From assembly GCA_029246505.1 (NCBI GenBank), contig JAQWNC010000024.1, forward strand, positions 1 to 35,376: a DNA stretch of 35,376 bases. The letters run 5' to 3'. The notes below the pieces were generated by a model. That model did not search any database and was not told where the DNA came from. It worked only from the letters and a program-made list of their open reading frames with translations. This DNA is from Arenicellaceae bacterium (GTDB lineage Bacteria > Pseudomonadota > Gammaproteobacteria > Arenicellales > Arenicellaceae). Below are positions 1 through 35,376 of the stretch, one piece after another. The stretch's first letter is position 1. Each line of letters begins with the position of its first letter. A program made the translations under genes and the position numbers.

Positions 1-126
1 CGACTGGCGCACGAGTTTGAAGAGTATCGACCTTACGATTCTTTAGAGCAGTTTAGCCGTGAAATGAGCAAATACGTTAGCGAAAAGGAAGTTGCATTTT
101 TAACGCGTTACGTAACATTAGATTAG
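1..126 (+). CDS. C-terminal fragment of an unknown protein (cut by window edge)
   Basis: An open frame enters from the left edge and ends at TAG 124-126, leaving 41 codons. The visible tail is charged and probably helical (RLAHEFEEYRPYDSLEQF at the start, ending in RYVTLD), with no cysteine and no membrane segment. I do not recognise a family from this tail. It ends just before a decayed porin reading frame, so it may be the last intact gene before a degraded interval. It could itself be the end of a truncated gene; the window does not show the start. Confidence 0.45.
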   Translation, partial: RLAHEFEEYRPYDSLEQFSREMSKYVSEKEVAFLTRYVTLD

Positions 127-144
127 ACAGCAATATAAAAAAAT

Positions 145-534
145 GCTGAGAGGGCTGAAGTCGCGGTATCCCAGTTAGAAACCCTCACGATAGGAAGTAC
201 TGGTGGTAGTAATTGGGCGAACAAAACTCGGCTAGGTGGCTATGCTGGCCTGCATTACAATAATTTGGATAGCGGTAGTGAAGTAGATTTTCATCGGTTT
301 GTAATGTTCATTAATCATGAATTTAGTGATCGAGTCCGCTTTTTTAGTGAAAATGAATTGGAGCATTCTTTGGCAGGGGATGGGGTGCCAGGAGAAGTTG
401 AGCTTGAACAGGCTTGGATTTAGTATGATTTAAGTGAAAATACTAGTTCGGTTGCCGGCCTGTTCTTGGTGCCTGTAGGAATACTTAATGAAACCCACGA
501 GCCGCCAACATTTTATGGTGTGGAACGTAACGCG
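145..534 (+). pseudogene. Relic of a Porin_O_P-like outer-membrane porin
   Basis: Frame 1 reads as the N-terminal part of a trimeric porin of the phosphate-selective (OprO/OprP-like) type. There is a short helical stretch ending in QLETLTIG, then a first beta strand (RLGGYAGLHYNNLD), then strands containing EVDFHRFVMFINHEF, RVRFFSENELEHS and GEVELEQAWI. An in-frame TAG follows at 421-423, and the same frame resumes with GLFLVPVGILNETHEPPTFY. No start codon or signal peptide precedes it: a TAA lies at 136-138. After about 534 the expected porin sequence is lost, so most of the barrel is missing. I see nothing recognisable from 535 to 764 beyond short hydrophobic frames. Family assignment is from remembered motif similarity; the stop and truncation are seen directly. 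Confidence 0.7.
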
Positions 535-764
535 CTTTACTTAATATCCACAGTGGGCGATTATTTGGGTCCGCTGGGGTCTAGCTTGTCGATTTTTTTT
601 GGCTATTACTGCTTTTTCTGGCGTTAACTGGGCCTGTTATTGGTTTCGACGTGAACGAAGAAGCTAGGGTTCAGTAAATCACTTAGGTAACTAACATGTC
701 ACTATTTGGCATTAAACCGCCTAATTTGCGTTAGCTTCTACATTAAGTCTGAAAGTGATGGTAA

Positions 765-1077
765 TTAAATTTCCGCATAGTCTGGAGGTACTGAGGTCGT
801 GCCTGCGGTTAGTGACTCATTACTAAAACTTTTAATATCCATCGAGTTACTTCCGACAGTGGAGTATGTACATTGTTGCGTCAGTGGGTTCGAAAACTAT
901 ATCTATATTGGCATCCCCAGCATCTTTAATGAGCACTTTGCCGTCCTGTACGTAAGTTGTTTGCGATCCAGTCTGTTCATTTCTTTCACCGGAATAACTA
1001 ATGATCGCATCCGCGTAAGAAGTGCTAGAAATTACTGCCACTAGGGTTCCGCTAGTGATCATTAGAAAGTATTTCAT
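765..1077 (-). pseudogene. Small secreted protein, apparently frameshifted
   Basis: Translation starts at 1077 with a good AGGA ribosome site about 8 bases upstream. It gives a signal peptide (MKYFLMITSGTLVAVISSTSYA, probable cleavage after YA) and a beta-rich stretch ending at TAA 849-847, 76 residues in all. The last residues (FEPTDATMYILH) resemble the strand pattern of DUF4412-like periplasmic proteins, which normally continue with a serine/methionine-rich segment. Shifting by one base near position 857 restores such a continuation (GSNSMDIKSFSNESLTAG) up to a TAA at 767-765. I read this as a frameshifted gene of roughly 100 residues. A genuine 76-residue protein or a sequencing error at about 857 are the alternatives. 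Function unknown. Confidence 0.45.
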
Positions 1078-1241
1078 GATGTTTTCCTGAATTAGTATGC
1101 AGTTAAGTCGGCCATCGTTTTATCGGTAAACTCTTAAACGTTAATAGTCAAGGTTCTTGCGGTTGACGGTTGTTATTAATCTCATCCAATTTATGAGAAA
1201 TATAGAAAATTTTAATGGCACCTCTATCTTACTGGGTAACG

Positions 1242-1247
1242 TATAAT
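1242..1247 (+). promoter_or_regulatory. Candidate -10 box for lgt
   Basis: A perfect TATAAT lies 33 bases upstream of the preferred lgt start at 1281. No convincing -35 hexamer sits 16-18 bases further up, and there is no TG extension. It lies inside the longer, alternative lgt reading frame that would begin at 1215, which supports the shorter start. The region 1078-1241 shows nothing else I can identify. Confidence 0.35.
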
Positions 1248-1280
1248 CAGGTTTCTTTCAATGCTAGCTTTTTACCCGCA

Positions 1281-2051
1281 ATGCGCTATCCAGAAATAGA
1301 CCCTGTCGCTCTACAGATTGGACCAGTAGCCATACATTGGTACGGTTTAATGTACTTATTGAGTTTTCTATTAGTTTACTTGATAGGGAATTATCGTTCT
1401 AATCGTTCTGGCAGTGATTGGAATAAGGAACAAATATCTGATTTGATATTTTTCGGTGCCCTCGGCGTTGTTTTGGGTGGTCGTCTAGGTTACGGCCTGT
1501 TCTATAACTTTTCTTCTTATATAGATAACCCGCTTAATATCCTGAAAGTATGGCAAGGCGGCATGTCCTTTCATGGAGGCCTGCTTGGCGTTATTACTGC
1601 AATGATATTGTTTGCTCGCAGTCGGGGTAAAACTTTTTGGCAAGTGGCCGATTTTGCAGCCGTGCTGACCCCGATTGGTTTGTTTCTTGGGCGGATTGCC
1701 AATTTTATTAATCAGGAGTTATGGGGGCGCACGACGGATTTACCTTGGGGTATTATTTTCCCTCTGGCAGGTCCACAAGCAAGACATCCATCGATGCTCT
1801 ACGAAGCGCTGCTTGAGGGCTTAGTGCTATTCGCGATATTGTGGTGGTACGCATCTAGTAAGCGTCCAGAAGGGCGGGTTGCAGGCTTGTTTTTATGCTT
1901 ATATGGCATGTTTCGTTTTTCTGTGGAGTTTGTGCGAGAGCCAGACGCACATATTGGTTTTGTTGCGGGGGATTGGTTAACAATGGGGCATTTGTTATGT
2001 TTACCAATGATAATTTTTGGCGTTTGGTTACTAATTACAAAGAGCGACTGA
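1281..2051 (+). CDS. lgt: Prolipoprotein diacylglyceryl transferase
   Basis: Lgt moves a diacylglyceryl group from phosphatidylglycerol to the lipobox cysteine of prolipoproteins in the inner membrane, the first step of lipoprotein maturation. The protein is polytopic. From the start at 1281 it begins MRYPEIDPVALQIGPVAIHW and continues YGLMYLLSF, the usual N-terminal Lgt signature. Other landmarks are GGRLGYGLFYN, QGGMSFHGGLLG and GRIANFINQELWGR (the Lgt signature arginine/asparagine segment). An upstream ATG at 1215 would add 22 residues not expected in the family, and a TATAAT at 1242 lies within that extension, so I prefer 1281 (256 residues). The stop is 4 bases before the next gene, suggesting co-transcription. 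LptE in this same window carries a lipobox and is a presumable substrate. Confidence 0.95.
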   Translation: MRYPEIDPVALQIGPVAIHWYGLMYLLSFLLVYLIGNYRSNRSGSDWNKEQISDLIFFGALGVVLGGRLGYGLFYNFSSYIDNPLNILKVWQGGMSFHGGLLGVITAMILFARSRGKTFWQVADFAAVLTPIGLFLGRIANFINQELWGRTTDLPWGIIFPLAGPQARHPSMLYEALLEGLVLFAILWWYASSKRPEGRVAGLFLCLYGMFRFSVEFVREPDAHIGFVAGDWLTMGHLLCLPMIIFGVWLLITKSD

Positions 2052-2055
2052 TTAG

Positions 2056-2676
2056 ATGATTAGAGAAGGTATATTTCGGATATGGGCTGGATTATTATTC
2101 GTTGGATTACTGTTTCCGTCGATGGGTGTGGTAGCACAGATAGCTAAGTGTCAGGATGCAGATGGAAAGTGGTACTATGGTAATTTTGCTTCTGACGATT
2201 GCGCTCAGTCTGACGTTACCCATATGGATGGAAGTGGAAACGTGCTAGGGAGGGAGAGCCTGTCACTTACAGAAGAAGAATTAGCGCAAGCAAGAAAAAC
2301 CGCCGAGCATGAAATAGAATTGCAAGCGAGGCTTGATTTGGAGATGGTAGAGCGATTTCGTATTGCGGATATCTACGATACAGAGCAAGACATTGCTCGC
2401 GCACGTGGCAATAAACTACAAACGGTTGAACAACAACGCGCAACTGCAGATACTCTGCTGATCCTGCGTCGAAATCGATTGGATCAAGTAACCGAGGGCT
2501 TAGCTACAGCTAATCCAGCGGCTACCGGCATGATAGAGCGATTGACCGCTGAGCAGGAGTCGCTTACCTCCCAGGTGTTAGAGTATGAAGCGGCAATCAC
2601 CGAAGCGGAGCTGCGCAAAGTAGAGATTGATGCGAATTACAAAAGAGAACTAACGATTTATCGCGAAGCCAATTGA
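2056..2676 (+). CDS. Periplasmic coiled-coil protein with DUF4124-like N-terminus
   Basis: The product has 206 residues. Residues 8-27 form a hydrophobic signal segment with likely cleavage near VVAQ-IAKC. Next comes a short module, KCQDADGKWYYGNFASDDC, in which two cysteines (C32, C49) flank an aromatic strand. This matches the general layout of DUF4124-type periplasmic modules and may form a disulfide. From about residue 72 to the end the sequence is charged and strongly helical with heptad-like spacing, consistent with a long coiled coil. It starts 4 bases after lgt and is probably co-transcribed with it. The specific function is unknown; a periplasmic structural or scaffold role is only a guess. 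I see no catalytic motif. Confidence 0.75.
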   Translation: MIREGIFRIWAGLLFVGLLFPSMGVVAQIAKCQDADGKWYYGNFASDDCAQSDVTHMDGSGNVLGRESLSLTEEELAQARKTAEHEIELQARLDLEMVERFRIADIYDTEQDIARARGNKLQTVEQQRATADTLLILRRNRLDQVTEGLATANPAATGMIERLTAEQESLTSQVLEYEAAITEAELRKVEIDANYKRELTIYREAN

Positions 2677-2747
2677 GCCTTTTAAGCCTGACTGCGGCCC
2701 CGATCAATTGACAGGCCATCGTTAATAGTCGGAGTTAACGGAACACA

Positions 2748-3656
2748 ATGGCTTCCACAATATCTCCGGCGTCGTGCATTCTTGTTGATGCTAGCATCTA
2801 CATATTTCGTGCTTGGTTCTCAATTCCTGATTCTCTGACTGATCATGAAGGGTTCCCTGTCAATGCGGCATATGGTTTCGCGCGGTTTTTGACCGAGTTG
2901 GCCGAGCAGGCACGGTGCAAAAATATGGCGATTGTATTTGATGAAAGCTTGTCTCAATCATTTCGAAATGAAATTTACGCTCCGTATAAGGCTAATCGGG
3001 AGCTTGTGCCGGAAAATTTAAAACGCCAGTTTATATTGTGCCGTCGATTTTCTGAAGCTGCCGGAATCGCATGCTTTTCTCATCCTCGTTACGAAGCTGA
3101 CGATTTAATTGCAACATTGGCACGTTTGCACCGCTCAAAAAAGCAGCCGGTTGTTGTAGTTACTGGGGATAAGGATTTGGCTCAGGTACTCGTTGAAGGC
3201 GATGTATGGTGGGATTATTCGCGAAATATTGAGCATGATATTGATGGTGTAAAAGAGAAATTTGGAGTTTATCCTGATCAAATAGCCGACTATTTGGGTT
3301 TGGTTGGTGATGCGGTTGATAATATTCCTGGCGTACCTGGAGTTGGGGCTAAAACGGCTGCCGGAATTTTAGACAAATATGCTAGCCTGGACACAGTTTA
3401 TGAGAATCTCGACGAACTGTTTGAGTTGCGGGTTCGAGGGGCAAAAACACTCGCAGCTAAATTAATTGATCACAAAGAGATTGCGTATCTATCTAGACAA
3501 TTGGCAACTGTAGAATCCGAGATAGATATTGTAGATTCAAGTATTGGTAGAAGTGCCCCCGAGCAAAGAGCTTTAGAAGAAGTGATAGACTTAATGGGTG
3601 GTCGTGGCCGAGGCTTAGCGGAACGTTTATCGCATAGCTTTAGGCAAATATGGTAA
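2748..3656 (+). CDS. Stand-alone 5'-3' exonuclease / flap endonuclease (PolA N-domain type)
   Basis: This 302-residue protein corresponds to the 5'-nuclease domain of DNA polymerase I without the polymerase. Metal-binding acids are all visible: D14 (ILVDASIYIFRA), D65 (VFDES), the cluster E116-D118-D119 (YEADDL), D141/D143 (TGDKDLAQV) and D188/D191 (GLVGDAVDN). The helix-3-turn-helix follows as IPGVPGVGAKTA (193-204). Such enzymes remove RNA primers or flaps. Single-domain relatives include E. coli ExoIX (Xni), but this one is longer and keeps acids that Xni is reported to lack, so I do not assign that symbol. A GGAG ribosome site lies about 12 bases before ATG 2748. It stands alone between the lgt pair and a convergent minus-strand operon. 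The intervening 3657-3842 has no clear terminator hairpin. Confidence 0.88.
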   Translation: MASTISPASCILVDASIYIFRAWFSIPDSLTDHEGFPVNAAYGFARFLTELAEQARCKNMAIVFDESLSQSFRNEIYAPYKANRELVPENLKRQFILCRRFSEAAGIACFSHPRYEADDLIATLARLHRSKKQPVVVVTGDKDLAQVLVEGDVWWDYSRNIEHDIDGVKEKFGVYPDQIADYLGLVGDAVDNIPGVPGVGAKTAAGILDKYASLDTVYENLDELFELRVRGAKTLAAKLIDHKEIAYLSRQLATVESEIDIVDSSIGRSAPEQRALEEVIDLMGGRGRGLAERLSHSFRQIW

Positions 3657-3842
3657 TAGCTACTTTCGATGGAAAAATAGTGGAGTTGAAGCCCTAGGTA
3701 TAAATAGACTTGCACTAAATTTTTACTAGGTCGTTAGCAAGACCCATACATAGGTTTTTGCAGCGAGTTAGACCGGCAATTAAAATGAAGGCCAAACTCA
3801 AAGTTGAATATCGCCCAAAAAGATAGCTGGCTTAATCTATTT

Positions 3843-4367
3843 CTAGAGCTTGTGATCTAATAGTGTTATTGCTGCCAATGTTTTGGCATCGCGCACTCCG
3901 CCTGCTTTTATCATTTGGTGAATTCTATTCATTGAAAACCAATGCGGTTCGATGAATTCATCCTTGTCTTTTGCGGTCTCGCCTTTTTTTAGGTCTTCTG
4001 CTTTATAGATCCAGAGCACTTCATTACAAAAACCCGGTGAAGGAATAATGCTACCAAGTTCATTCCAATTATGAGCGCTATAGCCAGTCTCTTCCAATAG
4101 TTCGCGTTTGGCAGCTTCAACTGGTGCCTCGTCGGGTTCCAGACAGCCGGCTGGGAGCTCCCATATGTTGCCGCCTACGGCATGACGAAACTGGCGCAAT
4201 AGGCAAATATCTTCGTTGAAGTTAACGGCAACAATGACAGCGCCACCGGGGTGACGGACGATATCGTAATGAGTAGTATGACCGTCGGGCAAGTGAACTT
4301 CGTCGCTGTACAGTGATATCAGCTGACCTTGGTGTAGTAATTTATGCTTTGATAAATTTTTTTTCAT
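3843..4367 (-). CDS. NUDIX hydrolase, ADP-ribose pyrophosphatase-like
   Basis: The product has 174 residues. The NUDIX box runs from G74 to Y96 (GCLEPDEAPVEAAK then RELLEETGY) and fits the G-x5-E-x7-REUxEExGU pattern exactly, so the magnesium-binding glutamates are present. Upstream, RHPGGAVIVA and LLRQFRHAVGGNIWELPAG match the ADP-ribose pyrophosphatase (NudF/YffH-like) subgroup, where substrate is usually a nucleoside diphosphate sugar; substrate cannot be proved here. It is the last gene of the minus-strand run and lies 30 bases after gpmI, so it is likely co-transcribed with it. The start at 4367 has only a weak AGG upstream. Confidence 0.88.
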   Translation of the reverse strand: MKKNLSKHKLLHQGQLISLYSDEVHLPDGHTTHYDIVRHPGGAVIVAVNFNEDICLLRQFRHAVGGNIWELPAGCLEPDEAPVEAAKRELLEETGYSAHNWNELGSIIPSPGFCNEVLWIYKAEDLKKGETAKDKDEFIEPHWFSMNRIHQMIKAGGVRDAKTLAAITLLDHKL

Positions 4368-4397
4368 CGCCTAATGGATGATTCTTTTTCAAATAGC

Positions 4398-6032
4398 TTA
4401 TTGTACGACCAAAAGTGACGGTTGGTAGTCATCTGGGGCTTGGTAGCCCAACAAGTTTATGACGGTTGCGGCGATATTGGTCAAGCCCGCACCCTCAAGT
4501 TTTTTTAGAGAAAGTTCCTTAGGAGCATTATTGAAGCTAATCGCGAACGGCACTGGATTCAATGTGTGTGACGTCTTTGGGCTACGTATACCACCCTTCT
4601 CAGTAAACATAACATCAGCATTGCCATGGTCTGCTGTGAAGATAACTACTCCGTTCAATTTATGTACCACATCGATTAGTTTTGCCACACATTGGTCAAC
4701 TATCTCTATGGCCTCAACCGTAGAATTAAGGTTACCTGTATGACCTACCATATCGCCGTTTGCGAAATTCAATCGACCCCACTGGTATTCACCAGATAAT
4801 AATAATTCGATAGTTTTGTCGGTAATCTCACGAGCTTTCATTGCGGGGGCGCGGTCGAACTCGATATTGTCTGATGGAATTTTGATGTAGGTCTCTAATT
4901 CTTTATCAATATAGCCCGAACGATTGCCATTCCAGAAAAATGTTACATGTCCATATTTTTGGGTTTCACTAATCGCAAAGCTCCGGATACCAGAAGCACA
5001 TAAATACTCACCCATGGTGCGGTCAATCTGAGGGGGGTCGACTAAATATTGGGCAGGCACTTCTAGGTCCCCATCGTATTGCAGCATACCCGCAAAAAAC
5101 ACATCCGGGTGTTGGCCGCGATCGAACTTATCAAAATCTAATGATTCAAATGCCTGGGATATTTCTATAGCGCGATCACCCCGAAAATTAAACAACACTA
5201 CCGCATCGCCATCTGTGATCTTTCCGATAGCGCCGCTACTGTCGTGAATCACAAAGGGATCTAGGTACTGATCACCCTTGTCCGTTTTTTGATACATGGC
5301 TTCTACAGCTTGTTCGGCAGTTTGAAATACAGGCCCCGTGCCGTGTACATGGCAATCGTAACCCCTATGCACCATGTCCCAGTTAGCTTCGTAACGATCC
5401 ATTGTTATGCGCATTCGCCCACCGCCAGATGCAATTTTGTAATCAGAACTGAACTGCTGGTTAATTTTGTCAAGGACCGCTTCGGTTGTTTTAATGTAAG
5501 CGAGCGCAGAGCGAGCCGGTACATCACGCCCATCGAGAAGTAAATGCAAACGTGCGCGCTGTACACCTTGTAATGCAGCTTGCCTGAGTAAAGCATATAG
5601 ATGCTTGTTATGGGAATGTACGTTACCGTCTGAGTGCAAACCGAGTAGGTGAAGTGTATTGTTAGCAGCATTTGCAGGCTGGACATTCCTGCAGGCGGAT
5701 TGCCATACTGAGGATTGGAAAGCAGACCCGTTTGCTATCGCCGCGTTTACTAGTTTAGCGCCTTGCGCAAAAATTCGCCCGGCACCCAGGGCATTATGGC
5801 CTACTTCGCTATTTCCCATGTCGTCATCAGTCGGTAAGCCAACCGCAGTGCCATGTGCTTTAAGTTCTGTATACCATTTAGAGGCAGCCAATTTATCGAG
5901 CGTTGGGGTATTGGCCAGCGATACCGCGTTTGCTGGTCCATCCGGAGCAACGCCCACCCCATCGGCTACGATGAGTAGTACAGGGCCTTCGACTCCATCG
6001 AAGTCGTCTAACTTGTTGAGGGCATCTACCAT
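4398..6032 (-). CDS. gpmI: 2,3-bisphosphoglycerate-independent phosphoglycerate mutase (long form)
   Basis: This enzyme interconverts 3- and 2-phosphoglycerate in glycolysis and gluconeogenesis using two manganese ions and a phosphoserine. The alkaline-phosphatase fold is visible: D24 in VADGVG, the nucleophile S75 in GNSEVGH, then LLLDGRDVPARSA, NFRGDRAIEI and, near the C-terminus, FTADHGNADVMF with metal-binding D/H. Length from ATG 6032 is 544 residues, about 30 longer than the E. coli type and close to the long form known from plants, trypanosomatids and some bacteria. A TTG at 6038 could add two residues; I chose the ATG. Neither has a clear ribosome site. It lies 41 bases after rdgB in the same operon. 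Confidence 0.95.
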   Translation of the reverse strand: MVDALNKLDDFDGVEGPVLLIVADGVGVAPDGPANAVSLANTPTLDKLAASKWYTELKAHGTAVGLPTDDDMGNSEVGHNALGAGRIFAQGAKLVNAAIANGSAFQSSVWQSACRNVQPANAANNTLHLLGLHSDGNVHSHNKHLYALLRQAALQGVQRARLHLLLDGRDVPARSALAYIKTTEAVLDKINQQFSSDYKIASGGGRMRITMDRYEANWDMVHRGYDCHVHGTGPVFQTAEQAVEAMYQKTDKGDQYLDPFVIHDSSGAIGKITDGDAVVLFNFRGDRAIEISQAFESLDFDKFDRGQHPDVFFAGMLQYDGDLEVPAQYLVDPPQIDRTMGEYLCASGIRSFAISETQKYGHVTFFWNGNRSGYIDKELETYIKIPSDNIEFDRAPAMKAREITDKTIELLLSGEYQWGRLNFANGDMVGHTGNLNSTVEAIEIVDQCVAKLIDVVHKLNGVVIFTADHGNADVMFTEKGGIRSPKTSHTLNPVPFAISFNNAPKELSLKKLEGAGLTNIAATVINLLGYQAPDDYQPSLLVVQ

Positions 6033-6073
6033 AATCAATTAACGGGTTTGTCTATTTGTATCAGTGGAACGAT

Positions 6074-6694
6074 CTATATTTGCGTATCTAGTTGCTGGCA
6101 TAATAAGTCTAGTGCTTGTGCCCGATGGCTGATTTTACGCTTGATGCTTGGATTAAGCTCGGCAGATGCCAAATTATGAGTCGGAACCCAAAATAAGGGA
6201 TCATACCCAAACCCTTCCGATCCACGCTCTTCAAATAACAAGCTACCACGCCAAATCCCTTGAGCAATTATCGGTAGTGGGTCCTCGGTATGCCGAACGT
6301 AGCTAAGTACGCATACAAATTGTGCGCCTCGATCTGCTTCGGCGACGCCACGCATATTTTTAAGCAATAAATCGTTATTCGTCTGATCGTTACCTGCATC
6401 GCTAGCGTAGCGAGCAGAGTATATACCTGGAGCGCCATTGAGCGCATCAACCAATATTCCTGAATCATCCGCTACAGCCGGTAAGCCAGTGATTCGGCTG
6501 GCGTGGCGCGATTTAATAAGTGAGTTTTCAATAAACCCAAGGCCATCTTCGATCGCATCTTCAACATTCAGCTCGCTTTGAGATATTACGTCAAAGCCTA
6601 AGCGCGCTAAAACTGAGTTCATCTCCCGAACTTTTCCAGAATTACCGGTTGCCAACACCAGTTGTTTTTTCTCTAATTTCTGAAGGTTGGGCAT
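6074..6694 (-). CDS. rdgB: Non-canonical purine NTP pyrophosphatase (RdgB/HAM1 family)
   Basis: RdgB hydrolyses dITP, ITP and XTP to monophosphates and keeps deaminated purines out of nucleic acids. Family motifs appear in order: LVLATGNSGKVREM (12-25), GFIENSLIKSRHA, the catalytic VADDSGILVDALNGAPG with paired aspartates, SARYA, SEGFGYDPLFWVP and SHRAQAL near the C-terminus. Length (206) is typical. It sits 38 bases downstream of rph, within one minus-strand run. No strong ribosome site precedes the ATG at 6694; the upstream bases are A/T-rich. Confidence 0.96.
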   Translation of the reverse strand: MPNLQKLEKKQLVLATGNSGKVREMNSVLARLGFDVISQSELNVEDAIEDGLGFIENSLIKSRHASRITGLPAVADDSGILVDALNGAPGIYSARYASDAGNDQTNNDLLLKNMRGVAEADRGAQFVCVLSYVRHTEDPLPIIAQGIWRGSLLFEERGSEGFGYDPLFWVPTHNLASAELNPSIKRKISHRAQALDLLCQQLDTQI

Positions 6695-6732
6695 TTGAAT
6701 AAAAAATTATTATACGAGTGTTTGTGGCGAAA

Positions 6733-7452
6733 CTAATCTGCGAGTGCGGCTGATTGTAGTTTGATAAGTTCTGAAATGCCTTTACGGGCATAGCTGGTCA
6801 TTGTCGACAACTGCTCTTCAGTAAATGGTGCGCCTTCAGCCGTGCCTTGTACTTCAATAAAATTGCCATCCCCATCCAATACAAAATTCATATCAGTATC
6901 AGCAGTACTGTCTTCTGAATAATCGATGTCCAACACCGGTGTGCCTCCACATACGCCGCAAGAGACCGAAGCCAATTGCCCTTTCATAGGGTTCTCCTTA
7001 ATTTTTCCAGACTCAAGAAGGGTGTTTATGGCATCAGAAAGTGCCACCCAAGCGCCAGTTATTGATGCTGTTCTGGTACCCCCATCCGCTTGGATCACAT
7101 CGCAATCGAGTGTGATAGTGTGTTGGTTTAACTTCTCCAAATCGACTACCGACCGCAGCGATCTTCCAATTAACCTTTGTATTTCCTGTGTTCTGCCCGA
7201 TTGTTTCCCACGAGCCGCTTCGCGACCAGAACGGGTATTGGTGGCGCGCGGTAGCATCCCGTACTCGCCGGTAACCCAGCCCTTGTCAGTGCCACGCAGA
7301 AACGGTGGTTGGCGATTTTCTACTGATGCAGTGCAAATAACTTTTGTGTTTCCGAAACTGATCAGCACCGAACCTTCGGCGTGCTGGGTAAAATTTCGCT
7401 CAATAGTCACTTGTCTAAGCTCATTGGGTGCTCTGCCGCTAGGTCTATTCAT
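6733..7452 (-). CDS. rph: Ribonuclease PH
   Basis: RNase PH is a phosphorolytic 3'-5' exoribonuclease that trims tRNA precursors. The 239-residue sequence starts [18 protein letters not shown] and carries [33 protein letters not shown] (phosphate and RNA-binding arginines), the catalytic [18 protein letters not shown], and a C-terminal [15 protein letters not shown]. Length and motifs are complete, unlike the frameshifted rph of some E. coli K-12 strains. It lies 95 bases downstream of the PP2C gene. Its position beside yicC-gmk-rpoZ-spoT, but in opposite orientation, matches the Pseudomonas-type neighbourhood. Confidence 0.97.
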
Positions 7453-7547
7453 AATATGGCTTGTTCTTATTTAGCTGTTGGTTAATTGGTGGCTTGGGTT
7501 TATAAGTTGGAATAGTAATAAACTAACATCAGGTAACTGACCGGTAA

Positions 7548-8549
7548 TTACAGTGATTTATCCAGCTTTTCTACAAAATTTTCGAGTTCTTCGATCATGC
7601 TATCGAAATCTTCAGACCTTTGCCCTTTATCTTTGGATTGATGGCCACTGGAACTTTCTAGTTTGGAGGCGAGACGCTCTAGCTCGTCTTGTATCGGCTC
7701 AACATTTTCGTTTACGTTGTTTTCTGACTTTTTATTTGCCGAATCTGCTGGAATTATAGGAGTATTGGAGTGCGTTGGTTGAGATGCGTGTGTTGAATCT
7801 CCCAAGAGATCTAATTGTTGTTCTTTTTTCTTGCGGCCGTTGGTGTAATTAGCACCCCAACATAAGACAACAGCACTTATATTATCACTAGGCTCCTGGT
7901 TTCTCAGCTCAAGCGCACGTAACAAGTTGTCAAGCCCATTTTGAGGTTGTTCGGGCACGATATGCTTCATTACATCGGCGGATTCAATATTCCGCCAAGT
8001 ACCATCGCTGCAAATCATGATCATATCGTTGTCTTCTAGCTGGACTTTTGGACCGATAGTGGCAATTGGACGAGCGTGTCCACCTACACATCGGCTAATA
8101 GTGTTGCTTTCGACGCCACTTACAGGGCCGCCAGAATGGTCTTCGGTTCGATAGGCCATTCGGCCATCCCTATATAAATATAGGCGGCTATCGCCTGCAT
8201 GTGCCCAGTGCGCTGCTCCACCGCTAATCAAGCAGGCCACGCAGGTAGTCTTGGGCTCGTGCGGGGGAAGTTTATTTTCGATCGCGCGGCGGCGGATGAC
8301 AGAGTGCGAATAGCCGATTGCCAATTGCAGGAAAGCTGCTGGGTCAGCGAGTTGTTCGACCGGTGTTCGCTCGAAAGACTGAATCATCGCATCAACCAGC
8401 GCCTGGGCTGCGATACCCCCACCTTCATAACCATCAATGCCATCAGCGACTAGTAATAAAACTGCACCATCTCGCGCAGCGACCGCCACGCGATCTTCGT
8501 TCCGTGCTCGACCGCCGATGTAAGATTGTGATGCGACTGTATAAAACAT
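7548..8549 (-). CDS. PP2C-family Ser/Thr phosphatase with C-terminal extension
   Basis: A 333-residue protein. Residues 1-235 form a PP2C (PPM) domain: RNEDR with D19, VADGIDGYEGG with D36, a core strand CLISGGAAHWAHAGDSRLYL, CSDGTWRN with D182, and SDNISAVVL with D222. The metal-binding aspartates are therefore present. The usual DGMGGH after D36 is changed to DGIDGY, and SDGLW to SDGTW. Residues 236-333 are polar and probably disordered, ending in a short acidic helix (SMIEELENFVEKLDKSL). Relatives in this chromosomal position normally pair with a Ser/Thr kinase encoded just upstream. Here only a kinase relic remains (8644-8919), so the phosphatase may be orphaned. Whether it still acts on kinase targets elsewhere is unknown. 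Confidence 0.9.
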   Translation of the reverse strand: MFYTVASQSYIGGRARNEDRVAVAARDGAVLLLVADGIDGYEGGGIAAQALVDAMIQSFERTPVEQLADPAAFLQLAIGYSHSVIRRRAIENKLPPHEPKTTCVACLISGGAAHWAHAGDSRLYLYRDGRMAYRTEDHSGGPVSGVESNTISRCVGGHARPIATIGPKVQLEDNDMIMICSDGTWRNIESADVMKHIVPEQPQNGLDNLLRALELRNQEPSDNISAVVLCWGANYTNGRKKKEQQLDLLGDSTHASQPTHSNTPIIPADSANKKSENNVNENVEPIQDELERLASKLESSSGHQSKDKGQRSEDFDSMIEELENFVEKLDKSL

Positions 8550-8643
8550 TTAATTGGTTGAATAGATCCCTATTACTTACAGTGGTTTGCTGGATATGAA
8601 CGTACGTTTACTATTTTCGGATCTTCTAAACTAATGGTATAGC

Positions 8644-8919
8644 CTAGGCGGCGGTGAGCATTTTGCTAGGTTTGATATCCAGATGGAGAAAACCCTGCTC
8701 GTGCACTTCTTTTAATCCAGCGAGTACCATCAAAAATACGTTTAGAAGAAATATTTCGCTTGGACTGTCTTTGGTTTGTTTGTTTTTGGCTAAATAGACA
8801 ACGCTAAAACCGCCCGAGCCTATTATTTTTCGAAGTTTATAGTTCTGTAGTGTGGACCCTAGCTCGAGCTGTACAGAGTTAGCAGTTTCTATAGTCTTTG
8901 GGGGATTTCGTGCGGGCAT
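8644..8919 (-). pseudogene. Relic of a Ser/Thr protein kinase (two deletions)
   Basis: The 91-codon frame keeps two separate pieces of a Hanks-type kinase. Residues 28-45 hold the nucleotide-binding loop (KLRKIIGSGGFSVVYLAK). After about ten unrelated residues the sequence jumps to the helix before the catalytic loop (VLAGLKEVHEQG) and the loop itself (FLHLDIKPSK, 77-86). Missing are the ATP-anchoring lysine, the alpha-C glutamate, the hinge, the catalytic-loop asparagine (a lysine at 86), DFG, the activation segment and the whole C-lobe. TAG follows at residue 92, and only 94 bases separate it from the phosphatase start. I conclude it cannot phosphorylate. The alternative, a small regulatory peptide kept for another role, cannot be excluded. 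A TATAAT lies 7 bases before the ATG (8926-8931). Confidence 0.8.
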
Positions 8920-8988
8920 GGCGCTATTATAGAAGAACTAGCAGGAATATTTCGCCACATTTAGTCGAGTTTTTGATCAATTTATAGT

Positions 8989-9016
8989 TTGATATTGAGG
9001 ATTTATCTAAAATTAT
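8989..9016 (+). promoter_or_regulatory. Possible sigma-70 promoter upstream of yicC
   Basis: TTGATA (8989-8994, five of six matches to the -35 consensus) is followed after 16 bases by AATTAT (9011-9016, four of six). It would start transcription about 75 bases before yicC. It lies in the 180-base divergent region between the kinase relic and yicC. Inference from consensus only. Confidence 0.3.
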
Positions 9017-9099
9017 GCTTACTCAAAGGCTTAGCAAGCAACTCGGTTGTGTTTCCACAGGCGCAATATTAGGCGTCACAAAAAAATGGTACTTATGCA

Positions 9100-9963
9100 A
9101 TGACTTATAGTATGACGGCTTATGCGCAAGCCAAGCGATTAACAGACTACGGAGAATTGAGCTGCGAATTACGAGCTGTTAACCATCGTTATCTCGAAGT
9201 GCAGCCACGCCTGCCCGAGGAACTTAGACCGCTGGAGCAATCTATTCGTGATCAAATCGTCGATAAGTTAAATCGAGGTAGACTCGATGTGTTTGTGCGG
9301 TTGAACTCGAGTACATCAGAATTTGATACTGGTCAGTTGGATGAGCGTGTGGTGGCGGAGATTTCAAGAGTTGCCAGTAAAGTACAGAATTTATTACCGA
9401 CGGTTGAGCCTCTGCGGGTGTCCGAGGTATTGCGCTGGCCAGGAGTGTTAGTGGCCAAATCACTAGATATACAAGTGATGCAAACTGAAATGCAACGGCT
9501 AATTGATCAAGCGCTAGATGATTTGCTGGAGGCGCGTGCGCGAGAGGGCAAAAAGTTAGCGGCACTAATTGAGAAAAGATTGGTGGGGGTAATGGAACAA
9601 GTATCACTGGTTAGCAATGTATTGCCGGATATTGAAAAAGACTATCGTAGCCGTCTCGATGAGCGGTTGGCAAACATTCAGGATTTAGACCCATCGAGAC
9701 GTGAGCAAGAAGTGGTTCTATTCCTACAGAAACTGGATGTTGCAGAGGAGCTTGATCGACTTGAAGTGCATGTTGCAGAGGTCAGGTCAGCGCTAGCTAA
9801 CAAGGGTGCAGTTGGTCGCCGTCTGGATTTTTTAATGCAGGAACTCAGCCGTGAAGCAAATACTTTAGGTTCCAAATCACAGGATCCACGTATGACACAA
9901 GCGTCGATTGAACTCAAGGTACTTGTCGAGCAAATGCGGGAGCAAGTTCAAAATATAGAGTAA
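9100..9963 (+). CDS. yicC: YicC-family endoribonuclease
   Basis: YicC/YloC proteins are endoribonucleases reported to contribute to small-RNA and mRNA turnover in E. coli. The product has 287 residues, the family's usual length. The N-terminal signature is SMTAYAQAKR, followed by LSCELRAVNHRYLEVQPRLP and RDQIVDKLNRGRLDVFV. The middle is a long coiled coil, and the C-terminal DUF1732 part contains FLMQELSREANTLGSKSQD, with ELKVLVEQMREQVQNIE at the end. ATG 9100 aligns with the E. coli start; an internal ATG (SMTAYA) is less likely. Its neighbours rph (divergent) and gmk (downstream) match the order in Pseudomonas and enterics. A 315-base gap separates it from gmk, longer than expected for a tight operon. 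Confidence 0.95.
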   Translation: MTYSMTAYAQAKRLTDYGELSCELRAVNHRYLEVQPRLPEELRPLEQSIRDQIVDKLNRGRLDVFVRLNSSTSEFDTGQLDERVVAEISRVASKVQNLLPTVEPLRVSEVLRWPGVLVAKSLDIQVMQTEMQRLIDQALDDLLEARAREGKKLAALIEKRLVGVMEQVSLVSNVLPDIEKDYRSRLDERLANIQDLDPSRREQEVVLFLQKLDVAEELDRLEVHVAEVRSALANKGAVGRRLDFLMQELSREANTLGSKSQDPRMTQASIELKVLVEQMREQVQNIE

Positions 9964-10278
9964 ATACAATTCGCAGACTGATTAGCGAATCGTTTTGCCC
10001 ATTAGTTATACACGGCTCTTAGCGTATCTAGAGTTTGTATGGGCCGAAGTTGTCGGCCATTATTAAAGTGAAGGTTTGGGTTGAGTTTATTAGCTAGTGT
10101 ATAACAAAGAAAATCCTACCAACTCAATGAAAAATCTGAAAAATACTTAGCCATCGGTGCTAAATATCGCATAGAATACGCCGCACGCTGTACCAAGCGG
10201 TTTAAAACACTTGGTATTTGCTTGATTTTGCGTTTTGTATTGTTGCGTCAGTAGATCTGACAGACCCATTTTTCCACC
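9964..10278. other. 315-base intergenic region between yicC and gmk with three inverted repeats
   Basis: No open frame or RNA gene is recognisable. Three short perfect inverted repeats are visible. GGCCGA/TCGGCC has a 5-base loop (10042-10058). TACCAAG/CTTGGTA has a 12-base loop (10191-10216) and is followed by a T-rich stretch. GTCAG/CTGAC has a 5-base loop (10247-10261) and ends 17 bases before gmk. None is followed by a clean run of T, so I do not call a terminator. They may be weak terminators, operators or leader structure for the gmk-rpoZ-spoT operon. No strong sigma-70 promoter stands out. Confidence 0.45.
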
Positions 10279-10887
10279 ATGACCGAATCTGCGGCTCAGT
10301 TGCTTATCTTGTCTGCGCCATCAGGTGCTGGTAAAACCAGCCTTGCTCGTGCATTAGTGGAACAACTGGCAAATACGGTCATGTCAATTTCGCATACCAC
10401 TCGCGAGCAACGAGATGGTGAAAAAGAAGGGCTGGACTATTATTTTGTTGATGACGACAAGTTCGCGAAAATGGTCGAATCTGGCGGTTTTTTGGAACAT
10501 GCTGAAGTTTACAGTTATCGTTATGGTACAGGTAAGCAAGCGGTCCAGAAGCAATTGGAGCGGGGAAACAACGTATTACTTGATATCGATTGGCAAGGTG
10601 GGCAACAGATACGATCCGTTTTACCAGATGTGCTGAGTGTATCGATACTGCCGCCATCGGTGGAAGAACTAGAGCAGCGGTTAAGATCACGAGCGCAGGA
10701 TAGTGAGGAGACAATTCAGCGGCGGATGAGTCTGGCTTTAGCCGAAATGCGGCATTGTTATGAAGCAGATTTCATTGTTTTGAACGATGATTTTGAGTCT
10801 GCATTGGATGATTTAAAGAAGATTTTACAAAGTCAGCCGGAACAGATTCGTCCGCTGATGATAGATTTGCAGGCACTGCTAAAATAA
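10279..10887 (+). CDS. gmk: Guanylate kinase
   Basis: Gmk phosphorylates GMP/dGMP to the diphosphates, feeding GTP synthesis and hence the substrate of the SpoT/RelA pathway. Residues 10-20 contain the P-loop SAPSGAGKTSL. SHTTREQRDGEKEGLDYYFV gives the GMP-binding segment, followed by FLEHAEVYSYRYGT and NVLLDIDWQGGQQIR, and lid and C-terminal regions of normal length (202 residues). It is upstream of rpoZ and spoT, the usual order. The start ATG at 10279 is not preceded by an obvious ribosome site (CATTTTTCCACC). Confidence 0.97.
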   Translation: MTESAAQLLILSAPSGAGKTSLARALVEQLANTVMSISHTTREQRDGEKEGLDYYFVDDDKFAKMVESGGFLEHAEVYSYRYGTGKQAVQKQLERGNNVLLDIDWQGGQQIRSVLPDVLSVSILPPSVEELEQRLRSRAQDSEETIQRRMSLALAEMRHCYEADFIVLNDDFESALDDLKKILQSQPEQIRPLMIDLQALLK

Positions 10888-10898
10888 CCTGATTTGAC

Positions 10899-10907
10899 TG
10901 CTATAAT
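10899..10907 (+). promoter_or_regulatory. Extended -10 promoter upstream of rpoZ-spoT
   Basis: TGC followed by TATAAT (10902-10907) is a perfect extended -10 element, with no good -35, as is usual for this class. Transcription would start near 10914, giving a leader of about 78 bases before rpoZ. It lies directly after the gmk stop, so rpoZ-spoT could be expressed separately from gmk. Confidence 0.55.
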
Positions 10908-10991
10908 AAGTTGATAAGGCAAGCAGTCCGTTTTTATTCAGTTATATAAACATTAGCGTGGTGGTGTAGGCTACGAACTAGGAGCAACAAA

Positions 10992-11381
10992 ATGGCACGT
11001 ATTACCGTAGAAGATTGTCTCGATAATGTCGATAATCGATTTCAGCTGGTGCTGGTCGCGTCTAAGCGAGCACGTCAGTTATCACTTGGGGCTGAACCGC
11101 TAGTGGAGCAGGGTAAAGATAAACCGACGGTGTTAGCCTTGCGTGAAATAGCCGAAGGCCATATCACACGAGATATTCTTATTGAGAAACCCGAAGATGA
11201 TCTTGCGGAATTTTTGGGCGAAATAGATGACGAGGTTGATACCGATGCGTTGGTTGATGAAGAGCTGGCTGCGTTAATTAGCGGTAAATTGACTCTTGAT
11301 ACGCCGCAGGTAGAGGCTAAGGAAGAACAGCAAGCGGATGCCATCGATAGCAAACCTGCGGAGGAAAGCACCTCAGAATAA
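10992..11381 (+). CDS. rpoZ: RNA polymerase omega subunit with acidic C-terminal tail
   Basis: Omega assists assembly of beta-prime into core RNA polymerase and forms part of a ppGpp-binding site. Residues 1-60 are classic: [28 protein letters not shown] and [15 protein letters not shown]. From about residue 70 the sequence becomes a very acidic tail with few basic residues, giving 129 residues in total against 91 in E. coli. Tails of variable length occur in other gammaproteobacteria. AGGAG at 10980-10984 is a good ribosome site with 7-base spacing. The spoT reading frame begins inside its last 44 bases. Confidence 0.96.
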
Positions 11382-13512
11382 TATTGGAAAGCGCTTGCCG
11401 CTTTCCTCTAGACGCAAGGCGCTCGCACTTTGTGAGCGTCTGCGTGAATACTTGGGTGAGCCTGAGGTTGCAGATGTATACAGAGCGTATCAATACGCAG
11501 CGCTGGCGCACCGAGGACAACGACGCCAATCTGGAGAGGCATATGTACAGCACCCGATAGCCGTTGCTGATTCTCTAGTCGATCTGGGCTTTGATAGCCG
11601 TACGTTAATTGCGGCACTTTTACATGATGTAATAGAAGATACACCTAAAGCCAAAGAAGATATTATCGAGCAATTTGGTACTGACGTTGCCAAACTGGTG
11701 GATGGGGTTAGTAAGATCGGTCAACTTCAATTCGAAGATCGTGAGCACGCAGAAGCTGAAAATTTACGCAAGATGCTCATGGCGATGTCTGAAGATGTGC
11801 GTGTAATAATCATTAAGCTTGCCGATCGCTTACATAATATGCGGACTATGGGGGCTATGCGGGCCAATAAGCGGGTGCGAATTTCCCGCCAAACCATGGA
11901 CATTTACGCGCCTATTGCAAATCGCCTGGGTTTGTATGAGTGGAGCCAGGAATTAGAAGACTTATCTTTTCGCTATATATACCCTAAGCGACACAAAGCT
12001 ATTCAGGACGAATTGAAATCGCGTGAGGGGAATCGCAAGGCAATTGTACTTAAGTTAAAAGTGGCTTTAGCGGATGCGTTGACTGCACATGATCTTGGTG
12101 CAGATGTGCTGGGCCGGCGTAAGACGGTATTCAGTATTTACAAGAAAATGCGCGCTAAACGGCGCTCTTTTAACGAGCTATACGATATATATGGTTTCCG
12201 GATTATCGTTGCAACAGCAGACGACTGCTACCGAGCACTTGGTATTACGCACAGCACGTTCAAACCGATTCCGGGGCGGTTTTCAGATTATGTGGCGATC
12301 CCAAAGATAAATGGGTATCAGTCACTTCACACTATAGTTTTTGGGCCGTATGGGGAAAGTATTGAAATTCAAATTCGGACTGCTGAAATGGATCGTATTG
12401 CTGAAGATGGTATCGCTGCACATTGGATGTATAAGTCTGAGCAGAAAAAATTTGAGAACCCCCAAAACTACACTCGACAATGGCTCAGTGAGTTACTGGA
12501 CCCTGCTCGCGAAACCGACAATCCAACCGATTTTCTTGAGCATCTAAAAACTGACCTTTACCCTGATAAGGTTTATGTGTTCACTCCCAAGGGTGCCATT
12601 ATGAAGTTACCAAGGGGCGCCACTGCGCTAGATTTCGCGTTTTCAGTTCATACTGACATTGGGATACATTGTTCGGGTGCGAGAATTAATCATCAGTTGG
12701 CCTCTCTGCCAACCGTCTTAGGCAACGGTGATCATGTCGAAATTATTACTAATAATAGGGTAATTCCTACGGCGACCTGGTTGAACTACGCGGTTACGGG
12801 TCGTGCAAGATCGGCAATTCGAGGATATTTAAAGAATCAGCGCCGAGGAGATGCGCTCAAGTTTGGTAAGACCTTACTAGACCATGCGTTAAAGACACGA
12901 TGGTTCGGCCGGAAAAAAGTTAAGCTGGAATTACGAGACAAATTACTTGCCGATTTGAAACTGGAAAGCTGGGATGATTTGCTGATAAGCATTGGTTTTG
13001 GGAATCGCCTAGCTGAGCTGGTGGTAAGACAAATAAACGCACTTGTTGGTAAAGGCCGCGAACCGGTTGAGGAACAACCACTGTTAATTAAAGGTGCTGA
13101 AGGTATATTGGTTAATTACGCTAGATGTTGTAGACCAATACCGGGTGATGCTGTGTTGGGTGTGTTTACTGTGGGACAAGGGTTGACGGTGCATACATCT
13201 GCATGCCCAAATATAAACGAGTTGCGAAAACAACCCGATAAATGCCTGTTGGTCGATTGGCATGATGAGATCGGCAAAGTATTTCCGGTCGGAATGCGGG
13301 TGCAGGGTATCAATGGTAAAGGTGTATTTGCTAACGTTGCCTCCGCGATTGCCGATGCTGGTGCGAATATTGATCACGTATCAATCGACGACGGCGGCGC
13401 AACCGTTTATAGCATGCACTTTGTTATAGAAGTACAAAACCGAATACAGCTCGCGCAAGTTATCAAGCAAGTACGAAAACGCAAAGGAGTGAGAAAAGTT
13501 ACCCGTGAATAG
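11338..13512 (+). CDS. spoT: Bifunctional (p)ppGpp synthetase/hydrolase SpoT
   Basis: SpoT makes and degrades the stringent-response alarmone. The 724 residues show all domains. The HD hydrolase has H72 in QHP, HDVIED at 96-101 and D163 in ADRLHNM. The synthetase spans about 255-365, with [30 protein letters not shown] and [14 protein letters not shown] domain covers about 410-472 ([15 protein letters not shown]). Then comes a conserved cysteine region ([12 protein letters not shown]) and a C-terminal ACT domain. The hydrolase acids are intact, so it is SpoT/Rel-like and not RelA. ATG 11338 overlaps rpoZ by 44 bases; TTG 11395, preceded by GGAAAG, is an alternative start, and homology to other SpoT proteins begins only around residue 29. 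Confidence 0.97.
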
Positions 13513-13521
13513 GAGAAATAA

Positions 13522-13920
13522 ATGAGTAAATCCATAATCCATACTGAAAATGCCCCAGCTGCAATCGGGACCTATTCTCAAGCGGTCAAGGTTCGGTCCA
13601 CGGTGTATTTATCAGGTCAGATTCCATTGGATCCAAAAACAATGGGGATGCAGGACGAAAGTTTTGCTGCCGAAACACATCAAGTGTTCAACAATTTGTC
13701 ATCTGTTGCGGAAGCGGCCGGAGGAAGCTTACAAGATGTGGTGAAGCTGAATATATATATGGTTGATCTAGGTAATTTTGCGGAACTAAATAAGATTATG
13801 AGTGAATATTTTACTGAACCTTATCCTGCGCGTGCGGCGGTGCAGGTGACCGCGTTACCAAAAGGTGCCGCAGTTGAAATGGATGGGATCATGGAGTTAT
13901 CTGGCGATCATTTTTACTAG
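13522..13920 (+). CDS. ridA: RidA-family 2-iminobutanoate/2-iminopropanoate deaminase
   Basis: RidA hydrolyses reactive enamine/imine intermediates released by PLP enzymes such as threonine dehydratase. The sequence has 132 residues, slightly above the usual 125-130. Motifs are [39 protein letters not shown], and [20 protein letters not shown] with the substrate-binding arginine. AGGAG (13511-13515) overlaps the spoT stop codon and sits 6 bases before the ATG, so spoT and ridA are translationally close. The spoT-ridA-recG order is the same as in Pseudomonas. Confidence 0.95.
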
Positions 13921-13979
13921 GTTGACTAGGGCGATTCATGGCAATGTGTAATGCTTTAGTTTTCATTTCCTAAAACAGC

Positions 13980-16043
13980 ATGGGCGGCGATCAAGCAGTT
14001 TCATCGTTAAAGGGGGTTGGACCAGCGATTGCTGCCAATCTGAATAAGCTTGGCGTATCAACGCTGCAAGATGTGTTATTTCATTTGCCATTACGATATG
14101 TAGATAAGACAACGGTAACGTCAATTCGTTCATTGCGGCATGGTGATAGCCGCGTTGTCGTAGGGAAGATTGATGGTGTGCAACTTACCTATGGGCGACG
14201 ACGAAGTTTAATTATTGGCGTGACAGATGAAACGGGTCAGATGCTATTTCGGATGTTCTTTTTTTCTCGGGCACAGCAGCGGGCTCTTCAACCTGGACAA
14301 TGGATATGGCTGTTTGGTGAGGCTCGTCTTGGTAGTAAAGGTATGGAAATGATCCATCCAGAGTATCGAGTGAGTGCGGATATTCCTGAATCGCCGACTA
14401 GTAATAGCCTGACCCCGGTGTATCCAACTACTGATGGCGTCTCGCAGGTCATTTGGATGAAAATAACTACCCAGGTATTGGCTAACATAACGGAGAATGT
14501 GGAAGAGCTTTTACCACTTGGTATTCTAGATAAGTTAGCACTACCTCATCTTGTTGACGCATTGCGTGAAATTCATCGGCCGGCAAAATCTAGCCTCGAC
14601 GATGAGGGTGCTATACCAGTAGCGATGCGAGAACGGTTAGTGTTTGAAGAATTGCTTGCGCAGCACTTAAGTCTGCGACAATTACGGGAGCAACGGGAAC
14701 AAAAATCGGCGGTGGCTTTAAACAATACCAGTGATCTTCAGCACGGCTATTTATCAAGTTTGCCGTTCGATCTAACCAAAGCACAAGAGCGCGTAGCTGT
14801 TGAAGTATCTTTGGATCTGGAGCGTAGTTTACCTATGAACCGTCTGGTGCAGGGTGATGTTGGTTCCGGTAAAACAGTAGTAGCTGCGTTAGCGTTATTA
14901 AAAGCTGTTGCGTCGAGCGGCCAAGCCGCTTTTATGGCTCCAACTGAATTGTTGGCTGAACAACATTTGGCTACTCTAAGTAAGTGGTTTGTACCTTTAG
15001 GTATTCGAGTGGGTTGGTTATCCGGCAAGCAAAAGAAGTCTGAACGAACTACTGTGTTGGAATTTTTGCTAAGTGGTGAGATACAAGTTGTGGTTGGTAC
15101 CCATGCCTTATTTCAGGATGGTGTTGAATTTAATCGTCTTTTATTAATAATCATCGATGAGCAACATAGGTTTGGTGTGGAGCAACGTTTGGCTCTGCGT
15201 AATAAGGGAATGAAGGGCAAGGAACCTCACCAGTTGGTGATGACCGCGACACCCATCCCCAGAACTTTAGCAATGGCATTTTACGCAGATATAGAGGTTT
15301 CGAGTATTGATGAATTACCGCCTGGTCGAATCCCGATTGATACGGTGGTGGTATCGGATAATCGACGCCCTGAATTAATTGGCCGGGTAAAAGACGCTTG
15401 CGCTAAAGGACAGCAAGCATATTGGGTTTGCCCACTAATCGATGAATCGGGGGTACTACAGGCCCAAGCTGCTACAGATACGGTTGAGTTACTTATGGTA
15501 GAAATGCCAAATATCAAGGTTGCGTTGGTGCACGGGCGAATGAAATCAGCAGAAAAAGGAGTCGTAATGCAGCGTTTCCGCGATGGTGAAACACAGCTAT
15601 TAGTAGCAACTACGGTTATCGAAGTTGGCGTCGATGTGCCTAATGCCAGTTTGATGGTTATCGAAAATGCAGAGCGTCTTGGCCTGTCTCAATTACATCA
15701 GCTGCGAGGGCGAGTCGGACGTGGCAACCAAAAGTCAGTATGTTTATTGATGTACCAAGGCAAGCTTGGCCAGAATGCCAGACAGCGCTTAGCCCTAATG
15801 CGTGAAACAAATGATGGTTTTAAGATTGCTCGTAAAGATTTGGAAATGCGTGGGCCAGGTGAAATGCTTGGCACTCGTCAAACTGGTGAATTAGGTTTAC
15901 GAATAGCCAATGTAATTAGAGATCAGCACTGGCTAGTTGTGGTTGAAAAAATAGCAGGCGAATTATTACAGAATCATCGAGGTGTAATCGAACCTTTGAC
16001 CAAGCGATGGCTCGGGCATCGCGGCGTGTATGGTAATGTCTAG
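13980..16043 (+). CDS. recG: ATP-dependent DNA helicase RecG
   Basis: RecG remodels stalled replication forks and Holliday junctions. The product has 687 residues against 693 in E. coli. The N-terminal wedge begins SSLKGVGPAIAANLNKLG and includes VLFHLPLRYVD and an OB-fold. Helicase motifs follow in order: GDVGSGKT (292-299), APTELLAEQH, DEQHRFG (from 393), TATPIPRT, ATTVIEVGVDVPNAS and QLRGRVGRG, then the C-terminal LEMRGPGEMLGTRQTGE. No clear ribosome site precedes ATG 13980. The last 14 bases overlap ubiA. Confidence 0.97.
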   Translation: MGGDQAVSSLKGVGPAIAANLNKLGVSTLQDVLFHLPLRYVDKTTVTSIRSLRHGDSRVVVGKIDGVQLTYGRRRSLIIGVTDETGQMLFRMFFFSRAQQRALQPGQWIWLFGEARLGSKGMEMIHPEYRVSADIPESPTSNSLTPVYPTTDGVSQVIWMKITTQVLANITENVEELLPLGILDKLALPHLVDALREIHRPAKSSLDDEGAIPVAMRERLVFEELLAQHLSLRQLREQREQKSAVALNNTSDLQHGYLSSLPFDLTKAQERVAVEVSLDLERSLPMNRLVQGDVGSGKTVVAALALLKAVASSGQAAFMAPTELLAEQHLATLSKWFVPLGIRVGWLSGKQKKSERTTVLEFLLSGEIQVVVGTHALFQDGVEFNRLLLIIIDEQHRFGVEQRLALRNKGMKGKEPHQLVMTATPIPRTLAMAFYADIEVSSIDELPPGRIPIDTVVVSDNRRPELIGRVKDACAKGQQAYWVCPLIDESGVLQAQAATDTVELLMVEMPNIKVALVHGRMKSAEKGVVMQRFRDGETQLLVATTVIEVGVDVPNASLMVIENAERLGLSQLHQLRGRVGRGNQKSVCLLMYQGKLGQNARQRLALMRETNDGFKIARKDLEMRGPGEMLGTRQTGELGLRIANVIRDQHWLVVVEKIAGELLQNHRGVIEPLTKRWLGHRGVYGNV

Positions 16044-16923
16044 GAGTGCAGATCTGTCTTGCTTGGTTTGTACATTAGGTGCTTGTGCACGTTTAATGCG
16101 GCTGGATAAGCCGATCGGCAGTCTGCTGTTATTAGCTCCAACCCTCTGGGCTCTGTGGATAGCGGGTTCGGGAATTCCAAATTCAGAGTTAGTCTTTATT
16201 TTTATAGTTGGAGTATTTGTTACTAGGTCGGCTGGTTGCGTTATAAACGATATCACTGATCGGGATATTGATCGGCATGTTGCTCGCACCCAGGAGCGCC
16301 CGTTAGCCGCAGGTGATATTAGCCTAAGGTTATCTGTTTGTTTAGCGACATTATTAGGGTTTGTAGCACTAGGGCTATTAATGCTACTGCCGGCGCGTAC
16401 TTGGGGCTGGGCAATTATTGCGGTGGTGTTGACTCTGGTTTACCCAAGATTCAAACGTTTTTTCTCCGCACCGCAACTAATATTGAGTATTGCTTTTTCG
16501 ATGGGTATTCCAATGGCTTGGTCAGCATATGAACATGAGGTTAGCTTGGCCATTGTTCTATTGTGGCTGGCAAATATGTTCTGGGTGCTGGTATACGACA
16601 CGCAATACGCGATGTCTGATCGACCAGATGATATTAAAGTGGGGGTAGGATCTACGGCTATTTTACTAGGTAACAATGATCGTTGGGTAATTGGCCTGTG
16701 GCAGTTCCTGTGTATTTCATTGCTTGCTTATATTGGGGTTATACTGGGTGCAGCACAGGTTTATTTTGCATTATTATTTTTTGCCGCGGCTACATTTATT
16801 TACCAGCAGTGGTTAATTCGTGGTCGAGATAGAGATTCTTGTTTTACGGCATTTAAAAATAACGCCTGGTTCGGTTTTAGCGTTTGGCTAGCATTTGTTT
16901 TGGGAATGCCTGTAGTTCAGTAG
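16030..16923 (+). CDS. ubiA: 4-hydroxybenzoate polyprenyltransferase
   Basis: UbiA prenylates 4-hydroxybenzoate in the inner membrane, an early step of ubiquinone synthesis. It has 297 residues with multiple membrane helices. The first prenyl-diphosphate site is N73-D74-x2-D77-x3-D81 (NDITDRDIDRHVARTQERPL). The second is YDTQYAMSDRPDDIKVG. LMRLDKPIGSLLLLAPTLWAL near the N-terminus is typical. ATG 16030 overlaps recG by 14 bases; a second ATG at 16036 is possible. The chorismate lyase gene ubiC, often directly upstream of ubiA, is absent from this position and from the rest of the window. Confidence 0.96.
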   Translation: MVMSRSADLSCLVCTLGACARLMRLDKPIGSLLLLAPTLWALWIAGSGIPNSELVFIFIVGVFVTRSAGCVINDITDRDIDRHVARTQERPLAAGDISLRLSVCLATLLGFVALGLLMLLPARTWGWAIIAVVLTLVYPRFKRFFSAPQLILSIAFSMGIPMAWSAYEHEVSLAIVLLWLANMFWVLVYDTQYAMSDRPDDIKVGVGSTAILLGNNDRWVIGLWQFLCISLLAYIGVILGAAQVYFALLFFAAATFIYQQWLIRGRDRDSCFTAFKNNAWFGFSVWLAFVLGMPVVQ

Positions 16924-16976
16924 AGGCATTGTGATAGATTCTCGCATACGTGACCGGCGAAGGCATTGAGGGTAGC

Positions 16977-17603
16977 ATGAGATCAATTTTAGTTGTCAAT
17001 CCCAAAGGAGGGTGTGGCAAAACGACTATAGCGACTAATCTAGCTTCTTTTTATGCCGTGTGGGAGGTTCCTGTTGGGTTGATCGATCTCGATCCGCAGA
17101 AATCGTCTTCTGATTGGTTGAAAGTACGCCCCGAAACCGCTAGCACAATACAGGAATTTTCTGGGGTCAAGCGAAAAGGCGGTTTCCCCTCTGATTTAAA
17201 ACGGGTCATTTTCGATGCGCCGGCAAAAACTCAACTGGCATCGGTTACCAGGCTTATTGACATGGTTGATGTGGTTCTAATTCCAGTGCTACCGTCAGCG
17301 ATTGATATACGTGTGACAGCAAAGTTTATAGCTGATTTGTTGATAAAAGTTAAAGTACGTTACAAGCCGGTAAAAATAGCGGTAGTTGGAAATAGAATGC
17401 AAGCTAACTACAAGTCTTCAATGTTACTTGAAGATTTTTTGGAAAAGGTAGAAATTCCTTATATAGCCAAAATCAGGGCTTCACAAAAATATGTTCAGGC
17501 TGCTGATGCTGGTTTGGGTATTTTTGATATGACACCGTTTACCGTTAAGGTCGATGTGGAGGCTTGGAAACCATTAGTAAACTGGATTGAGCAAAAAGAC
17601 TAG
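16977..17603 (+). CDS. Orphan ParA/MinD-family ATPase
   Basis: The product has 208 residues. It has a deviant Walker A at 10-17 (KGGCGKTT, signature lysine K10), a Walker A' strand (LIDLDPQKSSSDW, D39) and a switch-II region (VIFDAPAKTQL, D80). The rest keeps the ParA fold, ending PLVNWIEQKD. It is shorter than chromosomal Soj/ParA, and no parB or parS-like repeat is nearby, so it resembles orphan ParA-like ATPases that position cellular cargo. The cargo is unknown. A GTG at 16950 would add nine residues, but GAGGG (16968-16972) sits properly before ATG 16977, which I choose. It follows ubiA by 53 bases and precedes a membrane hydroxylase-family gene by 71. Confidence 0.85.
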   Translation: MRSILVVNPKGGCGKTTIATNLASFYAVWEVPVGLIDLDPQKSSSDWLKVRPETASTIQEFSGVKRKGGFPSDLKRVIFDAPAKTQLASVTRLIDMVDVVLIPVLPSAIDIRVTAKFIADLLIKVKVRYKPVKIAVVGNRMQANYKSSMLLEDFLEKVEIPYIAKIRASQKYVQAADAGLGIFDMTPFTVKVDVEAWKPLVNWIEQKD

Positions 17604-17674
17604 TAGCTTATAGCTTGAAACAATGGTGAGAGGCGATTAGGGGTAGTATTTTAACTCTAGGGGGCATTAATATA

Positions 17675-18454
17675 ATGGGATTAGCGGTAGGCTTGTTTTT
17701 ATGGCTATTGTTAATGCTGCTTTTAGAACGTAAGTGGCCCCGACGGCAAGTCGCAAATCCGGCGATTTTACGCGTAGGTGTAAATGTATTGTTGGGGGGG
17801 ATCAATTGGAGTTTATTGCAATTAATGGTGCCAGGCGGCCTAATTTTGGTGGCGTTTTTTGTAGAAAATAGTTTGTGGGGTGTATGGCAATTACTTAGTT
17901 TAAACGGAATTCCCGAGATAATAGCCTCCATTGTAATTCTCGATTTTGCTATTTGGTCGCAGCATTATGCGAGCCATAAGTTTAGTTGGTTGTGGCGTAT
18001 TCATCGGGTGCATCATCTGGATATTTGTGTGGATGCTAGTACCGCAGTGCGTTTTCATCCAGCGGAGATACTTGTCTCGTTTGCCTACAAAACCGTATTG
18101 GTTATTGGTTTGGGGGTATCTCCGATAGCAATAGCTGGTTTCGAAATAATTTTGGCGGCTAGCGCGATGTTTAACCATGCAAATCTTCGCTTACCTGATA
18201 CCCTTGATGGGATTTTGCGTACAATAATTGTGACACCAGATATGCATCGAATTCATCATTCGATTGACCCATTGGAGCACGACAGCAATTACGGGTTTTT
18301 CTTTTCTTTTTGGGACCGGGCGTTCGGCGTGTATACGGTGACACCAAAAATACCCCACTCAAAGATATTACTTGGCCTTGATGAGTCTAGAGATGCTGCT
18401 TGCGTTAGAAATCTAGGCACGTTACTTCGTGCTCCATTTGTCGCTAAGATATAG
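17675..18454 (+). CDS. Fatty acid hydroxylase / sterol desaturase family membrane enzyme
   Basis: The 259-residue membrane protein has helices near 2-18, 31-65 and 80-95, and the diiron histidine clusters of the family: H97-x3-H101 (QHYASH), H110-x2-H113-H114 (HRVHH), H128, H168 (FNHAN) and H191-x2-H194-H195 (HRIHH). Members hydroxylate or desaturate lipids at the membrane using oxygen; which lipid is acted on here cannot be read from sequence. AGGGGG (17659-17664) lies 10 bases before ATG 17675. The next gene is convergent. The interval 18455-18667 holds AT-rich sequence and a TATAGCTATA palindrome, but no clear terminator. Confidence 0.88.
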   Translation: MGLAVGLFLWLLLMLLLERKWPRRQVANPAILRVGVNVLLGGINWSLLQLMVPGGLILVAFFVENSLWGVWQLLSLNGIPEIIASIVILDFAIWSQHYASHKFSWLWRIHRVHHLDICVDASTAVRFHPAEILVSFAYKTVLVIGLGVSPIAIAGFEIILAASAMFNHANLRLPDTLDGILRTIIVTPDMHRIHHSIDPLEHDSNYGFFFSFWDRAFGVYTVTPKIPHSKILLGLDESRDAACVRNLGTLLRAPFVAKI

Positions 18455-18667
18455 TAAAAAGTATGCCGTGTGGCGAGTCTGTCTTGCCTGGTGTTGGGTT
18501 AGTATAAAAGTCAGTAGGGGCTAAGAGAATAGTGATGCGTCGAAAACAGACAAGTAAGCACCCTTTTTTGTGCGGCTATTGGCACATGTTTGCAAGGGAA
18601 TAGGCGTAAAAATACTATAGCTATAAGTTGCTGAAATAAAGTATAGATATAGTCAAATTGTTATGCG

Positions 18668-19228
18668 CTACAATCGCGTTAAACAAAGTAGTATCGGAGA
18701 TTTTGGATTTTGACTTCGGGCCGGTTTTGCGCACCCAAAACGTTTGCTGTTCAAAGATTTAAACCATTTTACTACGGCCTTTGTCTCTTCAGCGCCAGTC
18801 GTGTGGCCCGGGTAACACAGAACGCTCATTTTTCCACCTATACATAGTAATTCACTACAGATTTCTAGTGCACCTAGCGTCGAAAGGGTTTGTGTGGTCC
18901 ATAGTTGATCTGACCCTGGAAGGTAGCCGAGATTGAACATGCAGGCACCTATATTACCCATACAGAATTCTGGAAGTACACTAAGTATGTCCGTATGGCT
19001 AATTTGGTGCAGTGAAGCGCGCCTGCTAAAATTCTCTGTAATCAAATATTGTTGGCTGGCTTGAATTGCGATAGCCTGAGTATCAAAAGCATAAACGTGC
19101 CCATCATCGCCGACTAGCCGCGCAAGAAAAATGGTGTCATTTCCATTTCCGCATGTCGCATCGATGGCTAGCGGGCTGATCAGGGGCGAAGCAGCGATAA
19201 AGTTTTGGGCCAGGGTGGTTAGCTGCAT
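18668..19228 (-). CDS. MnmM/YtqB-family SAM methyltransferase (putative tRNA nm5U methyltransferase)
   Basis: The product has 186 residues with a class I methyltransferase fold. The SAM-binding segment is IDATCGNGNDTIFLA (22-36), then YAFDTQ with the acidic ribose-binding residue. The family-specific FNLGYLPGSD (98-107) and CYPGHTTGAEE (138-148) follow. These last two identify the PF06962 'rRNA methylase' family, whose B. subtilis member YtqB was identified as MnmM, methylating nm5s2U to mnm5s2U at the tRNA wobble position. It lies 38 bases downstream of an MnmC-oxidase-like gene on the same strand, which supports the tRNA role. Function in this organism is inferred. No ribosome site is evident before ATG 19228. 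Confidence 0.82.
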   Translation of the reverse strand: MQLTTLAQNFIAASPLISPLAIDATCGNGNDTIFLARLVGDDGHVYAFDTQAIAIQASQQYLITENFSRRASLHQISHTDILSVLPEFCMGNIGACMFNLGYLPGSDQLWTTQTLSTLGALEICSELLCIGGKMSVLCYPGHTTGAEETKAVVKWFKSLNSKRFGCAKPARSQNPKSPILLCLTRL

Positions 19229-19266
19229 GGACTATATATCTAATGTTAAAGATTAGGCTATCGATA

Positions 19267-20325
19267 TTAGTTCGACAGCAGCTGTTCGAGCCTTGCTTGG
19301 TCATGGTTATTTCGAGCAAACAATAGCTGATCAGCAAATGTTATCGCGGCCCGCGGAATGTGAAGGGAGCCTTTACCTCCAAAGCCGTTAAAAATGCCCA
19401 CCTGAGGATAAGATGGGTGTATGCCAATGAATGGTTTTCGGTCGACGGTCGCCGGGCGTATGCCCGCATATTGTTTGATTATTTGGGCCTTCTGAATTGA
19501 AGGGAGGTTTGTTACGTGACGTTTACGCGCTAATGTAAGGCTTTCAAGGAGTAGGTCGCGACCCTCGATGTCTGGATTCAGATGTTGGTAGTTACGTTCA
19601 GTGGTGGCACCCAGCCATCGCTCGGTACCGGTTTGCATTTCCCACTGCCCCCAATTTGAGAGGCTCGGTTGTGTATATGGTTGGTGAAGTTTAAGTAGCT
19701 GTCCTTTGCTAAGGTTGAACGGTAGGGCGTTGAACCATGGATTGAGAATCCCACGCCAGCCTTCGCAAAAAATAACTTTTTTGGATTGAAAATCACGCCA
19801 TCGAATATTTTCACAACCAATAACAAGTTCGTCGTAATCTAATTGCGTTGTTATTCGTGAATTTGTTGAGTCAAGAATATTATGGATCAGCCGGCAGGTC
19901 GTCTGTATGTCGAGCCTGAAAGTATTGCTAATAATTAGCGAATTTTCTCGGTTGGTGTCGGGCAAACTGTTTTCCGATGCGAATCGCTGGAGTCCGGGTA
20001 TGGTGCGTAGCTTGGGTAACGCCTGACTTTGTAGAGTATTGAGAAACCTGGTCTGAGGTAATTCCACTAATATTTTGTACCCCGTCAATTGTTCAAGTAC
20101 TAGGGCAAACTTATTAAGTGCTGCCTGTTTATCATCAAAATCAGGCTCTAACACTAAGCGCTTGCCAGAAATAGGGTTGGCGATTCCTGCGGCAATTGGG
20201 GAGGCGGCGCCAGCTAATGGCCGGTCAACTAATAATAGGTTCGTATCGCGATTTAGTAGCTCAAGTGCAAGTACGCAGCCAGCCAAGCCGCCACCTACAA
20301 TTATAAAATCGATGTTGTGATACAT
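19267..20325 (-). CDS. FAD-dependent oxidoreductase, candidate stand-alone MnmC oxidase domain
   Basis: This 352-residue protein belongs to the DAO superfamily. It has an N-terminal dinucleotide fold (FIIVGGGLAGCVLALELL, 8-25), an acidic second-strand end (LLVDRPLAG), and AASPIAAGIANPISGKR. Near the C-terminus are YAGIRPATVDRKPFIG and FNGFGGKGSLHIP, the second FAD-contact motif. In E. coli the oxidase half of MnmC converts cmnm5U to nm5U and is fused to a methyltransferase half. Here no methyltransferase is fused, but one of the MnmM family is encoded directly downstream. That neighbourhood is the main reason for the tRNA call. ThiO/DadA-like amine oxidases are the alternative. Its start lies 29 bases from a divergent gene. 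Confidence 0.72.
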   Translation of the reverse strand: MYHNIDFIIVGGGLAGCVLALELLNRDTNLLLVDRPLAGAASPIAAGIANPISGKRLVLEPDFDDKQAALNKFALVLEQLTGYKILVELPQTRFLNTLQSQALPKLRTIPGLQRFASENSLPDTNRENSLIISNTFRLDIQTTCRLIHNILDSTNSRITTQLDYDELVIGCENIRWRDFQSKKVIFCEGWRGILNPWFNALPFNLSKGQLLKLHQPYTQPSLSNWGQWEMQTGTERWLGATTERNYQHLNPDIEGRDLLLESLTLARKRHVTNLPSIQKAQIIKQYAGIRPATVDRKPFIGIHPSYPQVGIFNGFGGKGSLHIPRAAITFADQLLFARNNHDQARLEQLLSN

Positions 20326-20343
20326 ATTGGCTCAGATTATATA
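20315..20343. promoter_or_regulatory. Overlapping divergent promoters between the oxidoreductase and the MFS gene
   Basis: Only 29 bases (20326-20354) separate two divergent start codons. On the plus strand, TTGTGA (20315-20320) and TATATA (20338-20343) are spaced by 17 bases. On the minus strand, a perfect TATAAT (20341 to 20336) overlaps the plus -10, without a good -35. Both would give transcripts starting within a few bases of the start codons. This is consensus inference only. Confidence 0.4.
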
Positions 20344-20354
20344 GAATCAATCGA

Positions 20355-21656
20355 ATGGATATTACAAATGAAAAAAGCAAAGTATCGAAACAGCGTTTTT
20401 TGCTTTTTAAACGCCGTTTCGGGCCGTTATTTGTGACGCAATTCTTAGGAGCATTTAACGATAATTTTTTTAAGAATGCACTAATCGTGCTGTTTACTTT
20501 TGTAATGGCGAGTAGCCTGGGTGAAACTTTGGTGCTTATTAATCTTGCCAGTGCCTTGTTCATTTTGCCGTATTTTTTATTTTCGCCGATTGCTGGTCAG
20601 TTGGCCGATAAGTATGAGAAATCTTCATTAATACAAACCATTAAGCTAAGTGAAATTGTCATTATGGCCTTGGCGGCGTTGGCTCTATGGCTCCAGTCGG
20701 TGTATGCAATGTTATTTGTGTTATTTCTACTCGGTACACAATCGACTTTTTTTGGCCCCACTAAATATAGTTTGCTGCCTCAACACCTTAGTCGAGAGGA
20801 GCTATTGGACGGTAATGCCTACGTTGAGGGTGGGACGTTTTTAGCTATTTTAGTGGGCACTCTATTTGGTGGTTGGTTAGCTGCGGATTCGTCGACACGT
20901 GAGTGGCTCGGTTACGGGGGTGTTTTTATTGCATTTATTGGTTGGCTTGCCAGCAAAGGAATTCCGGAGGCCCCTTCCGCTGCTGCAAATCTTAAGCTGG
21001 ACTGGAATTTATATCGAGGCATTGTCGGTTTGCTATCAGAAGTAAGATTGGCGGGGGTTAGCAGCATAATTGCTTATATATCGTGGTTTTGGTTGCTTGG
21101 GGCGTTATTCCTTACGCAGTTGGCTCCTTGGGCGCAAGATATACTTAAAGCAGATGGTCGGCTTGCAACTTTGTTGATTGCAATTTTTTCGATTGGCATC
21201 GCTATTGGATCTATTTGGTGTTCCTATCTTGCAGAAAAGCACTCTAGTTTGAAGGTCGCCATTGCCGGTGGTTTTGGTATGAGCGTGTTTACGTTGTGGA
21301 TGGCACTAATACCCGAACAAACCAGTGCTATAGACAGCATCCGAATGTTGCCTAAATCTTTGGTGGGATGGTCAGTAATTATAAGTTTAGGGGGATTGTC
21401 CGTTTGTGCTGGACTGTATACGGTACCGCTATATACCTTATTACAGTCCGATAGTCCGGAACGTGTTCGCTCACGAGTAATTGCGGCGCTAAATGTTACT
21501 AATTCGATTTATATATTTGGAGGATCCATATTGGCGGTAGGCTTGCTTTCAGTTGGTTTGTCAATCTCGATGTTATTTGGGCTTCTCGGTTTTATCAATT
21601 TTGTCGTTATGATAATGCTCCAGGGCCATGCGGCCGGCCGGGTACTGCGTAATTGA
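20355..21656 (+). CDS. LplT-like MFS transporter
   Basis: The product has 433 residues and about 12 membrane helices. The N-terminal FVTQFLGAFNDNFFKNALIV (27-46) and SPIAGQLADKYEK match LplT and the MFS module fused to acyltransferases in Aas-like proteins. LplT flips lysophospholipids across the inner membrane for re-acylation. The partner acyltransferase/acyl-ACP synthetase domain (Aas) is neither fused nor adjacent here, so the substrate is uncertain. A central acidic/positive loop follows helix 6 (LKLDWNLYRG). The last 29 bases overlap tag, suggesting coupled translation. Confidence 0.85.
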   Translation: MDITNEKSKVSKQRFLLFKRRFGPLFVTQFLGAFNDNFFKNALIVLFTFVMASSLGETLVLINLASALFILPYFLFSPIAGQLADKYEKSSLIQTIKLSEIVIMALAALALWLQSVYAMLFVLFLLGTQSTFFGPTKYSLLPQHLSREELLDGNAYVEGGTFLAILVGTLFGGWLAADSSTREWLGYGGVFIAFIGWLASKGIPEAPSAAANLKLDWNLYRGIVGLLSEVRLAGVSSIIAYISWFWLLGALFLTQLAPWAQDILKADGRLATLLIAIFSIGIAIGSIWCSYLAEKHSSLKVAIAGGFGMSVFTLWMALIPEQTSAIDSIRMLPKSLVGWSVIISLGGLSVCAGLYTVPLYTLLQSDSPERVRSRVIAALNVTNSIYIFGGSILAVGLLSVGLSISMLFGLLGFINFVVMIMLQGHAAGRVLRN

Positions 21657-22230
21657 CAGGATTCGTTGTAAGTGGTGTGGAAGTGAGCCAATATACACCG
21701 AATATCACGATGTTGAATGGGGTTTTCCTGTTTATGACAGTCGGGAGCTGTTTGAACTGCTTAATTTGGAAGGTGCCCAAGCCGGACTCAGCTGGATCAC
21801 GGTACTCAAAAAGCGATCGCGTTATCAGCAAGTTTTTGACAATTTTGAACCGAAAAAAATGGCAGTTTATGATGAGATAAAACGTACCGAATTACTCTCA
21901 GATGCAGGAATAATTCGTAATAAACTCAAGGTTAACGCTTTTATTGAAAATGCCAAGGCCTACTTAAAAATGGAGGCCTTAGGTGAAGATTTTAGTGGGT
22001 TTATCTGGGGCTTTGTAGATGGTGAGTCGTTGTTAAATGGTTATACCAGTATGGCTGAATTGCCAGCGCAGACCAAGCTATCCGGGTCTATGAGTGAGGC
22101 TCTTAAAGAAAAGGGCTTTAGATTTGTTGGACCGACCATTTGTTACGCTTTTATGCAGGCGGCTGGTTTAGTGAATGATCATACGATCGATTGTTTTAGA
22201 CGCACTGAGGTGCCTTCTGTAGGGTTTTAG
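21628..22230 (+). CDS. tag: DNA-3-methyladenine glycosylase I
   Basis: Tag removes 3-methyladenine from alkylated DNA. The 200-residue sequence aligns with E. coli Tag over its length: RCKWCGSEPIYTEYHDVEWG, LNLEGAQAGLSWITVLKKR, DAGIIRNKLKVNAFI, GFRFVGPTICYAFMQAAGLV and NDHTIDCF. The zinc ligands correspond to C14, H27, H185 and C189. The homology starts around residue 10, but no usable start exists there (only ATT/GTA), so ATG 21628 inside the MFS gene is the likely start. The 5'-end overlap of 29 bases implies an operon with the transporter. Confidence 0.95.
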   Translation: MRPAGYCVIDRIRCKWCGSEPIYTEYHDVEWGFPVYDSRELFELLNLEGAQAGLSWITVLKKRSRYQQVFDNFEPKKMAVYDEIKRTELLSDAGIIRNKLKVNAFIENAKAYLKMEALGEDFSGFIWGFVDGESLLNGYTSMAELPAQTKLSGSMSEALKEKGFRFVGPTICYAFMQAAGLVNDHTIDCFRRTEVPSVGF

Positions 22231-22280
22231 TTTTAGGTAAAGGTTATTTGCAGCGTTTCCAAGTTTGATTTAGCGATGCT

Positions 22281-22289
22281 TGCTATAAG
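22281..22289 (+). promoter_or_regulatory. Extended -10 promoter candidate for leuS
   Basis: TGC followed by TATAAG (22284-22289) is an extended -10 with one mismatch; a TTGATT at 22265 is too close to serve as its -35. It predicts a leader of about 78 bases. A second candidate -10, TACAAT (22358-22363), ends 10 bases before the ATG and would give an almost leaderless mRNA. No T-box or attenuator is apparent. Confidence 0.4.
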
Positions 22290-22373
22290 TTGCCTTGATC
22301 ACTAATCAGCTGCGCTTATTATGCGAAAATTGCATAGCCGCTGCGGGGTCAACTGGCTACAATACGCCACGTT

Positions 22374-24977
22374 ATGAAAGAGCAATATTTACCTAACGAG
22401 TTGGAACCGAAAGTTCAGCGTCGTTGGCAAGAAGAAAGCGTGTATCGGGCGCTAGAGGACGATGCGCGCGAAAAGTTTTATTGCTTGGTGATGTTTCCGT
22501 ATCCATCCGGAAAGTTGCATATGGGGCATGTCAGAAATTACACCATCGGCGATGTGATTAGTCGCTACCAGCGGATGCTTGGGAAGAATGTATTACAGCC
22601 GATGGGCTGGGATGCGTTCGGCCTTCCTGCTGAGAACGCAGCGATTGCCAATAAAACTGCACCAGCAAAGTGGACCAAAGAGAATATTGCCTATATGCGT
22701 GGGCAGCTAGAGCGTTTGGGCTACAGCTATGATTGGGCGAGAGAGTTTGCGACTTGTGACCCGGACTATTATCGTTGGGAGCAGTGGTTTTTCACTAGGC
22801 TAATGGAACGTGGTTTGGCCTATAAGAAAGAAGCTGAAGTTAACTGGGATCCCGTCGATCAAACGGTATTGGCTAATGAGCAGGTAGAGAATGGCCGTGG
22901 CTGGCGTTCTGGTGCGTTGATCGAGCGCAGAAGAATTTCGCAATGGTTTTTACGTATAACGGATTATGCAGAGGAGTTGATTGATGGTTTGGAACAACTT
23001 GAAGATTGGCCGGAGTCGGTGCGGACTATGCAGCGGAACTGGATTGGTAAGTCAGTTGGTGTCGAGGCGGTGTTTACGGTTGCGGGCTCAGGTATTGATG
23101 GAGATGCGCTAAAAGTATTCACTACTCGGCCAGACACAATTATGGGGGTGACCTTTTTGGCGGTGGCGGCACAGCACCCTTTAGCTGTTAGCGCGGCCAG
23201 GGATGATCCAGATCTACAGGCTTTTCTTGATGAATGTGGCCATTTAAAAACCGCTGAAGCAGATTTGGAGACCATGGAAAAGAAGGGTATGTCGCTTGGA
23301 GTTTTCGCGGAACACCCTATTAGCGGAGAACAAATCCCGGTTTGGGTGGCTAACTTTGTGTTGGCTAGTTATGGCACTGGCGCAGTTATGGCAGTTCCCG
23401 CCCATGATCAACGTGATTGGGAGTTTGCCAAGGAGTATGGCATTGATAGGACGCCTGTTGTATACCCAATTGATGGATCACTTGACCTTGAGTCTGGCGC
23501 TTTCACGGAATATGGGATACTGAAAAACTCAGGGCAGTTTGATGGCCTAAGTTCAGAAAAGGCCAAACAATACATCGCTGAATGGCTTGAAGAAAATCAG
23601 CTTGGCGAACAAAAAATTAATTATCGATTGCGGGATTGGGGTGTATCTAGACAGCGCTATTGGGGCTGCCCAATTCCGGTTATAACTATTGATGGTAAGA
23701 CTGTCCCTATTGACGCGAATCTATTACCCGTTGTGTTACCTGAAAATGTTGTGTTGGATGGCGTAGGTTCACCTATTAAAAAAATGCCTAAGTTTTTTGA
23801 AACAACTGACCCTAAAACTGGTGGGTTGGCTAAACGGGAAACTGATACTTTCGATACCTTTTTTGAGTCTTCCTGGTATTACGCGCGTTTTTGTTCGCCA
23901 GACAATGACCAAGCCATGCTCGATGAGCGAGCAAAATATTGGTTGCCAGTTGACCAGTATGTAGGCGGCGTAGAGCATGCGGTATTGCACTTGTTATACG
24001 CTCGATTTTTTCATAAATTGATGCGTGATGAAGGTTTGGTGAGCGGTGATGAGCCGTTTAAGAAGCTTCTGACGCAAGGGATGGTGATAGCTGAAACTTA
24101 TTATAGGGAGGGGAAAAATGGTCGAAAGACGTTTTTTAATCCTGCCGATGTAGAGACCATCAAAGATGAAAAAGGTCGTATTCTTCAGGCAGTTTTACGA
24201 AGTGACGGAAAGTCGGTGGTTGTAGGCGGCGTAGAGAAGATGTCGAAGTCGAAGAATAATGGTGTTGATCCACAGTCGATGATTGACCGGTATGGCGCCG
24301 ATACTGTGCGTTTATTTATGATGTTCGCCTCACCACCAGAGCAGTCACTTGAATGGAACGATGATGCGGTCGCTGGTGCATCCCGTTTTTTACGTAGAGT
24401 TTGGGCTTGGTTTTACAAGTATAAGTCAGTTTTTCAAGTTGGTCCCTGTGAGCAACTTTTTGAACCGAAGCTAGAGAACGATGCCCTCTTTGAAGTTCGC
24501 CGTACGGTTTATACTGTTTTGGACAAGGCTTTACGCGATTACGAACGCCAGCAGTTCAATACTGTTGTGGCGGCTTGCATGGAAATGACAAATGCACTTG
24601 AAAAATTTGATTGGTTAACCGCTGGTGCGGCTAGCAGCCAAGTGCAATGTGAGGCGGCGATTATTTTATTAAAGCTATTGGCACCGGTAGCTCCACATAT
24701 CGTCGAACAAATCTCTGATGAGCTCAATATACGAGAGCAAGTTGAGACTAGTTGGTTACAAATTGATGAAACAGCATTAAAACTCGATAAGGTCGAGCTG
24801 GTAATTCAGGTAAATGGGAAATTACGTAGTAAACTGCAGGTGGCGGTCGGTATTCCGCGTGACCAATTGGAAGCATTGGTGCTAGCTGATGAGAATGTAC
24901 AGCGTTTTATTGGGGGTTCTGTGGTCCGGAAAGTTATCATAGTGCCTGATAAGCTTGTGAATGTAGTAGCAAGTTAA
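22374..24977 (+). CDS. leuS: Leucyl-tRNA synthetase
   Basis: LeuRS charges tRNA-Leu. It has 867 residues, as expected. The catalytic signatures are [19 protein letters not shown] (HMGH at 49-52) and KMSKS at 622-626. The CP1 editing domain keeps [12 protein letters not shown] and the AHDQRD loop. The ZN-1 insert lacks the cysteines of E. coli LeuRS (it reads [14 protein letters not shown], then [13 protein letters not shown]), a variant seen in other bacteria. The anticodon-binding and C-terminal domains are complete, ending LVNVVAS. It begins the leuS-lptE-holA block. Confidence 0.98.
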
Positions 24978-25043
24978 GGACATTTGCCGATACAATTGCA
25001 ATTAGAAGCAGAATGAGGAGCCTCGAAGAGGCGGGTAGATCAA

Positions 25044-25547
25044 ATGCGTAAGCTGATTATATTGTTAGTGTCTGTAGCCATAGTATCTCTGGCATCTTGT
25101 GGGTATCGTTTGCGTGGCCAATTGCCACTGGCCGAACGGATTAACGTACTTTATATTGAATCTAGGGCTGGAAGCTTTGATGTCGTGGATCGATTTAGTG
25201 AGCTGCTTTCTGGTGGAATAGAGGGTACCGGGGCAGAAATTGTCACCGACCCAGCGCTCGCTAAAGCTGTGCTAACGATTGTGGAAATTAGTTTTGATCG
25301 GTTAGTTCGGACATTGGATTCTAGAGGCAAGGTAAATAGCTATACATTGCAATATCTTGTAATCTATGATCTTTTTGATGTTAGTGGTGATGTTATTTCG
25401 AAGGGCCGTGCCTTACAAGAGCTTGCAGATTTTGACTTTAATCCAGATTTAGTGATTGAAAAGGAAGAGGAAGAAGAAGCGATTCGCGAGACGATGGAAG
25501 ATGAATTAGTTCTACGTATCCTTCGACAGCTTAGTACTCTCGGTTAG
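25044..25547 (+). CDS. lptE: LPS-assembly lipoprotein LptE
   Basis: LptE is the outer-membrane lipoprotein that plugs and assembles the LptD barrel for LPS insertion. The signal peptide ends in a lipobox L-A-S-C at C19, followed by GYRLRGQLPLAE, the typical N-terminus. The remainder shows the alternating strands and final helix (AIRETMEDELVLRILRQL) of the family. Length is 167. It lies 66 bases after leuS, its usual neighbour. A glutamate-rich run (EKEEEEEAIRE) precedes the last helix. Confidence 0.93.
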   Translation: MRKLIILLVSVAIVSLASCGYRLRGQLPLAERINVLYIESRAGSFDVVDRFSELLSGGIEGTGAEIVTDPALAKAVLTIVEISFDRLVRTLDSRGKVNSYTLQYLVIYDLFDVSGDVISKGRALQELADFDFNPDLVIEKEEEEEAIRETMEDELVLRILRQLSTLG

Positions 25548-25690
25548 TTCTTTTAGATTGCGGCAGTATGTTTTTGGTCAGCTAAGGCCTTTCACCTTTA
25601 TGGGCGAAATATTAACGCCTAGCGCATTTACCCGCGCTCCAGCTTGGTTTGTTGAGCATAGAAGTTAGCTCTTAGGCTCTCCCAATTTAT

Positions 25691-26707
25691 ATGCAAGTCC
25701 CTTACGCAAAAGCCACCGCACAACTTGTGAGTGAGCTTCCAGCTATTATCGCTATTGCAGGTAATGAAGCCTTGCTTGTCGAAGAGCTACTGGATAGTTT
25801 GCGTAAAGCGCTGCCCGCGCATGGTGTCGATGAGAGGGTTCCGTTTGCGGTGGAGGGGCGCTTTGATTGGGAAGGCTTTGTTCAGGAGGGTAATGCTATG
25901 TCCTTGTTTGGAAGCCGACGGTGCTATGAACTCAGGATCCCTAGCGGTAAACCAGGTGATAAAGGTAGTAAAGCTATTAGCGCCTTTTGCGAGCGAGCAG
26001 AACCTGAAGGCGATTTATTGGTGCTTATACTGCCAAAGCTGGACAAACGACAATTACAGAGTAAATGGGCTAAAGCGACTGATGCTTCCGGTTGGATCAT
26101 AAACTGCCCAGAAATTAATTTAGATGCTTTTCCAGCGTGGTTAAAGCAGCGTTTTGCCTCACGAGGCCTGCGACTTCAAGCCGGTGCAATGGACTTATTA
26201 GTTACTTGTTTGGAAGGGAATTTGCTGGCTGCGGGACAGGAGGTCGATAAGTTACGTGCTCTCAGTAGTGACGGCGGAGTAACAATCGAGATGATCCGTA
26301 GTAGCCTTTCGGACCAGGCTCGCTATACGGTATTTGAATTAGTTGATATGTCCTGCTCAGGTGAATTGGCGCGAGCATTGCGAATTTTAAAAGGCCTACA
26401 GCGTGAAGGGGTGGAGCCGGTGGTTGTGGTTTGGAGTTTGGCAAGAGAAATACGAGCTATGGCTAGTGTGGCAGGGCAAATCGCAGCGGGTTCGACACCA
26501 TCGAACGCGTATCGGCAGAACGGAGTTTGGAGCAGTCGGGAAGCGATTGTTTCGTCTGCGATAAGGCGAATAGGTGCCGATGGCTGCTATAATCTATTGC
26601 GGCAAGTGGGTAAATTAGACCAATTGGTCAAAGGTCAGCGTCAGGGCGATATTTGGCTTGAACTGGAAAAGTTGATCGTGGTACTTAATGGCGTCGCAAT
26701 CGGGTAA
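25691..26707 (+). CDS. holA: DNA polymerase III delta subunit
   Basis: HolA is the clamp-loader subunit that opens the beta sliding clamp. The 338-residue protein has an AAA+-like fold without a functional Walker A, starting IAIAGNEALLVEELLDSLRK. LFGSRRCYELRIPSGKPGDKG and LLVLILPKLDKRQLQSKW are typical delta segments. The C-terminal domain includes SDQARYTVFELVDMSCSG. It follows lptE, as in most gammaproteobacteria, but after a 143-base gap with no clear promoter. Length agrees with E. coli (343). Confidence 0.95.
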   Translation: MQVPYAKATAQLVSELPAIIAIAGNEALLVEELLDSLRKALPAHGVDERVPFAVEGRFDWEGFVQEGNAMSLFGSRRCYELRIPSGKPGDKGSKAISAFCERAEPEGDLLVLILPKLDKRQLQSKWAKATDASGWIINCPEINLDAFPAWLKQRFASRGLRLQAGAMDLLVTCLEGNLLAAGQEVDKLRALSSDGGVTIEMIRSSLSDQARYTVFELVDMSCSGELARALRILKGLQREGVEPVVVVWSLAREIRAMASVAGQIAAGSTPSNAYRQNGVWSSREAIVSSAIRRIGADGCYNLLRQVGKLDQLVKGQRQGDIWLELEKLIVVLNGVAIG

Positions 26708-26818
26708 AACTGTAGCGAGCCGACGGTTTGATAAACAGTCAGGTTTTTTAACTTATAGTTGAGTTGTAGAAATAACACAGGCGATTTCAATTTTTCTGTA
26801 TTTTCTACCTTCGAAGAG

Positions 26819-28129
26819 ATGAATAAATTAGCAATACAGAATAAATCATCAGATGATCTGCCTACTGGGAAAACAGGTGCAGTTGAATTGTATATGCAAG
26901 GTCTTGGAAAGGTTGCGCAGAATGCCGCTCGGGTGCTTGCTAGTGCCGAGACTGAGCAAAAGAACTTTGCATTGGAGGCTATCGCGTCGAAATTGCTTGG
27001 TTCTGCACAGGCTCTTGCGGAGGCGAATTCAGTTGATATGGAGGCTGGTAAAGCGCGAAGTTTAGATGCTGCTCTGCTGGACCGTTTGGAATTAACACCT
27101 GCGAGAATTCAGGGAATGGTGGATGGTCTCCTGCAAGTAGTTGAATTGCCTGATCCGATTGGGGAAATATCTGACCTCCAGACAAGACCATCAGGTATTG
27201 AATTGGGCAAGATGCGCATGCCACTGGGTGTGGTTGGGATTATTTATGAGTCAAGACCCAATGTAACTGCGGATGCGGCAGGTTTATGTCTTAAGTCGGG
27301 CAATGCCTCGTTACTAAGAGGGGGTTCAGAGGCATTGAATTCGAATTTGGCGATTGCAAAATGTATTCGTCAGGGATTACTGGAGGCGAGATTACCAGCA
27401 GATGCTGTTCAGGTGGTTGATACGGTTGATAGGGCAGCGGTTGGCGCAATGCTGGTAATGAATCAATACCTTGATGTGATTATTCCGCGCGGAGGCCGGG
27501 GGTTGATTGAAAGGGTCGCAAATGAGTCCAAGGTGCCGGTTATTAAGCATTTCGATGGCGTTTGCCACGTATATATTGATAAGGCCGCTGACTTGGTAAT
27601 GGCTGAGAAAATAGCGTTTAACTCAAAGACCAATCGGTATGGTGTTTGTAATGCGATGGAAACGTTGTTGGTGCATAGTGATATTGCAGCCAAGGTGCTG
27701 CCGGGTCTGGCGATGCGCTATAAAAAAGAAGGTGTAGAGTTGAGAGGTTGTGAACGCACGCTTGAGATTATTTCGGACGTTTTCGCAGCAACGGAAAAAG
27801 ATTGGTATGAGGAATATTTAGCTCCAGTGTTATCGATTCGAATAGTGAATAGTCTTGATCAGGCAATGAACCATATTACTCAATATGGTTCATCTCATAC
27901 GGATAGCATAGTCACTGAAGACAAGGGGGTGGCGGATCGTTTTTTGCGGGAAGTAAACTCCAGCTCTGTGATGGTTAATGCGTCTACTCGATTTGCGGAT
28001 GGGTTTGAGTATGGCTTGGGTGCAGAAATAGGCATAAGTACTGATTGTTTGCATGTTCGTGGTCCGGTTGGTCTGGAGGGTCTTACCAATCAAAAATATG
28101 TTGTATTGGGCAACGGTCAGATAAGGTAG
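26819..28129 (+). CDS. proA: Gamma-glutamyl phosphate reductase
   Basis: ProA reduces gamma-glutamyl phosphate to glutamate semialdehyde in proline synthesis. It is an aldehyde-dehydrogenase-fold enzyme of 436 residues from ATG 26819. Motifs seen are [45 protein letters not shown] and [19 protein letters not shown] with the catalytic C277, then [13 protein letters not shown] and [15 protein letters not shown]. An in-frame TTG at 26759 would add 20 residues unlike the family, so ATG 26819 (with GAAGAG just upstream) is preferred. It lies between holA and nadD, a position it occupies in other gammaproteobacteria. Confidence 0.96.
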
Positions 28130-28154
28130 CCTGAATTAGTGAAGGTGCTCTAAA

Positions 28155-28787
28155 ATGGCTAAATTGAGCGCTGTATTTGGCGGCACATTTGATCCGGTTC
28201 ACCGGGGTCATGTAGAGTCGCTTCGAGCGCTGCTTGATACCGGTACGGTAGATGAGGCAATCGTAATACCAGCTTTGCAGCCGGTGCACCGGAACGGTGT
28301 GCAGGTTAGCGGTACGCACCGACTGGCCATGCTTCGCTTGGCTTATGCAAATGATGACCGAGTTAAGATAAGCGATATAGAACTCAGCAAGCGGCGTCCC
28401 TCTTATACAGTTTGGACGTTGCGCGCACTTAAACATGCCGAACCTACAAAACATTTTTGTTTCGTGGTGGGCTCCGATTGGTCTGCGGATATTGATCATT
28501 GGTATCGGGTTTGGGAATTCCCTTCACTTACTCATCTAATTGTTATGAACCGCCCGGGCTCGCGTAATAGCGTGTTAGCACATAAATATTTTAGCCAAGC
28601 TTCTAATGCGAAAGATTTACGACGCAAACATTCGGGTCTTCGGTTCGATTTTAGCGGGCCAGAACTCGATCTCTCATCTACAGCTGTTCGAGAGAGGTTA
28701 GCGCAAAGTGATAGTGGGCCATGGCTGTCGAACGCCATTCCGTCAGAAGTGTATGACTACATTAAGACCAATAATTTATATCAATGA
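28155..28787 (+). CDS. nadD: Nicotinate-nucleotide adenylyltransferase
   Basis: NadD adenylylates nicotinate mononucleotide to deamido-NAD. The nucleotidyltransferase signature is FGGTFDPVHRGH (8-19). FCFVVGSDWSADIDHWYRVW holds the substrate loop, and SSTAVRERL the C-terminal ISSTxIR-like motif. The length of 210 is typical. The stop overlaps the rsfS start by 4 bases (ATGA), a sign of coupled translation. Confidence 0.96.
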   Translation: MAKLSAVFGGTFDPVHRGHVESLRALLDTGTVDEAIVIPALQPVHRNGVQVSGTHRLAMLRLAYANDDRVKISDIELSKRRPSYTVWTLRALKHAEPTKHFCFVVGSDWSADIDHWYRVWEFPSLTHLIVMNRPGSRNSVLAHKYFSQASNAKDLRRKHSGLRFDFSGPELDLSSTAVRERLAQSDSGPWLSNAIPSEVYDYIKTNNLYQ

Positions 28788-29188
28788 AAGAGAATAAAGT
28801 GAGTGAAAAACTTAAAGACGCGGCGACTACCCCATTAAAGATGAAGGATTTAGTGGTTGCCGCATTGGAAGACCTTAAAGGAGTGGATATCCAAGTATTG
28901 AAAATCGATGATATATCTGATTTTGCAGACTATATGGTCGTGGTAAGTGGAACATCTGGTCGGCATGTTCGTTCGTTGGCTTCGAATGCAATTGACACAC
29001 TCCGCCAGTCCGATATTCGAGCAATTGGTTCAGAAGGTGAAGAGCTGGGCGAGTGGATATTAGTTGATTTTGCGGATGTGGTCGTACATGTGATGCGTGA
29101 AGAAGTGCGCTCATATTATCAAATCGAAAAGCTCTGGGGTGAGGACATTCGAAGCATGCTTAAGCGACAAAGTGAAGAGCACGCCTGA
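28784..29188 (+). CDS. rsfS: Ribosome silencing factor RsfS
   Basis: RsfS binds ribosomal protein L14 and prevents joining of subunits, lowering translation in starvation. The 134 residues have the family core: KGVDIQVLKIDDISDFADYM, VVVSGTSGRHVRSLA, GEWILVDFADVVVHVM and YYQIEKLWG. The start ATG overlaps the nadD stop; an internal start around residue 20 (MKDLVVAALEDLK) is possible because the first 19 residues are not conserved. rlmH follows 11 bases after the stop. Confidence 0.95.
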   Translation: MKENKVSEKLKDAATTPLKMKDLVVAALEDLKGVDIQVLKIDDISDFADYMVVVSGTSGRHVRSLASNAIDTLRQSDIRAIGSEGEELGEWILVDFADVVVHVMREEVRSYYQIEKLWGEDIRSMLKRQSEEHA

Positions 29189-29199
29189 GACCTGTGCGT

Positions 29200-29676
29200 A
29201 TGAAAGTGACGATCGCTGCGGTGGGTGCAAAGATGCCGGGTTGGGTCCAGCAGGCCTGCAATGAATATATAAAGCGATTGACAGGCACCTGTCGTTTGGA
29301 GTTTATCGAGATAGTCGCCGTCAGGAGAACAAAAAACGCTGATCTAGCCCGGATCGCAGAGATGGAAGCGCAGGCTTTACAGAAAAAGCTCACTCGTATT
29401 CCAGTTGTTATTGCGCTAGATCGGAATGGCAAAACGGTATCGACAGAACAATTTGCGGCGCGCTTACAAACCTGGGTTGATAAGGCGCAAGATGTAGCTT
29501 TGGTTATCGGTGGACCAGAAGGACTTACTGCAGGGTTTTTGGATAATGCAAGTGAATGCTGGTCTCTGTCGGCGATGACTATGGCCCATCCTGTAGCTCG
29601 GGTAATGCTGGCAGAGCAGGTATATCGAGCGTGGAGTATTAATACGGGTTTACCCTATCATCGAGCGAGTACCTAA
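29200..29676 (+). CDS. rlmH: 23S rRNA pseudouridine-1915 N3-methyltransferase
   Basis: RlmH methylates pseudouridine 1915 in helix 69 of 23S rRNA on assembled 70S ribosomes. It is a SPOUT (knotted) enzyme of 158 residues. The start KVTIAAVGAKMPGWVQQACN, the SAM-knot segment LVIGGPEGLTAG, WSLSAMTMAHPVARVMLAEQ and the terminal YRAWSINTGLPYHRAS match the family. The usual HPYHR end reads LPYHR here. GTG 29194 would add two residues; ATG 29200 aligns with E. coli. Confidence 0.95.
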   Translation: MKVTIAAVGAKMPGWVQQACNEYIKRLTGTCRLEFIEIVAVRRTKNADLARIAEMEAQALQKKLTRIPVVIALDRNGKTVSTEQFAARLQTWVDKAQDVALVIGGPEGLTAGFLDNASECWSLSAMTMAHPVARVMLAEQVYRAWSINTGLPYHRAST

Positions 29677-29684
29677 TAGTTATT

Positions 29685-30302
29685 GTGCAAAAGCCACCAG
29701 AAATTATTCTTGCTTCTTGTTCACCACGTCGCCAACAAATGTTAGCGACGCTAGGGATTCGGTTTAGTGTGGTTGCGGCTGATATTGACGAGACTGCACA
29801 TACGGGCGAATCCCCTGAAGGATATGTAGCGCGCCTGGCTGGTGAAAAAGCGCTCGCTGCCGCTAATACGCTTTCAGGTTCAGCGATACTACCTAAGGGT
29901 CAATCTAGCAATTTTACTCGACCTATATTGGCGGCTGATACTACCGTGGCTTTGGGCAGCACAATTTTTGGTAAACCCAAAGATAGGGCCGATGCATTTC
30001 GAATCTGGTCAACTTTGTCTGATACTACACACCATGTTTATAGTGGAATTGCGCTGCTAGTGAACGATAATCTTCAGGTACGCGTTGGTGTGACTCAGGT
30101 GGTTTATGCCGCAATGGATGAGCGGGATATGGTCGGGTATTGGTCAAGCGGAGAGCCACAAGATAAGGCTGGAGCTTATGGGGTCCAAGGCTTGGGTTCA
30201 GCCTTTGTTAAGGAGGTTCATGGTAGCTATAGCAATGTTGTCGGTTTGCCGCTGTATGAATTACGGGAGTTACTTAAAACAAATGGTTGGGATTGGATAT
30301 GA
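29685..30302 (+). CDS. maf: Maf-family nucleotide pyrophosphatase (dTTPase/UTPase type)
   Basis: Maf proteins hydrolyse dTTP, UTP and modified pyrimidine NTPs and are linked to cell-division arrest. Motifs are ILASCSPRRQQML (8-20), DIDETAHTGESPEGYV, the catalytic ADTTVAL, FGKPKDRADAF, and PQDKAGAYGVQGLGSAFV, which is the YhdE-type signature. It has 205 residues and starts at GTG 29685, 8 bases after the rlmH stop. The stop overlaps the rng start (ATGA at 30299-30302). Confidence 0.94.
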   Translation: MQKPPEIILASCSPRRQQMLATLGIRFSVVAADIDETAHTGESPEGYVARLAGEKALAAANTLSGSAILPKGQSSNFTRPILAADTTVALGSTIFGKPKDRADAFRIWSTLSDTTHHVYSGIALLVNDNLQVRVGVTQVVYAAMDERDMVGYWSSGEPQDKAGAYGVQGLGSAFVKEVHGSYSNVVGLPLYELRELLKTNGWDWI

Positions 30303-31753
30303 GTTCGGAGTTACTGGTTAATGTTACTCCGCAAGAGACGCGTGTTGCTTTTATAGAAAATGGGATGCTGCAGGAGATTTATCTGGAGCGTGAAGCGACG
30401 CGAGGAATTCTTGGCAATATCTACGTGGGCAGAGTGGCTCGGGTAATGCCTGGGATGCAGGCTGCTTTTATAGACTTAGGTATTGAGCGTGCCGGGTTTT
30501 TGCATGTTAAGGATTTAATGATTGCTCTTGGCGCAGATGTATTACCAGCCATATCTGAGGTGTTGCATCAAGGCGGAAAAATTATTGTGCAGGTAGTTAA
30601 GGAGCCGGTCGGTACCAAGGGTGCGCGCCTAAGTGGCCAAATTAGCTTGGCCGCGCGAAATCTGGTTTATTTGCCTGACCAAGTCGTAGCGGGTGTGTCG
30701 CAGCGGGTTGAAGACCAAGACGAGAAAGAGCGTTTGCGCGGGATTTTAGAGAAGCTAACTCGCGATAGCGGTGCAGGAGGTGGGGCAATAGCTAGAACTG
30801 TTGCCGAGCACGCTACTGAGGATGAATTAGCATTGGAGTTAAATTTTTTAAGTAAAGTTTGGCAGAAATCACTCGATATAAAAGCAAGCTCTAAACCACC
30901 CCTATGCATATACGAAGAGTTGCCGTTATGTCTTCGAGTGTTACGGGATTTTGTGGGTGATGAAGTTGAACGTATTCGAATTGACTCTAGTGCAGCATTT
31001 GAGTTGGCTAAAAAATTCTCTAGCGAGATGGTTCCGGAACTTAGTAATAAACTTGAACTGTATGTTGGAGAGCATCCGCTATTTGATATGTACTCGGTAG
31101 AGGATGAGATCGAGCGAGCGTTGCGCCGTAAGGTTCCACTAAAGTCGGGTGGGTACTTGATTATCGATCCCACTGAGGCGATGACGACCATCGATGTGAA
31201 TACTGGCGCCTATCTAGGTAAAAATAACCTTGATGATACCCTGTATAAAACTAATTTGGAGGCGGCATCTGCAATTGCTTGGCAGCTTAGGCTTCGCAAT
31301 ATTGGTGGAATAGTGATTGTTGATTTTATCGATATGTTGGACGAGGAACATAAACGTCAGGTGGTGCGGGCTTTGGAACGTTCGCTAGCGCGTGACCGGG
31401 TTAAAACATTCATCGTTGATATGTCGCCGCTAGGATTGGTTGAAGTTACGCGGAAGCGCACCCGTGATAGCCTGTCTTACGCGATGAGAGAGGACTGCCC
31501 AGTTTGCAGGGGGCGCGGTCGCGTAAAGTCAGCACAAACAGTTTGTTACCAAATATTTCGTGAGATTGTGCGTGATTTTCGGCAATATCAGGCAAATAAA
31601 TATATTATTTTGGCCTCGCGTGACGTTATTGAATACTTGCTCGACGAGGAGGCGTCAGCGCTTGCTGATGTACAGGATTTTATAGAGCGGCCTTTGCGGC
31701 TGCAGGTTGATGTAGATTATCAGCGCGAACAATACGAGATTGTTCTATCCTAG
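30299..31753 (+). CDS. rng: Ribonuclease G
   Basis: RNase G is an endoribonuclease that matures the 16S rRNA 5' end and turns over some mRNAs. From ATG 30299 it has 484 residues. The start SSELLVNVTPQETRVAFIEN is typical; the S1-like domain is about 35-120 (GNIYVGRVARVMPGMQAAF). The catalytic DNase-I-like part has DVNTG (D299) and IVIVDFIDMLD, and the zinc-link CPVC at 400-403 enables dimerisation. There is no RNase E-like C-terminal scaffold. ATG 30287 would add four residues; 30299 overlaps the maf stop. yhdP follows immediately after the stop. Confidence 0.97.
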   Translation: MSSELLVNVTPQETRVAFIENGMLQEIYLEREATRGILGNIYVGRVARVMPGMQAAFIDLGIERAGFLHVKDLMIALGADVLPAISEVLHQGGKIIVQVVKEPVGTKGARLSGQISLAARNLVYLPDQVVAGVSQRVEDQDEKERLRGILEKLTRDSGAGGGAIARTVAEHATEDELALELNFLSKVWQKSLDIKASSKPPLCIYEELPLCLRVLRDFVGDEVERIRIDSSAAFELAKKFSSEMVPELSNKLELYVGEHPLFDMYSVEDEIERALRRKVPLKSGGYLIIDPTEAMTTIDVNTGAYLGKNNLDDTLYKTNLEAASAIAWQLRLRNIGGIVIVDFIDMLDEEHKRQVVRALERSLARDRVKTFIVDMSPLGLVEVTRKRTRDSLSYAMREDCPVCRGRGRVKSAQTVCYQIFREIVRDFRQYQANKYIILASRDVIEYLLDEEASALADVQDFIERPLRLQVDVDYQREQYEIVLS

Positions 31754-34700
31754 ATGTTGAGAAAGCTTATAAATTTATTGATGTGTGCGCTTCTGGTTAC
31801 CAGCGTTGTGGTGGCTGGAGTCGTGCTCGTATTCGATAATATTGAGTCCCGAAAGGGCTTGATTGAACGATTCGCAACTCAACTAGTCGGACAACCAGTA
31901 AGTAGCGAAGCACTTATTTCTACTTGGAAGAATGGTAATCCACAATTACTAATTCGCGGCTTGCAGGTGGAGTCGTCCGATTTTGCTACGCCGGATCTTA
32001 GGGTTGAAGAATTGGCCATCGATGTAAGCTGGGTTTCTTTGCTACGTTTTTGGCCCAAAATTGAATTGGCGACTATTAGTGATCTTTCATTGAGAATTGA
32101 GTCGTTACCGCTTGGTGGGGTGAAAGTTGGCGGTTGGTTGATTCCACCAAAAGAAGATAGGAAACCGCCGGCCAGATTTTTACGATGGATTGCTGATCAA
32201 AGTGACATCTTTGCTATTGATTCCTCTATTGAGTGGCGTAACAGTAGTGGTGAGATTGAACGTTACACAGATATAAATTTGGTCTACACGCTGAAAAATA
32301 AACATCGACTACTTCGGGGTGTATTAAGATCAGTTGAAGGCGACTTGCTAGTTAGAAGTGAGTTTTTTGGGAATCCGTTTGAATCAGCAAGTGATTGGCA
32401 GGGAGAGTTCATCATTGTGGCTGCTGGGGTTGGCGCAGATGATACTTCAAGCGGTTTTAGTATGTCATCGCGTTCAGGGTCGGGGCTTATACGAATCCCA
32501 CGCATCGATTTCCCACATTTGAGAGATTTGCTGGTTATAGCAGGAGTGTTGCCCAAACTAGGTATCTGGATGCAGCAAGCCGATTCCAAAGGAATACTTC
32601 AGGATTTTGAAGTGCGGTTTACCGGAGACGTGCTCGATTTAAATTCCTGGGAGGCTACAGCAAAAATCATAGATATATCATTTAAAGCCACCGACAACAG
32701 CCCCGCGGGAAATAATCTGGATGCACACTTGCAGGTTACCTCACAAGGTGGCCTGATCAGCTTAGATTCGAAGAATGTCAGTTTAAGTTGGCCACAACGG
32801 CTTACTGGTATTATCGATTTTGAGCAAGTAAAAGCAGAGCTGCTTTGGAATATCGTTGATGATAAGACTCAGTTCCGGGTATCTAACGCGCAAGCGTGGG
32901 CAAAGCAGGGATCAATCAAAAATTTTGATGCGGCGATACTATTGGAGGATGGTGCCGCAGAGGGTAATGTCAGTATGCAGTTCGGCATTCCCGATGTTTC
33001 TATTATCAAGGACTTTATCCCACTTTATTTGAGTGAAAAAGTACACGCTTGGTTTGATACCGCATTTCCTACTGGCACCCTAAAAAATGGCCAATTGAAT
33101 TATCGGGGCCCGATTTCAGTGGCGGCTGTCCGGTCAAATATAGGGGAGTTATCGGCAAGTGCTGATGCATTTGATGTTGGGGTTGACTACGGTCGAGTAC
33201 AAAATTGGCCACCAATAACCGAAGCTAGTGCGAGATTGTCTCTAGTGCAAGATCGTTTGGTAGTTACCCCGAGCAAGGGATCAATTTATCAAAGTGAGTT
33301 TAAGTCAGGGCATGTGGTACTGGAAAAACTGTTTGAGCGTGGTGGCCAAATACTTTCCATTAGAGAGGCGGAGATAAGTGGGCCAACTGAGGACGCGCTG
33401 CAGTTTCTTTTGGAAGGGCCATTATTTGACGAAAGTAACCGGCCCGATATAGATATTATTGCCTATACCGGTGAGTACACAACGCGGTTTACCGCTGAGT
33501 TACCTCTTGCTGACATCAACGCTTCCACAGTAAATGGTGTTGGGGAAGTCGAACAGGCAAGTCTAACAATGCCCCTTGGGACCAATGCTGACGGAGTCAA
33601 TGTCTTGGTAGAGTTCACGCAAGATTCGGTTACCGGGTCGGGTGAAATCGAGAGCTATTTAGGTGGGCGCGCTTCGTTTTCAATTGAGACCCTGGTGCAA
33701 GGCCGTCCTCTAGAGGTTCAGTTAAATGCGAGTGGGAGGGTGTCACCGGCCTATCTTTCGACTATATTAGGTGAACCATTAGCTAATTCTTTGGCTGGCG
33801 AAACGAATTGGCAAGGCACGATGAATTTTAATTCTGGGCCGGTCAGAATGCGAATTGAAAGTGATTTGATCGGTCTAATTATAGCCTTACCTGAACCCGT
33901 GTATAAAGGCTCGGCAGAGCTGCTTCCATTGAGGGCAGACATAGAGTTCGCGCCAGGAGGTGAGTTAACTACTGTACGATACGATGTCGGCGAAAACTTG
34001 CGAGGGGTGCTAAATACACGTACGAGTGGCGACGCGGTATTATTTGAAAGTGGTGACTTAGTTTATGGGCAGCAACCGTTAATGGAAGATTTTCCTGTTG
34101 GCGGGTTGGGGATGCGAATCGAAGCGGAAGAGATTGATCTTGACCCTTGGCTGGACTACATGATCTGGGTGAGCGACAGGTGGCCTGAACTAGATGGAGA
34201 GGTGTCCAGTTTCGTAAAAGCCCTACATCGAGTGACACTATCTGGGCAAAAAGTTAGATTATTCGATAAGCAACTGGGCCGGATGAATCTTACTGGCCTG
34301 TCTATGGATGGTTTGCATTGGGCGATTGATGCAGTGGGAGACTCTCTGGAGGGTCAAATAGAAGCAGCACCAGCTAACGAAGCACCATTTTATATTGCGG
34401 ATTTTAAGTTTCTTGATTGGCCTGCATCCGAGCCAGACGTTGGCTCTGATGTTGATGATTTAAAACCATATGAATACCCGATTGTCAGTATTCATGCGGA
34501 TGATTTTCGTTTTGATGGACGCGATTTAGGTGAATTAAATATTGTTGCGAGACCAGAGGGCGAATCCTGGAATATTGCCAGACTCGATATGATTCAGCCT
34601 GCACTTACTATACTTGCTACTGGAGTTTGGGAGCTTTTAGGCAAGGGGCAAACACAAACGACGCTAGATTTTTTGGCTACCACACCAGAATCTGGTGTGG

Positions 34701-35376
34701 CGTTAAGTACCTTGGGTTTAGGGGACTTCTTGGATGGTGGAGGCTTGGACCTAGAGGGTACTGCCAAATGGTTCGGTCCCCCTTCGGCCTATTCAGTGCC
34801 TAATCTGGAGGCAACTTATAGGCTTGCAGCCAGTAAAGGTAAGCTGGTGGGGGTTGATCCCAAGGCCGGGCGTTTATTAGGGCTGCTCAATTTAAATAGC
34901 TTATCTCGTCGTTTAAGATTGGATTTTTCTGATGTTTTTTCAAATGGATTCGTATTCGATAATTTAGGTAGTGAGGGGACTATATACGAGGGCAACTTGG
35001 CGGTTCAGGAGTTTTACGTGGTTGGCCCTTCTGCATATATTGAGTCTCAGGGGCGTATCGGTATCGTCGACGAAGATTACGACTTGGAGCTGGTAGTTTC
35101 TCCACAGTTGGGTGCAAACATTGTCTTATTGAGCGCACTTGCAAATCCAGCAGCAGGGGCGATGATGTTTATTGCTCAGCGCCTATTTGAAGATCAACTA
35201 AATGAAGCACTCCGTTACAGTTACACCGTTACGGGTAATTGGAATGAACCAGAATTCAGCCGTACTAAAATAGAGCCAGAGATTCCTACCGAGAATGGAG
35301 CTGGTGTTGACGAAGCCGTGGTTGGTGGATCTGAAGAGATATTTGACGGTGTATTAGAGCAGCCGAAGAATACGGA
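31754..35376 (+). CDS. yhdP: YhdP-family AsmA-like envelope protein (3' end outside window)
   Basis: YhdP is an inner-membrane-anchored, periplasm-spanning protein of the AsmA/TamB-like group, implicated in moving phospholipids to the outer membrane. The frame runs from ATG 31754 directly after the rng stop to the right edge, with 1,207 full codons and no stop. A membrane anchor lies at about residues 7-27 (LLMCALLVTSVVVAGVVLV). The rest is a beta-rich repeat structure, with LRDLLVIAGVLPKLGIWMQQ, SEKVHAWFDTAFPTGTLKNG and LLGLLNLNSLSRRLRLDFSD, the last in the conserved C-terminal AsmA_2 region. E. coli YhdP has 1,266 residues, so about 95% may be present. The last part turns acidic (EPEIPTENGAGVDEAVVGG). 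Confidence 0.93.
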   Translation, partial: MLRKLINLLMCALLVTSVVVAGVVLVFDNIESRKGLIERFATQLVGQPVSSEALISTWKNGNPQLLIRGLQVESSDFATPDLRVEELAIDVSWVSLLRFWPKIELATISDLSLRIESLPLGGVKVGGWLIPPKEDRKPPARFLRWIADQSDIFAIDSSIEWRNSSGEIERYTDINLVYTLKNKHRLLRGVLRSVEGDLLVRSEFFGNPFESASDWQGEFIIVAAGVGADDTSSGFSMSSRSGSGLIRIPRIDFPHLRDLLVIAGVLPKLGIWMQQADSKGILQDFEVRFTGDVLDLNSWEATAKIIDISFKATDNSPAGNNLDAHLQVTSQGGLISLDSKNVSLSWPQRLTGIIDFEQVKAELLWNIVDDKTQFRVSNAQAWAKQGSIKNFDAAILLEDGAAEGNVSMQFGIPDVSIIKDFIPLYLSEKVHAWFDTAFPTGTLKNGQLNYRGPISVAAVRSNIGELSASADAFDVGVDYGRVQNWPPITEASARLSLVQDRLVVTPSKGSIYQSEFKSGHVVLEKLFERGGQILSIREAEISGPTEDALQFLLEGPLFDESNRPDIDIIAYTGEYTTRFTAELPLADINASTVNGVGEVEQASLTMPLGTNADGVNVLVEFTQDSVTGSGEIESYLGGRASFSIETLVQGRPLEVQLNASGRVSPAYLSTILGEPLANSLAGETNWQGTMNFNSGPVRMRIESDLIGLIIALPEPVYKGSAELLPLRADIEFAPGGELTTVRYDVGENLRGVLNTRTSGDAVLFESGDLVYGQQPLMEDFPVGGLGMRIEAEEIDLDPWLDYMIWVSDRWPELDGEVSSFVKALHRVTLSGQKVRLFDKQLGRMNLTGLSMDGLHWAIDAVGDSLEGQIEAAPANEAPFYIADFKFLDWPASEPDVGSDVDDLKPYEYPIVSIHADDFRFDGRDLGELNIVARPEGESWNIARLDMIQPALTILATGVWELLGKGQTQTTLDFLATTPESGVALSTLGLGDFLDGGGLDLEGTAKWFGPPSAYSVPNLEATYRLAASKGKLVGVDPKAGRLLGLLNLNSLSRRLRLDFSDVFSNGFVFDNLGSEGTIYEGNLAVQEFYVVGPSAYIESQGRIGIVDEDYDLELVVSPQLGANIVLLSALANPAAGAMMFIAQRLFEDQLNEALRYSYTVTGNWNEPEFSRTKIEPEIPTENGAGVDEAVVGGSEEIFDGVLEQPKNT

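Follow-up and report, generated by a model that had tools for sequence, protein, structure and literature searches.

The wobble modification mnm5(s2)U34 tunes how codons with A or G at the third position are decoded, and the reactions of MnmEG and of the methyltransferase MnmM that lead to it have been established in other organisms. In E. coli, the two steps from cmnm5(s2)U34 through nm5(s2)U34 to mnm5(s2)U34 belong to a single bifunctional protein, MnmC (b2324), which joins a SAM-dependent methyltransferase domain (MnmC2, PF05430) to an FAD-dependent oxidase domain of the glycine oxidase fold (MnmC1, TIGR03197). Stand-alone MnmC1 and MnmC2 proteins also exist, for instance the MnmC2 of Aquifex. 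In B. subtilis and S. aureus, the methyltransferase is MnmM (YtqB), and its partner in Gram-positive bacteria is reportedly a radical-SAM protein, YtqA/MnmL (cited in PMC12548931 and PMC12245174), whose family we take to be TIGR01212. Unfused MnmC orthologues are mentioned in one earlier report (PMC3648344), and the 2023 description of MnmM left the oxidase partner of MnmM unknown (PMC9976899).

The DNA considered here, which we refer to as the window, is a stretch of 35,376 nucleotides from an Arenicellaceae bacterium (Gammaproteobacteria; contig JAQWNC010000024.1 of assembly GCA_029246505.1). Its minus strand carries two adjacent genes that both begin with ATG. The first (19267-20325, minus strand) encodes a 352-residue FAD-dependent oxidase of the DAO fold, hereafter OX, which is a candidate cmnm5(s2)U34 oxidase, and the second (18668-19228, minus strand) encodes a 186-residue SAM-dependent methyltransferase of the tRNA nm5(s2)U34 family, MnmM. 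The original prediction of two open reading frames on one strand, with the oxidase upstream and a gap of 38 bases, was borne out, the spacer occupying positions 19229-19266 of the same strand. The two genes do not overlap, which makes this pair looser than most of those analysed. A weak terminator-like hairpin (19279-19257, minus strand) reaches from the 3' end of OX into the spacer; it comes from a terminator scan that returned four candidates against 2.1 expected. A promoter scan gave no candidate at all, a lower number than in shuffled sequences.

Compared with E. coli MnmC, the pair combines the same kinds of component, a glycine-oxidase-fold FAD oxidase and a SAM methyltransferase, and is proposed to carry out the same two U34 steps. 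Unlike MnmC, in which MnmC2 and MnmC1 domains share one protein, the window has two separate genes, its methyltransferase belongs to the MnmM rather than the MnmC2 family, and its oxidase scores below the MnmC1 cut-off. The locus resembles stand-alone MnmC1 and MnmC2 in offering putative unfused versions of both activities, and differs from them in that OX falls in a clade apart from fused and unfused MnmC1 alike. It is closest to the Gram-positive systems in its methyltransferase, which belongs to the same curated family and keeps most of the key residues; the partner in the window is, by contrast, a flavoprotein oxidase.

The downstream gene had been predicted to be a PF06962/MnmM methyltransferase, and both relevant models agree: it scores 116.5 bits against PF06962 (cut-off 22.7) and 166.1 bits against the NCBIfam MnmM model NF053511 (equivalog cut-off 135). 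It also matches solved YtqB/MnmM chains, with a best E of 6.7e-28. Our comparison of key residues covered D34, N101, Y104, K110, Y141 and H144 of the B. subtilis enzyme. Asp31, within the GNGND motif at residues 27-31 (19136-19150, minus strand), is the counterpart of D34, and Asn99, Tyr102, Tyr139 and His142, which lie within residues 99-142 (18803-18934, minus strand), correspond to N101, Y104, Y141 and H144. According to the mutagenesis in the MnmM paper, the activity of B. subtilis MnmM mutated at D34, N101, Y104, Y141 or H144 is nearly undetectable, and K110 is a phosphate contact whose replacement in K110E yields an inactive enzyme (PMC9976899). Gln108 stands in place of K110 in the window. 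A pattern count of 103 related open reading frames places Lys at this position in 88, His in 8, Gln in 4 and other residues in 3, and because the position varies within the family, we did not count Gln108 as excluding membership. Orthology and the conserved residues together suggest that the window MnmM methylates nm5(s2)U34, the activity shown for the B. subtilis member.

With respect to the oxidase, OX matches the DAO family PF01266 at 54.9 bits (gathering cut-off 27.9) and passes the cut-off of no NCBIfam model; specifically, it reaches 44.6 bits against TIGR03197 for MnmC1 (cut-off 174.2) and 57.5 bits against TIGR02352 for ThiO (cut-off 250.8). Alignments identify GGGLAG at residues 11-16 (20278-20295, minus strand) as the N-terminal dinucleotide-binding glycine motif. 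Toward the C-terminus, residues 290-319 (RPATVDRKPFIG...FNGFGGKG; 19369-19458, minus strand) contain Arg290 and an MnmC1-type motif consisting of D295 and G316-G317-K318. In the alignment OX follows the MnmC1 motif R..[TS].D..P..G ... G.G[SA][KR]G, and what it has in common with E. coli MnmC is the partial motif R..T.D..P..G and G-x-G-[SA]-[KR]-G. Asp at position 295 is found in 33 of 33 OX rows, 18 of 19 MnmC1 rows and 2 of 15 ThiO rows, and Gly at 316 in 33/33, 18/19 and 0/15, respectively. Residue 317 is Ser, Ala or Gly in every OX and MnmC1 row and Arg in all 15 ThiO rows, and the whole of 316-318 reads G-[SAG]-[KRH] in OX and MnmC1 against mostly F/Y-R-N/Y/H in ThiO; the OX motif at 315-318 is thus unlike the GH[FY]RNG of ThiO. 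The MnmC-oxidase-like motifs that had been noted in this protein are therefore present at 295 and 316-318, but at residues 56, 285 and 291 OX is ThiO-like rather than MnmC1-like. Arg290 is invariant across all 33 OX, 19 MnmC1 and 15 ThiO rows. Its counterpart in the alignment with B. subtilis glycine oxidase is the Arg of AGLRP, and from that enzyme we carry over, as an assumption, a role in holding the substrate carboxylate.

The predicted structure of OX (pLDDT 89, pTM 0.90) is most similar to glycine oxidase (Z 34.2), CmiS2 (33.2), iminodiacetate oxidase IdaA (31.6) and MnmC (31.1). The original prediction had suggested a structural comparison with MnmC; the fold likeness is present, but glycine oxidases, which provide the best PDB matches in both sequence and fold, are slightly nearer. 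Because the Z-scores are so close (31-34), the structure comparison was used only for placing the fold of OX. The matches to ThiO, CmiS2 and IdaA extend over 325-337 residues at 15-20% sequence identity. These enzymes oxidise glycine or N-substituted glycines, a type of reaction that resembles the one proposed for OX; unlike them, OX carries the MnmC1-type motif and co-occurs with MnmM. CmiS2 is thought to strip the N-carboxymethyl group from an amine by way of an imine, giving glyoxylic acid (PMC11284099), and a reaction of the same type has been proposed for MnmC1 acting on cmnm5U (PMC3648344). The latter study reports that glycine and sarcosine are not significantly oxidised by E. coli MnmC.

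The genome that contains the window (2.64 Mb in 30 contigs, 97.5% complete) encodes both MnmG (903 bits) and MnmE (361 bits), the two upstream genes for which a search had been suggested. The same suggestion extended to a full-length mnmC elsewhere in this genome, and none was found: TIGR03197 gave ten weak matches, none over its cut-off and with OX itself ranking fourth, and PF05430 gave no match at E <= 0.001. A search with TIGR01212 returned no match at E <= 1e-40, which sets this genome apart from the Gram-positive MnmM systems, and no protein passed the ThiO cut-off, the best score being 63.8 bits. With no MnmC1 or TIGR01212 protein at these thresholds, OX represents the only one of the oxidase families searched for that is left to serve MnmM.

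Co-occurrence of the two families across gammaproteobacteria, a further check put forward with the original prediction, was pronounced. The set of genomes was assigned to this class through one member, G045, whose OX is identical to that in a record bearing the class name. Searching 229 gammaproteobacterial genomes with the OX protein produced 15 strong matches, with E from 2.1e-242 (the window itself) to 3.5e-21 and the next match at 1.4e-6. MnmM over its cut-off was likewise found in 15 genomes, and the two proteins occur together in 14 of the 16 genomes with either (Fisher 2.7e-20, kinship ignored). The exceptions are G034, a one-contig genome that has OX without MnmM over the cut-off and without MnmC2, and G155, which has MnmM without OX. 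The 15 OX genomes span 12 families, and in two families (f2 and f90) one genome carries both OX and MnmM and another carries neither. At 13 of the 15 loci in this class, including that of the window, MnmM adjoins OX; in G079 it lies on a different contig.

MnmC tends the other way in the same set of genomes. MnmC1 over its cut-off is present in 48 of the 229 genomes, none of which has OX (one-sided p 0.026), and strong MnmC2 is present in 54, none of which has OX or MnmM (one-sided p 0.015). The latter count is limited to E <= 1.9e-11; 70 genomes have a match of some strength. Among the 16 weaker ones dropped is the OX genome G001, whose PF05430 match of 23.6 bits (cut-off 22) would introduce one overlap between OX and MnmC2 at the model's own cut-off. 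MnmM and MnmC1 overlap in a single genome, G155 (p 0.14). In statistical terms, the exclusion of MnmC where OX occurs is modest. TIGR01212 matches were found in 5 of the 15 OX genomes, one of them partial and below the cut-off, so that the TIGR01212 and OX routes may coexist, or TIGR01212 may act otherwise in OX genomes; E. coli, which has MnmC, is also over the TIGR01212 cut-off.

The arrangement is present in a gammaproteobacterium, as originally noted, but it is not confined to that class. When 84,980 species genomes were scanned with the family alignment, 478 stretches matched; 453 were relatives, and the best 80 of these 453 were analysed. Most of these 80 loci are from Methylococcales, the further hosts being Mariprofundaceae and other Zetaproteobacteria, Nitrosomonas, an Ectothiorhodospiraceae MAG and two MAGs labelled Bacteroidia. 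MnmM lies within 0.9 kb downstream of OX on the same strand at 62 of the 80. Three of the remaining 18 loci end within 113 bases of OX, and whole-genome searches located MnmM elsewhere for 11 of the 18; for the other 7 of the 80, no MnmM was found in the genome at E <= 1e-20, and two of these 7 carry MnmC2. One of the 11 (L077) shares a MAG with a locus that has the pair (L081), and the loci are therefore not all separate genomes. We also compiled 81 unfused OX-MnmM pairs from the best-80 scan and a phylum-wide set of loci, excluding the window, counting some genomes twice and applying a simple start-codon rule. In every one of the 81, OX precedes MnmM on the same strand, and in 70 the two genes overlap, most by 8, 10, 23 or 26 bases.

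In some organisms the two genes have become one. A Zetaproteobacteria record (L124) contains a single open reading frame of 572 codons in which an N-terminal OX is joined by a short linker to a C-terminal MnmM. The phylum-wide search, which covered 398 genomes, found OX in 38, with 37 of these belonging to one family. The 30 loci listed from it comprise 6 fusions, 21 cases of separate same-strand genes and 3 cut by contig ends; the 21 include the window and one locus (L222) with its genes 1.1 kb apart. Two records with the same scores and the same junction (L210 and L124) were counted as one. In both fusions that were scanned (P0001 and L201), the C-terminal part passes the MnmM model. The domain order of these proteins is the reverse of that in MnmC. 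Mapped onto a tree of 35 OX domains, fusion requires two changes, which are forced by supported branches and remain constant across the bootstrap range; we read these as two fusions, and OX and MnmM have thus apparently been fused twice in Zetaproteobacteria. A further candidate, the 680-residue open frame of L022, was dropped, as it consists of two genes in different frames.

Building from these observations, we propose a pathway in which MnmE and MnmG would place a carboxymethylaminomethyl group on C5 of U34 in certain tRNAs, giving cmnm5(s2)U34. OX would then bind the modified anticodon, with Arg290 holding the carboxylate of the N-carboxymethyl amine, and would use FAD to oxidise the bond between C-alpha and N. 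Hydrolysis of the resulting imine would yield glyoxylate and nm5(s2)U34, onto which MnmM would transfer a methyl group from SAM to form mnm5(s2)U34. Since OX and MnmM occur together and are sometimes fused, OX is a strong candidate for the cmnm5-to-nm5 step, whose enzyme was unknown. Taken together, the co-occurrence, the rarity of MnmC beside OX, the overlapping genes and the fusions support the central idea of the original prediction, namely that an unfused oxidase and an unrelated methyltransferase act in one pathway. OX and MnmM are, in our judgement, very probably a two-gene replacement for bifunctional MnmC, with cmnm5(s2)U34 as the substrate that we infer for OX. This makes OX a testable oxidase candidate for proteobacteria that have MnmM, including cultured Methylomonas, Methylobacter and Nitrosomonas, and the pair may be an alternative to the route through the radical-SAM protein MnmL. 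Among the titles listed in a search of openly licensed PMC papers, we found none on this oxidase or on the OX-MnmM pair.

The relationship of OX to the oxidase domain of MnmC was addressed with three trees. The first contained 33 OX, 19 MnmC1, 15 ThiO and 17 other rows; four rows (L001, L002, L008 and L038, either our own or DAO sequences) were too short after trimming, and L001 and L008 were added back whole. The second contained 40 OX rows and left out the ThiO row L158, the DadA row and our own paralogues, and the third was restricted to 15 OX, 9 MnmC1, 8 ThiO and 3 outgroup rows. In all three trees the OX rows cluster as a single clade (support 99-100) and the MnmC1 rows as another (98-100). 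As OX forms a separate clade and MnmM does not belong to the MnmC2 family, the two steps of MnmC appear to be shared here between another methylase and an oxidase distinct from that of MnmC.

It is possible, though in our view somewhat doubtful, that OX is instead a fast-evolving MnmC1 orthologue that was split from MnmC2, with the methyltransferase alone replaced. This alternative concerns descent and would leave the proposed function the same. The C-terminal motif partly common to OX and MnmC1 is in keeping with it, as is the 15-OX tree, where OX and MnmC1 as sisters constitute the best topology (87/70). That joining is nevertheless not significant: it receives 49% in the 33-OX tree, and the alternatives of OX with ThiO and of MnmC1 with ThiO have a p-AU of 0.28 each in the 15-OX tree, neither being rejected. 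OX is also far under the MnmC1 cut-off, and all 19 of the MnmC1 rows, whether from fused or unfused proteins, group together to the exclusion of OX (support 98-99). The earlier description of this protein as carrying MnmC-oxidase-like motifs stands for part of the motif; orthology to MnmC1 was supported by no test that we ran.

The same trees bear on a functional alternative, in which OX would be a divergent ThiO-like glycine oxidase of thiamine synthesis, or a small-molecule amine oxidase, found beside mnmM by chance. OX falls neither inside ThiO, which forms its own clade with support of 100/99 in the 15-OX tree, nor with E. coli DadA, in agreement with what the original prediction required of it, even if OX as sister to ThiO is one of the topologies that the test retains. 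The rank of glycine oxidases among the structural matches and the lack of a ThiO over the cut-off in the window's genome would suit this explanation; yet in a search of 75 genomes, five of the six with OX (G001, G034, G043, G045 and G067) encode a separate ThiO over the cut-off, the sixth being the window's own, and OX has an MnmC1-type motif where ThiO has GHFRNG. Moreover, chance adjacency does not explain the co-occurrence in 14 of 16 genomes, the uniform orientation of all 81 unfused pairs or the fusions, and we regard this explanation as highly improbable. More improbable still is a role for OX at another step on the same wobble position, where it would demethylate or deaminate mnm5U or nm5U by oxidation, reversing the modification or carrying it further, in a regulatory capacity: the N-demethylating sarcosine oxidase and dimethylglycine dehydrogenase do have the same fold, but the cmnm5-to-nm5 step would then be without an enzyme of the searched families (MnmC1, TIGR01212) in the window's genome, MnmC1 is over its cut-off in 0 of 15 OX genomes, and OX shares part of the MnmC1 motif.

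Returning to OX as the proposed cmnm5U34 oxidase, a bifunctional enzyme may have been reassembled from different parts. On a fuller account of its history our confidence is evenly divided: OX would be a second, separately recruited cmnm5U34 oxidase that, together with MnmM, rebuilt the function of MnmC from non-orthologous parts, was twice fused to it in reverse order, and behaves as a module that is mobile between lineages and pairs with the nm5U34 methylase at hand, in proteobacteria MnmM and in Bacteroidia MnmC2. The latter part of this account draws on the two Bacteroidia MAGs (L090 and L114), whose OX proteins are 60-62% identical to that of Methylobacter. Their genomes are without MnmM and encode stand-alone MnmC2 at 210.7 and 213.5 bits (NCBI cut-off 136), and they are the only two of 20 OX genomes searched in which MnmC2 is over that cut-off. 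The GC content of their OX loci (0.37-0.42) fits that of their MnmC2 loci (0.38-0.39) and not that of Methylobacter (0.48-0.50), so that mis-binned methanotroph DNA seems unlikely. In these two cases, OX looks to have been acquired by hosts whose MnmC2 was an orphan. An unrecognised MnmC(o)-like enzyme was expected in such a situation by the MnmM paper (PMC9976899). The reverse exchange of partners, seen in one case and so among few of either kind, may be represented by G155, where MnmM (158.5 bits) occurs without OX and with an MnmC1 over its cut-off (215.3 bits) that has no detectable MnmC2 domain.

With respect to genomes holding only part of the oxidase–methyltransferase pair, G034, a one-contig genome with the FAD oxidase OX (loci L013 and L192), yielded neither the YtqB-family methyltransferase MnmM over the cut-off nor MnmC2, the methyltransferase part of bifunctional MnmC, when searched for both. 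Modification of its wobble base might end at nm5(s2)U; alternatively, a methylase of an unrecognised kind may act there. G155, which lacks OX, has MnmM besides a 553-residue frame (L187:756-2414) that carries an MnmC1 (oxidase) domain from residue 194 onward, and the approximately 190 N-terminal residues of this frame are without a match to any MnmC2 model. Possibly, the frame is a former bifunctional MnmC that has lost its methylase part. Two MnmM genes over the cut-off, L225 and L237 (212.5 and 147.2 bits, respectively), were observed in G614, a metagenome-assembled genome titled Methylomonas, and neither lies in the 7-kb stretch surrounding its OX gene (locus L076).

In terms of gene neighborhood, OX in the window is divergent from, and 29 bases apart from, a gene for a stand-alone LplT-like MFS transporter (20355-21656, + strand), which among NCBIfam models matches best to PRK06814, a long acyltransferase model, in the N-terminal part of that model. 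The gene at the corresponding position in G143 (locus L010), a genome of the same family, continues into a part that by eye resembles an acyltransferase. The mnmM gene is convergent with a fatty acid hydroxylase gene (17675-18454, + strand; PF04116), the product of which bears a weak likeness to OlsE, a hydroxylase of ornithine lipids (56.1 of 475 bits). This hydroxylase gene and ubiA flank a gene for a ParA-family partition ATPase (16950-17603, + strand), which scored 106.7 bits with NF041546, below the cut-off of 180.
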